From positions 1 to 64,000 of the forward strand of contig PBKA01000016.1 of NCBI GenBank assembly GCA_002721305.1: 64,000 bases of DNA, in the 5' to 3' direction. Position 1 is the stretch's first letter. Every line of letters starts with the position of its first letter. Below are positions 1 to 64,000 of this stretch, in pieces. Source of the DNA: Acidimicrobiaceae bacterium. GTDB taxonomy: Bacteria > Actinomycetota > Acidimicrobiia > Acidimicrobiales > Poriferisodalaceae. Below the pieces are notes generated by a model, which did not search any database, was not told the origin of the DNA, and saw only the letters and a list, made by a program, of their open reading frames with translations. The position numbers were made by a program, and so were the translations under genes.

Positions 1-175
1 CTGGGGCTTCCTCCGCCACAGGCTCAACCTCCGCAGCTTCCTCCGCTGGGGCTTCCTCCGCTGGGGCTTCCTCCGCTGGGGCTTCCTCCGCCACAGGCTC
101 AACCTCAGGGACTTCCTCCGTTGGGGCTTCCTCCGCTGGGGCTTCCTCCGCCACAGGCTCAACCTCAGGGACTTC
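1..175 (-). repeat. 15-bp tandem coding repeat (gcttcctccgctggg and variants) in the rplJ C-terminus encoding EEAPA / EVEPVAEEAP
   Basis: Direct reading: repeated 'ctccgctggggcttc' and 'ctccgccacaggctcaacctc' units. Confidence 0.85.
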
Positions 176-698
176 TCCGCTCTTGTCAGCTAGAGCTTGG
201 AGTAAATTGGCCATCTCTGAAAGCAGATTGTTCATCATTGAAGCGATCTGCTGTAGCGGTGCGGCGAGCCCGCCTGCGATTGACGCGAGAAGTTCGTCAC
301 GAGATGGCAGATCAGCAAGCTCCCGGACCTGAGCTTCGTCTAGTAGCTCACCATCTAGAAGGCCACCCTTAATTATTAGGGCTTCATTTGCTGCAGCGAA
401 CTCTTTCAAAGCCTTCGCTGCAGCTCCCGGATCGTTGCCCACAAACGCCAGCGCCGTAGGCCCGACAAGCATGTCAATCAAACCCTCCGGGGTGCCTTCG
501 TCGAGCGCTCGACGAACGAGTGTGTTTTTGTAAATCTTGTAGACGGTTTCGGCTTCTCGCAAAGCGCCGCGCAGTTCAGCCATCTGGCCTACGTCAAGGC
601 CCCTGTATTCGGTAATTAGAACCGCGTCGGCTTCATCAAAACGTCCCCGGACGTCTTCTACGATTGATGATTTTTCTGCTCGCTGTTCTCCACTCATG
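1..698 (-). CDS. rplJ: 50S ribosomal protein L10, 3' end truncated by window edge; Ala/Pro/Glu-rich repetitive C-terminal extension
   Basis: Own translation of the minus strand from ATG at 698: MSGEQRAEKSSIVEDVRGRFDEADAVLITEYRGLDVGQMAELRGALREAETVYKIYKNTLVRRALDEG..., L10-like; position after rplK-rplA. Runs off the window, so absent from the ORF track. Confidence 0.9.
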
Positions 699-719
699 TC
701 TCACCCCCTCTGGGTAATC

Positions 720-920
720 GGCGCTCGCAAAGCGAACACCGAGACCAAAGCCAAGAAATTGACTAGGGAGGTTCAGAGTTCACCTATTCAGGCTGATGAT
801 GGTTTCCCATCAAGACACTTAGGGCCTAGGGCCACCGGAGGTCTATGGCGAGCAAAATTCAGTTGTGTGCTTAGGCTAGAGGCCTGACCCGCGAATGCAA
901 ACCGACCATCCAGCGCGATC
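720..920 (-). ncRNA. Possible ribosomal protein L10 leader (rplJ 5' UTR)
   Basis: About 230-nt non-coding gap between rplA and rplJ in the position where L10 leaders occur; the fold was not computed. Confidence 0.4.
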
Positions 921-929
921 TGGATTTGT

Positions 930-1619
930 TTAATCCCCTAGCGCGGTCGGATCGACCTTGATGCCAGGGCCCATTGTGGAGGAAATGGTGATCTTTTTTA
1001 TATAGCGACCCTTCGCCGAAGCCGGGCGGGCTCTTTCAATTTCATCCATCACCGCTGTGAAATTCGCCACAAGGTCCGACGCTTCAAAACTTGTTTTACC
1101 GATAGCAAGCTGCACATTGCCGTAAGTGTCGGTCCGATACTCGACTTTGCCGCCTTTGAATTCACCCACGGCTTTGGCAATCTCCGTCGTGACGGTCCCC
1201 GATTTGGGGTTGGGCATTAAGCCACGCGGACCGAGAACTCGTCCTAGCTTGCCAACGACAGGCATCATGTCGGGCGTAGCGATTGTCAGGTCGAAGTCCG
1301 TAAAGCCGCCTTCAATGCGTTCCGCTAGGTCTTCAGCTCCAACCACATCCGCGCCTGCTTCGGTGGCTTCGGTGGCCAATTCACCTTGAGCGAAGACAGC
1401 TACTCGCACCTCGCCTCCGGTTCCGGAAGGTAGCGCCACCGTACCTCTCACCATCTGATCGGCTTTGCGAGGATCTACCCCCAATCCAACAGCAATATCG
1501 ACAGCCTCGTCAAAGTTGGCTGACGCTAGTTCCTTCACGAGTCCAACCGCGTCGACCGGGTCGTGGAGCTGTTGTCGGTCCAGACGCTCACTTGCGTCGG
1601 AGTATTTCTTGCCACTCAT
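930..1619 (-). CDS. rplA: 50S ribosomal protein L1
   Basis: 229 aa; [18 protein letters not shown] motif; operon context. Confidence 0.97.
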
Positions 1620-1685
1620 GTGTGTCGCCTTTCAGCTACCTCTTCGGACGCGTTCATTGGGCGAGGTCTCTCCAATGGGCGTTTT

Positions 1686-2120
1686 CTAAGAACCTTGAAC
1701 CTCTATGCCCATCGAACGTGCCGTGCCTGCTACTTGAAGTTTGGCAGCTTCAATATCGTTGGCGTTCAAGTCGGGCATCTTGATGTTGGCGATTTCTTCC
1801 AATTGTGACTGAGATATTGACCCAACGGGATCTTCTCGTCCCGGCTCATGTGCCGCTTTGTCAAGTCGTGCAGCCTCACGGATCAATACAGACGTGGGGG
1901 GAGTTTTCGTGATGAAGGTGAAGGAACGATCTTCGAAAATAGTGATCTCGACGGGAACGATGGATCCACGCTGGTCTTCGGTTTGAGCGTTATATGCCTT
2001 GCAGAAATCCATGATTTGGACTCCATGAGGACCAAGTGCTGTACCCACGGGTGGCGCCGGGCTGGCCTGTCCGGCCGGGATTTGAATCTTTACTATTGCG
2101 GCGACTTGTTTTTTCGCCAT
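1686..2120 (-). CDS. rplK: 50S ribosomal protein L11
   Basis: 144 aa; [37 protein letters not shown]. Confidence 0.97.
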
Positions 2121-2212
2121 GGGCGTTCTCCGTGATTGTGGGGCTCACGCATTAGCGAGAGCTAGACATGTCATTGTTTCTGGTTGATCTCGAGATGACA
2201 ACCAGTCTGAGG

Positions 2213-2974
2213 TCAAATTTTTGCAACCTGTGCGAAATCGAGTTCGACAGGCGTTTCTCGCCCAAAGATATTGACCAAGACCTTTACCTTTAACTGTTCT
2301 TCGTTAATTTCAACAATTTGGCCTTGAAAGTCGGCGAATGGCCCTTCTTTGATACGAACACTCTCGTTGAGTTCGTACAAAAGGCGGGGCTTGATCTTTC
2401 GTTGCGGTTCTTCGCCGTCTTTCTTGACCGCCAAGAAGTTGTCGACTTCTTTTCGACGAAGGGGTGAGGGCTTTCCACCTGGCCCGGCAAAGCCGGTCAC
2501 ACCGGGGGTGTTTCGGATCATGTGATGTACATCGTCATTTCGCCGGCAACGGATCAATAAATAACCCGGAAACATCTTTTTTTGGACGACAACTCGTTGA
2601 CCATTGCGAAACTCCGTCACATCCTCCATCGGGACCACGACTTCGTAGATCTTGTCTTCCATGTCGAAGGATTGGACTCGAGCCTCAAGATTCTGTTTGA
2701 CCTTTTTCTCGTAACCCGACTGGGTGTGGACCACAAACCAGCGTCCTGGCCGGTCATAGGCAGATACTTCCTCGGAAGTGTCTTCTAGGAGTTCGTCCTC
2801 ATCAATCACTTCGGCGCCTTCCTGAAGCGCGTTCGAGTCCGTATCAGAACCATCTGCTTGGAGATTCTCAACATCCACATCATTTACGGGTTCGGGTTCC
2901 GTCGCCGGTTCAGTGCCCAACAATTGCCGGGCAGCTGCCATCGGGTCGTTATTGGAAGATTCAATATCGGTCAT
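2213..2974 (-). CDS. nusG: Transcription termination/antitermination protein NusG
   Basis: Track ORF extends to 3106; the likely start is MTDIESSN at 2974, overlapping the secE stop (TAATG). KOW/NGN-type sequence ([22 protein letters not shown]...). Confidence 0.95.
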
Positions 2975-3282
2975 TAGTTCACATCGAAGAGGCGCAGTAC
3001 CCCTTCGCCAGTCAGGTAGTCCAGACCTGCGATAAGCGCAGTCAGAACGACGATGGTGACGAAGACAACTATTGAGTAGTTGACGATTTCGTCCTTCGTG
3101 GGCCACACCACTTTGCGCAGTTCGCCCTTAACTTCACCTACGAATTGGCGTGGGCCCGCCCGTTCTGTGTCGGGAGCATTGCCGGCAGCAGCACGTCGAT
3201 CACGATTGGCTATAGGAGCGCCATCGGCACTCATTTCACCCTGCTTTTGCAGGTGCCTTCGTGTTTGTCGATTCATTGCCAT
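2974..3282 (-). CDS. secE: Preprotein translocase subunit SecE
   Basis: 102 aa with [44 protein letters not shown]; directly upstream of nusG. Confidence 0.95.
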
Positions 3283-3337
3283 AAGTTTGGGTCCGTACGA
3301 GAGGTGGATAGATGGGCTGTTGAGGGCAACAGCTGAG

Positions 3338-3411
3338 CAGGGCAGGAGGGACTTGAACCCCCAACCTTCGGTTTTGGAGACCGGTGCTCTACCAAATTGA
3401 GCTACTGCCCT
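3338..3411 (-). tRNA. tRNA-Trp (CCA)
   Basis: Minus strand AGGGCAGTAGCTCAATTTGGTAGAGCACCGGTCTCCAAAACCGAAGGTTGGGGGTTCAAGTCCCTCCTGCCCT; acceptor AGGGCAG/CTGCCCT; anticodon CCA. Confidence 0.95.
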
Positions 3412-3501
3412 CAGCGGAAAGGAATTTCCTTGCGATGAGGCAGTGAAAAACGATAGCAGCGGGCTTGAGAGTTTCCTTTCGTAACTTACTTTGGTTTTTT
3501 C

Positions 3502-3855
3502 CTAACTCGCCTGGGCACTTCGACGACGGGCGGGTAAAGAACTCAGCCCGAGGGCAAGAGCTATCCCCAGCCCGCATAAAGCAGCGACTTTGGATCTTTG
3601 TCGCCTAGCGATAAACGGGGTGCGGTCTATCGTGTCGACCGATTCAAGGATGCGGTCCATCAGTCCATTGGGTACAGGGATTTCACTTCGCAAGGACTGA
3701 AGTTCTCGCTGTATCCGCCTTTCACGAGACATCTCAGCCTGACATCGAAGGCAGCGACGGGCATGTTGTCTGAGCTTCGCAGCGCCGATGATTTCGCCGC
3801 GAGCCATGGCCCTAATCTGTTTGTGATGTCGGTCACACCGCATGCCGAACCTCAC
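3502..3855 (-). CDS. Putative anti-sigma factor (zinc-finger type, single C-terminal TM)
   Basis: HARRCLRC (HxxxCxxC) motif, a C-terminal hydrophobic segment, and overlap with the upstream ECF sigma gene. Confidence 0.7.
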   Translation of the reverse strand: MRFGMRCDRHHKQIRAMARGEIIGAAKLRQHARRCLRCQAEMSRERRIQRELQSLRSEIPVPNGLMDRILESVDTIDRTPFIARRQRSKVAALCGLGIALALGLSSLPARRRSAQAS

Positions 3856-4435
3856 GAATAATCGCGTCTGTGGCGCCAGACTCCATCGTTCGACGTTTAG
3901 TTTGGATCGCTTGTCGCATCCGCTTTCTACCTCTATGAAGGCGGACTTTCACTGCCGTCGCGGAAATTCCCAATTGCCTTCCGATTTCGAGGTGGGGTAG
4001 ATCAAAGACATCACTTAAGACGACCACAGCTCGCAGGTTGGGTGGTAGTTCCTCAAGCGATTCTCGCACTTCAGCGCTGATTTCGGCGTCTTCGGCCCGG
4101 CGTTCAGGGTGATACTCATCGTTCAGATCAAGTACATCTCGTTGGATTGGGTCGCATGCGTAACGTTGGTGGGAAGTTAGGAGCGTATTCGCGCAGTTAA
4201 CGGTGATTCGATGCAGCCAAGTGGTGAACCTCGCTTCTCCACGAAAATCGATGAGACCCCGGTAAGCGCGCAAGTAAGCCTCTTGAACCACGTCTAAAGC
4301 ATCATGATGGTTGCGTGTGAGGCGCGCCGCTAGAAGAAAAATATCTGCATAGGTTTGCTCGACGAGACGAGAGAAGGCCTCGTCGTCGCCACCTTGAGCT
4401 GCGGCGACATCTGCACGGAGCTGTGCTGTTGGCAT
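3833..4435 (-). CDS. ECF-type RNA polymerase sigma factor
   Basis: 200 aa; LDVVQEAYLRAYRGLIDFRGEARFTTWLHRITVNCA and LPPNLRAVVVLSDVFDLPHLEIGRQLGISATAVKVRLHRGRKRMRQ (regions 2 and 4). Confidence 0.93.
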   Translation of the reverse strand: MPTAQLRADVAAAQGGDDEAFSRLVEQTYADIFLLAARLTRNHHDALDVVQEAYLRAYRGLIDFRGEARFTTWLHRITVNCANTLLTSHQRYACDPIQRDVLDLNDEYHPERRAEDAEISAEVRESLEELPPNLRAVVVLSDVFDLPHLEIGRQLGISATAVKVRLHRGRKRMRQAIQTKRRTMESGATDAIIREVRHAV

Positions 4436-4535
4436 GACTTGACGCTACTCCTCATCTCGTGATTATGCGGCTCTTGCCTTCGAGTCATCAAAGTTTGTGG
4501 ATCTTTACTCGAGAAAATTTCTCTGGATTGTTAGG

Positions 4536-4612
4536 TGGTAGCGGGACCGGGACTCGAACCCGGGACCTCACGATTATGAGCCGTGCGCTCTGACCAACTG
4601 AGCTATCCCGCC
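4536..4612 (-). tRNA. tRNA-Met (CAT), CCA encoded
   Basis: Minus strand GGCGGGATAGCTCAGTTGGTCAGAGCGCACGGCTCATAATCGTGAGGTCCCGGGTTCGAGTCCCGGTCCCGCTACCA; anticodon CAT. Confidence 0.93.
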
Positions 4613-4627
4613 ATGCTCTTACGAGCG

Positions 4628-4700
4628 AGCCCCGTGCCGGAATCGAACCGGCGACACCAGCCTTACCATGGCTGTGCTCTACCGACTGAGCTAACGGGGC
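4628..4700 (-). tRNA. tRNA-Thr (GGT)
   Basis: Minus strand GCCCCGTTAGCTCAGTCGGTAGAGCACAGCCATGGTAAGGCTGGTGTCGCCGGTTCGATTCCGGCACGGGGC; anticodon GGT. Confidence 0.95.
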
Positions 4701-4753
4701 AACCATGAAGCGGGCGAACCCGCACAGACCTGAAAGCTTACGGATCATCCCTG

Positions 4754-5287
4754 ATGTTCCACAACCCCTCGGCCAGTACCTTTATACCCATGAAGGTTCG
4801 CTTAGCCAAGCTTTCTGACGCTGGTGCGATTGCAGATATATATAACCACGAAGTGCTTTCCGGGGTGGCGACGTTCGATTTAGTTCCCAAAAGCTTGGAA
4901 GAACAACGTGATTGGCTCCGGGAACGTTCGGGCGCTCTACCTTGCATCGTCGCTCTCACCGACCAAGGCGAGGTCACGGGCTGGGCTTGCCTTTCGAAAT
5001 ATAGAGATCGGCCAGCCTACGGAACCAGCGTCGAAAATTCCATTTATGTGCATGAAGGGCATCAAGGCACCGGCGTCGGCTCTTTGCTACTGGCGGAATT
5101 GGTACGACTTGCCGACGACCACGGCTTCCACGCAACTTTTGCTCGGATAGCTGGTGAGAATCCAGCTTCAATAGCTCTCCACTCAAAACACGGCTTCAAG
5201 CTGGTGGGAGTTGAGAGGGAAGTCGGTCGCAAATTTGGGCAATGGCTAGATGTCACCGTTATGCAGCGTTTAGCTGCAGAAATTTGA
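4754..5287 (+). CDS. GNAT family N-acetyltransferase (phosphinothricin acetyltransferase-like); start may be Met at 4790
   Basis: MKVRLAKLSDAGAIADIYNHEVLSGVATFDLVPKSLEEQRDWL...YVHEGHQGTGVGSLLLAELV. Confidence 0.85.
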   Translation: MFHNPSASTFIPMKVRLAKLSDAGAIADIYNHEVLSGVATFDLVPKSLEEQRDWLRERSGALPCIVALTDQGEVTGWACLSKYRDRPAYGTSVENSIYVHEGHQGTGVGSLLLAELVRLADDHGFHATFARIAGENPASIALHSKHGFKLVGVEREVGRKFGQWLDVTVMQRLAAEI

Positions 5288-5297
5288 CCTTTCCCGT

Positions 5298-6212
5298 TTA
5301 GAAATGCCAGGGAAATTGTCGGAAATCTTGTTGGCGCTTTTCCAAAAAGGCATCCCGACCCTCGGTCGCTTCATCAGTCCCGTACGCCAATCGGGTGGCC
5401 TCACCGGCAAAAACTTGCTGACCGATGAGGCCGTCATCAATCAAGTTGAACGCGAACTTTGCCATTCGTTGCGCGGTCGGGGACTTCGAATTGATTTCTT
5501 CCGCCCATTCCAGTGCCACGCTTTCTAGGTCCGCGTGATCAACTACCAAGTTGACGTCGCCCATGAGGAATCGCTCTTCAGCGTCGTGGGTTCGTCCAAG
5601 GAAAAATATCTCGCGCGCTTTTTTCTGCCCTATCTGCTTGGCGAGGTAAGCGGAGCCGAATCCTCCATCGAAACTCGCTACATCAGTATCTGTTTGTTTG
5701 AAACGGGCATGTTCTCTACTGGCGAGGGTTAAATCACATGTGACGTGAAGGCTGTGTCCCCCACCCACAGCCCAGCCAGGAACAACGCAAATCACTACCT
5801 TTGGCATCATCCGAATCAGGCGTTGACATTCGAGGATGTGCAATCGTCCCACTTGGGCGGGATCAATTGTTTCGCTGGTCTCTCCGTCGGCGTATTTGTA
5901 GCCGTCTTTGCCCCGAATTCGTTGATCCCCACCTGAACAAAAGGCCCAACCGGCATCTTTCGTCGATGGTCCGTTTCCGGTGAGTAGGACGACACCGACG
6001 TCAGTGCTCATGCGAGCATGGTCCAGGGCGCTATAGAGCTCGTCAACAGTTCCCGGCCTGAACGCATTGCGAACATCCGGTCGATCGAATGCAATGCGGA
6101 CAGTTCCTTGGTCTAGTGCTCGATGATATGTGATGTCATTGAAATCGAATCCTTCAACCTGACTCCATAACGAGGCATCGAAGATCTCTGAGACATTCGG
6201 CAAATAAGACAT
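5298..6212 (-). CDS. menB: 1,4-dihydroxy-2-naphthoyl-CoA synthase
   Basis: 304 aa crotonase family with MenB-like GWAFCSGGDQRIRGKDGYKYADG and VPGWAVGGGHSLHVTCDLTLASREHARFKQTD. Confidence 0.92.
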   Translation of the reverse strand: MSYLPNVSEIFDASLWSQVEGFDFNDITYHRALDQGTVRIAFDRPDVRNAFRPGTVDELYSALDHARMSTDVGVVLLTGNGPSTKDAGWAFCSGGDQRIRGKDGYKYADGETSETIDPAQVGRLHILECQRLIRMMPKVVICVVPGWAVGGGHSLHVTCDLTLASREHARFKQTDTDVASFDGGFGSAYLAKQIGQKKAREIFFLGRTHDAEERFLMGDVNLVVDHADLESVALEWAEEINSKSPTAQRMAKFAFNLIDDGLIGQQVFAGEATRLAYGTDEATEGRDAFLEKRQQDFRQFPWHF

Positions 6213-6274
6213 TGGACTCCTGAACCGTCAGTGGTTGTAGTCGTAGATTAGAGGCGGACACCGAAGGGGACATC

Positions 6275-7147
6275 ATGAAGTTTGGTCTTAGATATTGCAA
6301 CACCGACAAATACGCAGCGGACACCGCCTTGGCTACGGAATTAGTGCAAGCAGGTGAAGAGGCCGGTTTTGAGTCCGCATGGACCGTTGAACACACAGTG
6401 ATCCCTTCGGGATACGAGTCGGTGTATCCGTACAGCGAGTCGGGGAAAATTGCTGGCGGCGCAGAAGACTTGATTCTGCCCGACCCGCTGATTTGGATGG
6501 CCCATATGGCTGGAGCCACAACATCCATCAAATTCGGCACAGCGATCTTGATTTTGCCACAGCACTCACCTGTCGTATGCGCTGCTCAAGTGGCGACGCT
6601 TGACTATATGTCTGGGGGCAGAGTCCTTCTCGGTATCGGAGTCGGTTGGCTCAAAGAGGAATTTGACGCAATCGGGGCACCGTTCGAACGCAGAGGACCC
6701 AGGACAGACGAATATGTGGCGGCTATGCGCGAATTGTGGGCAAACGACTGCGCTACTTTCCAAGGCGAATTTGTTCAGTTCACAGATACTTATTGTCTGC
6801 CTCGGCCCGTCAACGGTTCGGTTCCCATCATCGTTGGGGGCGACACCGATTACGCAGCTCGAAGAGCTGGCCGGTTGGGCGACGGATACTTTCCAGCTCG
6901 CGATACCCCACAAGAACGGATCGATCTTGCCCGCAGAACGGCGGAGGAATTCGGGCGAGATCCTGATGCTCTCGAGATAACAATGCCTATGCCCGAAAAC
7001 CCCGACGACGTCCCCAAGATGAAGGCCCGTGGCGTGGACCGACTCGTTGTCCCGGTTACAGCTATGGCCGGAATGCCCACTCTGATTGATTCACCTGCAG
7101 ATGCTCTGCGTTTCGGGGACATCATTGCGAAATACGCTGATTTGTAG
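6275..7147 (+). CDS. LLM class F420-dependent oxidoreductase
   Basis: Luciferase-like: FGTAILILPQHSPVVCAAQVATLDYMSGGRVLLGIGVGWLKEEFDAIG; GGDTDYAARRAGRLGDGYFP. Confidence 0.88.
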   Translation: MKFGLRYCNTDKYAADTALATELVQAGEEAGFESAWTVEHTVIPSGYESVYPYSESGKIAGGAEDLILPDPLIWMAHMAGATTSIKFGTAILILPQHSPVVCAAQVATLDYMSGGRVLLGIGVGWLKEEFDAIGAPFERRGPRTDEYVAAMRELWANDCATFQGEFVQFTDTYCLPRPVNGSVPIIVGGDTDYAARRAGRLGDGYFPARDTPQERIDLARRTAEEFGRDPDALEITMPMPENPDDVPKMKARGVDRLVVPVTAMAGMPTLIDSPADALRFGDIIAKYADL

Positions 7148-7152
7148 ATTAA

Positions 7153-8400
7153 TTACGCCCAACCCCGGTGCGTGAACCGTGCGAGGGTGTCGCGGTCATA
7201 TTGGTCAACTAACGCTACTTCCCAGTCCAGGTACTCCTGCATTGCCCGTCGTGCTACGTGCGCATCTCCTGGGTCATAGGGAAGAACAACTTGCGGGCTA
7301 CGAAATGTGAGTTCACTAGTTCCGTGTTCGAGTGAACTGTCATCGCCCAGTTCGTCGTTAAGTACATGAGTTTCCCAACCCATTTCTAGAAGCCAAGAAG
7401 CTGTCATCGAGGCCCTTGTCAGGTCATCGTCAGCCAGAACTATCCGCGATCCTCGGGTAATTGCGTATTCGTCGGTGGCTTGAACTAGTTGACCTCCCGG
7501 GGCATTTCTGAAACCGGGAAGATGGCCCGCTTCGTATTCAGCGGGTGTCCGGACATCAAACTGATACACCGTTCGTGAGTCATCGGATTTCCATTGGCCC
7601 AGGATGGAACTGGTTATTTGACTGACCTCGAAACGTCTGGAAACTTGTTGCGCTGCCGCCGATGCCTGCTGCCGGCCCGTCACGGTAGGAGTCGGTGCAA
7701 CATCGTCGTTGCCGTGATCCAACGTCAGGTCGGCAAGTTCCCATCCCATGGTGCCATTCTCCAATGCAACCACCTCGTTAGGGATTCCTGCTCGCACCAG
7801 CGATTCCGCTCCAAGAATGCTGCGTGTTCGCCCCGCGCAGTTAACGACAACGGTGGCATCTTGTGTCAGTAAATCGAACACTCGATACACAAGTTCTCCA
7901 CCCGGACACGAGCGACCGGTGGGAATACTCATGCGGTTGAACTCGCGTTCAGTTCGTGAGTCCAAAATAACTAGCGGACGCCCTTCTGATATCCATTCGT
8001 TGAGTTGGGCTGCTTCAACATGTGGTGTTCCATAGTGACGTTCAACTAATTCACCGAACAACTTCGATGGCACATTCACACCTGAATAAATTTCGTGTCC
8101 TGCGTGCGTCCAAGATTCGATGCCCCCATCTAAGACCGTGACGTTTGTCCACCCATTTTCTTTGAGGATGGATTGAAGTGCTCTGTCCTCGTCTTCTTCC
8201 CCTGCGATGACAATTGGAGTTGAGAGACGCGGGAGGAGAACCTCAGCGGCTACAAGCGCATCGTCAAGTCGAAGACTTGCGGCCCACAAAAGATGGCCTT
8301 GGCTATAGGTTTCGTGATCCCGGGGATCAACGATCGCTAGTTCGTCAGTGCCGCTGATCGCTGTTGCAAGTTCGCTAACCGAAATGCTGTCTGTCGTCAC
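7153..8400 (-). CDS. Multi-domain rhodanese/sulfurtransferase
   Basis: Three or more rhodanese-like segments; one catalytic-type loop VVVNCAGRTRSILGA. Confidence 0.85.
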   Translation of the reverse strand: MTTDSISVSELATAISGTDELAIVDPRDHETYSQGHLLWAASLRLDDALVAAEVLLPRLSTPIVIAGEEDEDRALQSILKENGWTNVTVLDGGIESWTHAGHEIYSGVNVPSKLFGELVERHYGTPHVEAAQLNEWISEGRPLVILDSRTEREFNRMSIPTGRSCPGGELVYRVFDLLTQDATVVVNCAGRTRSILGAESLVRAGIPNEVVALENGTMGWELADLTLDHGNDDVAPTPTVTGRQQASAAAQQVSRRFEVSQITSSILGQWKSDDSRTVYQFDVRTPAEYEAGHLPGFRNAPGGQLVQATDEYAITRGSRIVLADDDLTRASMTASWLLEMGWETHVLNDELGDDSSLEHGTSELTFRSPQVVLPYDPGDAHVARRAMQEYLDWEVALVDQYDRDTLARFTHRGWA

Positions 8401-8966
8401 GAGCGGACGTCAATTATCGGATAGCGAATTTTCATGGTTCGCCATTCTCCGTCAGGTTCGCTCCAATAGTTACGCGGCGGAAGATCCAACAAATCATGTC
8501 CATAGCAGTGGAAATTTAATGAACCTCCCTGCACATGTATGGAATGGACGTCATCGGGCAAAAAAGCGATGCCTGTTCCGTGCTCAACCACGAATTCGTC
8601 TGCGATCTGAGGTCTCCCTTGTCCGGCTACCTGTTCATATCGCCGATTAGTTTCCTTGCCTTCTAAACCTACGATGCACGCCCAAGTTAAGTGGTCGTGT
8701 GGCGGAGCTTGGGTTGTGTCCGCTACTGACTGGACGTAGAGCGCGAATCGGTGATCTTCGTCCTGAGACAACAGGTAAAGGGTGCTGCCATCTTTTGAAT
8801 CATCGGGCGGGAAGTCACTCCACGCGAACAGTTCTTTTTGTCCGGCCAGTTCAATGAGTCGCCGACGAATCAAGTCAACGGAGTCACGGTCAATCCCTTC
8901 AGCGTCGATGTCTCTAATGTCTGACATCGCTTCAGCGACTGCGGCAGTTCTCTCGGCATTAGCCAT
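8397..8966 (-). CDS. Cysteine dioxygenase-like (cupin thiol dioxygenase)
   Basis: PPHDHLTWACIVGLEGKETNRRYE and DDVHSIHVQGGSLNFHCYG (3-His cupin); ATGA overlap with the rhodanese gene. Confidence 0.85.
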   Translation of the reverse strand: MANAERTAAVAEAMSDIRDIDAEGIDRDSVDLIRRRLIELAGQKELFAWSDFPPDDSKDGSTLYLLSQDEDHRFALYVQSVADTTQAPPHDHLTWACIVGLEGKETNRRYEQVAGQGRPQIADEFVVEHGTGIAFLPDDVHSIHVQGGSLNFHCYGHDLLDLPPRNYWSEPDGEWRTMKIRYPIIDVRS

Positions 8967-8993
8967 TACTTGTGGGTCTCCATCAAATGACCT

Positions 8994-9770
8994 TTAACGA
9001 CCTTTCCATTGAGGAGGACGTTTCTCAGAAAACGCAACCGGTCCTTCTATGTAATCCTCACTCTTGTTCATCGCTTTGACCGCTTCGTACTTTCCTTCGT
9101 GAGCGGCGCGCACTCCAGCTTGGTCCAATCCTTGCATCGCTGCCTGCTTGGTTGCCCGGATCGACATGGGCGAGCATTCGAGGATCATCTCTGCCCAACG
9201 GCGAGCTTCGTTAAGTGCCTCTCCCTCGGGTGCTACCGCTGTTACGAACCCCAGCTCATAACCCTCTTGGGCCAGAACATGACGTCCCGTCAGCATCATC
9301 CCCATGGCGCGTTTAAGCCCAATCTGCCGTGGAAGGCGGTGAACTCCAGCGGCTAAGGCAGCCAACCCGACCTTGGGTTCTGGCAGTGCCATCCGAGCAT
9401 TTTCACTAGCGATAATCATGTCGCACGCTAAGGCGATTTCGAAGCCACCGCCCATCGCAACTCCGTTGACTGCAGCGATAACAGGTTTATCGAGATCCCA
9501 CCGAGAGGTGAGCCCTCCAAATCCGCTTTCGGGCATAGCAGATCGGTCTCCACCTTCGGCTTGATACCGCAAGTCATTTCCGGCGCTGAAGGCGCGGTCA
9601 CCGGCGCCTGTCACGATCGCTACCCACAAATCCGGGTCGTTCTGAAATTCATCAAATAGTTCTGCCATCTCAGCGTTACCGGGTGGGTGCAGCGCGTTCA
9701 TTCGTTCGGGTCGGTTAATTGTGACGGTGAAAATTCGACCGTCACGTTCTGCGTAACAGGAATCAGCCAT
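8994..9770 (-). CDS. Enoyl-CoA hydratase/isomerase family protein
   Basis: VTINRPERMNALHP; KPVIAAVNGVAMGGGFEIALACDMIIASENARMALPEPKVGLAALAAGVHRLPRQIG. Confidence 0.92.
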   Translation of the reverse strand: MADSCYAERDGRIFTVTINRPERMNALHPPGNAEMAELFDEFQNDPDLWVAIVTGAGDRAFSAGNDLRYQAEGGDRSAMPESGFGGLTSRWDLDKPVIAAVNGVAMGGGFEIALACDMIIASENARMALPEPKVGLAALAAGVHRLPRQIGLKRAMGMMLTGRHVLAQEGYELGFVTAVAPEGEALNEARRWAEMILECSPMSIRATKQAAMQGLDQAGVRAAHEGKYEAVKAMNKSEDYIEGPVAFSEKRPPQWKGR

Positions 9771-9935
9771 GTCCGGAAGTTAGCCCAAGATCGTTATAGG
9801 CCGCCCGTTCTTGTTTATTAGATGAACAGGGTTGCGGGTGGTGACCTTCCAATCACGGGTGCTGTTGGTTGTTGGCAAAACTTTGCGCATCCAGATTAAA
9901 CGCGACGAACGGCCAGCCGCGAGGCTCGCCGTTCG

Positions 9936-10021
9936 TGGTGGGCCGGGGAGGATTCGAACCTCCGTAGGTGTGAACCGACGGGTTTACAGCCCGTTCCCTT
10001 TGGCCACTCGGGCACCGACCC
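9936..10021 (-). tRNA. tRNA-Tyr (GTA), class II long variable arm, CCA encoded
   Basis: Minus strand GGGTCGGTGCCCGAGTGGCCAAAGGGAACGGGCTGTAAACCCGTCGGTTCACACCTACGGAGGTTCGAATCCTCCCCGGCCCACCA. Confidence 0.94.
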
Positions 10022-10118
10022 AACGGCGGACACGTTATCGGCTCACTTGCATCGCCCCAATGACTCTCGCTGGTTTAAGCGACACTCGAACCCCTGATGG
10101 GTCTGTATATTTCGATTT

Positions 10119-10607
10119 ATGGCTTCGTTTGACGTTGTTTCGGAAATAGATATGCAGGAAGTCCGCAATGCTGTGGACCAAGCGGCTCGTGAGGTGAACA
10201 CTCGCTACGACTTCAAAGACACTGGGTCTCAAGTTGCTCTAAATGATGCTCAGATTTCTTTGGCAAGCAGCAGTGAAGACCGTCTTAACGCTCTTCGTCA
10301 AGTGTTGGAAGAAAAGCTTGTCAAGCGAAAGGTGAGTCTTAAGGCTCTTGATTATGGGGACGTGGAAGAAGCGTCAGGTACCTCCGTTCGTCAGATAGCC
10401 CTTCTCCAAGCGGGAATCAGTGGTGAAAAAGCCAAAGAACTAAATAAGTTCATCAAGGGTTTGGGCATCAAAGGTGTCCAGTCCCAAACTCAAGGCGAGC
10501 AGGTGCGTGTCATTTCGAAGAAACGCGATCACCTGCAGACGGTGATAAGCAAAATGAAAGAGACAGATTTTGATTTGCCTTTGCAGTTTGAGAATTTTCG
10601 GGATTGA
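10119..10607 (+). CDS. yajQ: YajQ family nucleotide-binding protein
   Basis: MASFDVVSEIDMQEVRNAVDQAAREVNTRYDFKDTGS...; ends QLPLQFENFRD-like. Confidence 0.95.
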   Translation: MASFDVVSEIDMQEVRNAVDQAAREVNTRYDFKDTGSQVALNDAQISLASSSEDRLNALRQVLEEKLVKRKVSLKALDYGDVEEASGTSVRQIALLQAGISGEKAKELNKFIKGLGIKGVQSQTQGEQVRVISKKRDHLQTVISKMKETDFDLPLQFENFRD

Positions 10608-10608
10608 C

Positions 10609-11463
10609 CTAGATGCCGTCGCGCCAGCTCCCGTCGCGTAACCGCGAGATTCTCTTATCCATAGGCGGGTGGGTTGTAAAAAGGTTTCGGAAGGCCATCT
10701 GACGTCCCGCTAGGGGGTTAGCGATATACATCTGCGCTTGATTAGCGTTGGCCAAGCTCGGGATTGCGCGGCTGGCGACATCCAATTTTTCAAGCGCCGC
10801 TGCTAGAGGTTCACCATCACCGATCATCCTCGCTGCTGTTCGATCTGCTTGGAATTCGCGGCTGCGGCTAATTGCCATCTGGATCAGAGCCGCAGCTATA
10901 GGGGCGACGATTATGAGAAGCAGGTCGACTAGCGGATTGCGATCGCGGTCTCTGCTCCCGCCTCCGAAGATCATCGCGAATTGCGCGATGTTAGCGACGA
11001 AACTAATTGCCATAGCGATGGCGGCAGCGACAGAACCGATGAGGATGTCGCGGTTCTTGATGTGGGCCATCTCGTGGGCCAAGACGCCTCGAATTTCACT
11101 CCAAGACAGATGTTGCATGAGGCCTTCCGTGATACACACCGCTGCGTTAGCGGGGTTTCGACCAGTCGCGAAGGCGTTAGGTTGCGGATCGGGGCTGACA
11201 TAGATCCGTGGCATTGGTTGGCCAGACAAATCGCACAGTTCTTTCATGATCGACCAGTACTCAGGAAGCTGTCCCTCTTCGACTTCAATTGCGCGCGCGG
11301 ATCGAATTGCGAGCTTGTCGCTCATCCAATAGCTGCCTCCCACCATGGCCAGAGCGAGAAACAGTCCGATGGTTAGTCCTCCGGATCCCCAGAAACTGGA
11401 TATGAACATGATCAATGCGCCCATGGCGGCGAGAAGCATTGTGGTTTTGAGGGTGTTTTTCAT
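10609..11463 (-). CDS. htpX: Zinc metalloprotease HtpX
   Basis: PMPRIYVSPDPQPNAFATGRNPANAAVCITEGL and HEMAHIKNRDIL. Confidence 0.95.
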   Translation of the reverse strand: MKNTLKTTMLLAAMGALIMFISSFWGSGGLTIGLFLALAMVGGSYWMSDKLAIRSARAIEVEEGQLPEYWSIMKELCDLSGQPMPRIYVSPDPQPNAFATGRNPANAAVCITEGLMQHLSWSEIRGVLAHEMAHIKNRDILIGSVAAAIAMAISFVANIAQFAMIFGGGSRDRDRNPLVDLLLIIVAPIAAALIQMAISRSREFQADRTAARMIGDGEPLAAALEKLDVASRAIPSLANANQAQMYIANPLAGRQMAFRNLFTTHPPMDKRISRLRDGSWRDGI

Positions 11464-11539
11464 TGGGTCCCTCCGTGGTCGGTGCGTGCCCTAAAACGTA
11501 TCGGCTTTCGCCAGCCCTGGCTCATCAGGACTGTCTCAT

Positions 11540-12031
11540 TCAGTGAGGGTGATAGCCACTGTCGAGAAAGATGGTGGGGATGTCTTCGTTGCGGTACATC
11601 CGAACATTTCTCATGTCGTCATCAATCGCGAGCACAGGGAAGTAGCCATGGCGACGGAGCGTTTCTGTTTCGTCGCGTTTGAAGCCTGGTGAAGCTTGGA
11701 AGTCGCCAAGCGGCCTCATGATGAGGAGGTCGTATCTAATTTCGTTGCGTTCCAGCCAATCCGTCGTGGTTTTCTGGATCCAAGTCGGTCGAGAGGTGAG
11801 AAGCACAACGAGTAATTCGGGATCCAACAGTTCGATGAACACTTTGCTTTCTTCGAATACTCCATCGCCCCCGCATTCGGCGAAGAAGCCGTCCCAGTCG
11901 CGCCATGGGGGAGCCAAATAATGTTGGCGATGTTCAGCATCAGCGAGGACTCCGTCGATGTCAACGATGACGCAATTACCTTGCTCTGCTGGTTCGTGTC
12001 TCCATTGCCAATGACGCGGGGTGGAATTCAT
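11540..12031 (-). CDS. HAD-type phosphatase (polynucleotide kinase 3'-phosphatase-like)
   Basis: VIVDIDGVLAD; LVVLLTSRPTWIQKTTTDWLERNEIRYDLLIMRP; VLAIDDDMRNVRMYR. Confidence 0.75.
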   Translation of the reverse strand: MNSTPRHWQWRHEPAEQGNCVIVDIDGVLADAEHRQHYLAPPWRDWDGFFAECGGDGVFEESKVFIELLDPELLVVLLTSRPTWIQKTTTDWLERNEIRYDLLIMRPLGDFQASPGFKRDETETLRRHGYFPVLAIDDDMRNVRMYRNEDIPTIFLDSGYHPH

Positions 12032-12048
12032 GACGTTGGGGCCAGAAG

Positions 12049-14040
12049 TCAGTCCTCCTGGGGTGCCTGTGCCGCGCGATCGCGAATCTCGTCGACCACA
12101 CTCTCGTCGGCCAGGGTCGTGGTGTCACCAAGTTGTCTTCCCTCAGCGACATCGCGGAGTAATCGTCTCATAATCTTGCCGGAACGAGTCTTGGGCAGAT
12201 CGGGGACCAGAATGACTGCTTTGGGTCGAGCAATCGCTCCCAGTTTGGTGGCGACATGTTGTCGTATCTCTTCTCGAAGCTCATCGCTCGGTTCATTGCC
12301 ACCTCTCAGGATGCAGTAGCCGACGATGGCTTGTCCGGTTGTGTCGTCAGTCGCCCCGACTACTGCCGCTTCGGCGACTGAGGAGTGGTCGACGAGGGCA
12401 GATTCGACTTCAGTGGTGGAGATTCGATGTCCAGAAATGTTCATTACGTCGTCGACTCGCCCGAGAAGCCACAGGTACCCGTCGTCATCGACTTTTGCGC
12501 CGTCTCCCGCGAAATACCGTCCGGGGTATTCGGACCAATAGGTTTCCTTGTATCTTTCTGGGTCACCCCATATGCCTCGGAGCATCGATGGCCAAGGTTC
12601 GGTGACTGTTAAGTAGCCGCCGCCTTTTTCAACCTTGTTTCCGTCGTCATCTACAACTTCTACTACTACTCCTGGAATTGCGTGAGTGGCTGAACCTGGC
12701 TTGGTAGTGGTCACACCGGGCATTGGGGTAATCATGTGCCCCCCGGTCTCGGTTTGCCACCACGTGTCCACGATTGGGCATCGCTCACCGCCGATGTGTC
12801 TGTGATACCACATCCATGCTTCTGGGTTGATTGGCTCCCCTACGGTTCCTAGGACGCGCAGGCTTGAGAGATCGTGTTGTTCGACTTCTTGGGCACCCCA
12901 TTTCATGAAAGTTCGTATCGCTGTCGGAGCCGTGTAGAGCTGGGTTACGCCGTATCGCTGCACGATGTCCCATAGCCGATCTTTCGGCCAAGAAGCTCTA
13001 TCGCCTGTGCGAAATTCAGGTCGTGGAGTGTCGGGTGTGCCTTCGTACATGACTGACGTAGCCCCGTTGGCTAGAGGGCCATAGACGATGTAGCTGTGGC
13101 CCGTCACCCAACCGATATCCGCGGCGCACCAGTAAATGTCGGATTCGGGATCTAGGTCGAAGATGTATTTGTGGGTAAACGCCACTTGGGTCAGATAGCC
13201 GCCTGTGGTGTGCATAATTCCCTTGGGCTTGGCGGTGGTACCTGAGGTGTATAGGAGATATAGCAAGTCTTCGCTGTCCAAATGCTCTGGCGGACATTCT
13301 GGCGAAGCAGATTCCATTAACTCGTGGTACCAGTGATCGATCGCTTGATTCCACTCCACGTCTTGGCCGGTGCGGTGGACAACGATCACGTTTTCAATTG
13401 TTGAGGTTGCGGCGACCGACGCGTCTGCGGTGTCTTTCAACAGGAACGGTTCACCGCGTCTGTACCCGCCGTCTGCGGTTATCAGAAGTTTCGCGTCTGC
13501 ATCATCGATTCGATCCGACAACGAGTCGGCTGAAAATCCGCCGAAGACAATTGAGTGCGGAGCACCAATTCTGGCGCAGGCCAGCATTGCGACTGGAAGT
13601 TCGGGGATCATGGGCATGTAGATGCAAACACGGTCACCTTTTTGGATACCCAGCGACTTCAGAACATTGGCAAATTTTGATACTTCTTCAAGCAGCTCGT
13701 TGTAGTTAATGGTCCTGACATCTCCGGGTTCACCTTCCCAGTGGAAAGCAACTTTGTCTCCTCGGCCCGCTTCCACATGTCGGTCGAGACAGTTGTAAGA
13801 AATATTGAGCTTGCCCTCCACGAACCACTTCGCAAAAGGAAGATCCCATTCCAAGACGGTGTCAAAATCTTCGAACCAGGTGACAAGTTCTCTCGCTTGG
13901 CGAGCCCAGAATCCGAGTCTGTCGGATTGAGCTTCCTCGTAAAGGCTTCTGTCTGCAACAAGCGCATTCTTCTGGAAAGTTTCCGACGGCGGGAAGGTAC
14001 GGTCCTCTACGTAATAGTCCTCAATGGTTGGTTCGGACAT
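12049..14040 (-). CDS. acs: Acetyl-CoA synthetase
   Basis: 663 aa; [54 protein letters not shown]. Confidence 0.96.
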
Positions 14041-14120
14041 CTTGGTCCCCTTTTCGTGCCAGGCGCTCCGGCTTGGGTTTGACAGCTTGCGAGCCTAGCC
14101 CCTAGTCGGAGGGCACCTCA

Positions 14121-15140
14121 TTAATCCCCGACTCGCCACTCCGCGACGAGGAAACCGCCTAGGCCTTCTGGGTCGGTGAGTGTCGCCGCCTCGTCGAGGA
14201 CGGATCTAGCCGCTACAGCTGCGGCATCCGGCGATGAAACTGAACTTTGCCAGTGGTTTCGAGCCCATTCAGTCATCGAATACAAGCCTTGACTAGCGAG
14301 CCAATCGGCTTGACTGCAAATGGAGGGTGATCCCGGCAGCTGGTCAAATGCCACGTCGCAAGTGATGTCTCGAGTTCCTGACTCTTCATATGGCAAGCCT
14401 GACCTGCGGTGGTTTTTGTAGGTTCGTAACCATTCAGCCAATGGTCGTCCATCAAAGATCTCGGAGTTCTCTACGCCGTAGTCAAAGATGAGCAACCTGC
14501 CTCGGTCCAGTGTCCCTAGAGCTCTGTTGACCCACACCGCTGCTTTCAGTTGTAACGGGAGACAGCTACCTGTTTGAGCGTTGGGTGCTATGGCTGACGC
14601 CATGTCTTGTGCCGCTTTTGGTGCTGTTTGCCAGTCTTCTGATCCGTTGTCGATATGGAGTTCTACCCAACCTGTGGTCGTTTTTTGCACAACTCGCGGT
14701 GGAAGATTATCGAGGAGTTCGTTGGCCAGAACTACCCCGGTAAAGGATCCCCCTGGCAAGTCTCGCATGGCAGCTAACGGCGCCTCATCAAGATCCAGAA
14801 AGCATGAGGTCGTTACTTCGGCAAAAGCGATTTCGCGTTGGAGTTCTGAACGTTCAACCATGACGTACCGAAGAGCTTCCGTGCATTCTTGGACGGATAG
14901 GAAAATATCTCTGCAGAGGGTTCCTATGCCTGATCCTGCTTCAATGACTACGTAGGGGTTCGGACGATCTAACTCATGCCATACGCGATCTAGGTATCCA
15001 GCGATACAACTGCCAAAGAGGGCGCTGGTTTCTGGTGAGGTTATGAAGTCGGCGCCTACTGATCCTGCTCTTTGACGTTTGGTGTAAAACCCGTCGGGTC
15101 CGTATAGAGCTTCTTCAGCGAACAGGTCGAATCGCGTCAT
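14121..15140 (-). CDS. MidA/NDUFAF7 family SAM-dependent (arginine) methyltransferase
   Basis: 339 aa; EEALYGPDGFYTKRQRAGSVGADFITSPETSALFGSCIAGYLDRVW; VVIEAGSGIGTLCRDI. Confidence 0.88.
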   Translation of the reverse strand: MTRFDLFAEEALYGPDGFYTKRQRAGSVGADFITSPETSALFGSCIAGYLDRVWHELDRPNPYVVIEAGSGIGTLCRDIFLSVQECTEALRYVMVERSELQREIAFAEVTTSCFLDLDEAPLAAMRDLPGGSFTGVVLANELLDNLPPRVVQKTTTGWVELHIDNGSEDWQTAPKAAQDMASAIAPNAQTGSCLPLQLKAAVWVNRALGTLDRGRLLIFDYGVENSEIFDGRPLAEWLRTYKNHRRSGLPYEESGTRDITCDVAFDQLPGSPSICSQADWLASQGLYSMTEWARNHWQSSVSSPDAAAVAARSVLDEAATLTDPEGLGGFLVAEWRVGD

Positions 15141-15176
15141 GAGGGATGAGCGTTCGCGGCGTTCAACCTTGACTCC

Positions 15177-16667
15177 TTACCCGCCTAGGGCCGACAGCAC
15201 AGACACCTCACCGAAATGCCCCACTAATCCGGGCAATACTCCGAAGGCCATGGTCGCGACGATCGTTACTGCTAGTGCGGCTCTCAAGGAACCCGTCACG
15301 ACTATCGGTCGTTCATCACCGTCGGGTGTCGATTGGAACCACATCTGGACAAGAACGCGCGCGTAATAGGCAAAGGCGATCACGGTGTTGATAGCCACTA
15401 TCACACCTAATGCTGCAGCCCAACTTCCACCCGCGTCCAAAAGTGCTCTAAATAGCCCGAACTTGGCAAACCATCCTCCCGCGGGGGGGATACCTGCAAG
15501 TGCCGCGAGGAAAACAGTCATCGCGACCGCTAACCCCGGGGCATATTGGAAAAGGCCACCGTAACTATCAATTTCGCCCGACCGTGTCTTTCGAGCCACA
15601 GCGAGGACCACGGTAAATGCCCCAAGATTCATGAATGCGTATATGGCCAGATAGATGACAACTGCTTCGAAAGCTCTCGCTGGGGCTTCAGCAGCTACGG
15701 CGAACGGAACGAGCATGAACCCGCCTTGGGCCACACCGGAGTACGCGAGGAGCCGGACGATATTGTTCTGGCGGAGGGCTATGAGATTGCCGATTGTCAT
15801 GGTGAGTGCTGAAATCACCCAGAAGAACGGTTGGACCACGTCTTCGCTGCCTAGGAAGGCAACGAATACCAGCTGAATTAGCGCCACCATTCCGGCGGCT
15901 TTGGATGCCACCGCCAGAAATGCTGTGACTGGGGTGGGTGCACCCTCATAGGTATCAGGGGCCCATGTGTGAAACGGCACCGCAGAGACTTTGAAGGCGA
16001 AGCCGATCAAGACAAAGAGAATTCCTAAAATCGCGACTGGATTGGATGGGCCTTCCCCGAGGCTCTGAGCTATTCCATCGAAGGTCGTTGAGCCAGAAAG
16101 TCCGTATACGAGCGACATTCCATACAGCATCACCGCTGACGCAAATACACCCATTAGGTAGTACTTGAGCCCCGCTTCATTGGAGCGTGGTCCCCCCTTT
16201 CGCCATGCTGCCAACATGTATGCGGGGATGGAGAGCAGCTCAAGGGCTACGAATACGCTCACTAAGTCTCTGGAGCTACTCATCATCACCATGCCCAAGA
16301 GTGATGTCAGCATCAGGGTGTAGTACTCGTTTTCGTAATAGTCACCGTCGCGGATGTAGTCCACCGACATCAAGACGACGACGTAGCCCGAGATAAGGAA
16401 AAGTGCCTTCAGCACAAGTGAGAAGTCGTCAACAACATAGGCTCCGGCGAACATTGAACGTTCGGTTCCGTCTACTGCGAGTGTCAAAATGGGAACCAGT
16501 GTGGCAAGTAGCCCCATTCCCGCAAGCGTGGGCATCGCTTGTTTGGAACGATCGTCCCAAATGATGTCAACGACGGTAATGAGCGTTCCAAACGCCAAGA
16601 GGGTTAATTCGGGCGCGAGCGCGTGCCAATCTAGCGCTGGGCGCGAGAAGGCAAGCAGGACTTCCAT
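15177..16667 (-). CDS. nuoN: NADH-quinone oxidoreductase-type subunit N, 11-subunit operon
   Basis: 496 aa antiporter-like subunit; last gene of nuoABCDHIJKLMN. Confidence 0.94.
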   Translation of the reverse strand: MEVLLAFSRPALDWHALAPELTLLAFGTLITVVDIIWDDRSKQAMPTLAGMGLLATLVPILTLAVDGTERSMFAGAYVVDDFSLVLKALFLISGYVVVLMSVDYIRDGDYYENEYYTLMLTSLLGMVMMSSSRDLVSVFVALELLSIPAYMLAAWRKGGPRSNEAGLKYYLMGVFASAVMLYGMSLVYGLSGSTTFDGIAQSLGEGPSNPVAILGILFVLIGFAFKVSAVPFHTWAPDTYEGAPTPVTAFLAVASKAAGMVALIQLVFVAFLGSEDVVQPFFWVISALTMTIGNLIALRQNNIVRLLAYSGVAQGGFMLVPFAVAAEAPARAFEAVVIYLAIYAFMNLGAFTVVLAVARKTRSGEIDSYGGLFQYAPGLAVAMTVFLAALAGIPPAGGWFAKFGLFRALLDAGGSWAAALGVIVAINTVIAFAYYARVLVQMWFQSTPDGDERPIVVTGSLRAALAVTIVATMAFGVLPGLVGHFGEVSVLSALGG

Positions 16668-16669
16668 GT

Positions 16670-18232
16670 TCAGCTACCGGCCGCGATCGCTTCGACGCTC
16701 GCGGTTATGCCGCTCACTACGTCGTCCGTCACGTTGAAAATAAGGTTCGGCCAGATGCCAAATAACACAATCCCGATGAGTAAGGGCAGCCACGCAATCC
16801 ATTCATCGCGGTTGACGTCGGCGATTGTATGTCCGGCAAACTCTTCCGGTGGTTCACCGAACGCGGTTCGTTGGTATAGCCATAGCAAGTATCCGGCAGC
16901 AAGAACGGTGCCTATCGCAGCGATGACCATGTACGTGCGAAAGGTTTCTTCAGGCATGCCCGCACCGGGATTGTAGGCAGAGAGAATTGCTGGGAATTCA
17001 CCCCAGAATCCGGCAAGTCCGGGAAGCCCGAGTGATGCCATCGAGCACAGCCCAAGGATCCAGCCCATTCGTGGCGCGGATTTGAGAAGGCCCCCTAGTC
17101 GAGATATTTCGAGCGTGTGGTAGCGCTCTTTCACTGAACCTGCGACGAAGAAGAGCATGCCTGTGATCAGCCCGTGAGCAATCATTCCGAATATTGCCGC
17201 GTTGATACCAAAGTCGGTCAGGGTGGCTATTCCGAGCATCACGAATCCCATGTGGGCCACCGATGAGAACGCTATAAGGCGTTTCATATCTTTTTGTGCA
17301 AGACAGCCGAGGGCACCGTAGATGATGCCAATTACTGCAAGAAGACCGATCCATGGGGCCCAGGCAACAGCGGCTTCGGGCAAAAACGGAATAGCGATTC
17401 TTACGAAACCGTACGTACCTAGTTTCAAGAGGACGGCTGCAAGGATGACGGAGCCAACGGTTGGGGCTTGTGTGTGGGCGTCGGGGAGCCAAGTATGGAA
17501 CGGGAACATCGGTACTTTGATGCCGAACCCCATGAACAGTCCGGCAAAAATCCAGACTTGGGTGCTCTTGATTATCCCGACACCCGCGACGTCGCTCAGG
17601 ACCCTCATGTCAAAGGTGTGCAGTAGCTCTCCTGATGAGTCTTTGGAGAGGAAAAAAAGCGCCAAGAAACTAATAATCATTAACGCGGAACCAAACAAGG
17701 TGTAGAGGAAGAATTTGAGTGAGGCGTATCGGCGGTCCTCCCCACCCCAAACGCCAATGAGGAAGTACATGGGGAGGAGCACGATCTCAAAGAAGACGAA
17801 GAAGAGGATCATGTCTTGTGCGACGAAGGTTCCGTTCATGCCTGTGGACAGAATGAGCAATAAAACAAAGAAGGCTTTCGGGTTGCCTGGTTCCGGGATG
17901 TGGTTCCAGCTGTAGATGAGGCACAGAGGCACGACAACAAGCGACAGCAATAGCAAGGGCAGGGACAGACCGTCGAGCCCGACTATGTATCGACTGTTTA
18001 TGACGTCTATCCATCCTTTATCGACGACAAACTGAAGATCCCCAGCGGCGCCGTAATCAAACTGGATCGCTATGTAGGCCCCTACAACAAGCGCTATGAG
18101 TGAGGAACCTAACGCGACCAGCTTTAGCTCTGTTTCATAAGCTTTAGGGATCAACATGATGACTAGTGCGCCTACCAAGGGTAGGAACACGGCCAGGCTC
18201 AAGACCCAGGTATCAAATCCTGTCACTTCCAC
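16670..18232 (-). CDS. nuoM: Complex I subunit M, 11-subunit operon
   Basis: MFPFHTWLPDAHTQAPTVGSVILAAVLLKLGTYGFVRI. Confidence 0.95.
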   Translation of the reverse strand: MEVTGFDTWVLSLAVFLPLVGALVIMLIPKAYETELKLVALGSSLIALVVGAYIAIQFDYGAAGDLQFVVDKGWIDVINSRYIVGLDGLSLPLLLLSLVVVPLCLIYSWNHIPEPGNPKAFFVLLLILSTGMNGTFVAQDMILFFVFFEIVLLPMYFLIGVWGGEDRRYASLKFFLYTLFGSALMIISFLALFFLSKDSSGELLHTFDMRVLSDVAGVGIIKSTQVWIFAGLFMGFGIKVPMFPFHTWLPDAHTQAPTVGSVILAAVLLKLGTYGFVRIAIPFLPEAAVAWAPWIGLLAVIGIIYGALGCLAQKDMKRLIAFSSVAHMGFVMLGIATLTDFGINAAIFGMIAHGLITGMLFFVAGSVKERYHTLEISRLGGLLKSAPRMGWILGLCSMASLGLPGLAGFWGEFPAILSAYNPGAGMPEETFRTYMVIAAIGTVLAAGYLLWLYQRTAFGEPPEEFAGHTIADVNRDEWIAWLPLLIGIVLFGIWPNLIFNVTDDVVSGITASVEAIAAGS

Positions 18233-18242
18233 TGTGCTGCTC

Positions 18243-20441
18243 CTATACGACGATCACGAAGACTATGGCCAGCACGGCTGCTGCTCCGAAGAGTAGCTGA
18301 CCGTAGTTCTGGACTTTTCCGGACTGGATGGCTCGAAGACTCTCTCCCGAGGCGTCGGCGCCACGTGCGGCTGCATTGACCGATCCGTCAATAGCGCCTT
18401 GGTCGATCCACTTGTATATCCATCGACCTGTATCACGAGCGGTTTCTCCTGCGGTATTGACCGCTCGGTCGAGAACGTTCTGGTTGAAGTTATCTGCCCA
18501 TCTTGCTATCGGGCGTTTGACTGTCTCAACAACAACGTCGTTGTAGAGATGGTCAAGGTAGTACTTGTTTTCGAGGAATGTGTAACCGTTGCGGGCGTAC
18601 CTGTTTCGCTCGGTGAGACCATGCAGACCGATCCGCCTCCAGTAGTAGAGGTAGGTGATCACAATGCCCGAGACGGCTAGTGCCAAGCCGACTAACGCCA
18701 TCGCGAGGGACGGGTCGGGGTGTGACAGCCCCAGCCCGCTGAGATAGACCGAGGGCTCTGCGTAGGTTTGGATTCGATGGGCGAGTCCTTCAAGGCCTAT
18801 GGGTTCAAGTACCGGGCCGGGCAAGTTGAAGGCACCGGCTAGGACCGCCATGCCCGCAAGAATCCAGAGTGGCACCGTCATGACTTTGGGTGACTCATGA
18901 GGGTGTCCATGTCCTCGGAACTCTCCGTGGAAGGTGTACCAAATGACACGCGTCATATACGCGGCTGTCATGAGTGCTACAGCGCAGCCAAAGATAAGCA
19001 TCAGGGGATACCCATTTTCTTGGCCGACAAGCGACCCGAGCAAGATCTCGTCTTTGGACCAGAATCCAGCGAAAGGAAAGATGCCGGCTAATGCGAGGCT
19101 AGAGATTACAAATGTTCGGTACGTGTGCGGCATTTCGTTCTTGAGTCCGCCCATCTCGCGCATGTCGAAGGTGTGGTGGGCGGCATGGCTGACTGAACCA
19201 GCTCCAAGGAATAGGCATGCCTTAAAGAAGGCGTGAGTGAATAGGTGGAACATCGCCGCGGTCCAGGCTCCAACCCCTAAGGCCATGACCATGTAACCCA
19301 GTTGGGAAACAGTTGAGTAGGCAAGCACTTTCTTGATGTCCCATTGTGCGAATGCAAGCGCTGCGCCGATGAGGGCTGTAAATCCGCCGATAAAGGCCAT
19401 GAGGTTGATTGAGCTTGTGCCGATCGAAAGCCCTTCATAAAACACTGGGTAGAGGCGAGCGATCATGTAGACACCGGCTACAACCATGGTTGCGGCATGG
19501 ATCAGCGCCGAGACCGGAGTGGGTCCCGCCATGGCATCGGGTAACCAAGTGTGAAGTGGGAACTGACCCGATTTCGATGCCACAGCTGCCATGAGGCAAC
19601 AAGCCGCTACTAGCAGCGCAAAGTGATGGGCGCCCGGGTTAGTTGATATGGAGGTGTTGATTACGTCGATATCGAAGGTGTTAAAGGTGCCCCACAGCAC
19701 GATCATTCCGATCAGGAGACCGATGTCTCCTACGCGGTTGGTGAGAAACGCCTTGAGGGCTGCATCAGTATTCGGTTTCTCCTCCCACCAATGACCAATC
19801 AGTACGAACGAGCAAACACCGACTAATTCCCAGCCAACAATGAGTTGAATGATGTTCTGAGCCATTACGAAAAAGAGCATCGATGCAGTGAAAAGGCTCA
19901 GAAAAGCGTAGTAGTGGACGTATCTACGGTCACCTTTGACGTATTCGGTGGAATAAATGTGAACCAGTAGGGAAATGGTCGCTACGACCAGGAGGAGGAG
20001 CACGGTCTGGCCGTCAACAAGAGTGCCGACCGCGAAATCGATGCCCGAATTGGACCACCACTGCGAGAACGTGGAGATGACTGGTCGAATCAGCGGGCTT
20101 GAGTGGCCGTCTCCGTGACCTTTTTCCGAGTGACCTCCGACTGCGGCATGGTCATCGCCATGGTCATCAGTATGGTCATCGCCATGGTCATCGCCATGGT
20201 CATCGCCATGGTCATCAACGTGATGTTCTATTTGAACGATCGCATCTGGTGGAGGATCTTCGACCCGTTGAGTCCATTGAAAGGCTGCCACCGCGGACAA
20301 CAGCCAAACCAGACCAAGTGCCCCTATCCCGACTATGTGTACTCGGTCGGCTCCGATGTATCGCTTGCCGAGGAAGAGAATTGCTACGAACGAAATCGCC
20401 GGGATGAGGGGAATAACGAAAGCGTTTTCTAACATCCACAT
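18243..20441 (-). CDS. nuoL: Complex I subunit L with His/Asp-rich insert, 11-subunit operon
   Basis: 732 aa; GQFPLHTWLPDAMAGPTPVSALIHAATMVVAGVYMIARLYPVF; insert HHVDDHGDDHGDDHGDDHTDDHGDDH. Confidence 0.95.
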   Translation of the reverse strand: MWMLENAFVIPLIPAISFVAILFLGKRYIGADRVHIVGIGALGLVWLLSAVAAFQWTQRVEDPPPDAIVQIEHHVDDHGDDHGDDHGDDHTDDHGDDHAAVGGHSEKGHGDGHSSPLIRPVISTFSQWWSNSGIDFAVGTLVDGQTVLLLLVVATISLLVHIYSTEYVKGDRRYVHYYAFLSLFTASMLFFVMAQNIIQLIVGWELVGVCSFVLIGHWWEEKPNTDAALKAFLTNRVGDIGLLIGMIVLWGTFNTFDIDVINTSISTNPGAHHFALLVAACCLMAAVASKSGQFPLHTWLPDAMAGPTPVSALIHAATMVVAGVYMIARLYPVFYEGLSIGTSSINLMAFIGGFTALIGAALAFAQWDIKKVLAYSTVSQLGYMVMALGVGAWTAAMFHLFTHAFFKACLFLGAGSVSHAAHHTFDMREMGGLKNEMPHTYRTFVISSLALAGIFPFAGFWSKDEILLGSLVGQENGYPLMLIFGCAVALMTAAYMTRVIWYTFHGEFRGHGHPHESPKVMTVPLWILAGMAVLAGAFNLPGPVLEPIGLEGLAHRIQTYAEPSVYLSGLGLSHPDPSLAMALVGLALAVSGIVITYLYYWRRIGLHGLTERNRYARNGYTFLENKYYLDHLYNDVVVETVKRPIARWADNFNQNVLDRAVNTAGETARDTGRWIYKWIDQGAIDGSVNAAARGADASGESLRAIQSGKVQNYGQLLFGAAAVLAIVFVIVV
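20145..20216 (-). repeat. Six-copy 12-bp tandem repeat (gccatggtcatc and variants) encoding DDHG in NuoL1
   Basis: Direct reading of six consecutive catggtcatc-type units. Confidence 0.9.
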
Positions 20442-20451
20442 AACGCCCCCT

Positions 20452-20751
20452 TTATCCCCGCATCAGATCGAAGTCTTCGACATCGATGCTGGTTCGGTTG
20501 CGATACAGAAGGAGGACTATGGCAAGTCCCACGCCAACTTCCGCCGCAGCGACTGCTATTACGAATATTGCAAACACTTGGCCCGATACAACACCGTGCT
20601 GGACGCCGAAGGCGACCAGGTTGATGTTTACCGCGTTGAGCATCAACTCAATGGACATTAGGACCATCACGCCATTTCGACGCGCTAGAACTCCATAAAC
20701 ACCGGTAGCGAAAAGCACGGCTCCGAGGATCAGAAACTGGTTTAGGAGCAT
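20452..20751 (-). CDS. nuoK: Complex I subunit K, 11-subunit operon
   Basis: Track ORF extends to 20916; real start [48 protein letters not shown] at 20751. Confidence 0.94.
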
Positions 20752-20752
20752 G

Positions 20753-21247
20753 TCAGTCCTTCCTCGCCAGAACAATTGCACCGATGAGTGCGGCGAGTAG
20801 AAGCACCGACACCGCTTCGAAGGGCACGATGTAGGTCGAGAAAACTTCGTCAGAGACGTCGGCGGTCCGGTAAACCGGACCGCCGCTAGCAAGGCGTTCA
20901 GATCCGAAGCGGTCAATCAGAGAATAGATGGTTACGCCTCCCAAAAGGGCGGCGACCACGGCGGCTAGCGGCCACTGCTTTCCCGTCATTTCCATGACAT
21001 TGCCTAGGGGTGCTTTGGTCAGCATTATCCCGAAAAGGAACAGAACCATGACCGCCCCGATGTAGACGAGGACTTGAGTGGTCGCGACAAATTCTGCCGT
21101 CAGCAGTACATACAAGGCACCTAATCCGGCGAGAACCGCAACCAAATACAACGCGGCGTGAACAATGTTGCGTGTAGTGACCATTCTCACTGCCGATAAG
21201 GCGACGATTGTGGCGAGGATTCCGAAGAAGATATTTTGAGCGACCAT
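20753..21247 (-). CDS. nuoJ: Complex I subunit J, 11-subunit operon
   Basis: 164 aa; [52 protein letters not shown]. Confidence 0.95.
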
Positions 21248-21253
21248 TCGGCG

Positions 21254-21793
21254 TTACCTCGGAACCTTTCTGACTTTTTGTTCTGAGCCTGCTTCGTAGT
21301 CGAGAAAATCGGGGACCGTTTCCATCCATTCGCCTAGTCGGTCTTTGTCGTGGAGAAGGTCGGCTATTCGGGGCTCACTATATTCATACTCCGGGGTCCA
21401 AAAAAGAGCGTCAAACGGACACACTTCGACGCAAATACCGCAGTACATGCAAAGCGCGTAGTCAATGTCGAAGCGGTCAAGCATGTTGACTGTGCGTGGT
21501 TTGCCGCCTTCTCTTCGCGGTGGAGCCTTTACTTTGTGTCCTTCGATGTAGATGCACCAGTCTGGACATTGTCGGGAGCACAACATGCACGCGGTGCAAT
21601 TTTCCTCGTGCAGAGCTATAACTCCTCGGGCGCGATCTGGTGGAGCTTCTTTTTCGTGTGGGTACTGAACGGTCACTGCACCTTTTTGGGGCGCGGGGAT
21701 CAGGGTTTTCCATCCGCGTTTGGGAAAAAGCGTTCGGCCCGCAGTGCGAGCGGTTACGCCCAGCCCCTTGATTAGGCCCGGTAGCTGTGGCAT
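21254..21793 (-). CDS. nuoI: Complex I subunit I, 11-subunit operon
   Basis: Two [4Fe-4S] motifs: [12 protein letters not shown] and [12 protein letters not shown]. Confidence 0.95.
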
Positions 21794-22821
21794 CAGAACA
21801 CCACCTTAAATATTCCAGTGAGAACGATGTTCGCGAGAGAGAGTGGGATGAGCACTTTCCAAGCAAATTTCTGAAGTTGGTCTTCGCGAAGCCTGGGGTA
21901 AGTGAAACGAACCCAGAAGATGAAAAATGCGACGAGAAGAATCTTGGCGAGCATAACGCCTGGCCCAAGCACGTTCAGGATGTTGTCGTCGACGTCGAAG
22001 CCCGGGATCCACCAGCCCCCAAGGAACATCACCGACGCGAGAGCAGCGAAGGCAAATGCCGTTCCGAATTCCGCCATAAAGAAGAGCAAAAACCGGAATC
22101 CTGTGTATTCAATATGAAAGCCGCCGACGAGTTCGGTCTCAGCCACCGGCATATCGAATGGTGTTTGGGTCAGCTCGGCTTGCGCTGCGATCATGAAGAT
22201 CAAGAAAGCTAGGAACTGGGTCAAGATGAAGGGGTTGCCTATGGCCCCGAAACCAAAGATTTCTCCGGTTGCTTGAGCTTCCACTATGCCCTGCAAGTTC
22301 AAAGTTTCTGCTTGAATCACAACACCCATTACCGCAAGGATGAGCGGGAGTTCGTAGGCAATCAGTTGCCCGGCAGCGCGGAGTCCACCGAGGAGCGCAT
22401 ATTTGTTGGCTGATGCCCAGCCAGCCATCAAGATTCCGAGAACCGACAGTGACGAGACCGCCATCGCATAAAAGACGCCCGTATCTAGGTTCTCAACAAC
22501 GGCGTCTGGCCCGGCTGGGAGAACGACGTAAAGAAGGAAAGTTGACGCGAGCACCACCACTGGTGCCATTCGAAAAACCCGCCGATCGGCCTGTTCGGGG
22601 TGAATGTCTTCCTTCTGGAGGAATTTAATAGCTTCGGCTATCAGCTGAAGAGTGCCGTACGGACCAGTGTCGTTGGGCCCCAAGCGACTTTGCATAAAGG
22701 CCATCATCTTGAAGAGGAAGAGGTAGACCAGAATCAGCGAAGTTGTAGGGATTACGGCAAGAGCTAAACCGAGTTTGATCCCGGTTTCTTGCCAGTAGGG
22801 AAGTGCGAGTAGCGTCGTCAA
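21793..22821 (-). CDS. nuoH: Complex I subunit H, 11-subunit operon
   Basis: 342 aa; [68 protein letters not shown]. Confidence 0.95.
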
Positions 22822-23990
22822 CGGTCTATGTCTCCCAGTATGAAATACAGGGAACCCAGGATGGTGATGACGTCAGGGACGTAGACCCCTCTCATCACCC
22901 ATGGGACGATGGAGATGTTGTTGAAGCTGGGGGTGCGGATTTTGACTCGGAACGGACCCAAGTCACCTTTGCTGACGATGTAGTACCCCATTTCTCCGAG
23001 AGGGTTTTCTGTTGAGATGTACGCTTCGCCTGCGGGAACTTTGATGATTCTGGGGACCTTGGCCATGATTGGGCCGCTGGGAATTCCATCCAACAGTTGG
23101 TCAACTATGCGGGTTGCTTCGCGGGTTTCTTGAAGACGCACCCAGTACCGGGAAAACGAGTCCCCGTCGGGGTGAGTCCAAACTCGCCAATCGACTTGGT
23201 CCCATGACAAACCTGGATTGGCATCTCTGCGTAGATCCCAGTCGACGCCGCTCGCTCTGAGGTTGGCGCCTGAGAGTCCGTATCCGAGAGCGACTTCGGG
23301 CGGTATTACTCCAACGCCTCTGCATCGCGCTTGAAAAATTTCGTTCCCGACTAGTAAATCTTCCATTTCATCGCAGAAGGTCCGCATCTTCACCATGACT
23401 GATCGTGTTTCTTCTATCCAGCCTTTGGGGATGTCATCCTTGAGACCGCCGATTCGGTCGAAGTTCGGGTGGAAACGGCCGCCGGTCACTTCTTCAATTT
23501 GATTGAGTACGCGTTCTCGATCCCGAAAAGCAAAGAAGACTGGCGTCAGTGCTCCGATTTGAACGCCCATGTCTCCGAGAAACAACGCCACGTTAGCTAT
23601 ACGGCTGAGTTCAAAAAGGATCGTCCTGATCCACTGGGCGCGTGGCGGGGCTTCTACTTCCATGAGGCGCTCTGCGGCCAGGATGAAGGGCACCTCATTC
23701 GCGAAGCTTCCCAGCCAGTCGATTCGGTTAATAAGGGTTGTGCATTGCGGATAGGTGCGAACTTCACAGAGCTTTTCGTAGCCACGGTGCATGTAACCCA
23801 TGATTGGTTCGGCGACAACGACCTGCTCGCCGTCTAGTTGGCAAGCGATGCGGAGGGTTCCATGGGTTGCCGGGTGTTGTGGCCCGATATTTAGGGTCAT
23901 GTCTCCGGTGTCGAGTTCTACGTTTACCCGCGCATCAGCGGCTTGAGCACTCACATAGGCCATCTGTTCCCGGTCAGATGTGGCGGTCAT
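22818..23990 (-). CDS. nuoD: Complex I subunit D, 11-subunit operon
   Basis: NIGPQHPATHGTLRIACQLDGEQVVVAEPIMGYMHRGYEKLCEVRTY. Confidence 0.95.
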   Translation of the reverse strand: MTATSDREQMAYVSAQAADARVNVELDTGDMTLNIGPQHPATHGTLRIACQLDGEQVVVAEPIMGYMHRGYEKLCEVRTYPQCTTLINRIDWLGSFANEVPFILAAERLMEVEAPPRAQWIRTILFELSRIANVALFLGDMGVQIGALTPVFFAFRDRERVLNQIEEVTGGRFHPNFDRIGGLKDDIPKGWIEETRSVMVKMRTFCDEMEDLLVGNEIFQARCRGVGVIPPEVALGYGLSGANLRASGVDWDLRRDANPGLSWDQVDWRVWTHPDGDSFSRYWVRLQETREATRIVDQLLDGIPSGPIMAKVPRIIKVPAGEAYISTENPLGEMGYYIVSKGDLGPFRVKIRTPSFNNISIVPWVMRGVYVPDVITILGSLYFILGDIDR

Positions 23991-24688
23991 GATCCACCTT
24001 CGTTTGCTTCAAATGCAGCCATTACTTCAGCTTCAAGTTGTGCTTCTAGGTGTTCGGGTATCTCTTCGATGTCCACGACGCCCGGCCAAGGCTTCACTTG
24101 GCGGGCAAGGAGGGGGAAGTCTTTTCTCAGGGGGTGCCCTTCGAATTCGGTCGGTAAGTAGAGGGGTTGCAGCGTCGGGTGACCGCGGAAGGAGATACCG
24201 AACATTTCATGTGTCTCGCGTTCGTGCCAGTCTGCGCCCGGGAAAACGTCACGTACGGTGTCGACGGTCATATCGTCCCCGACGTCAGCCTTTAGAATCA
24301 TCCCAACTTGCTCGTTCAACGAGTAGAGCTGCATCAACATTTGAAAACGGGTGTCCCCACCGCCGTATCCAGTTGAACTATCAATTTCAACTGGTTCGTC
24401 GTCTTCTTCAACTAAACCGGCGTCAAATTCCGTGTCTTCGTATCGACCCTCCGGCGCGATGTGCCAATCGATCGCCGAGAGAAAGCCAAAGTATTCGAAC
24501 CCGGCGCCTTTGGCCACCATCGCTGCGTCTTGCCAAGCTTCGATCTTGACCCTGAACCAGACATCCTCGTGGGGCCGTAGATGTGATTCGACGAGTATTT
24601 CGCCGAAGCTTTCAGACAAGTCATTGAGAAGGCGCTCTCGTTTGTCATCAGCGAGGGGGGTTTCTTCAGTGGTCGTTTCATCAGTCAT
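23987..24688 (-). CDS. nuoC: Complex I subunit C, 11-subunit operon
   Basis: [45 protein letters not shown]. Confidence 0.95.
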   Translation of the reverse strand: MTDETTTEETPLADDKRERLLNDLSESFGEILVESHLRPHEDVWFRVKIEAWQDAAMVAKGAGFEYFGFLSAIDWHIAPEGRYEDTEFDAGLVEEDDEPVEIDSSTGYGGGDTRFQMLMQLYSLNEQVGMILKADVGDDMTVDTVRDVFPGADWHERETHEMFGISFRGHPTLQPLYLPTEFEGHPLRKDFPLLARQVKPWPGVVDIEEIPEHLEAQLEAEVMAAFEANEGGS

Positions 24689-24692
24689 TGAA

Positions 24693-25196
24693 TCAACCCT
24701 CGACCACTATCGGTTGGCCTTGCCATTTTTCCGTTATGTCTTCGGATTGGATCCGTTCTTGGAGTAGAACGATGCCCTCAAGCAGGGCTTCCGGTCGCGG
24801 CGGACAGCCTGGCACGTAAACGTCGACCGGGATTAGCTGGTCAACGCCTTTGGTAACCGAGTAGCTGTCCCAGTACGGTCCACCGCAGTTGGCACAGGAG
24901 CCCATTGAAATTACATATTTCGGTTCCGGCATTTGTTCATAGAGTCGGAGAATTACCGGAGACATTTTGTCCGTTACGGTCCCTGAAATCACTACGAGAT
25001 CAGCTTGTCTGGGGCTCGCGGGAAAAGGAATTACTCCAAGTCGCATCACGTCGTAACGGGGTGAGCCGAACGCCGCACCCATTTCTATCGCGCAACAGGC
25101 GAGACCCCATTGGTACACCCATAGCGACCGAGCGCGACCAAAGTTCAGCAGCCAACTAAGGGGTTTGGGCATCTTGCCTTTGTCGATGAGTCCCAT
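24693..25196 (-). CDS. nuoB: Complex I subunit B, 11-subunit operon
   Basis: [40 protein letters not shown] (N2 ligands). Confidence 0.96.
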
Positions 25197-25210
25197 CTAC
25201 GCCACTTTCC

Positions 25211-25576
25211 TCATACCCACCTCAGAACTCCCTTGCGCCAGGCATAAAAAAGACCGAGGACAAGGATGAAGATGAAGATCGCCATTTCCACTAAACCGAA
25301 GGTTCCGTATATTTCTAGACGTGTCGCCCACGGGAAGATGAAGACTGCCTCAACATCGAACAGGACAAACAAAACTGCGAAAACGTAGTACCGAATCTGG
25401 CTTTGCGCCCAATCGCCACCGACGGGATCGACTCCGCTTTCATAGGCAATCAATTTCTGGGGTGTCGGGCGTTGGGGGCGAAGTATCCGCGCAATAGTGA
25501 GCATGGCTCCTGCCATCGCAATAGCCGCTACACCGAAGATGCCGACGGTTAGGTAGCTCCGCAGTAATTCCGACAC
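25211..25576 (-). CDS. nuoA: Complex I subunit A, 11-subunit operon
   Basis: YESGVDPVGGDWAQSQIRYYVFAVLFVLFDVEAVFIFPWA. Confidence 0.95.
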   Translation of the reverse strand: MSELLRSYLTVGIFGVAAIAMAGAMLTIARILRPQRPTPQKLIAYESGVDPVGGDWAQSQIRYYVFAVLFVLFDVEAVFIFPWATRLEIYGTFGLVEMAIFIFILVLGLFYAWRKGVLRWV

Positions 25577-25687
25577 GATTACCGAGGCTAGTTAGAGGTT
25601 TCGGGACTTGCCAAAACCCAGCACGGTGCCTCATACCGAGGGTTTCGGACGTAGTGAAAGTTATCGTGCCTAGGAGGTAAAAGACGT

Positions 25688-25715
25688 GATTCTTGGGCAC
25701 GATTCTTGATTCTTG
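25688..25715. repeat. Three direct GATTCTTG (CAAGAATC) octamers in the nuoN2-nuoA1 intergenic region
   Basis: gattcttg at 25688-25695, 25701-25708 and 25708-25715, the last two sharing one base. Confidence 0.7.
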
Positions 25716-25757
25716 TTTCACATGGTGCTTGTCGGTGATCTAGCACTCGTTGAGACC

Positions 25758-27248
25758 TCACCCTCGGATCAATATTGGGACGGCTTCTTCAGCGAATTCA
25801 ATGAGGAACTGGGGCACCAGGCCCGCGAGAAGCGTGAAACCAACTACGGCAATGACGACGATTGAAGTGGTCCAGTGCCACGACGGAGTAGGACCCTCAT
25901 TTTCATCATCCGCTACATACATTGCCATAACGATCCGGAGGTACATGAACGCACCTATCACCGCTGTCACCATCGCGAGTCCAGCTAGGACGTAATTCTC
26001 ACTATTGACTGCAGCCGCAATTACCTGGAATTTTGCAATAAACCCTGAGGTGGCAGGAATACCGGCTTGAGCGAGTAGGAGCACCGTAAATGCAATGGCC
26101 ACCAGCGGGCGGCTGCGGCCAAGACCAGCGTAATTGGCTAGGGGGTGATCATCATCTGGGCCCATGGCTCCCACAACAGCGAATGTCCCTAGAACCATGA
26201 AGGTGTAGGTGAAGAGATAGAAAAGGGCCGCAGCGGTGCCTTGAGCGGTAGCTGACTGGACCGCAACTAGAACGTATCCAGCGTGGCTGACTGATGAAAA
26301 GGCAAGCATTCGCTTTACGTCGGTCTGCAAGATTGCCATTACGGCACCAACGATCAGGGTCACTGAAGCCAAGACACTGACGATGGGGCTCCAGTCAATC
26401 TGATGACTAGCAAATGCCGCGAAGAAGATCCGAAGGAGGGCGGCGAAGCCTGCTGCTTTCGCCACCGACGCCATCCATCCGGTTACCGGACTCGGAGCTC
26501 CCTGGTAAACGTCAGGGGCCCAAAAGTGAAATGGCGCCGCGGCTACTTTGAATGACAGGCCTACTAGGAGAAGTGCCATGGCTGCCATGAGTAGATGCTG
26601 GTCTCGGAATACGACGGCGTCGAGGTAGTCCCGAACCTGGACAAGATTCGTAGATCCTGTGGCGCCGTAGGTGAGCGCTATCCCGTACAACAAGAACGCT
26701 GAGCTGAAGGCGCCGAGAACGAAGTACTTCATCGCTGATTCTCTGGCTTCGGAGCGGCGGTCATGCATCGCAATCATCACGTAAATGCCGATGGACAGTG
26801 CTTCCAAACCTAGAAACATGACGATGAGGTCATTTGCTGACGCCATAACGATGGCGCCTGCGGCTGAACATAAAAGGAGGGCATGAAACTCCGGAGCATC
26901 AATACCTTCTCTGTCTAGGTACCCGTGAGAAAGCAAAGCTGTGGCTACCAGCGCTATCAGGATGAGCATGGTGAAGAAGATGCTGAATCCGTCAATACCG
27001 AAAGCAGAAGCTATGGAAGACGAGGGGCCATCAGTCCTGACGTCATTCCAAAGTCCCACGGCGACGATGTATGAAGCGATCGCGGAGCACACTGTCGTGA
27101 CGGTCGCGAAAACTGTGGAGGTCTTGCGCGGTGCCAGCGCAGTGGCGAGCATGATGATGAGCGCCGCACCAAGAAGAATCACCTGCGGCAACAACGCCCA
27201 CCAATCGATCGATGGTCCAACAAAACCAAAGGCGTTAAGGACGGACAT
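25758..27248 (-). CDS. nuoN: Complex I subunit N, 14-subunit operon
   Basis: 496 aa; FKVAAAPFHFWAPDVYQGAPSPVTGWMASVAKAAGF. Confidence 0.94.
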   Translation of the reverse strand: MSVLNAFGFVGPSIDWWALLPQVILLGAALIIMLATALAPRKTSTVFATVTTVCSAIASYIVAVGLWNDVRTDGPSSSIASAFGIDGFSIFFTMLILIALVATALLSHGYLDREGIDAPEFHALLLCSAAGAIVMASANDLIVMFLGLEALSIGIYVMIAMHDRRSEARESAMKYFVLGAFSSAFLLYGIALTYGATGSTNLVQVRDYLDAVVFRDQHLLMAAMALLLVGLSFKVAAAPFHFWAPDVYQGAPSPVTGWMASVAKAAGFAALLRIFFAAFASHQIDWSPIVSVLASVTLIVGAVMAILQTDVKRMLAFSSVSHAGYVLVAVQSATAQGTAAALFYLFTYTFMVLGTFAVVGAMGPDDDHPLANYAGLGRSRPLVAIAFTVLLLAQAGIPATSGFIAKFQVIAAAVNSENYVLAGLAMVTAVIGAFMYLRIVMAMYVADDENEGPTPSWHWTTSIVVIAVVGFTLLAGLVPQFLIEFAEEAVPILIRG

Positions 27249-28837
27249 TAGTGGTCATCCTTGGGGCCGGATTGATCACTGATTGCGATTGGTGCACCCA
27301 AGTCCGGTTCAACGAAGTCGGAGTGTTCTTCGAGATGAGAAATGAGATTTTGAACGGCTGGTTCTATGCGCTCAAGTACTGGTTTGGGGTACAGGCCTAA
27401 GAAAACGATTGCCACTATGAAGGGGGCTAATACCAGACCTTCTTTGAACGTCAGGTCGGGGGTGTCTTGATCATTCGGCGTCGGTTCGCCGTGGAAGACC
27501 CGCTGGTAGGCCCATAGAAGGTATAGCGCCGCGAGGATGACTCCGGTTGCAGCGATGATGGTCCACCATCGTCGGGTGTCGTATGACCCAATCAAGACCA
27601 AGAATTCGCCAACAAAGCCGTTTAGACCTGGAACTCCTATAGAAGAAAGCATTACAACCGTAAAGAAGCCTGCGAAAATCGGGGCGGCTGACTGGATACC
27701 GCTGAGTTCTTCGATGGCCCTAGTTTTTCTTCTTTCGTACAGCATGCCCACAAGCAGGAACAGGGCACCGGTTGAAATACCGTGATTGATCATCTGCAGC
27801 ACTCCCCCTTCCAAGCTTTGGGTAGTGAAAGCAAAGATGCCCAAGACGATGAATCCCATGTGCGCTACAGAGGAGTACGCGACGAGACGTTTGAGGTCTT
27901 TTTGCATCGTCGCGACAATCGCGCCGTATATGACTCCGATGACGCCCAAGGTTGCCAAAGTTGGAGCTGCCCAAACCGATGCTTCGGGAAACAGGTATAG
28001 GCCGAATCGGAGTAGCCCGTATGTCCCTAATTTCAGCATGACTGCAGCCAACACCACTGAGCCGGCTGTCGGTGCCTCGGTGTGCGCATCCGGCAGCCAT
28101 GTGTGGACTGGGAACACGGGAACTTTGATCACGAACGCGAGGGCGAAAGCTAAGAAACACAGGCGGGCCGTGTTTGGCGATAGCGCTTGTCGTTCAGCGA
28201 GTTCAATGACGTTAAAGGTGATGCCCTGATCACCAGCGCTCAACGTCGCGACACTCACTATCGCTACGAGCATGAGAGCTGACCCCGCCATTGTGTATAG
28301 GAAGAATTTGGTAGCCGCGTACCTTCTGTCGTCGTAACCCCACCCACCGATGAGCATGTACATGGGGACCAAGACGATTTCGAACATGACGAAGAAAAGG
28401 AACAGGTCTAGGGCAAGGAACGCACCAAAAGAGCCTGCCTGTAACAGAAGTAGCCAGGCGGTGTAGGGCTTAGGGTCGTGGTGCGGATCAACGGCGACGA
28501 GCACTATGGGGGTGATCAAGCCGGTGAGCACTACCAACCAAAGAGAAATCCCGTCGACACCGACATGCCAATTGATTCCCAAGGCTGGAATCCACGATTG
28601 AATTGACTCGAACTGAAAATCAGATTGATGAATTGAGAATTGCGCCATTACATAGAGTGACAAAGCTCCCGCGATTGAAGAAAAGAGAGCGCCTACGGGT
28701 CGCATCAGTTCAGGTCGACTGTTAGGAAGCAAGACCACTGCCAGCGCTCCTATGACAGGCACGACGATCAGGGCATTCAATACCGGGAACGAAGAGACGC
28801 TCTGCGCCGCAAGAAGCTCCATCACAGCAGGCCCCAT
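27248..28837 (-). CDS. nuoM: Complex I subunit M, 14-subunit operon
   Basis: VFPVHTWLPDAHTEAPTAGSVVLAAVMLKLGTYGLLRFGLYLFPEAS. Confidence 0.95.
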   Translation of the reverse strand: MGPAVMELLAAQSVSSFPVLNALIVVPVIGALAVVLLPNSRPELMRPVGALFSSIAGALSLYVMAQFSIHQSDFQFESIQSWIPALGINWHVGVDGISLWLVVLTGLITPIVLVAVDPHHDPKPYTAWLLLLQAGSFGAFLALDLFLFFVMFEIVLVPMYMLIGGWGYDDRRYAATKFFLYTMAGSALMLVAIVSVATLSAGDQGITFNVIELAERQALSPNTARLCFLAFALAFVIKVPVFPVHTWLPDAHTEAPTAGSVVLAAVMLKLGTYGLLRFGLYLFPEASVWAAPTLATLGVIGVIYGAIVATMQKDLKRLVAYSSVAHMGFIVLGIFAFTTQSLEGGVLQMINHGISTGALFLLVGMLYERRKTRAIEELSGIQSAAPIFAGFFTVVMLSSIGVPGLNGFVGEFLVLIGSYDTRRWWTIIAATGVILAALYLLWAYQRVFHGEPTPNDQDTPDLTFKEGLVLAPFIVAIVFLGLYPKPVLERIEPAVQNLISHLEEHSDFVEPDLGAPIAISDQSGPKDDH

Positions 28838-30696
28838 GCCAAGAGAACCAAGATCGCCAGAGCTCCTAGGGCGATGCCTGCTGCGTAGTTACGCATGTAC
28901 CCAGATTGGGTCGGTCGAATCAGTTGGCCCAGTTTCATGACGACTCGGCCAACTCCGTTGACGCCGCCGTCGACGATTTGTTGGTCAAAATCGGCTGTCC
29001 TTTGGAAACCAGAAGTACCCGGCCCGCCTACGATTCGTGCGTAGGAACTGTCTACGTACATTGCATTCTCAAGAAATTCTGGTTCTAGACGATCAGTTGG
29101 TATCCGTCGCATCAACCAACTCAACACTGCGATCGCGATGCCTGTGAGGCCGGCAAGCACTGAGATTGCCGCCAGAGCGACCTTTGTCGCGGTTCCTGAA
29201 GAGAAGTGGTGCGGATGATGAAAAATGGGTTCCAAGAAGTGTTCGAGTACCAACCAGTCCTTCACTAACGGCAGGTTTATGGCTCCTCCCACTATTGCTG
29301 CCCCGGCCAGAATGCACAGCGGCGTGGTCATGGTCCATGCCGACTCGTGTGGGTGGACATCTTCGTCCCATCTCTGATCACCGAAGAAAACGAGAATTAC
29401 TTGTCTGCTCATGTAGTACGCGGTCAGCAATGCAGTTACAAGCCCAATGGCCCAGAGCAATGGTCCTATGTTTTTCTGTTCCCACGCGGCAAGCAAGATC
29501 TCGTCCTTGGACCAAAACCCTGCGAATGGCGGCACACCCGCAATTGCCAACCAACCGATGATGAACGTGGTGGCAGTTATTGGCATCGCGATCCGGAGCG
29601 CGCCCATCTTCCGAATGTCCTGTTCGTCGTGCATCCCATGAATGACCGAACCAGAGCCCAAGAACAACAGCGCCTTGAAGAACGCATGAGTGATCACATG
29701 AAAGATCGCAGCTACGTATGCTCCCGAACCGATCGCAAGGAACATGTAACCCAATTGGCTGACGGTCGAATAGGCCAACACTCTTTTGATGTCATGTTGG
29801 GCGACCGCACACAAAGCCGCGAAGAGCGCCGTCGCTCCCCCTATCACCGCTATGACAATCAAGGCGTCGTCGGTCAAAACATTGTTCATTCGCACTAGGA
29901 GGTACACGCCCGATGTAACCATCGTCGCCGCATGCACCATCGCGGAGACCGGGGTCGGTCCCTCCATGGCATCAGGTAACCAGACGTAGAGCGGCAGTTG
30001 AGCCGATTTTCCTGCCGCCGCTACGAAGAGAAGCAACGAAACCGCTGTGCCGGTAGCGGCAGACATGGCTGGTGCGGTTGTAATTTCGGTGTAGGTGACC
30101 GTGCCGAGCGCGGACCATATTGCAAAGGTGGCAATCATGAATCCCCAATCACCAACTCGATTGGTGACGAATGCCTTTTTCCCCGCTGTCGCTGCGGACT
30201 CTCGGTGATGCCAGAAAGAAATTAGGAGGTACGAACAGGCCCCTACTCCTTCCCAACCAAGGAATGTGACGACCAGGTTGTTGCCGAACACCAGCATGAG
30301 CATCGAAAAGAGAAAGAGGTTCAGGTAAAGAAAAAACTTCGAATATTTCTGATCTCCGTGCATATAGCCAATTGAGTACAAGTGGATTAGGGCCCCGACA
30401 CCGGTGACGAACAGGGCCATAGTCACAGACAGCGGGTCAACCAAAAACCCAGCTTCAACTTTGAGCGATCCAGCGGGGAGCCATTCGAAGAGAACAAACT
30501 CATAGGATCGTTCACCTTCGTGGGCATCTTTGCCCAACAACCCGACGAAAACGATCGCTGTCGCTATAAACGACGCCCCGGCGGCCACGGTAGCGACCCA
30601 ACCTGATTGAGGCTCTCCAAGCAGGTGTCCAGTTAGGAGCAGGACCACAAATCCGAACAGGGGGAGCGCTGGAACAAGCCATACTAATTCGACCAT
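28822..30696 (-). CDS. nuoL: Complex I subunit L, 14-subunit operon
   Basis: LPLYVWLPDAMEGPTPVSAMVHAATMVTSGVYLLVRMNNV. Confidence 0.95.
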   Translation of the reverse strand: MVELVWLVPALPLFGFVVLLLTGHLLGEPQSGWVATVAAGASFIATAIVFVGLLGKDAHEGERSYEFVLFEWLPAGSLKVEAGFLVDPLSVTMALFVTGVGALIHLYSIGYMHGDQKYSKFFLYLNLFLFSMLMLVFGNNLVVTFLGWEGVGACSYLLISFWHHRESAATAGKKAFVTNRVGDWGFMIATFAIWSALGTVTYTEITTAPAMSAATGTAVSLLLFVAAAGKSAQLPLYVWLPDAMEGPTPVSAMVHAATMVTSGVYLLVRMNNVLTDDALIVIAVIGGATALFAALCAVAQHDIKRVLAYSTVSQLGYMFLAIGSGAYVAAIFHVITHAFFKALLFLGSGSVIHGMHDEQDIRKMGALRIAMPITATTFIIGWLAIAGVPPFAGFWSKDEILLAAWEQKNIGPLLWAIGLVTALLTAYYMSRQVILVFFGDQRWDEDVHPHESAWTMTTPLCILAGAAIVGGAINLPLVKDWLVLEHFLEPIFHHPHHFSSGTATKVALAAISVLAGLTGIAIAVLSWLMRRIPTDRLEPEFLENAMYVDSSYARIVGGPGTSGFQRTADFDQQIVDGGVNGVGRVVMKLGQLIRPTQSGYMRNYAAGIALGALAILVLLAWGLL

Positions 30697-30700
30697 CGCG

Positions 30701-31006
30701 TCACCCTCTCAACGTCGATAGGTCATCGGCTGTTGTGCCGGGGCGGCGGCGCAGGATTGCGACCACTAGTCCTAAACCAACGACTACTTCAGCGGCAGCA
30801 ACCACTAGGACGAAGAAAACTACTGTTTGGCCTCCTATGTCATTGAGCCGTTGGGCAAAGGCCACGAAGCTGAGATTGACACCGTTTAGCATGAGTTCGA
30901 CACACATCAACATGACTAGCGGGTTTCGACGAATTAGCAGCCCCGTACCTCCAATCACGAACAAAAGAGCGCCCAAAACGAGGTACCAGCTTGTGGTGAT
31001 TTCCAT
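30701..31006 (-). CDS. nuoK: Complex I subunit K, 14-subunit operon
   Basis: 101 aa; LLIRRNPLVMLMCVELMLNGVNLSFVAFAQ. Confidence 0.95.
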   Translation of the reverse strand: MEITTSWYLVLGALLFVIGGTGLLIRRNPLVMLMCVELMLNGVNLSFVAFAQRLNDIGGQTVVFFVLVVAAAEVVVGLGLVVAILRRRPGTTADDLSTLRG

Positions 31007-31560
31007 TAGCTGTCTCCTCGCTCTTCAGGGACTGGAGTCTCCGATTGCGTGGGTTTTCGCGCCAGTACTACAGCACCAATGACTGCAACCACTAAGAGCA
31101 GAGAGGTCAATTCAAACGCGTACACATGGTCTGAGAACAGCGACCGAGCAAGAAGCCGGACATTTTCTCCGCCTGCCGCTGAACCGCCCATCGATGGGGC
31201 TCCGGTTACGGGCTCTCCAACAGCGACGATCAGTGCTCCCAAGACGACTAACGACCCTGACCCGAACGCTAAGGCAGCCCATCGTTGTGCAGGTAATAGG
31301 GACAGTTCTAGATTTTGAGCTCGATCTACGCCTAGGAGCATGATGACGAACAGAAAGAGGACAACTATCGCTCCTGCATAGACGATCACTTGGACGGCAG
31401 CGAGAAAATGTGCTTCTTGAGCAACAAATTGGACTGCGATGCCAAAAAGGGTCATTACCAGCATCAAGGCTGAGTGGACCGGGTTTCTAGCGAGGATTAC
31501 TCCGAGCGCTCCGGTTAGACAGACCGCGGCAGCGACTAGGAAGACGAGAGTGTCAACCAT
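31006..31560 (-). CDS. nuoJ: Complex I subunit J, 14-subunit operon
   Basis: LARNPVHSALMLVMTLFGIAVQFVAQEAHFLAAVQVIVYAGAIVVLFLFVIMLLGVD. Confidence 0.95.
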   Translation of the reverse strand: MVDTLVFLVAAAVCLTGALGVILARNPVHSALMLVMTLFGIAVQFVAQEAHFLAAVQVIVYAGAIVVLFLFVIMLLGVDRAQNLELSLLPAQRWAALAFGSGSLVVLGALIVAVGEPVTGAPSMGGSAAGGENVRLLARSLFSDHVYAFELTSLLLVVAVIGAVVLARKPTQSETPVPEERGDS

Positions 31561-32210
31561 TAGTGGCTATCTCCCGGTTGAACGTCTTCCTCCTCGGAGT
31601 TATCGGACTTCGATCGCAAAGTCGGGTCGTGTTGCCCCATTTCAGGCGTTCGAATGCCGTATCCGAGTTCGCCGCTCCAGCCCACCCGATTTTGGTACTC
31701 AGGGTTTCCGGCCGATGCTGTAGCTCGCATCCAACCGGATGTGGCTACGTCATCTCCTTGGTGCCAGAGTTCCCATGGCTGGGGCTGTGGCAGGCCGTCA
31801 TCTCCGACGATTAGTTCGTTTTTTGTATAGATGGCGTCCGCTCGGTTGCTGAAACTGAATTCAAATAGCTTGGATTCGGTGATGGCCTCTGTAGGGCAGG
31901 CTTCAACACAAAGGTCGCAGTGAATGCAACGCAGGTAATTGATCTCATAGACATACCCGTAGCGTTCCCCTGGTGACACGGGCTCAGTTTCGGGGTTATC
32001 GGCGCCTCGAACATAAATGCATTTAGCGGGACATACGCCTGCACACAATTCGCAACCGATGCACTTTTCCATGCCGTCTTCGTATCGATTCAGCACGTGT
32101 CTTCCGTGAAACCGCGGTGGTTTTGGACGCTTCTCTTTTGGATATTCTGTAGTAACTCTTTCTTCGAAGAGTTTTTTAAATGTGACTTTGAAGCCCGTGA
32201 GGTATCCCAT
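31560..32210 (-). CDS. nuoI: Complex I subunit I, 14-subunit operon
   Basis: Track ORF extends to 32405; start [13 protein letters not shown] at 32210 overlaps the nuoH stop (TAATG). [12 protein letters not shown] and [12 protein letters not shown]. Confidence 0.94.
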
Positions 32211-33403
32211 TACGCGTCTTCCATTTCTTCTCGGTAGGCGCGGTCTCCGGCTCGAAGGGCTGCCAAGAGCAACGAAGCCCCAGTCGCTAGCGCCACTATC
32301 GCAGCACCGTATGTAGCTATCCAATTCCAGTCGTACGTGGCGCGTAACTCTTTGAGGCTGATGAACATCAGCCAGAACAGAATTAGGGGGATTAGGAGTT
32401 TCCACCCGAGGTGCATCAGTTGGTCGTAACGGAGACGGGGGAGGGTAGCTCTAAACCAAACGAAGACGAACAAGAACGCAAGTACCTTCAGTAAGAACCA
32501 CACGGTTGGCCAGAACCAGGTCATTCCGAAGAGGATTGGCCCAGCGGGTCCTCCAAAGAAAAGGGTGACCATAATGGCGGACATAGTGATCACGTTCATG
32601 AATTCTGCGAGAAAGAACAGTGCAAATCGGATTGATGAATACTCGGTATGAAACCCGCCTACTAATTCTTGTTCGGCTTCAACTAAGTCGAAGGGGGGCC
32701 GGTTCAATTCCGCGGTTGCCGCTATCAAAAACACAACGAAGGGGACAATCCCTGAGGAAATGAGAAACCACCTGGTGATGCCGCCCGATTGGGCCGCGAC
32801 GATTCCGTGTGTCGACAAAGTACCCGCCAGTATTACGACAACGACCGTGGCCATGCCGAGTGCCGCTTCATAGGAGATGGCTTGGGCGGATGCACGAACT
32901 GAACCGATGAGCGGATATTTGGATCCTGAGGCCCAGCCCGCGAGCATGACGCCGTAGACAGCTATTGACGACATTGCCAACAGGAGAAGGATCCCGATTG
33001 GTGGATCCGCTACCTGAAGAAACGTTTCACGTCCAAAGATTGTGACCGTGCCTGAGTCCCCGCCACCGAAAGAGCCTCCGATGGGCACCACTGCGAACGA
33101 CAGGAATGCGGTAACCGCTGAGATGTATGGCGCAAGTCTGAAAACAAGGGGATCAGCATTTTCTGGACGAAGGTCTTCTTTGAAGAAGAACTTCACTCCG
33201 TCCGCGAAGGTTTGCAGTAGGCCCCATGGGCCCGCCACGTTCGGACCTATGCGATTTTGCATGTCCGAGATGAGCTTTCGCTCAAACCAAACCATGAACA
33301 TCGTTGCGACGAGAAGGAAGGTGAAGGCAACTAGGACTTTAATGAGCATGATGCCCACATCGGTCAGATCGACCCCGTCGAAATAAAGCGGATCTCCTGT
33401 CAT
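32210..33403 (-). CDS. nuoH: Complex I subunit H, 14-subunit operon
   Basis: [69 protein letters not shown]. Confidence 0.95.
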
Positions 33404-35835
33404 AGTGTCTCTATACGGATGTCGTTCACCGCGGCGTCAGCATCAATAAAGCGGTTGGCGCCACCACCGGGTTGGTTGAACGGAAGCATCGCGGTGCCTC
33501 GTTGGATGTTCTCGTCAGCGATAGCCGTAATGGTTTCAGTCGACCGGGTGGAGATCACGCGGACATCGTCCCCACTCGAGATTCCCAACCGTTGGAGATC
33601 GTTGGGATGCACCTTTAAAGCAGGTGCTGCAGCGAGCGGTTGTAGTGAAGGGCTGTGGGCCGTCGCTGTTGCAGCGTCCCAAAGTTTGCGACCACTCACC
33701 AATCGGAGTCCGTAGCCGTCAGCGACCGGGGGTGTTTCAGGTGCTGGCAAGTTCAGTTCCAACGAGGTTTCTTGCACGAGAATGCCTTCGTGGGCTTCGG
33801 AACTTTCGACTCTTTCTAAAGTCACGCCAGCATGACTTGGGGCAACGCGTTCGATCTCTCGCCATATCTCTTGCTTTGAACTCAGGCCCAGGTCGCTCCC
33901 AAGACGCCATGCGAGTTCGGTTGCGATCATCCAGTCGTCGCGTGCTGACCCCGGGGGGGTGATCTTTTGGGTCAGCCTGCTGATCCGGCCTTCAATGTTC
34001 GTTGTGGTGCCGCCTTGTTCTCCATAAGCAGTCGCCGGTAGCGCAACATCCGCCTGGGCAACTGAATCGGTCACGAAGTTGTCAATGGCGATGACTGTTT
34101 TGGCTTTTTGTATCGCTTCGGCTGCGAGGTTGCGGTCCGGAAAGTCGGATAAGGGGTCCGCACCCAACAAAATGAGAGTGTCGAGATCGCCCGAAGCCGC
34201 AGCATGAAGCATTCCCGTTGTGTCAAGCCCTTTAGCAGCTGGGACGGCACCCCAGGTCTCTAGGAGGGCTTGGCTTGGCTGTCGGATGTCGGTGCGACCA
34301 GGCAGAATTCCTGGGGCAAGACCCATATCGAGTGCACCTCGTACATTACCCCTCCTCAGCGCTGGGAGGAACGTCGCGTGTGGGAGTTCTGTTCGAATCA
34401 CTGCAGCCAATGACAGTGCTGGATCCGCAGACTCGGCCATCGAAGCTCGTCCAAAGACAACGACAACCGAGCCTTCACCGAGTTGTCCGGCCAAGGGATC
34501 GTCACTCGCCAACAATTCGCTCAAGGCTTTGGCGGTTTCCCCCGGCGCGCAGCGAATCGATCGTTGCGCATACGGCTCGCATCCCGTCGGGTTTGGACCT
34601 ATCTCCACTACGTTGGTTTGGCCCTTGGTTGCGGCACCGCGAAGTCGTAAATGCAGTATCGCTAACTCTTCTTTGATGTCGGGACCTACAACAAGGACAG
34701 TGTCCGCAGAGCATGCGTCGGCAATGGTGGCCGGCGGCAGGGCCAGAACTACTTCAGCTGGCAGGCCGTCGCCCAATTGAGCGTCGACGTTGTCTGTACC
34801 TACTATCGATCCCGCGAACTTTGACCATGCATATGCATCTTCATTAGTCAGTCTTGACCCGCCGATGATCCCCACACGTTCAGGTCCCGCTTGCTGTATG
34901 GCTTCAGCCGCGACAGCGAGGGCGGATCCCCAGTCGATCCCTAACAGTTGTCGCGGATCATCAATATCTCTGATAAGCGGCGTCGTTAAGCGCTGTTCAC
35001 TGTTGACGGACTCAAAGTTGAAACGTCCTTTGTCACACAGCCAACCGTGGTTCACTGATTCCACGTCCACTCCCAAGTACCGGACGAGTTCGTTCCTGGA
35101 TGATTGAACGGCGACACGACAACCCATAGAGCACGTTGTGCAAGTTGATTCCACCTGCTCTAAATCCCAGGGTCGCGCCTTAAATCGATAAGGGGCAGCG
35201 GTCAGTGCTCCTACGGGGCAGATCTGAACTGTGTTGCCTGAAAAATACGAGCTAAACGGTTCATCGGGGAAGGTAAGAACTTGAGTCGCGTTTCCTCGTT
35301 CCATGAAGTAGATGAGCGGGTCCCCAGCGACTTCGTCGGCAAAGCGAGTACATCGGTCGCACAATATGCAGCGTTCTCTGTCTAGATGAACGAGGTCAGA
35401 AATTGGAATGGGTTTTTCGTAGTGGCGCTTTTCTTCCACGAACCGTGATTCGCCCGGTCCGTAGGCCATTGTTTGATCCTGAAGGGGGCATTCTCCCCCT
35501 TTGTCGCATACAGGGCAGTCCAGGGGGTGGTTCACAAGAAGGAATTCAAGAATTCCTTCTTGTGCTCGTTTCGTGTCTTCTGACTCGGTGTCGACCGACA
35601 TCCCGTCTGATACGGGGACCATGCACGACGGTTGCAGCATCGGACCGCGACCCGTGTCAATATCGACTAGGCACATACGACACATGCCGACTGGTGACAT
35701 GCGTTCGTGATAGCAAAATCTCGGTATATGAACTCCCGCGCGGTCAGCCGCGGCAATGACCATCTCGCCGGCTTGTGCGTCAATTTGAGTTCCGTTGATG
35801 GTGACTGTGATCTCGCTAGGTGTTGGTTCAGACAT
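33400..35835 (-). CDS. nuoG: Complex I subunit G, 14-subunit operon
   Basis: 811 aa with 2Fe-2S, 4Fe-4S and CTTCSMGC...C (N7-type) motifs and a molybdopterin-oxidoreductase-like domain. Confidence 0.95.
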   Translation of the reverse strand: MSEPTPSEITVTINGTQIDAQAGEMVIAAADRAGVHIPRFCYHERMSPVGMCRMCLVDIDTGRGPMLQPSCMVPVSDGMSVDTESEDTKRAQEGILEFLLVNHPLDCPVCDKGGECPLQDQTMAYGPGESRFVEEKRHYEKPIPISDLVHLDRERCILCDRCTRFADEVAGDPLIYFMERGNATQVLTFPDEPFSSYFSGNTVQICPVGALTAAPYRFKARPWDLEQVESTCTTCSMGCRVAVQSSRNELVRYLGVDVESVNHGWLCDKGRFNFESVNSEQRLTTPLIRDIDDPRQLLGIDWGSALAVAAEAIQQAGPERVGIIGGSRLTNEDAYAWSKFAGSIVGTDNVDAQLGDGLPAEVVLALPPATIADACSADTVLVVGPDIKEELAILHLRLRGAATKGQTNVVEIGPNPTGCEPYAQRSIRCAPGETAKALSELLASDDPLAGQLGEGSVVVVFGRASMAESADPALSLAAVIRTELPHATFLPALRRGNVRGALDMGLAPGILPGRTDIRQPSQALLETWGAVPAAKGLDTTGMLHAAASGDLDTLILLGADPLSDFPDRNLAAEAIQKAKTVIAIDNFVTDSVAQADVALPATAYGEQGGTTTNIEGRISRLTQKITPPGSARDDWMIATELAWRLGSDLGLSSKQEIWREIERVAPSHAGVTLERVESSEAHEGILVQETSLELNLPAPETPPVADGYGLRLVSGRKLWDAATATAHSPSLQPLAAAPALKVHPNDLQRLGISSGDDVRVISTRSTETITAIADENIQRGTAMLPFNQPGGGANRFIDADAAVNDIRIETL

Positions 35836-37240
35836 CGACAGCCACCTCGATCATGGTTGGATAATCGTTACCGGCAACTTTGGCTTCGAATTCTTCCCGG
35901 AACAATGTGAGTGCTGAATGAATTGGAGCAAAGGCTGAGGGTCCCACAAAACAGATAGTTGTCATGCGGTAGGGGAATGGGACAGCTTCAATTCCTTTTG
36001 AAGGGACTGCGGCGTGGGGAAAGTCGCCGGGGCAGATTGTTTCTCCTACTTCGATTAACAATTCGAGATCGCGGGTAGTTCCACGTCCTTCTACGACCCG
36101 CCGGAGTATCTGTTCGAGCCAAGTCCCGCCCTCTCGGCAGGGCACACATTTGCCACATGATTCATGTGCATAGAACTTGGTGAGGGTGAGAGCTGCGGCC
36201 GGGATGTCTGTCGTCTCATCCATTACCATGATTGCGCCGGACCCAAGCATGGATCCTTGCGGTCCAACTTGACTTGCTTCGAACGGCAGATCAAGTTGAT
36301 CGGCCGTGAACCACGGGGCCGAACCGCCGCCCGGGACAAACGCCTTCAACTGGTTGTCATCGCGAATTCCTCCACACATGTCAGATCCGTAGAGCAAATC
36401 GCGAAAGGTAGTGGTGCCGTTGACGATTTCGTAGACCCCCGGCCGCTTCACATGTCCGCTGACCGCCACCATGCGCGTACCCGGCGAGCTCTCGGTTCCG
36501 ATTGCAGTGAAGGCCCCAGCTCCATGTTCGAGAATCCATGGAAGGTTCGACAAAGTTTCGACGTTGTTCACGATGGTCGGTTGTCCGTACAAACCAATTG
36601 ATGCGGGAAAGTAAGGCGGCTTTAGTCTCGGCATTCCACGATTACCTTCGAGACTTTCAATTAATGCCGTCTCCTCGCCCACTACATAGGCGCCTGCTCC
36701 CCAGTGCAAAATTATGTCGACCGAGAAATCACTGTCCTGAATGTTCTTACCGATGTAGCCAGCTGCGTACGCTTCGTTGAGCGCCTGCGCGACACGTTCT
36801 TGCGCCACAGCCATCTCGCCACGTACATAGAGAAAACATTGGCTCAAACCGACTGCGTAACAGGCGATTAAACAGCCTTCTATAAGTTGATGGGGGTCTA
36901 ACTCCATTAGCAGTCTGTCTTTGTAGGTTCCCGGTTCGGATTCGTCACCGTTGACCACTAGGTACCGAGGCCACACTTCTGGGGGGCAAAACCCCCATTT
37001 GACTCCAGCTGGGAATCCTGCTCCCCCCCGACCTAACAGCGTTGCATCCCGGACTTCGTTGTGAACTTCCTCTGGGGTTCGTCGCAGGGCTTTTTTCAGT
37101 CCTTCGTATCCACCAGTGGCTTCATATCTTGTGAGTGTGTGCGAGTCTTCGTAGTCGAAACGAGAGGTCACTATTCGAGGGGTTTTGTTGGCGATAAAGC
37201 CCGGCGCATGGGGAATCGCGGTTCCTGTCATCTCGTTCAT
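35828..37240 (-). CDS. nuoF: Complex I subunit F, 14-subunit operon
   Basis: GRGGAGFPAGVKWGFCP; NGDESEPGTYKDRLLMELDPHQLIEG; ESCGKCVPCREGGTWL. Confidence 0.96.
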   Translation of the reverse strand: MNEMTGTAIPHAPGFIANKTPRIVTSRFDYEDSHTLTRYEATGGYEGLKKALRRTPEEVHNEVRDATLLGRGGAGFPAGVKWGFCPPEVWPRYLVVNGDESEPGTYKDRLLMELDPHQLIEGCLIACYAVGLSQCFLYVRGEMAVAQERVAQALNEAYAAGYIGKNIQDSDFSVDIILHWGAGAYVVGEETALIESLEGNRGMPRLKPPYFPASIGLYGQPTIVNNVETLSNLPWILEHGAGAFTAIGTESSPGTRMVAVSGHVKRPGVYEIVNGTTTFRDLLYGSDMCGGIRDDNQLKAFVPGGGSAPWFTADQLDLPFEASQVGPQGSMLGSGAIMVMDETTDIPAAALTLTKFYAHESCGKCVPCREGGTWLEQILRRVVEGRGTTRDLELLIEVGETICPGDFPHAAVPSKGIEAVPFPYRMTTICFVGPSAFAPIHSALTLFREEFEAKVAGNDYPTMIEVAVDV

Positions 37241-37848
37241 TTCTCACCGCTGTCTGTGCCTAGCCAGATCGGGGCGGACACAACCTCTTCGGGAGGTGTC
37301 GGGCCCACAAATCGGTCTTCGGGGATGTGTTGGCGGATCCGAGACAAAACACCGTGTTGGGGGACATCGTGATCAGCTGAGGCAAGTTCTTCGATTAGTT
37401 GATCGAATTGGTCTGCGGTGACTCGATACTGGTGTCGATAATTGACCTGTAGACAGGGCGCTTCGGTGCATGCAGCCTGACATTCTGCTCCTTCAAGGGT
37501 GAACATGCCATCGGATGTGGAGCCACCAGATTTCACTCCGAGCCGGGACTCCGCATGTTTCATCAGATCTCCTGCACCCATGAGGGCACAGGACATTGTC
37601 GTGCAGATGTTGATGACGTATTTGCCCACGGGCTTGCGTTTAAACATCTCGTAGAAGGAGCATGTGCCGAGCACTTCTGCGCTGGTTGTGCCGACTAACT
37701 CAGCGATTTCTGTCATCGCCTCATCGGTGATCCACCCCTCTTGTTCCTGTGCAAGATGTAGAAGCGGGATCATGGCCGATCGAGCTTTGGGGTACCTCTC
37801 AATCATTTCCCGCGCTAGTTCCGAATTCTCATCAGTGAAGAATTTCAT
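37237..37848 (-). CDS. nuoE: Complex I subunit E, 14-subunit operon
   Basis: Thioredoxin-like 2Fe-2S; YVINICTTMSCALMGAGDL; GAECQAACTEAPCLQVN. Confidence 0.95.
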   Translation of the reverse strand: MKFFTDENSELAREMIERYPKARSAMIPLLHLAQEQEGWITDEAMTEIAELVGTTSAEVLGTCSFYEMFKRKPVGKYVINICTTMSCALMGAGDLMKHAESRLGVKSGGSTSDGMFTLEGAECQAACTEAPCLQVNYRHQYRVTADQFDQLIEELASADHDVPQHGVLSRIRQHIPEDRFVGPTPPEEVVSAPIWLGTDSGEK

Positions 37849-39101
37849 CTATCGACCTCCCCCATAATGGGATCGATAGATGAGATAACAGCTATCGCAT
37901 CGGCTAAGAGACCTCCGTGCATCATGTGTGGCAGGGTTTGCAGATTCACAAACGACGGTGCGCGGATGTGCATTCGTTGGGGCTTAGCGCCACCATCGGA
38001 GACTAAATAGCAGCCCAGTTCCCCTCTGGGTGATTCAACAGCGGTATAGATTTCGCCGGGTGGTACTTTGAATCCTTCAGTAAAGATTTTGAAGTGGTGG
38101 ATGAGGGCTTCCATTGACTCATCGATACGTGCGCGAGGTGGTGGCGTAACTTTTCGGTCCTCGGCTCGATACGCGCCTTCGGGCATCAACTCTAAACATT
38201 GTTCGACGATTCTCATGGATTCTCGAATTTCGTTGAGACGTATCGCGTATCGATCAAATGTGTCTCCGTAAGTGCCAACAACGATGTCGAAGTCAACCTG
38301 GTCATAGGCTAGATACGGCATAGCTCTTCGAAGATCCCATGCATATCCCGTGGATCGCAATATGGGACCGGTGGCACCTAGGGCGAGTGCTTCTTCTGTT
38401 GTGATCACCCCGATCCCTTGGGTCCTTTCCCGCCAGATTGGTTGTCCGGTCATCAGTACATCGAACTGTTCGAGACGTTCTGGGAGGGCATCGAGAATGC
38501 TTCGAATGTCGTCGCGCCAACCGTCAGGAAGATCCGCAGCTACGCCACCCGGTCTGATGTAGTTGTGGTTCATTCGAAGCCCGGTCACCTTTTCGAAGAA
38601 GCGGAGAACTTCTTCACGTTCCCGCCATCCGTAGATCATCATGCCGACGGCGCCAAGGTCCATTCCATTGGTTGCCAAAAACAGCAAGTGCGACGACATT
38701 CGGTTCAGTTCACACATCAACATCCGAATCCACGTCGCTCGGTCGGGAATCTCGACTTCGAGTAGCGCCTCAACTGCCAGAGAAAACGTCAACTCTGTAA
38801 AAAGCGGGGACGCATAATCCATGCGAGTGACATTTGTTGGCCCCTGCAGGTAAGTAAGGTCCTCCGCTGTCTTTTCCATTCCCGTGTGCAGATAACCGAT
38901 GACCGGCTTCGAGCGCAGGACGGTCTCGCCTTGTAGCTCCATCGTCACGCGAAGTACACCGTGGGTCGATGGGTGTTGCGGACCCATATTGATGATCATT
39001 CGCTCATCGTCCGGATCCACGACAGCGGCTCGTTCTTCTGCTTCAGTTTCAGACATTCTAAGAACGGCATCGCGATTGCGAAGGTGATCCAATGTCGTCA
39101 T
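37845..39101 (-). CDS. nuoD: Complex I subunit D, 14-subunit operon
   Basis: NMGPQHPSTHGVLRVTMELQGETVLRSKPVIGYLHTGMEKTAEDLTY. Confidence 0.95.
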   Translation of the reverse strand: MTTLDHLRNRDAVLRMSETEAEERAAVVDPDDERMIINMGPQHPSTHGVLRVTMELQGETVLRSKPVIGYLHTGMEKTAEDLTYLQGPTNVTRMDYASPLFTELTFSLAVEALLEVEIPDRATWIRMLMCELNRMSSHLLFLATNGMDLGAVGMMIYGWREREEVLRFFEKVTGLRMNHNYIRPGGVAADLPDGWRDDIRSILDALPERLEQFDVLMTGQPIWRERTQGIGVITTEEALALGATGPILRSTGYAWDLRRAMPYLAYDQVDFDIVVGTYGDTFDRYAIRLNEIRESMRIVEQCLELMPEGAYRAEDRKVTPPPRARIDESMEALIHHFKIFTEGFKVPPGEIYTAVESPRGELGCYLVSDGGAKPQRMHIRAPSFVNLQTLPHMMHGGLLADAIAVISSIDPIMGEVDR

Positions 39102-39643
39102 CTTCCATCCACCGCCTTGAACTGGACGGGAATGCGCCCCATTGAAAAATCTTTGCGGAGTGGGTGCCCTTCCCAGCCGTCTGGTAACAGAATCGGAGTC
39201 GGGTCGGGATGCCCTTCGAATTGCACACCGAACATGTCGGTTGCTTCTCTTTCCATCGCTTCTGCGCCTGGATGGATATCACTGATACTGGCGATGGTGG
39301 GCGATGCCTCGGGAATTTGGACTCTGATTCTGATGCGTCGCTGCGCTTGGACATCAAGCAAATTGACCACTACTTCAAAGCGTTCAGAAGGAACGCTTGA
39401 TGGCAGCACGCGTGTGTTGTTGCCGAGATGGTCAACGCCACAAAGGTCAACGCAGACTCCATATCCGTCATCTCTTAAATTTTGAACTAGTTGTTGATAG
39501 CCATCTGCCTGGGTGTGAAGAACTGTTTGGCCATGACTCTGCGTGACGGGACACCCATGGAGAGTCTCCGCACCCTCCTCGAGTTCTGTCGATTCTTCGA
39601 TTACGCCGGTTTCGTCGTCGGACGGTCCGGCTGTTTCAGTCAT
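39098..39643 (-). CDS. nuoC: Complex I subunit C, 14-subunit operon
   Basis: Track ORF extends to 39685; start [13 protein letters not shown] at 39643. [43 protein letters not shown]. Confidence 0.93.
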
Positions 39644-40256
39644 AGAGGCCCCCGGTTCGAATAACAACCGGTTCTGGCTGAGCATCTACCGCGTGTTCGT
39701 GCCCCAACTCAATTTCTGCTCCTCTCCCGGTGACGACACGTCTTTGAGTGAGTTCGCCTGTGCGAATCTTTTCGTGGAGCGCAAGAATCGCGTGCAGCAA
39801 AGTCTCTGGGCCAGGTGGGCATCCCGGCGCGTAAATGTCAACCGGAACTACTTGGTCCACCCCTTGCACAATCGCGTAGTTGTTGAACATCCCGCCGCTG
39901 GAGGCGCAAACACCCATGCTGATAACCCATTTGGGTTCCATCATCTGGTCGTATATTTGCCTGAGGACCGGCGCCATTTTCTGACTTACTCGTCCAGCAA
40001 CAATCATGAGATCCGCTTGCCTGGGTGAAGCTCGGAATGTTTCCATTCCATAGCGCGCCATGTCGTAGTGAGCTGTGCCCGTCGCCATCATTTCGATTGC
40101 ACAACACGCAAGACCGAAGGTGGCTGGCATCAGGCTTCGCCGACGCGCCCACTTGACCAGCTCTTCTACGGGTGCAGTGATGATGTTGTGACCCAAGCCT
40201 GCTAAGCCGTCATCGCCAAGACCAAGCTTGTGTTTGATATCCGACAGGTCCGCCAT
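39636..40256 (-). CDS. nuoB: Complex I subunit B, 14-subunit operon
   Basis: [57 protein letters not shown]. Confidence 0.95.
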
Positions 40257-40732
40257 TAGGCCGCCTCAGAGTCATCAGTGGCATCCGCCATTTCAATTCG
40301 ACCCTCTAGGCCAACTTTTCGAATGGTGGATTCCGTGGTTCGTTCAGGGCTGGTGGCCGGGGTTAGCGTTCGACGCCCGGGACCCCAGTTCAGACCGCCT
40401 TTCCCAAGTTCGTACACGAACGAAAGAAAGAAGATTCCAGCGAAGATAGTCATGGCAACCAGACCGAAAAGACCGAGTTCGTCGTTCGCCACGGCCCACG
40501 GATAAAGGAAGACGATCTCAATGTCGAACATGATGAAAAGCATCGCGACCAAGTAGAACTTGACTGGGAATCGTTCGGGTATAGCTACTTGATCTGTGAT
40601 GCCACATTCGTACGCGGATCTCTTGGCGATGGTGTCTCGTTCTGGGGCCAAGAGGCGGGAGGCGATGATGCTGAGGAGAACGAAAAGAACCCCAAGTATT
40701 CCAAGGGTTAGAACCGGGAGATACTGCTCCAT
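40256..40732 (-). CDS. nuoA: Complex I subunit A, 14-subunit operon
   Basis: [41 protein letters not shown]. Confidence 0.95.
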
Positions 40733-40750
40733 CTCAATTTGCCCCTTCCC

Positions 40751-41572
40751 CTATTCAGTCCCTGCCGCTTCCCGGACAGCCCAAATGGCTTGATCCCGTC
40801 GATGGAGGTGGTAGCAACCTAGACCAAAAAGCAAACCTGAGAAGATGGCAACAAGAGCAGGCCGCAACCTGAGGTTGCCTTGGTCTCTGACCATCACAAC
40901 TGTGTAAATCGGAGCCGCGTCGTCCAGCACTGCTTCTGGTAAGAGAACTTTTCCGTCGGCGTCAAGTTCATTGGGATCAATATCTGGGGTGGGTTTGTAT
41001 GGCTGCAGTTGCACTACCGCATAGTGAGGTCGGCCTCTGCTGGGAATGAAGTATTGAGTTACTGCATTATCTGGTATTCCCAGAGGTCGATAGCGTTCGC
41101 CGCCAATTCGCATGACCCGATGAACCTGGTAATCCGTTGCTGCACTAAATAGACAGGTATTCACGGTTTCCAAGCGACGAGGGTCCGCGTCGTTGCAGAC
41201 AACGGCCGCGTCTGCGGTTGCCCGGGCGTCGGCTTCGATGACGACTTCCCAGCCGCTGCCCGGAGTCGTGTCCACGTCGTTCGATAGTTCTTGAACGAGC
41301 TCAATGGGTACCGCTTCGGGATTGGTACTGACGTGAGTTACTTCCCATGTTGGGCCGTGGCCGACCCAACCGATACCAAAGAACCACCAAATGATTCCCA
41401 TTAGGAGCATCCAGGCCCATAGCCCCGTCCATGCGACCAGAAAGCCCAGCCTGAGCCCAAGGTTGGTCGCCAGTACCATGTAGACCGAACCGCACAGAAC
41501 GAGGATCGCGAGAAGGACCGCCAAATAGCCAGTTAGAACTGGGTCCCAGCCGACTAAAGCAATGAGATTCAT
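40751..41572 (-). CDS. Uncharacterised membrane protein between the cytochrome and nuo operons
   Basis: 273 aa; two N-terminal TM segments, a probable extracytoplasmic domain and a C-terminal TM; ATGA-type overlap with the cytochrome c gene. Confidence 0.75.
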   Translation of the reverse strand: MNLIALVGWDPVLTGYLAVLLAILVLCGSVYMVLATNLGLRLGFLVAWTGLWAWMLLMGIIWWFFGIGWVGHGPTWEVTHVSTNPEAVPIELVQELSNDVDTTPGSGWEVVIEADARATADAAVVCNDADPRRLETVNTCLFSAATDYQVHRVMRIGGERYRPLGIPDNAVTQYFIPSRGRPHYAVVQLQPYKPTPDIDPNELDADGKVLLPEAVLDDAAPIYTVVMVRDQGNLRLRPALVAIFSGLLFGLGCYHLHRRDQAIWAVREAAGTE

Positions 41573-42681
41573 TGGTCGTCCTTCGTTGTGTGCAGTTCCG
41601 CAAACTGCACTGTTGACTGTTCGGCCGCATTTAGGCTGCGTTCATACTCTGCGATCGCACGGATTTCTTGTTGTGAAAGCACCCGACCGAATCCAGGCAT
41701 TCCATAGTTGCCGAGTCGGGCAAATTCTCCGTATGCCACGTTGTCATTCGCGCCGGAAGTAATGAAGGCTACTTGATCTTCAATATCGGGGAACAGGCGC
41801 TTGAGACTCACGTCGTTGAGGGCTGGGCCGTATCGCCCTGATCCTGGTGGTCCAGGTAGCACGTCAACTTCACCGCCGTTGTTGGGCAATTGAGCGGGTC
41901 CTCGCGCAGGCCATCGCGGTGTATGGCACCGAGCGCAGTGCAGTTCAAACAAAACTTGGCCTTCAGATTTCTCTGGGTTGCGTTTCATTTCCTGTTGCTT
42001 TGCAGCTACGGCCTGTTCTTGGACCTCCTCATCGGAAAGTCGCTCTCTCCAAAGCCAAGCAATGAGGTTGTCAATTTCTTGTGAAGTCAACGGGCCACCG
42101 CCGGGTAGTCCCCATGCGGGCATTACACCTCGGCCGTAGTTCAGGATTTGTCGTACTTCGTCGACTTCATCGAGATTTTCGGCGTCGGTGTCAAACCGGC
42201 TAAAGACGGTGTCTAAGGCTGGGGCGCGCCATGTGGTCTTGACAATGTAGGTCTCCGCGTCGCTGAACTGATTCCCTATATCCAGCACTACGGGCGCATA
42301 GTTTGCTCCGCCTAGATCGGCACCGTGACACACGACGCATTCGAGCTCTTCAGCCAGCCGTTCGCCTGCGGCGGCGGCGCGCTGGCCGAACCCAACCTCT
42401 GCGCCGGCACGTCGGCCGCCTTCGCGCAGCCAATAGATGGGCAGTACCAGAGCAATTATCAAGAGCATGAGAACGCCGAAGGCTTGAACTCGCTCGAGAC
42501 GACTTCCTTCTAGAAGCTCGTCATCTGGCAACGAGCCACGATTTGCTGCAAGTTCGATTTCGCTTCCGACCTCGCGTTTGCTGCGACGAATGTTGACAAA
42601 GACATAAATTGCCCAACCAACGACCACTACGGCCAGTAGAACCATTGCGATCGAGCGCTCTGTGGTGGCAGCATAAATCAC
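41569..42681 (-). CDS. Membrane-anchored diheme cytochrome c
   Basis: Two CxxCH motifs (CVVCHGADLGG, CARCHTPRW) and two N-terminal TM segments. Confidence 0.9.
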   Translation of the reverse strand: MIYAATTERSIAMVLLAVVVVGWAIYVFVNIRRSKREVGSEIELAANRGSLPDDELLEGSRLERVQAFGVLMLLIIALVLPIYWLREGGRRAGAEVGFGQRAAAAGERLAEELECVVCHGADLGGANYAPVVLDIGNQFSDAETYIVKTTWRAPALDTVFSRFDTDAENLDEVDEVRQILNYGRGVMPAWGLPGGGPLTSQEIDNLIAWLWRERLSDEEVQEQAVAAKQQEMKRNPEKSEGQVLFELHCARCHTPRWPARGPAQLPNNGGEVDVLPGPPGSGRYGPALNDVSLKRLFPDIEDQVAFITSGANDNVAYGEFARLGNYGMPGFGRVLSQQEIRAIAEYERSLNAAEQSTVQFAELHTTKDDQ

Positions 42682-42736
42682 TGTTGATTTACTCCTGCCA
42701 TAGCTTGGCGCGTGGGGGTCGATGAAGAGTTACTCA

Positions 42737-43588
42737 TCAGGCGCAATGAGGCCCTTCTAGGCCTTGTCCGGTGGTATCGGTGCCTATGGGAGGGCCTTGC
42801 GACGGGCTGCCAGTGTCGATAATTACTTTGTCGCCGTCGATAATCACGGGAAAGCGGTCCATGCCTCGCGGGGCGGGGCCTACCTTCTTTTCTCCAACAC
42901 GGTTGTACTGAGAACCGTGGCAGGGGCATTCAAACCACTGGGAGGTCCCGCATACGGGCACTTTGCATCCCAAATGCGGGCATTTTTGCCACAGGGCTAC
43001 ATAGCCCATCTTTATCCCTTCCAAAATGGTTCCGGAATAGACGGCCTCCGCGGCTTGTTGCGTCGCCGTGTCCGTTGGAAAGGGTTGGAGGTAGGTTTGA
43101 GCTTCCGAGAAGTAAGAGAAGTTAACCGCCGGCGAAGACGAAGAAATCACATCGTTCACTGATGTGATTGTCCCAATCTTTACTTTCGATCCAAATCCTC
43201 CGGTCGGCCGGGGCCAGAGAAAGGCAATATTGGCAGCACCAAAGGCCGATAGGCCCATGGTCATCAAGGTGATGGAGGCACGATTTAAGAATTGCCGCCT
43301 CGTAACTCCAACCTCTTCAGCATCAGGGGGTGTCCATTCCTCAGGTTGGGTCGGTTCCGGCACCGCGACGTCAGTGCTTACTCTTGCGAGCGCCACCGAG
43401 CGCTCAAGTTCCTTGGCCTGGTCACTAGCGGCGGTGACTGTCATAGCGCCCGCGTCTCGTTTTCGGGTCTCTCGCGAAAGGTGACCCAGACCCTGAGCAT
43501 CTCGTCGACGTAACGATGTAAAACCCACCACCGCAGCGAGAGCGATTAGCACAGGTATAGCTATGGCGATGACCGTACCGCTTGACAC
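42737..43588 (-). CDS. Rieske [2Fe-2S] subunit of the quinol:cytochrome c reductase
   Basis: CPHLGCKVPVCGTSQWFECPCHGSQYN; GTG start at 43588 with AGGAG upstream (track ORF extends to 43678). Confidence 0.92.
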   Translation of the reverse strand: MSSGTVIAIAIPVLIALAAVVGFTSLRRRDAQGLGHLSRETRKRDAGAMTVTAASDQAKELERSVALARVSTDVAVPEPTQPEEWTPPDAEEVGVTRRQFLNRASITLMTMGLSAFGAANIAFLWPRPTGGFGSKVKIGTITSVNDVISSSSPAVNFSYFSEAQTYLQPFPTDTATQQAAEAVYSGTILEGIKMGYVALWQKCPHLGCKVPVCGTSQWFECPCHGSQYNRVGEKKVGPAPRGMDRFPVIIDGDKVIIDTGSPSQGPPIGTDTTGQGLEGPHCA

Positions 43589-43598
43589 TGCGCTGCTC

Positions 43599-44318
43599 CT
43601 AGAGGTGAAAAATCCCGTGGAGGCCGGTGTCCCACGGATAGGTGAAGTTAAAACCTTGGCCCCTGAAGAAGGAACCAATGATGACGAGCACCGCCCAGAA
43701 CATCAGGTGGATGGTCTGGATACAGATCGCGAACTTGCGATCTTCCGGTGCGTTTGACGGATTGCGGTCGATGTAGGGGGCGAACCCCAACAGCACCAAC
43801 ACGATGCCGGGAATGGTCACTCCTGCGATCATCGGGTCGAACATCGTCAACAATTCTTGAAGCCCTAAGAAGTACCAGGGGGCCTTGGAAGGGTTCGGAG
43901 TTGCATTGTGATTGGCTAGTTCAAGTAATGGTGCATTGATAAATAGCGAAAAGACCAGAGTGAAGGCCGTGATGAACAGTGCGGCTGTGAATTCGGGTGC
44001 CAGTAGGTGCGGCCAGACGTGAACTTTGTCACCTGGATTGGCTTTGACATCTTGAATCGACCCGGACTTAACCACTGTCAACAGTCTGTGCGTGTTGCCG
44101 CTAGGTCCCGCCATCGCAGGTGGGGCAATAGTAGCTACGCCTCCACCTGACGTCGCGGGACCGCCTTCTTGTTGGCTTTGTTCAAGAAGTGAACGCGGAA
44201 TGGTTTCACCGTCGTCGTCGGAAGAAGCAGCTGCTTCCGCTGGTGGGGCTGATCCGCCGTCTGCTTTTGCCTTAGCCTCTTGGCTTCTCTTTAGGAGATG
44301 TTCAGGAATTTCAGTCAT
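43599..44318 (-). CDS. Cytochrome b C-terminal domain / subunit IV (PetD-like)
   Basis: TPNPSKAPWYFLGLQELLTMFDPMIAGVTIPGIVLVLLGFAPYID; likely start MTEIPEHLLKRS at 44318 (track ORF extends to 44405). Confidence 0.9.
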   Translation of the reverse strand: MTEIPEHLLKRSQEAKAKADGGSAPPAEAAASSDDDGETIPRSLLEQSQQEGGPATSGGGVATIAPPAMAGPSGNTHRLLTVVKSGSIQDVKANPGDKVHVWPHLLAPEFTAALFITAFTLVFSLFINAPLLELANHNATPNPSKAPWYFLGLQELLTMFDPMIAGVTIPGIVLVLLGFAPYIDRNPSNAPEDRKFAICIQTIHLMFWAVLVIIGSFFRGQGFNFTYPWDTGLHGIFHL

Positions 44319-44337
44319 GAATGTTTCACCCGCCGAT

Positions 44338-45132
44338 CTATAGCGGTCCCGAGATGCCGCCGTCTTTGCGGACTCTCCAGAAGTGAATTGCCAAGAAGAT
44401 GACAAGGACGAACGGAAGCATTAGTACGTGGAGCACGTACCATCGAAGCAGTGTTTCGGCGCCAATTTGTTTGCCTCCTAAGAGCACGAAACGCACTTGG
44501 TCTCCAAAAACCGGCGTGAAGCCCATCATGTTTGTGCCCACGGTGACGGCCCATAGAGACAACTGGTCCCATGGAAGCAAGTAGCCGGTGAAGGAGAGCA
44601 AGAGGGTGAGTTTGAGGAGAATTACACCAACTACCCAATTGAATTCTCGGGGAGCTTTGTATGCGCCGTGATAGAAGACACGTGCCATGTGAAGGAAGAC
44701 GGACAAACACATCAGGTGGGCCCCCCACCGGTGCATATTTCGCACGAGTAGCCCAAAACTCACCTGTGTGTGTAGTGACTCAATGTCGCTCCAGGCAGCG
44801 GCGGCTGTGGGGCGGTAGAAGAACATCAAGAAGATGCCGGTAATGGTCAGCAATATAAATAAAAAGAAACTCAACCCTCCGAGGCACAGGGTGTAACTGA
44901 CCTTGACTGCGTGCCGCTTCACCTTCACTGGATGAAGGTGATACAGAACACTGTTCATGATCACGTACGACCTGTTCCTGGGACTGTCGGTATAGCCCTT
45001 GCGGAAAATGGATCCGGGTCGAAAGATCGAAGTCCAGAATTGGCTGTCTTGCATCCAGTCTGCCGCGGCTGTCGCACCTTGCTGCAGCTTCTCAGGGAGC
45101 GACTGTTTTGGTTTTTCGATCATGTTTGCCAT
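44338..45132 (-). CDS. Cytochrome b N-terminal domain (PetB/b6-like)
   Basis: CLGGLSFFLFILLTITGIFLMFFYRPT; RNMHRWGAHLMCLSVFLHMARVFYHGAYKAPREFNWVVG; H-x14-H in the second heme pair; ends RKDGGISGPL. Confidence 0.94.
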   Translation of the reverse strand: MANMIEKPKQSLPEKLQQGATAAADWMQDSQFWTSIFRPGSIFRKGYTDSPRNRSYVIMNSVLYHLHPVKVKRHAVKVSYTLCLGGLSFFLFILLTITGIFLMFFYRPTAAAAWSDIESLHTQVSFGLLVRNMHRWGAHLMCLSVFLHMARVFYHGAYKAPREFNWVVGVILLKLTLLLSFTGYLLPWDQLSLWAVTVGTNMMGFTPVFGDQVRFVLLGGKQIGAETLLRWYVLHVLMLPFVLVIFLAIHFWRVRKDGGISGPL

Positions 45133-45149
45133 TTGATTCCGTCTATTCC

Positions 45150-45566
45150 TCAGAGTCGCATGCCGTAGGCGTAGCCGTGTGTGTGGGTTCGTTCGTGTAG
45201 ATCGCCCTCAGCGGGGGGCTCGTCGACCATCTTGCCCAGTGTGATGACGCCTGTGGGGCATCTATCTACACATAGGGCACATCGAGTGCACACATCGTCA
45301 TCGATTATGAAAATCGCGTTATCGGCGGGGTCCAAGCCGGGTAAGTCGGCATCGATTGCTTCGTCTATTGCCTCAACGGCAATGTAGTGAATGCACTTCC
45401 ATGGGCAGATGTCCACGCAACCTTCGCATTGGATGCACTCGGATTGATCAATGTTGATGAACTGTTTCGGTTTGACGGCGGCGGCTAGGTAGTCGGCGTC
45501 AACAGTTTGCAGCACGTAGTCGTCTACGAATCGGGGCATAGGAGGGTTGGCTTCAGTCTTGGCCAT
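45150..45566 (-). CDS. 2x[4Fe-4S] ferredoxin-type protein
   Basis: CIQCEGCVDICPWKC and CTRCALCVDRCP. Confidence 0.92.
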   Translation of the reverse strand: MAKTEANPPMPRFVDDYVLQTVDADYLAAAVKPKQFINIDQSECIQCEGCVDICPWKCIHYIAVEAIDEAIDADLPGLDPADNAIFIIDDDVCTRCALCVDRCPTGVITLGKMVDEPPAEGDLHERTHTHGYAYGMRL

Positions 45567-45567
45567 T

Positions 45568-46005
45568 TCAACCGCCCTTCATGAGTGGACGACCAAAATC
45601 TGACACAGGCTCTGCGACGGGCTTCTTTTCGTCTCGTTTCTGCCACCAAAGCCAAAGGAATGGGAGACCAGCCAGAGCGACGATGTGTTCAACAACCACG
45701 ACAAGATCTGAGAGCTTCTTCAAATCCATTCGCATGGGCGGGAAGGTGATTGGATCGCCGTCAATGAACTGCCCTTCCGTGAACAGCATCCGTTCAACGG
45801 ACCATCCCCACTCGTTGTCAGTGAGTCGAACCCAACGATCAGGCACCACTCCAAAAACCATGAGGAAGAGCATGAAGATAAATGTCGCGCCAAGCATCGC
45901 TTCACCCCAGGACGTGGGGCGGTCTGTGGGTCTCCGCCGACCATACGCGACGACACCGCAAACCATTAGACCGGTGATCAGGATTGATGTCACAAGTGCG
46001 ACCAC
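45568..46005 (-). CDS. Uncharacterised small membrane protein, first gene of the b6f-like operon
   Basis: 145 aa with about three hydrophobic segments; tight spacing with the ferredoxin gene. Confidence 0.75.
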   Translation of the reverse strand: MVALVTSILITGLMVCGVVAYGRRRPTDRPTSWGEAMLGATFIFMLFLMVFGVVPDRWVRLTDNEWGWSVERMLFTEGQFIDGDPITFPPMRMDLKKLSDLVVVVEHIVALAGLPFLWLWWQKRDEKKPVAEPVSDFGRPLMKGG

Positions 46006-46397
46006 TGGCCCTCCTGTCTGGTGCGTACTGACGGTGCGTGCTTACTGAATCTTGATGAGATTCCGAGGAACCCCACACTACGCAGATTCACAGCATGAAT
46101 CTACGTTCAAATCTACCCGAGCAACGCCCGGATCGTTCGACGTTCTACCACGCTTTAACGACGGATTCGTAACTCAAGAATGTCCTATATGGTGGCACTC
46201 GCGAGCCGCCAATGCCGAACCCAAACGAGGATTTTCTTTGAGAAGTTCATTCTGAGCACAACTTGACCAAGAAGTGTCTGCCAAACTTGCTTCGTTGCCC
46301 TCCTCAGCGCCTATCTTTGTGAGCGCACGTAATCTTGTTTCCTTACTAGTTCAACCCGTGATGCGGGACACCACACCGGTATCTCGCGGAGTACAAA

Positions 46398-47168
46398 GTG
46401 ACCGAAGTTCCCGAGTATCTATTTGAGCGTTCTAGGCAGAGGCGTATTGCACTTGGTCTGCTTGAGGACGATGGCAGCGGCGGGGGCTCCGGAGCCGATT
46501 CGTCTGGAACCGGCACCCAGGTAAGTTCAGGGCCCAGTAGCGCGGATGTCATCGCTGCTGCTAAAGCCGACGCCAAACTTGAACAGGTAACCGATACCGA
46601 GGTCGACCCTGCATGGGTTTCGGCAGCTCGGGCACGAACCAAAATTCCAATGTGGGCATTACCGGTGATGTTTTTCTTGCCTTTATGGGCCTTCGTGTAT
46701 GTCAAGTTGACAGAACCCCCTCCAGAACCAGTGACAGCAAGGACAGAAGGCGCTGCAACCTATGCGGCACAATGTGCCAGTTGCCATGGGGGCGACGGCG
46801 CTGGGAGCGAAGGTGGTGCTGTTGGAAGGCCGCTCTACAACGGTGAGGTTCTTCTGACGTTTCCCAAGCTTGATGCGGACATGATTCTTTGGCTTACTGT
46901 CGGCTCAGAGGGCATCGGCATTGGTAACCCTTATGGAGCTACAGATCGGCCAGGGGGAGCACACATCTCGGGCGAGACCGGGGCGAACATGCCGGGCTTT
47001 GGTGGTTCGCTCACGGAATACAAAGTTTATTCGGTGGCTAGATATATCCGCGAAGTGGTGAGTGGTGAGGAGTTAAGCGACGAGGAAGTCGCTGCTCGTG
47101 ACGCCGAGTGGGAAGAGCTCGGCGGCGGAAAAGACGTCGGAGGCGGCGGCCACGGTGGCGGCCATTAG
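46398..47168 (+). CDS. Membrane-anchored monoheme cytochrome c with cytoplasmic N-terminal motif
   Basis: GTG start; MTEVPEYLFERSRQRR; TM IPMWALPVMFFLPLWAFVYV; CASCHGGDGAG; Gly/His-rich tail. Confidence 0.9.
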   Translation: MTEVPEYLFERSRQRRIALGLLEDDGSGGGSGADSSGTGTQVSSGPSSADVIAAAKADAKLEQVTDTEVDPAWVSAARARTKIPMWALPVMFFLPLWAFVYVKLTEPPPEPVTARTEGAATYAAQCASCHGGDGAGSEGGAVGRPLYNGEVLLTFPKLDADMILWLTVGSEGIGIGNPYGATDRPGGAHISGETGANMPGFGGSLTEYKVYSVARYIREVVSGEELSDEEVAARDAEWEELGGGKDVGGGGHGGGH

Positions 47169-47236
47169 CTTGATTCCTGTCAGGCTGCACTGAAAATACT
47201 TTCCAGTGTCAAATTCAGACGGAGGGAACCCCACCG

Positions 47237-48502
47237 ATGTCTATGCGTCTTTCGACGGAAGTCTTAGTAATAGGGGCTGGGCCTGCCGGTGCCGCAGCTG
47301 CATATTGGGCAGCTAAATCAGGGCGAATGGTTGTTTTGTTAGAGAAGGAGACAATGCCCCGCGACAAGGTGTGCGGGGATGCCTTGACTCCTAAAGCCGT
47401 CGGGCACCTAAACGAAATGCAAATCGATGTCGACAGCACCACTTTTCATCGGCATCACGGTCTGAGGATGACAGCAGATGGTCAAAGCATCGAACTGCGA
47501 TGGCCAACTGACCACGACCACCCCAGCCACGGCTTGGTCATTAGACGTCGGTATCTCGATGAAATGCTGGTCGGTCACGCTGGTGACGCTGGAGCTCAGG
47601 TTTGGACGGGTGTGGAGGTGACTGAACCCGTCATTGAACACGGTCATCTGCGTGGATGTCATGCTTTGGGTTCAGGAAAGGGAACCGGGCCCGGTGGAGA
47701 GATCGAAGTTCGCGCACGTTTTGTCGTCATAGCAGATGGGCCACTCTCTCCCTTTGGAAGGGCTCTCGGAACCGCCCGAACGAGGCAATATGCCCAAGGA
47801 GTCGCGATGCGCGGTTATTTCCCCAGTTCTCAACACAATGACGACATAATTGAGTCGGTCTTTGATCTGCGGGACAGCGCCGGACAACAACTGCCCGGCT
47901 ACGGCTGGGTGTTCCCCGTGGGTGACGGGACGGTCAATACCGGTGTCGGACTGCTCAGTCACCATCACGGTAATGACCCTCGATCCATCCAGGAGCTATT
48001 TCAGGAATGGTTGACCCAAATACCTGAATCCTGGGAAGTCGATATCGAAAACGGCGAAGGGGAACCTGAAGGCGGCCGCCTGCCAATGGGAGCTTCGGTT
48101 CGGCCAAGGTCAGGACCAAATTGGGTAGTGGTTGGAGATGCTGCGGGGAGCGTAAACCCGTTTAACGGTGATGGAATAGAGCCAGCTCTAAGCAACGGGA
48201 GACTCGCAGCCTCGGTGATTGATCAAGCGATCGACAGTGGTGATGGTCTGGAACTGCGTCAGTACGAGAAACAACTGATCTCGAAATACGATCACTACTA
48301 CCGCCTTGGTCGACTGGCCACCAAGGCATTGGGGCGGCCAGGGTTAATGAGGCGCTTTACTCGTCTCGGGATTCAGTCCAGAGTCTTAACAGAGTTGGTG
48401 ATGAGAATTTCGACAAACCTCGTCAACAACGATGCGGGCGGCACTGAATCTGTTTACGAAATCGGGAAAGTCGTTGCTCGCCTGATCCCTGACCGTGATT
48501 AG
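47237..48502 (+). CDS. FAD-dependent geranylgeranyl reductase family protein (menaquinone-reductase-like)
   Basis: GAGPAGAAAAYWAAKSGRMVVLLEKETMPRDKVCGDALTPKAV; VGDAAGSVNPFNGDGIEPALSNGRLAA. Confidence 0.9.
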   Translation: MSMRLSTEVLVIGAGPAGAAAAYWAAKSGRMVVLLEKETMPRDKVCGDALTPKAVGHLNEMQIDVDSTTFHRHHGLRMTADGQSIELRWPTDHDHPSHGLVIRRRYLDEMLVGHAGDAGAQVWTGVEVTEPVIEHGHLRGCHALGSGKGTGPGGEIEVRARFVVIADGPLSPFGRALGTARTRQYAQGVAMRGYFPSSQHNDDIIESVFDLRDSAGQQLPGYGWVFPVGDGTVNTGVGLLSHHHGNDPRSIQELFQEWLTQIPESWEVDIENGEGEPEGGRLPMGASVRPRSGPNWVVVGDAAGSVNPFNGDGIEPALSNGRLAASVIDQAIDSGDGLELRQYEKQLISKYDHYYRLGRLATKALGRPGLMRRFTRLGIQSRVLTELVMRISTNLVNNDAGGTESVYEIGKVVARLIPDRD

Positions 48503-48570
48503 TTGCCTTTAGCTGGTTTCAACGCCCGCAGCAGTTTTGGGAACTAGGAAACTAACTGTTTGCCGGATTT

Positions 48571-49239
48571 CTATTGGTCATCGAAGACCAAATCAAGTAA
48601 TTGGTCGGGCGGTAGGTCGTCTAACGCTTCGTACCGCGCGAATGCTCCGGAGAAATCGAGGTGCTTGACTAAAGGATTGGGGACGACCACGGTTCGAAGC
48701 CCTGCGGCCAACGCAGCCTTCAACCCGTTCGGGCTATCTTCAATCACCGCTCCTGAGTCCGCGTTCACGCCAAGCAGACCTAGTGCTTGGACAAAAACGT
48801 CCGGCGCCGGTTTCGACACACCGCCGACGTCGTCGCGGCATACAACATGAGAGAATCTTTCGTACAGCCCAACCCGCTTAAGGTGTCGATCGACCCACCT
48901 GTGTGGTGAACTTGAGCCCACGGCCATGGTGATACCTCGACGGTCGGCTGCTTCCAAAAGTTCCAATATCCCTGGGAGGACCGGTTGGGATTCCGTCATT
49001 TCGTTCTTTATTTGTTGTCGTTCCTCCATTACCGAGTCATGGTCTATGGAGCGACCTAGCCTATTTTCCAGTTCCTTCACCCAAGTCGATTTGCGGTCCG
49101 TTCCCATCCCTTGAAGCCACCAGTCCATCGGAAATTCGACGCCGTGGCGTGCCCATATTTGGGCGGTTGACTCAAAGGCAGGACTCTCGGTATCAATGAT
49201 CGTTCCATCAAAATCGAGTATCAAAGCATTTGTCGTCAC
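48571..49239 (-). CDS. HAD-IA family hydrolase (beta-phosphoglucomutase-like)
   Basis: ALILDFDGTIIDTESPAFES; VGSSSPHRWVDRHLKRVGLYERF; VIEDSPNGLKAALAAGLRTVVVPN. Confidence 0.9.
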   Translation of the reverse strand: MTTNALILDFDGTIIDTESPAFESTAQIWARHGVEFPMDWWLQGMGTDRKSTWVKELENRLGRSIDHDSVMEERQQIKNEMTESQPVLPGILELLEAADRRGITMAVGSSSPHRWVDRHLKRVGLYERFSHVVCRDDVGGVSKPAPDVFVQALGLLGVNADSGAVIEDSPNGLKAALAAGLRTVVVPNPLVKHLDFSGAFARYEALDDLPPDQLLDLVFDDQ

Positions 49240-49241
49240 GG

Positions 49242-49994
49242 TTAGCTCAGCGCTCCAATAGCAGCTTGCACTAGCGCATCCACCGACTGTTTCTCGGCGA
49301 TTGCAGTGACTTCAAGTCCGTTCGTCCGACATTCCTGGGCTGTAGTTGCCCCAATCACAACGATTTTCGAATTAATGATTCCCTTGGTTTGTTCAAGATG
49401 ACCGTTGACAGCCGACGGTGATGCGAACGTCACCAAATCAGCATTGGTTGCTCTTGCGACGAGTTCACTGCTGAGCGACGGGAATACCGTGCGGTACGCG
49501 GCTACCTGGTCAACCTCCCAACCCTTTTCCTCTAGACCTTGGCGCAAATCGGTCCTGCCTTCTGAAGCCGTCGGTATCAGGACTCGGTCGTTTGGGTCGG
49601 CGTGGGGAAAAGCATCCGCCAGCGCGGAGGCGTCGTGTTGTTGTGGGATCAGATTCGGTTCTCGTTTCAGTTCGGCCATGACTTTGGCGGCAGTTGTTGG
49701 CCCTACGGCTGCAATTTTCAGATTAGAAAATTTCGTGAGAACGCCTCGGCGCGCGGCGCGCGCCATTAACGCCGCGACAGCATTGGTGGACGTAAACGCA
49801 ATCCATGTGAATCGTCCAAGTCTTAAAAGCGCGTCATCAAGAGGTTGACCTCCATCTAATGGTGGAACGATTGCGATGGCGGGAGCGGCTATGACGTCAG
49901 CACCAACCTCGGAAAAAGCCGCAACGAGATCGGCGTTCTGATGAGACGCTCTGGTAACTACAACTGACTTTCCTTTGAGAGGCTCGGTACTCAA
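49242..49994 (-). CDS. hemD: Uroporphyrinogen-III synthase
   Basis: Follows hemC; KGKSVVVTRASHQNADLVAAFSEVGADVIAAPAIAIVPP. Likely TTG start at 49994 overlapping the hemC stop (TTGA); track ORF extends to 50240. Confidence 0.85.
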   Translation of the reverse strand: MSTEPLKGKSVVVTRASHQNADLVAAFSEVGADVIAAPAIAIVPPLDGGQPLDDALLRLGRFTWIAFTSTNAVAALMARAARRGVLTKFSNLKIAAVGPTTAAKVMAELKREPNLIPQQHDASALADAFPHADPNDRVLIPTASEGRTDLRQGLEEKGWEVDQVAAYRTVFPSLSSELVARATNADLVTFASPSAVNGHLEQTKGIINSKIVVIGATTAQECRTNGLEVTAIAEKQSVDALVQAAIGALS

Positions 49995-50887
49995 GCGTTG
50001 TCTCCACCTTTGGCGAGCAGGTTGTACCCTCCGCTTGCCAGTAACTCTTGTGCTGTTTGGGCTCCCAACAGTATGGGGTCCTGACCCTCGTGTTGTGTTC
50101 GCAGGACCGTGCTCCCGTCTACGGATGCGAGAACTGTGTCCAGGTGTAGGGTGCCTTCTTCTTCGTATGCGTAGGCACCAACCGGAAGTTCGCATCCACC
50201 GCCCAGTTCTGCGAGATACGAGCGTTCTGCCGTGACACACCGGCCAGTTAGATCGTGAACAATTTGAGAAAGTGACTCGACTGTTTGGTGGTCATCGTCT
50301 CGACATTCGATGGCGATAGCTCCCTGCCCGACTTGTGGCACCATTTGATCAGGTTCAAAGATCTGATCTGCGAGCTCGGTTAGGCCGAGCCGATCAAGGG
50401 CTGCCATCGCAACAACTACAGCATCAACCTCGTCACCTTGTGCTATCTCCACTCGAGTTTTGATGTTGCCACGCAGACCGACGAAGTTGAGATCGGGTCG
50501 CAGATTGAGGAGTTGCACACGGCGACGAGCCGACCCTGTGGCGATGACTCCTCCCTCGGGAATACGGTCAAGATGATTAGCTATGAGCGCATCGCGCGGG
50601 TCTCCTCGTTCTAGAAAACCAACCAGGTTCAGGCCGGCGGTTGGCAGTGATCTGAGATCCTTGGCGCTGTGTACTGCCGCGTCTGCGAGCCCTTCCAATA
50701 CTGCTTTCTGAACTTCTTTAACAAAGACCCCTTCGCCTGCCATGTCCTGAATCTGTCGGCTCTGGTCTCGGTCGCCTTCGGTGGTGACTAACTGAAATTC
50801 TGTATTAATGCCGCGAGACGCCAGCAACGAAGAGACGGCCTCAGCCTGCCAGCGGGCCAACGGACTCGCTCGAGTAGCGATAATCAA
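49991..50887 (-). CDS. hemC: Porphobilinogen deaminase
   Basis: IIATRASPLARWQAEAVSSLL; VHSAKDLRSLP; GQGAIAIECR; ERSYLAELGGGCELPVGAYA. Confidence 0.96.
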   Translation of the reverse strand: MIIATRASPLARWQAEAVSSLLASRGINTEFQLVTTEGDRDQSRQIQDMAGEGVFVKEVQKAVLEGLADAAVHSAKDLRSLPTAGLNLVGFLERGDPRDALIANHLDRIPEGGVIATGSARRRVQLLNLRPDLNFVGLRGNIKTRVEIAQGDEVDAVVVAMAALDRLGLTELADQIFEPDQMVPQVGQGAIAIECRDDDHQTVESLSQIVHDLTGRCVTAERSYLAELGGGCELPVGAYAYEEEGTLHLDTVLASVDGSTVLRTQHEGQDPILLGAQTAQELLASGGYNLLAKGGDNA

Positions 50888-51050
50888 GGGGATTCTCTTT
50901 TGGTGATGGACGAGACCCCAGATCGGATCTGCAAAGTGGCCACCTTTTGTTTGGACGGAGGGGTGTTCCAGTGGAGCAGTCTCGCAGTATCAGCGATTCG
51001 TTTCCACTTCACACAGGACTTGTCAGAACATTTTTTATCGCGGCATTTGG

Positions 51051-51140
51051 CTACAGCGCGATGAAGAGAAGTTGGATAGTAGCGGCGACGACGATCAGCA
51101 GTAGCAGCGCTGCCAGGAGAAGGGTCGTGCCCGGTCTCAC
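51051..51140 (-). CDS. Candidate 29-aa single-TM microprotein
   Basis: GTG start overlaps the stop of the 51137-51937 gene (GTGA); translation VRPGTTLLLAALLLLIVVAATIQLLFIAL. Confidence 0.45.
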   Translation of the reverse strand: MRPGTTLLLAALLLLIVVAATIQLLFIAL

Positions 51141-51937
51141 GTTGCTTCTTTCAAAGTGACCTCGCTACCAACTTGCAACTCAGCGGGGATCGGGGCCTCG
51201 TTCAGTCCCGTGGAGATGGCGAGAAGTCCGTATTCGTCATCGACAAGAGCTAATTGGCCCGGGCTGACATCATTTGGGTGCTGAACCCGGACGACCCGTT
51301 GTTCATCACCGAATCCGAGCAGCAAGACTTCTCCCAGACCCGAAATGGTTTCTCGATCCACGTTGAGTTGTACCGCTCCCTGTCGTGTTCGTCGAATGAC
51401 TTCGGCCGCCACGGTTCCGTCGTCTTCGATTCTTGGCACCGGGATCAGTGAGGGAAGCAAAAGGCCGGGGTCTATCTCTTGACCTAAATCAGACATCGGT
51501 CGTCCGGCGGCAAGGTATCCGGCTGCCGGGGCGAGGACGTCTCGAGCGGGATGTTCAACTCCGGGCGACTCACTGTGCAGTTCTTTGTTTGTGAGTTGCA
51601 CAGCTTGGTCGGCGCCTCCGACAACAGCAACAGCGGCACCTAATAGGCCGTTGTCTGGGCCGACCAACACTGATTGCCCTTGGCCAACGGACACTGCAAT
51701 AGCAGGCCGGTCCGAAGGCGAGCCCACGCATGCAAGTACCAACCCTTGCGAGAGATACGGAACACTGCGGGCAAGCATCAAAGCCCCAGAGCGCACATCG
51801 CCGGGGTCAATGTCATGGCAAAGATCTATGACCATTGCACTGGGGGCTAAATCTCTCAGGATGGAGTGCAGTAACCCAACAGACTCATCTTTGTTTCCCA
51901 AGTCAGTGATGCAGGTAATTGTGTCGAAGGGTGCCAT
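51137..51937 (-). CDS. SAM hydrolase/SAM-dependent halogenase family (DUF62)
   Basis: ITCITDLGNKDESVGLLHSILRDLAPSAMVIDLCHDIDPGDVRSGALMLARSVPYL; VGPDNGLLGAA. Confidence 0.9.
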   Translation of the reverse strand: MAPFDTITCITDLGNKDESVGLLHSILRDLAPSAMVIDLCHDIDPGDVRSGALMLARSVPYLSQGLVLACVGSPSDRPAIAVSVGQGQSVLVGPDNGLLGAAVAVVGGADQAVQLTNKELHSESPGVEHPARDVLAPAAGYLAAGRPMSDLGQEIDPGLLLPSLIPVPRIEDDGTVAAEVIRRTRQGAVQLNVDRETISGLGEVLLLGFGDEQRVVRVQHPNDVSPGQLALVDDEYGLLAISTGLNEAPIPAELQVGSEVTLKEAT

Positions 51938-51940
51938 ATT

Positions 51941-52723
51941 TCAAGCTCGGCCCAGTTCCTGAGAACGTCGGCTCGCTGCTTCTATCGCAGCGGCAAATGC
52001 GGCTCTGAGACCGTGGCTCTCCAGTTCTCGTAACCCAGCGGCCGTTGTGCCTCCAGGTGACGTGACGTCTGCCCGCAACTCCGCGGGCGGCTTCCCTTCT
52101 GCCAGCAGAGTAGAAGCACCTAGCAAAGTTTGAATCGCAAGTTCGGTCGCCACTGGTCGGCTAAGACCCGTCATTACCCCGGCGTCGATCATGGCTTCTG
52201 CGACCAAGAATATGTACGCGGGGCCGGAACCGGACAGGCCAGTTACCGCATCAAGCAATTTTTCGTCGGTACGAACCACGATTCCTACCGCTCCAAGAAT
52301 TCCTTCGGCCCATGCCAAGTCAACGGAGGCCGCTGCGTCATTTCCGCAGATTGCTGCGGCTCCCTGGCCAACCAATGCTGGCGTATTGGGCATCGCCCTG
52401 ACAACGGGGACCGAACCTCCTGTCACTTCATCGATGGTGGAGAGCGTCACACCAGCGGCTACCGACAAAAGTCGACTTGTCCCAGCTTTGACGGCTTGTG
52501 CCGCAACGGTGGCAACGGTGTCAGGCTTGGTGGCGATGATTGACCCTTCGGCAGGTTCTATTTCGGCAGAAACTCTCACGCCGTGTGTCTGGCTTAGTTC
52601 TTGCGCGCGGGCGGCTACCGGTTCAATGACGAGAATTTCTTGGGGGTCGCTGCCTTGACGCAACAATCCTCCAAGTAAGGCAGCGCCCATTTTGCCACCG
52701 CCAATTATCTGCAAGTCAACCAT
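51941..52723 (-). CDS. proC: Pyrroline-5-carboxylate reductase
   Basis: LQIIGGGKMGAALLGGLL; VRAMPNTPALVGQGAAAI; GLSGSGPAYIFLVAEAMIDAGV; DVTSPGGTTAAGL. Start MVDLQIIGG at 52723 (track ORF extends to 52798). Confidence 0.95.
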   Translation of the reverse strand: MVDLQIIGGGKMGAALLGGLLRQGSDPQEILVIEPVAARAQELSQTHGVRVSAEIEPAEGSIIATKPDTVATVAAQAVKAGTSRLLSVAAGVTLSTIDEVTGGSVPVVRAMPNTPALVGQGAAAICGNDAAASVDLAWAEGILGAVGIVVRTDEKLLDAVTGLSGSGPAYIFLVAEAMIDAGVMTGLSRPVATELAIQTLLGASTLLAEGKPPAELRADVTSPGGTTAAGLRELESHGLRAAFAAAIEAASRRSQELGRA

Positions 52724-52763
52724 GGGGTCCACGGTAGCCTTCGCCCTCACCGTCGTCTCGGCT

Positions 52764-53258
52764 CTATTTCGACTCGGCGTCTTTCGAGGTCTTATCAAAG
52801 CGATTGGCGAACCCTAGTTTGAGCGCTGGGCGCCAGTAACGTTCAACAAAGTCCCAGATAGATCCCAGAATGCGGTCAAGTTCGTCTTCATCTACTGCAT
52901 GGAACGGAAGTTCTCCTGTCAGGAAGATCGCCTCTTCAGGACCGATACCGAACTGAGCCCCCACAAGATCGTAATTTCTTCGCAGCAGAAGCTCGAATAG
53001 TTGTTCTCTATTCACTTCCGGTGACGGCAAAAAATAGGTTTCATATTTCAACGTACGTTGGCCCAAAGTCAGCCAGATAGTGGTGACGTCGCGTTCTTCT
53101 CCTTCAAGCCGCGCGTACCAACGGCGTGGAATCTCTTCGTCGCGGCTTACGTCCAACAAGATGGGAAGTTCTTCTTTTTGCTTGTCGAACCAACTGTCTA
53201 TGTCTTGCTCTAACGCTGCTAACTCTTCTTGTGTTGCCGCGTCGCGTGTCACGCGCAA
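52764..53258 (-). CDS. YbjN domain-containing protein
   Basis: YETYFLPSPEVNREQLFELLLRRNYDLVGAQFGIGPEEAIFLTGELP; adjacent to the mshA-like gene. Confidence 0.85.
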   Translation of the reverse strand: MRVTRDAATQEELAALEQDIDSWFDKQKEELPILLDVSRDEEIPRRWYARLEGEERDVTTIWLTLGQRTLKYETYFLPSPEVNREQLFELLLRRNYDLVGAQFGIGPEEAIFLTGELPFHAVDEDELDRILGSIWDFVERYWRPALKLGFANRFDKTSKDAESK

Positions 53259-54496
53259 GAAACCAGTTCTCTCAATGTCAGGCGTCCGAATACTTCAATC
53301 GCATTACTTGCGCCAAGTTCCCAACTATGAAGAGCGGCTCGTTCCACTCCCCGATGACCCATAGAGCGTCTGAGATCTGGGCGTTCTAGAAGTTCATCGA
53401 GGGCCACAGCAAACTTTGCAGGATCGCGTTCATCGACGAGCAGCCCGGTAACACCGTCGACAACATTGTCGCGTAAACCACCTACGCTGCTGGCAACAAC
53501 CGGCACTCCGCAGGCCGCAGCTTCGAGTGCTACTAACCCGAACGACTCCGATCTACTCGGAACAAGGCACACATCCGCCGCTTGGTAGTAAGTCGGCAAC
53601 AATTGATGGGGTTGAGGCTCAACGAAGATGACTCGTTCCTGGAGTTCATGACGTTTGATCCGACGTTTGATATCCCGATATGTCTCGGGTCCCTGATCTC
53701 CTGATAAGCCGCCTACAACTACGAGTTGCGCGTCACTGTTCTTACTGAGGCCCACAGCGTCGATCGCCACATCCAGACCTTTAAAAGCCTGAATGCGTCC
53801 AACGAACAGCAGAACCGGGCCATCACTTAGACCTAGCGCGCGCCGAGCAGAAGTTGGTGAGCCAGGCTTGAATAATCCCCTGTCTACTCCGGGGGTCAAA
53901 ATTTCTATTCGATCCCTCGGAATTCCGTACAGAGACGTCAATTGATCCGCTTCGACACTTCCCGAGGCAAAGACGGCGTCAGCGCAACCAATAACTGCTT
54001 CTTCTGCCTGAATACGGTCTTTTGACTCCGCTTCACCCGCAATGCTTTTAATCCGACCCAGGGTGTGGAAGGTGACTGCCAAGGGCAGATCAAACGCGTG
54101 TTTCAGTTGGTGTCCCACCATGCCCGAAAGCCAATAATGGGCGTGAAACGCTTCGACAGGTCTCTTTTCGAGATAGTTGGCAACGCCGTGAGTCCAAGCA
54201 TCAACAACCGCTGGGAGGTCTTCCTTTTCGAGTCCATAGGGACCTGCTTCGATCTGTATTACGTTGACTCCCGGCTCGAGTGCGACTACTTCGGGAACGT
54301 CTCGATTGGTTCGACGGACATAAATGTCACAGTCAACTCCCCTACCGGCCATCGATGCGGCAAGTTCACGGACGTAGACGTTCAAACCTCCACTGTCCCC
54401 GACACCAGGTTGATCTAAAGGAGACGTGTGCATGGAAAGCACACCGATCCTCCGGATCGACTCATGGGGCCTATAGGTAAACTCGGCTTCCGTCAC
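53249..54496 (-). CDS. mshA: Glycosyltransferase family 4, MshA-like (D-inositol-3-phosphate glycosyltransferase)
   Basis: MHTSPLDQPGVGDSGGLNVYVRELAASMAGRGVDCDIYVRRT; VPSRSESFGLVALEAAACGVPVVASSVGGL. Confidence 0.88.
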   Translation of the reverse strand: MTEAEFTYRPHESIRRIGVLSMHTSPLDQPGVGDSGGLNVYVRELAASMAGRGVDCDIYVRRTNRDVPEVVALEPGVNVIQIEAGPYGLEKEDLPAVVDAWTHGVANYLEKRPVEAFHAHYWLSGMVGHQLKHAFDLPLAVTFHTLGRIKSIAGEAESKDRIQAEEAVIGCADAVFASGSVEADQLTSLYGIPRDRIEILTPGVDRGLFKPGSPTSARRALGLSDGPVLLFVGRIQAFKGLDVAIDAVGLSKNSDAQLVVVGGLSGDQGPETYRDIKRRIKRHELQERVIFVEPQPHQLLPTYYQAADVCLVPSRSESFGLVALEAAACGVPVVASSVGGLRDNVVDGVTGLLVDERDPAKFAVALDELLERPDLRRSMGHRGVERAALHSWELGASNAIEVFGRLTLRELVSCA

Positions 54497-54557
54497 AAGT
54501 GACCAAGGTATGCCACTGGACCCGACTACTCCACTCGAATCTGAATTGAGTGCACAT

Positions 54558-55304
54558 CTAGAGGGCTAAAGCCATCATCGCTACCGTCCAGACGGGTCCG
54601 GTCACTATGTACGACGCGATGGAACGCGTCGGCTGCCATCGTCGCGCCACTACCAGTTTTGTGAAAAGGCGGCTGGCCGGCATCGTTGCGCCAAGGAGCG
54701 CGGCAAACGGCCAAAACCAACCGGGGGATATCGGCGCGATAGACAACTGGACTGCTGCCCAGAGCAAGATGAGACTCCCAGCGATGGCAAGAAATGGAGC
54801 GAAGCGCCTGAGAGATGGGGGACGCGTGCACAATTGAAGGCCCAGGTCGTGGAAGTAAACGAGTGCAAGCAATAGCGCTACTGAAGGTCTGTCACGGATG
54901 GCAAGGACCACCAGACTTGCGGTAGTTAGACCCATCGGCAGCCAAGCACTCAGAATTCTTATCGTCTGAACACGCACTGGCTCGATTCCCCTGTTGCCTA
55001 TTGCAGCAATTGCGGGTGTCGACAAGCAGGCGACAAGACCGACTATTGCCGACAACCGGAGATCATTGAAAAGTCCACTTAACGCGAACATCGAAAGCAG
55101 CATTAGCGACGGAACATTGTGCAAAACCGGCATCTCAGCGAGCTTCGTTGAAGTGATTACCGCTAAGAGACTGGCACTCACTGCGAAGATGATTTCGTCA
55201 AGAGACAAAGCAAACATCAAAACACAGACAGCCCCGGAGTGCAGCAGCAATGACTCTTGGTTTGCTCCGTACAGGATCGCGAATCTGTCCGAGAGAGTTT
55301 TCAT
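54558..55304 (-). CDS. Uncharacterised polytopic membrane protein
   Basis: 248 aa, strongly hydrophobic; TAATG overlap with the upstream MoaD/ThiS-like gene. Confidence 0.7.
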   Translation of the reverse strand: MKTLSDRFAILYGANQESLLLHSGAVCVLMFALSLDEIIFAVSASLLAVITSTKLAEMPVLHNVPSLMLLSMFALSGLFNDLRLSAIVGLVACLSTPAIAAIGNRGIEPVRVQTIRILSAWLPMGLTTASLVVLAIRDRPSVALLLALVYFHDLGLQLCTRPPSLRRFAPFLAIAGSLILLWAAVQLSIAPISPGWFWPFAALLGATMPASRLFTKLVVARRWQPTRSIASYIVTGPVWTVAMMALAL

Positions 55305-55546
55305 TAACCGCCCGAAACCGGGGGGAGCACTGCAACCTCATCCCCATCAGAAATCTGAGAATCCCCTTCTAGCGGTTCGCCGTTAATCCACACTCGACTT
55401 ATTGACAAGATGTCTGAGAATTTCTCGCCCAAATCATTTTCTGCCCTAGTAAGTAGTTCTTGGACCGTGTCGACCTCATAGGTGATGCTCCCGGTCCCCG
55501 CGACCTCACGTGCACTAGCGAAGAGTCGGAGCGTTACGTTCGCCAT
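55304..55546 (-). CDS. MoaD/ThiS family sulfur carrier-like protein
   Basis: 80 aa, VTLRLFASAREVAG...DGDEVAVLPPVSGG with C-terminal GG. Confidence 0.87.
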   Translation of the reverse strand: MANVTLRLFASAREVAGTGSITYEVDTVQELLTRAENDLGEKFSDILSISRVWINGEPLEGDSQISDGDEVAVLPPVSGG

Positions 55547-55614
55547 GTTCGGATCCTATCTTTGCTTGACGTGGACCTCTCGCTCCAACGCAGTACGTTC
55601 TTTCGTGCGACAAC

Positions 55615-56220
55615 ATGGAAGACCAGGTTCTGGTGGACTTACTCATTCTTCGACATGGACAATCCGAGTGGAACGCTCAGGGGCGATGGCAAGGCCAAGC
55701 AGACCCCCCGCTGACCAAACTGGGTGAACGACAGGCACGGGGAGCGGCGGAACAGTTACTTCGTGATGGAACAACCTTCGACACCATTGCATCAAGCGAT
55801 TTACACAGGGCACGACACACCGCAGAAATCATCAGTGAGTTATTGGGTAATGGAGCTGTTACGTCTCTAAGCGAGTTCAGAGAACGGGCCGCCGGTGTTT
55901 GGCAAGGTCTCACCCGATCAGAGATAGAGAGTTCTTGGCCTAACGCCATTGCGGAGCAACGATGGCCTGAGGGTTACGAGTCAGATGATTTAGTGATCGG
56001 TCGAGTGATACCCGCTTTGCGTCATCTGGCAACTAGTTGTGAACGCCTCTTGCTTGTCGGACACTCCGGATTGATCCGTGCATTAGATAGAGCCACCAGT
56101 GCTTCGCATGCTGCGATCACCAACCATCTTTCAGGTCGTTGGTATCAGTTGAGGAACGAGCTAACGGCGTGCGAAGTCGCGGATTTTTCTGAAGACCAGC
56201 TTAAGCACGAACTTGAGTAA
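55615..56220 (+). CDS. Histidine phosphatase (phosphoglycerate mutase) family protein
   Basis: LLILRHGQSEWNAQGRWQGQADPPLTKLGERQA; LLLVGHSGLIRAL. Confidence 0.92.
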   Translation: MEDQVLVDLLILRHGQSEWNAQGRWQGQADPPLTKLGERQARGAAEQLLRDGTTFDTIASSDLHRARHTAEIISELLGNGAVTSLSEFRERAAGVWQGLTRSEIESSWPNAIAEQRWPEGYESDDLVIGRVIPALRHLATSCERLLLVGHSGLIRALDRATSASHAAITNHLSGRWYQLRNELTACEVADFSEDQLKHELE

Positions 56221-56242
56221 CTATTTCTTGTTCGATAGAGCT

Positions 56243-56464
56243 CTATGCCTCGTTGAGCCAAGAGGTGGCTGCGCTAATTTCGACGCCGTCCGCTAGTGCC
56301 TGCATGGTCGCCTCGACTTTTGACAATTCAACTTCCAAGTCGTTGAGCTCTGCGTCGGTTAAAGAGGGGTCCGTATGGTCATGGCCCTGGTTCTCATTAG
56401 TCACATCCTTGAGTTTATGTTTCTGGAGAACTTTGGTCAGGTAACCGTTGGGAATTTGGCGCAT
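56243..56464 (-). CDS. Hypothetical protein, weakly DksA/TraR-like without zinc finger
   Basis: 73 aa; LTDAELNDLEVELSKVEATMQALADGVEISAATSWLNEA. Confidence 0.55.
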   Translation of the reverse strand: MRQIPNGYLTKVLQKHKLKDVTNENQGHDHTDPSLTDAELNDLEVELSKVEATMQALADGVEISAATSWLNEA

Positions 56465-56494
56465 CTAGAAATCTTGTGAGAGCGATTCTTCTGT

Positions 56495-57547
56495 TCAAAG
56501 CTGATCGAGACTGCGAAACATAGTTTCTGCCGCGGCGACATTGCCTTCGTGCGCTCCGATCAGCACCACCGCGCATGGTGCATCATTCCTCCAGCCGTCA
56601 ATTGACCAGCGTCGACCCACGATCTGTAGCTGGTACAGGTTTTTCTTTCCATCCGCAAACCAACCTTTACCGCGAAGAAGTTGATGATCTGCTTTGTCGA
56701 GAAGTCTCCCTACGTCAGTTGGATGCCACGGTCCAGCCGGGCTGACAACCGTCGACGCAAACGGAAAAGCATCTATCTCTTCGTTGCTTGGCATCGAAAC
56801 ACCGTTAATGGCGGCACCAACAACGAGGCCAAGGTCGATTTCCCCTTTGCGGATCGAAATAATTCTGCTTCCCGGCGCTATTGCGCTGATGAGATCGATG
56901 GCTCGGTGTTGCTGGGCCTCGTCCGTTAGGTCGGATTTGGAAAGAAGAACCAAATGAGCTGTTTGAAGTTGCCGCGAAAGAAGCGAAGCGATTTGCGGGT
57001 TGTCGAGGTAGGTGTCCAAAGAAGTGGGGTCAGCCACGGCGACGATCCCGTCTAATCGACACGCGGGCAGTCCGTGAATTACGTGGCTTATGTTGACGGG
57101 GTCCGCGACACCGCTCGCCTCAATGAGGACGACGTCATACAGGTCAGCGCTTAGCTGTTGGAGTTGGTCGGAGAGATCATTCGACAGGGCGCAACAAACA
57201 CATCCGTTGGACAGCGAAATTTGTTGGCTTGTCATATCTCGAATCAAGTGGGCATCGACCTCCACCGCCCCGACATCATTGACGATGACTGCAATTCTGA
57301 GGTCTCCCGGATGCTCCAAAAGATGGCTCAGCACAGTGGTCTTTCCGCTTCCCAAGAAACCCGTGAGCAGCGTGACGTCGAGCTGTCGTTGAAGTGGTTG
57401 TTCTTCTTTGCTGTGCAGGCGCGCGAAGCGCAGAGTCGAAAGGACGCTGCTCCACGCTGCGTCGACTGCATCTAGGGTTGGTTTAGTTCGTTGGTTCACC
57501 TTCGAGCACCGTGTCATGGACTTCAATATCTTTGATCTCTGCGGCAT
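56495..57547 (-). CDS. CobW/COG0523 family GTPase (start uncertain; 5' end overlaps the upstream gene)
   Basis: VTLLTGFLGSGKTTVLSHLL; NGCVCCALSNDL (CxCC); IEASGVADP. Confidence 0.9.
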   Translation of the reverse strand: MPQRSKILKSMTRCSKVNQRTKPTLDAVDAAWSSVLSTLRFARLHSKEEQPLQRQLDVTLLTGFLGSGKTTVLSHLLEHPGDLRIAVIVNDVGAVEVDAHLIRDMTSQQISLSNGCVCCALSNDLSDQLQQLSADLYDVVLIEASGVADPVNISHVIHGLPACRLDGIVAVADPTSLDTYLDNPQIASLLSRQLQTAHLVLLSKSDLTDEAQQHRAIDLISAIAPGSRIISIRKGEIDLGLVVGAAINGVSMPSNEEIDAFPFASTVVSPAGPWHPTDVGRLLDKADHQLLRGKGWFADGKKNLYQLQIVGRRWSIDGWRNDAPCAVVLIGAHEGNVAAAETMFRSLDQL

Positions 57548-59165
57548 TTACTTCATAAGGGTCATCATTCAAGATTGTAAAATCAGCGTATTTTCCCACC
57601 TCTAGGGAACCTAAGCGGTCATCACGATTCAATATGTATGCAGCATCGATGGTGATCGCCCGAAGCGCGCTGTCGACGGAGATTCTTTCTCCCGGGGCCA
57701 TGATCGTCTCATTATCGGCACCAATCCGATTTACGGCACACCACGCAGCCAAAAGCGGAGACAGCGGCGTTACCACCAAGTTGAAATCGCTGTGAAGAGC
57801 GAAAGGGACTCCCGCTCGTTCCAAAGAACCCACTCGCGCCGTTGCCTCACTACGGTCGGGGCCAAACCCGTGCTCACTGTGCAACTGAGCTCGAAAGTGC
57901 ACAAAATAGATATTCACCGAAGCCTGTCCCCCAAGGGCAGCGAGTCGGCGGGCTTGGGCGGGAGATGAAATGCAATAATGCTCGACCGTGAATCGGTGGT
58001 CGAACCGTGGATGTATCCGCTGAAGCGATTCGAGAGTGTCGAGCGTCATGTCGAGGGTCCGGTCGCCGTTGGCGTGAGAGTGAATCTGGATACCGGCTTT
58101 CCAAAATGGGAGCATTCGATCAACCATGTCTTCCCAAGGAACCTCACCGGTGTGTGCCCCGTCTTCGTCCAAGTAGCCGGGTTCATTCATGACCAGCGTC
58201 ATGGATGGGTAGGAACCGTCGTTCACGTATTTGACTCCGTGGGTATTTAGGCGCTCATCTCCTTCAGCACGCTTTCTTTCGAGAAAGTGCAGCATGTCGG
58301 AACCGAATTCCCTAACAAGCTTCGGCTCGAAAGGAATCATGAACATCCGGAGCGGGAACGTCCCATCCGCTATTGCCGATGCGTGATCATTCCATTCAGG
58401 CTCAAACCCGTCGGCCATCCCCCAAACTAGGTCTGCGGTGGTGGTGACCCCCGCTGCTTTTGCTACTGCCCCCATCCGATCGATCGCGGCTCGACCGGCA
58501 TTCGGCCCGTACACCTGTTTGGCGACTGGCCGAGCAGCAAGGGCTGTCGCTTCTGTTTCTACGAACCACCCGTTAAGGCGGCCGTCTGGGTAGCGTCCGA
58601 TCCCATGACCGACCGAATCGTCGTTGACTCCGATCAACTCAATCATTGGGGTGTTGGCATAAACAATGTGGGGTGCGTACGCGATGACCCAGATCGGCAC
58701 GGAGTCACTGATCTGGTCGAGCATGTCGCGGTCTAGGTGACCTTCTTGGCTCGCAGGATCATATCCCCAAGCAGTGATGGGAATATTTGGGTCGCTGTGT
58801 TCTGCTACCAGGGCCCGGAGTTGATTCAACACCGCATCTCGGCTGGGGAGACCTTTTCTGACACCGCTAGGGGCAGCGGAGTCAACCGGTCCCAAATACT
58901 CCAAACCCATGTAGGTTCCGCTGAGTCTGAGGTGCGTGTGGGGATCAATAAAGCCCGGCATCACCACTTTTTCTTTGTACCGGTCATCAATTGAGTAGGG
59001 ATAACGACGCAACCATGGTTGCATCGATTCCATGGAACCGACAGAGACTATTCGCCCATCCGAAACTGCTACCGCTGATGCCTTTGGCCGACCGGGGTCC
59101 ATAGTGTGAATCTGCGACGCCGGATAAACCGTTATGTGTTCCATAACTTCCCTTTGATCGTCCAC
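57483..59165 (-). CDS. Amidohydrolase (YtcJ-like)
   Basis: VVMPGFIDPHTHLRLSG; IQIHSHANGDRTLDMTLDTLE; HRFTVEHYC; VGKYADFTILNDDPYEV. Confidence 0.92.
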   Translation of the reverse strand: MDDQREVMEHITVYPASQIHTMDPGRPKASAVAVSDGRIVSVGSMESMQPWLRRYPYSIDDRYKEKVVMPGFIDPHTHLRLSGTYMGLEYLGPVDSAAPSGVRKGLPSRDAVLNQLRALVAEHSDPNIPITAWGYDPASQEGHLDRDMLDQISDSVPIWVIAYAPHIVYANTPMIELIGVNDDSVGHGIGRYPDGRLNGWFVETEATALAARPVAKQVYGPNAGRAAIDRMGAVAKAAGVTTTADLVWGMADGFEPEWNDHASAIADGTFPLRMFMIPFEPKLVREFGSDMLHFLERKRAEGDERLNTHGVKYVNDGSYPSMTLVMNEPGYLDEDGAHTGEVPWEDMVDRMLPFWKAGIQIHSHANGDRTLDMTLDTLESLQRIHPRFDHRFTVEHYCISSPAQARRLAALGGQASVNIYFVHFRAQLHSEHGFGPDRSEATARVGSLERAGVPFALHSDFNLVVTPLSPLLAAWCAVNRIGADNETIMAPGERISVDSALRAITIDAAYILNRDDRLGSLEVGKYADFTILNDDPYEVNAAEIKDIEVHDTVLEGEPTN

Positions 59166-59302
59166 AACGTATCTTGAACGTCCCCCTATTTCTTGGCGTC
59201 ATCGTTCAACTTGTTGCCCGACTTGGTTGATCAACGAAGGCGTGCGTTCGGTTATAGGGGCAGGGAGATGCAAGATGTCGAAGCATCGTAGAATCAATTG
59301 TT

Positions 59303-59509
59303 GTGGACGAGATCCAATGCACGGCCATCGAAAACGAGTGGGAATCTCCCCCCAACCCTTTGATGCATCCACCTTGCCAGTGCCCCAAATGCAAGGTTGA
59401 TCCGATTGAACTTGACCCGTCGCCAGGACGGTTGCGTGCGAGCGGCATGCAGCAGCGCCCGGCGGTAGAGGCAGTCGAGTTAGGTACTGAGGGTCAAGAT
59501 CTTCTTTAG
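59303..59509 (+). CDS. Candidate small Cys-rich protein
   Basis: 68-aa GTG-start ORF with HPPCQCPKC, upstream of tRNA-Lys; coding potential not computed. Confidence 0.4.
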   Translation: MDEIQCTAIENEWESPPNPLMHPPCQCPKCKVDPIELDPSPGRLRASGMQQRPAVEAVELGTEGQDLL

Positions 59510-59633
59510 GGCCGGAGAGTCTGCGGCAGCCTCTCGTCTTAGCGACAAGAATTCATTTCTTGTGATTTCAACAATGTAGAAATGACAGCTTTCAGCGGAG
59601 GACCTGACGGAGGAGCGCCGGTACGCTGATTGT

Positions 59634-59706
59634 GGGCCGCTAGCTCATCGGGTAGAGCAGGGGACTTTTAATCCCAAGGTGCCGGGTTCGAGCCCCGGGC
59701 GGCCTA
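59634..59706 (+). tRNA. tRNA-Lys (TTT)
   Basis: GGGCCGCTAGCTCATCGGGTAGAGCAGGGGACTTTTAATCCCAAGGTGCCGGGTTCGAGCCCCGGGCGGCCTA; anticodon TTT. Confidence 0.95.
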
Positions 59707-59709
59707 CGT

Positions 59710-60195
59710 TTATTTTGCTATGGGTGCGATCGTGGCGTCAGTGAGTCGAACAAGGTCGTTCAGACCGATCGATATATCAAGTCCACGTTTTCCTCCGCTG
59801 CAGTAGATGCGCGTGATCTCCGAGGACGACGAATCCAGAACGGTTTCAAGGCGACTGCGAGTTCCAAGCGGGCTTATTCCACCTCGGGTGTAACCGGTTA
59901 TGCGTTCGGCCTTCGCTGGGGCGGCCATCACCGCGTTCTTGTATCCCAATGCCGCTGCAGCGGCTTTCAGACTGAGCGATTTAGAAACTGGTATCACCGC
60001 CAGCGCGTGCCGTGATCTGTGACTTGTCACAATTTCAAGGACCAATGTCTTAAAGACCGAATCCGCAGAAACCCCCAAAGCTTCAGCGGCTTCAAGCCCA
60101 TAGTGGCGGTTGGTCGGGTCATGCTCATAGTGGTGGAGACCTATGTCAATGCCAGCGGCTTTCGCGACACGAATAGCGGGTGTCATACGACTCAA
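59710..60195 (-). CDS. ybaK: YbaK/EbsC family Cys-tRNA(Pro) deacylase
   Basis: HYEHDPTNRHYGLEAAEALGVSADSVFKTLVLEI; KAERITGYTRGGISPLGTR. Confidence 0.92.
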   Translation of the reverse strand: MSRMTPAIRVAKAAGIDIGLHHYEHDPTNRHYGLEAAEALGVSADSVFKTLVLEIVTSHRSRHALAVIPVSKSLSLKAAAAALGYKNAVMAAPAKAERITGYTRGGISPLGTRSRLETVLDSSSSEITRIYCSGGKRGLDISIGLNDLVRLTDATIAPIAK

Positions 60196-60214
60196 GCCTG
60201 TCAGCTGGGGGGGC

Positions 60215-60478
60215 TTATTCCACTAGACGAATATTATTTCGACGACGCACCCAATATTCGTGATCAACTTCATCAGCTTCGTGGCGACGCCGCCGTAAAC
60301 GGGCTATCGCTGCATGACGGAGCGCCAACGTTTGGCTCAAACCTTGTCGACTTATTCGTTCGTCGTTCATCTCGCGGATCCGCGTTTGGGTCTTCAGTAG
60401 GTTGGGATCCCCGACTTCATCTCTCGGCGTTACTTCTAAGTCGAATAGGGTTGGCGTCTCCATGACACCTAGTTTCAC
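60215..60478 (-). CDS. Hypothetical basic protein
   Basis: 87 aa, likely start METPTLFDLE; family not recognised. Confidence 0.5.
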   Translation of the reverse strand: MKLGVMETPTLFDLEVTPRDEVGDPNLLKTQTRIREMNDERISRQGLSQTLALRHAAIARLRRRRHEADEVDHEYWVRRRNNIRLVE

Positions 60479-60505
60479 AAAAGGGTGAGACAGGGGGATT
60501 CGCGA

Positions 60506-60943
60506 TCAGCGACCCGAATGACCGAAGCCCCCCAAACCTCGTTCAGTTTCATCTAGATGTTCGGCTTCTTCCCATACAACTTGTTCAACTTTTTGAACAA
60601 CCAACTGGGCAATGCGATCTCCGCGACGCACCTCGTACGGTTCGCTTGGATCAGTGTTAACAAGCAGCACTTTGAGTTCATCTCTGTAGCCGCTGTCGAT
60701 CAACCCAGGGGTATTGAGACACGTAACGCCATGGCGCAGTGCTAAACCACTACGCGGCTGAACGAACCCCGCATATCCGACCGGTATGGCGATTGCGATG
60801 CCGGTACCGATCAACGCGCGACCCCCTCCTGGGGGAAGAGTGGCCTCTTCATTTGCGACTAGATCAGCCCCGGCATCACCAGCTTTCGCGTAGTTGGGAA
60901 GCGGGAGATCAGAATTGAACCGTTGGACTGGGATGAGAACCAC
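60506..60943 (-). CDS. dut: dUTP diphosphatase
   Basis: [59 protein letters not shown] C-terminus. Confidence 0.95.
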   Translation of the reverse strand: [145 protein letters not shown]

Positions 60944-61018
60944 TCCCTGACTCTAGGCACAGTCAGTTGATGATGCAGGCACCCTGTCCAACGGTCGCTC
61001 TGCGCCTAGCATGAGCGC

Positions 61019-61573
61019 ATGCTTGTTTGGATGGATCTCGAGATGACGGGATTGGAACCGGCCCGGCACGTCATTGTTGAAATCGCCACAATCATCACCG
61101 ATGACCGGCTTGCGATCATTGCCGAAGGCCCAGACCTAGTTATCCGCGCGGAAGATTCTCAACTTGCTGAGATGGACGAGTTCGTGACCGACATGCACAC
61201 TCGCTCTGGTCTGCTCGAGGAAATACGCATGTCGTCAATAACGATGGACGAAGCATCGCAACTGACACTCGATTTCATAAGGGAACACGTTTCGAAACCT
61301 AAGTCGGTGCCGTTGTGCGGTAATTCCATCGGGACGGACCGACGGTTTCTAGACGCACACATGCCTGACATTGAAAACTTTTTGCATTACAGATCGATAG
61401 ACGTGTCAACAGCTAAGGAGTTAGCGCGTAGGTGGAATCCCAAAGTTCTTGAAGGGGTCCCCAAAAAAGAAACCTCACACCGGGCTCTGGACGACATACG
61501 CGAGAGCATCGCCGAATTAAATCATTATCGAGAACATCTATTTAACCTCGCTGAGAAATCGAATTCAGATTAG
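61019..61573 (+). CDS. orn: Oligoribonuclease
   Basis: LVWMDLEMTGLEPARHVIVEIATIITD; HRALDDIRESIAELNHYRE. Confidence 0.96.
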   Translation: MLVWMDLEMTGLEPARHVIVEIATIITDDRLAIIAEGPDLVIRAEDSQLAEMDEFVTDMHTRSGLLEEIRMSSITMDEASQLTLDFIREHVSKPKSVPLCGNSIGTDRRFLDAHMPDIENFLHYRSIDVSTAKELARRWNPKVLEGVPKKETSHRALDDIRESIAELNHYREHLFNLAEKSNSD

Positions 61574-61595
61574 ATAAGACGGTAAGATCTCTCTA

Positions 61596-62684
61596 ATGAA
61601 CCGCCCTATGCGCGAGGAACAACGGCCTCCTGATGAGGCGGTCGTGGAGTTGGCCCCCAACGTACGGCGGCTGCAATTACCGATGTCCATGCCCGGATTG
61701 GGTCACGTCAATTGTTACATCCTCGACGATGACCGCGGAGCGGCACTCGTCGATCCTGGGTTGCCCGGGCCAACAAATTGGAAAGCCCTGATGGCAGGTT
61801 TAGCCCACGCCGAAGTGCCCCCGGAACGAGTGCATTCAATAGTGGTCACTCATAGCCATCCAGATCACTTTGGAGCAGCCGGTCACTTTCACGACAAATA
61901 CGGCTGCGAAATCATTACGCACAGAAATTTCAGGATGTGGTGGAACCTGGAGGAAGAGGACGATGAGCCGCTCCAAAACGTCTCGGCATCGGACGAAAAC
62001 GCCCAGCTTCGGGACGACCCCCTCTTCGCTGGTCTGGACACGGGACCTCGAGGCCCAACTCCTTGGGGTGGCGAACGGTACAAGATGCCGTGGCATAGAA
62101 GACTTGGCTACGCAATGATGCGGAGGGGTTGGGGTGGGGCCTGGTTTTCTACTCCTAAACCAACAAAAAGAGTTGAGGATGCCGACCGCATACACCTTGC
62201 GAGACGAGATTTTGTCGCCGTCCACACACCGGGGCACACGACGGATCATTTATGTCTTTATGACCCGGAAGCTGGCTTGATGTTGTGCGGAGATCACGTC
62301 CTCCCAACCATCACTCCCCACATCTCAGGTTTCGGCCCAGCTGCTGACCCCCTCAAAGACTTCTTTTTCAGTCTGGACCGAGTGGCAGATTTTGATGGAA
62401 TCAAACTAGGCCTGCCTGCGCACGGTCAGCCGTTTACAAATCTCGCCCAACGTGTTGATGACATCAAGCGCCATCATGAAGAGCGTCTGAATTTGCTTCG
62501 CGAAGCATCAGACCGCCTAGGTCGTGCATCGGTCCAGAAGTACATGAAAGAGCTTTTCCAGCAGCGGTCTTGGGGCCCCATGGCTGAATCGGAAACGTTT
62601 GCCCATCTCGAACATCTCCGTCAAACCGGCGAAACCGAAGCCACTCGGACACCGGACGGGATTCTGGAATATTCCTTTCATTGA
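61596..62684 (+). CDS. MBL-fold metallohydrolase
   Basis: VVTHSHPDHFGAAGHFHD; VHTPGHTTDHLCLYDPEAGLMLCGDHVLP. Confidence 0.92.
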   Translation: MNRPMREEQRPPDEAVVELAPNVRRLQLPMSMPGLGHVNCYILDDDRGAALVDPGLPGPTNWKALMAGLAHAEVPPERVHSIVVTHSHPDHFGAAGHFHDKYGCEIITHRNFRMWWNLEEEDDEPLQNVSASDENAQLRDDPLFAGLDTGPRGPTPWGGERYKMPWHRRLGYAMMRRGWGGAWFSTPKPTKRVEDADRIHLARRDFVAVHTPGHTTDHLCLYDPEAGLMLCGDHVLPTITPHISGFGPAADPLKDFFFSLDRVADFDGIKLGLPAHGQPFTNLAQRVDDIKRHHEERLNLLREASDRLGRASVQKYMKELFQQRSWGPMAESETFAHLEHLRQTGETEATRTPDGILEYSFH

Positions 62685-62761
62685 TTCTTTTGTGTTTTCG
62701 GTTTGGGCACAGGTGGAAGCTCTCTTGGCGCAAGCTACCCTCATCGTTCGGGTCATTTTGT

Positions 62762-62789
62762 TTGACTGATTTAATTCATTTGATCTAGT
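62762..62789 (+). promoter_or_regulatory. Candidate promoter of the whiB leader (TTGACT-N16-TCTAGT, AT-rich upstream)
   Basis: Direct motif reading only; preceded by TCATTTTGT. Confidence 0.3.
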
Positions 62790-62840
62790 TCAAGCATTTG
62801 TGGTGGCCTTTAGTTAGTTCATCCTCTCAAGTAAGAGTTT

Positions 62841-63038
62841 GTGAAGACAATGCGTAACTTATTTTCAACAAATTGGTCGGGTTCCGTGACCACGACCTCG
62901 CGCGCTCTTTGTCACAGCGCGACCGCCAATTCACGCATGTCAACAAAATTCAATAGTGGGTTCGCCACAATGCCACCGGCAGTTTATTTCACCGGCATTA
63001 AGCATCAGCCGTGGCGGCCTTCGGAGGAGCAGATGTAG
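62841..63038 (+). CDS. Candidate leader uORF (65 codons) upstream of whiB; in-frame ATG also at 62850
   Basis: GTG-start ORF ending TAG 63036-63038, 30 nt before the terminator hairpin; contains the candidate antiterminator segment 63013-63021. Confidence 0.45.
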   Translation: MKTMRNLFSTNWSGSVTTTSRALCHSATANSRMSTKFNSGFATMPPAVYFTGIKHQPWRPSEEQM

Positions 63039-63077
63039 CTGCAAATAGCACATCAAAGATTCCACTGTAAGGCCGCC
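63013..63077 (+). promoter_or_regulatory. Candidate antiterminator: 63013-63021 GGCGGCCTT pairs with 63069-63077 AAGGCCGCC
   Basis: Perfect 9-bp complementarity; the downstream partner is the 5' arm of the terminator hairpin, so the two pairings exclude each other. Confidence 0.6.
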
Positions 63078-63095
63078 GGTTCACCGGCGGCCTTA
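63068..63095 (+). terminator. Terminator-like hairpin in the whiB leader
   Basis: TAAGGCCGCCGG-TTCA-CCGGCGGCCTTA, perfect 12-bp stem, followed by ATGCTTTTACC. Confidence 0.8.
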
Positions 63096-63154
63096 ATGCT
63101 TTTACCCCTTAAACCAATCCGCAATCAGTCAAAAGAAAAATCAAGGAGAAACCA

Positions 63155-63484
63155 ATGCTCGAGCTTCTCATCGAAACCGAAGACGAATGGAACGTCGCTG
63201 GTCGATGCAACGACAACAACGGCACTTTGACTCATTTGTTCTTTTCGGACAACATCTCGCACCAGGCACGAGCGAAAGCGATGTGTGCCAAGTGTCCAGT
63301 CAGTGGCGACTGTCTTGAGGCCGCTCTCACCCGCAAGGAGCTATGGGGCATTTGGGGTGGCCACCTGATCGAGAATGGGCGCATTGTGGTCGGGAAGAGG
63401 GGTCGAGGCAGACCGCCCAAAGAGCCCCGCCCCGTGGTCGAAGTTAACGAAGTTCCTATACCGCCGGAGCTCATTTCGGCTTAA
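63155..63484 (+). CDS. WhiB family regulator, WhiB7/WblC-like (Fe-S cysteines, GIWGG turn, RGRP AT-hook)
   Basis: GRCNDNN...MCAKCPVSGDCLEAALTRKELWGIWGGHLIENGRIVVGKRGRGRPPKEPRP. Confidence 0.9.
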   Translation: MLELLIETEDEWNVAGRCNDNNGTLTHLFFSDNISHQARAKAMCAKCPVSGDCLEAALTRKELWGIWGGHLIENGRIVVGKRGRGRPPKEPRPVVEVNEVPIPPELISA

Positions 63485-63599
63485 CCGCACAGAGAAGTTG
63501 TCCCCTCTGCTTCTTCTCTGGCAGACCCGTCGGCGCGAGACCGCTGAGAGCTTCCGAAATGGACGCTTGACAGCAAGTCGCTACAACCGGCTCGGTCGA

Positions 63600-63632
63600 G
63601 GAGCCCCCGGGATTAACTACCCCGGGGGCTCC
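63600..63632 (+). terminator. Terminator-like hairpin downstream of whiB
   Basis: GGAGCCCCCGGG-ATTAACTAC-CCCGGGGGCTCC, perfect 12-bp stem, no obvious T tract. Confidence 0.65.
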
Positions 63633-63690
63633 GACGCGTTCAAGGGGTACCGTGGCTACTGGCTACCCGCAGATCGATATTGAGAGCACC

Positions 63691-64000
63691 ATGGTCCATT
63701 CCTGGAGACGACTACTGATCGGTTTTCTCTTCCTCTATGTCATTGGCGCGGCGGTTTTCTTGCTCGCGGGGAGGGGAGGGCCCACTGTCAGCTCGAATCC
63801 AATTAATTCTCCTTCAGGTGCCTCATCACATGAAGGTGTCTATCGCCTAGAGTTCACGACCTTCGATGGAGACGTGACTTCGTTCTCTTCTTTTGCGGGG
63901 CTTCCGCTTATCGTCAACTTCTTTGCTTCTTGGTGCACTCCTTGCGTTAAAGAGATGCCCGACTTCGAAAAGCTCCACACAAGCCACGGTGAGCAATTCA
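63691..64000 (+). CDS. TlpA-like thiol-disulfide oxidoreductase, truncated at window end
   Basis: Own translation: MVHSWRRLLIGFLFLYVIGAAVFLLAGRGG...LPLIVNFFASWCTPCVKEMPDFEKLH (WCTPC). Confidence 0.85.
   Translation, partial: MVHSWRRLLIGFLFLYVIGAAVFLLAGRGGPTVSSNPINSPSGASSHEGVYRLEFTTFDGDVTSFSSFAGLPLIVNFFASWCTPCVKEMPDFEKLHTSHGEQF

Follow-up and report, generated by a model that had tools for sequence, protein, structure and literature searches.

The closest described counterparts of the leader analysed here are the attenuators that precede whiB7 in mycobacteria and wblC in Streptomyces (Lee 2022, Mol Microbiol 117:179, as cited in PMC10727445, PMC11550727 and PMC13393426; see also Dinan 2014, PMC4128351). 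According to PMC11550727, PMC10727445 and PMC13393426, translation of an upstream open reading frame (uORF) favours a terminator, whereas ribosome stalling or failed translation favours an antiterminator; WhiB7 in turn boosts transcription from its own promoter. The WblC box GAAAWY is located 3 nt ahead of the -35 element (PMC7157823), and this arrangement of box and -35 has been described for both WblC and WhiB7 promoters (PMC7157823; PMC10727445). No paper on a whiB7 leader in Acidimicrobiia was found in a literature search, though the comparative set of Lee 2022 may include members of this class.

A leader of comparable layout is located close to the end of the window, i.e. the whole 64,000-nt stretch that was analysed (contig PBKA01000016.1), in a marine Acidimicrobiales bacterium. 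It very probably works by uORF-mediated transcription attenuation together with WhiB7 autoregulation. Orthology of the gene, a coding uORF, the spacing between its stop codon and the terminator, covarying alternative structures and the promoter box together indicate that the mechanism is the one documented for whiB7/wblC. For this locus, we infer from homology and anatomy that termination takes place and depends on the ribosome; the same applies to the drugs or amino-acid limitation that would induce it and to the regulon. The features concerned are as follows.

62771-62785, + strand: predicted WhiB7-responsive promoter, with an A/T-only box TTAATT, a 3-nt spacer and the -35 element TTGATC.
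62850-63038, + strand: uORF of 62 codons, MRNLFSTNW...YFTGIKHQPWRPSEEQM, with the stop codon TAG at 63036-63038, recognized by comparative coding constraint.
63012-63078, + strand: predicted antiterminator hairpin, its 5' half within the uORF, the stop codon enclosed and its 3' half formed by the 5' arm of the terminator.
63013-63021, + strand: antiterminator strand GGCGGCCTT, complementary to AAGGCCGCC at 63069-63077.
63068-63095, + strand: predicted intrinsic terminator hairpin of 12 bp, TAAGGCCGCCGG-TTCA-CCGGCGGCCTTA, then AATGCTTTTACC, supported by folding, conservation and covariation.
63143-63148, + strand: Shine-Dalgarno-like AAGGAG of whiB7, read from the sequence.
63155-63484, + strand: whiB7/wblC orthologue of 109 aa, with a four-Cys WhiB domain, GIWGG and the AT-hook KRGRGRPPK.

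The 109-aa protein matches Pfam PF02467 (Whib) with 56 bits and contains the four cysteines and the G[VI]WGG signature (GRC...CAKCPVSGDC...GIWGG). Its top match among solved structures is WhiB7 of M. tuberculosis (60 bits), the next WhiB scoring 32.6 bits, and its C-terminal AT-hook RGRP, within KRGRGRPPK, aligns with KRPRGRPRK of the same M. tuberculosis protein, confirming the AT-hook-like C-terminus reported in an earlier note on this DNA. In a tree built with the genome's five WhiB paralogues plus WhiB7 proteins of further actinobacteria, the protein is placed inside the WhiB7 clade with support of 100/99, separate from the five paralogues. The WhiB7-like identity claimed previously thus agrees with both the structure match and the tree, and the gene is assigned, on sequence criteria, as a WhiB7/WblC orthologue. 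Neither an AT-hook nor a comparable leader was found at the other five whiB genes of the genome.

An MBL-fold hydrolase gene (61596-62684) is situated upstream of whiB7, and the two remain neighbours throughout the family and at two loci further removed (L054 and L060). Downstream, a gene for a ResA/TlpA-like thioredoxin-fold protein (63652-64000) is syntenic in close relatives. Between whiB7 and the latter, a GC-rich hairpin, GGAGCCCCCGGG...CCCGGGGGCTCC, occupies 63600-63632; it is devoid of a T tail and probably terminates the whiB7 unit.

Upstream of the uORF, a mostly A/T-rich hexamer followed by 3 nt and a TTGAC/T -35 element could be recognized in 54/55 orthologous leaders, being weakest in L039. 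The pattern can be written as GAAAAT/ATAAAT/TTTATT, 3 nt, TTGACN; in distant members the box is often GAAAAT, the published consensus, while TTTATT or TTAATT is used in this genus. The conserved WhiB7 box beside the -35 element points to a predicted autoregulated promoter. The -10 element (about 62803-62808) is poorly defined and no site was found by a scan for consensus sigma-70 promoters, as may be the case for a weak promoter that depends on an activator. The copy at whiB7 is the only match of the promoter pattern without mismatches in the genome, and among the seven weaker matches that were inspected for a wider WhiB7 regulon, no convincing target gene was found. The leader had earlier been given as 470 nt long. 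This figure is correct as the intergenic distance, but the predicted transcript leader measures about 340 nt.

The uORF itself had been described as 65 codons (62841-63038) starting at GTG. The reading frame is present; conservation among relatives does not extend to the GTG at 62841, which could be ruled out as the start, whereas the ATG at 62850 is conserved, giving 62 codons. This length is fixed, with zero indels, in 19 species of the family, and across them dN/dS is 0.39 in frame; in the other two frames, which contain stops in 9/19 and 18/19 species, it amounts to 1.16 and 0.98. Conservation of the uORF in relatives, which the earlier note had named as a check on its reading, is therefore evident in both length and in-frame constraint. 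By comparative genomics, the uORF appears to be under purifying selection in its own frame only, as expected of a translated sequence. Across the order its length varies, and the stop codon is located 19-33 nt ahead of the terminator in 55/57 leaders examined. The peptide is Ser/Thr-rich, with a tail, YFTGIKHQ..RPSE, that is nearly invariant in the genus and its neighbours, and a per-codon table revealed no run of a single amino acid. The Shine-Dalgarno sequence of the uORF is weak or unclear in this genus.

Codons 46-53 of the uORF (YFTGIKHQ, 62985-63008) are nearly invariant in the 19 species although they are outside the antiterminator, and codon choice is kept as well, with TAT TTC and AAG in all 19 species. 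The segment sits just upstream of the antiterminator strand. Assuming that the ribosome covers about 15 nt downstream of its P site, codon 49 would be roughly the last halt position that leaves the antiterminator strand free. The conservation of YFTGIKHQ may be coincidental, or the segment may pace or stall the ribosome. A more specific idea, which is rather unlikely, is that the segment is dedicated to stalling or sensing, through the nascent peptide or through particular codons, and is positioned at the furthest point where a ribosome can halt without covering the antiterminator; if true, the Acidimicrobiales switch would answer a specific signal and not any block of translation.

Between the uORF and whiB7, the hairpin at 63068-63095 forms a perfect 12-bp stem (-24.1 kcal/mol) followed by a T-rich stretch, at exactly the coordinates given earlier, and it is also flagged by a terminator scan. 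A counterpart exists in nearly every orthologous leader. The U-tract is interrupted (AATGCTTTTACC) and the interruption pattern is conserved. In an alignment of 24 sequences, 95.8% of the cells of this stem were paired and 3 pairs displayed double-sided changes, a picture similar to that obtained for the antiterminator below. Such a conserved, covarying hairpin with a T-rich tail is a predicted intrinsic terminator.

Could the alternative hairpins gate the access of ribosomes to the whiB7 Shine-Dalgarno sequence, leaving transcription unaffected? Alternative structures beside a coding uORF serve translational attenuation in other resistance genes, which favours such a reading. Nevertheless, when the two conformers were forced, the Shine-Dalgarno sequence had the same unpaired probability (0.56 and 0.55), the distance from hairpin to whiB7 differs among species (59-295 nt), and most leaders have a T-rich stretch after the hairpin. 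Because access to the site is alike in the two conformers and the distance is so variable, translational control is considered very improbable.

The hairpin might also be a plain terminator of an upstream unit, either the MBL-fold gene or a stand-alone gene for a small protein, with whiB7 transcribed from its own promoter further downstream. The MBL-fold gene is indeed found upstream in 34 loci and the uORF is constrained at the protein level, but the uORF, antiterminator and hairpin are kept in about 20 loci in which no MBL gene occurs in the fetched upstream stretch. This persistence of the leader makes ownership of the hairpin by the MBL-fold gene unlikely, and as that gene's terminator it was rejected, synteny being lost while the leader is kept. 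In addition, the conserved antiterminator would be left unexplained, and within the mere 59 nt between hairpin and whiB7 a promoter-like site was not found. There is thus little to recommend a terminator of any upstream unit.

Transcription attenuation, by comparison, predicts a second structure, and before the 3' arm of the terminator is made, 63012-63078 folds into a hairpin of about 27 bp with an MFE of -34.8 kcal/mol (z = -4.5). The antiterminator beats the terminator (-34.8 against -24.1 kcal/mol) until that arm emerges, and the two are mutually exclusive. This folding bears out the earlier proposal of mutually exclusive structures with the antiterminator strand lying inside the uORF. The 9-bp complementarity between GGCGGCCTT at 63013-63021 and 63069-63077 was likewise found where it had been placed, and represents the outer part of the longer hairpin. 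In dinucleotide-preserving shuffles, the chance of a 9-bp Watson-Crick match near the hairpin was p = 0.001 when 100 nt were considered and 0.002 when 230 nt were. By itself the complementarity is modest evidence, and the weight rests on comparative data.

In 34 divergent leaders, the mean dinucleotide-controlled folding z-score of the antiterminator was -4.3, as opposed to -0.8 for adjacent upstream control segments. The 24-sequence alignment contained 9 antiterminator pairs with double-sided changes, a score above 500/500 shuffles, and 86.6% of the cells were paired, falling to 35-43% once one side was slid. When uORF tails and terminator arms of clustered representatives from the 34 divergent leaders were swapped between species, duplexes averaged -17.9 kcal/mol (sd 0.37), compared with -20.4 kcal/mol for cognate duplexes, and 0/20,000 permutations were as good. 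Kinship among sequences inflates shuffle tests; hence sliding, swapping and z-scores are reported side by side. The inner stems around the uORF stop codon covary. Among the outer pairs (columns 11-19 with 68-76), a compensatory change from G-C to A-U occurs in one sequence (L025) and from U-A to C-G in two. The 9-bp core varies little within the genus, and covariation is most marked in leaders further away and in the inner stems; simple tail/arm duplexes are weak in a few distant loci (L042, L051 and L058). Since an RNA can adopt just one of the two conformers at a time, the RNAalifold consensus taken alone recovers the terminator but, of the antiterminator, no more than the innermost stem; pairs were therefore also counted for each structure separately. 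Conservation of the complementarity in relatives, the other check named beforehand, is consequently found in the form of an antiterminator that covaries in orthologous leaders. Least of all can the complementarity be credited as a by-product, with no regulatory role, of GC-rich GGCCGCC-type terminators and a conserved coding sequence (RPSE): GGCCGCCGG-type hairpins do recur in the leaders and the core is nearly invariant in the genus, but cognate pairing exceeds swapped pairing in the divergent leaders, the z-scores are controlled for dinucleotides, the inner stems covary, and L025 retains Watson-Crick pairing (A-U) in the antiterminator while the matching terminator pair drops to G-U.

Under the attenuation model, transcription would start about 340 nt upstream of whiB7, from the promoter with the WhiB7 box. 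During healthy translation, the ribosome would translate the 62-codon uORF behind RNA polymerase and rest at the stop codon (63036-63038), masking the antiterminator in its 5' half and loop, whereby the terminator at 63068-63095 would form and transcription would end before whiB7. With a ribosome stalled further upstream (no later than about codon 49), or with no initiation, 63012-63078 would fold as the antiterminator and sequester the 5' arm of the terminator, and RNA polymerase would read on into whiB7. WhiB7 may then activate its own promoter.

The leader is present in 55/57 loci examined in the order Acidimicrobiales, and it is retained where the upstream gene differs. The relatives that bear names are metagenome-assembled genomes of marine Acidimicrobiales, MED-G01 among them. 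One genome (G042) carries tandem whiB7-like genes (L038 and L039) about 0.7 kb apart, and the scan found a uORF/terminator leader only at the second. Elsewhere in the phylum, whiB7 uORFs comprise 39-113 codons, with 45-76 in most loci whose product is 65-79% identical to M. tuberculosis WhiB7. The other actinobacteria have the same antiterminator layout, and in most of 11 folded examples the antiterminator again encloses the stop codon of the uORF. The earlier note had proposed a WhiB7-type gene under a uORF-coupled terminator/antiterminator, as a diverged attenuator with a much longer uORF. The core of this proposal is well supported, but 62 codons is a usual size, and the phylum-wide comparison rules out the long uORF as a novelty.

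By its anatomy, the whiB7 attenuator is intact in a marine lineage of small genomes (mostly about 1.7-2.8 Mb in close relatives) and conserved order-wide; its working principle has been retained although almost all of its bases have been replaced. This points to an old actinobacterial translation-stress switch and not to a trait of pathogens or antibiotic producers. An Rfam search gave no match up to E = 1, and the dozens of covarying leaders could feed a structural model of the switch.

Compared with known systems, the leader resembles the whiB7/wblC attenuator in several respects: the gene is orthologous, the uORF is of similar length, an intrinsic terminator follows the uORF closely, the antiterminator combines uORF sequence with the 5' arm of the terminator, the leader measures about 340-350 nt, and an AT-rich WhiB7 box stands 3 nt before the -35 element. 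The sequences of the uORF peptide, antiterminator and terminator are unrelated to those of mycobacteria and Streptomyces, and the genus uses TTTATT/TTAATT where the published box is GAAAWY. In the attenuators of ABCF resistance genes (vmlR and are5sc; PMC9226507, PMC12421871), uORF translation also sets the choice between terminator and antiterminator upon exposure to ribosome inhibitors. However, these are non-homologous, have short leader peptides (3-9 codons in are5sc and tiaA; PMC9226507, PMC12421871) and govern a resistance factor, whereas the present leader governs a WhiB regulator. The M. tuberculosis ilvB1 amino-acid attenuator is similar in that a ribosome at the uORF stop codon masks the antiterminator strand and leads to termination, but its regulatory codons match the end product of the pathway (PMC13236596), unlike the uORF described here with its lack of a single-amino-acid run. 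Judged from sequence comparison, the leader appears to be a well-supported Acidimicrobiales example of the ordinary, already known whiB7 attenuator.
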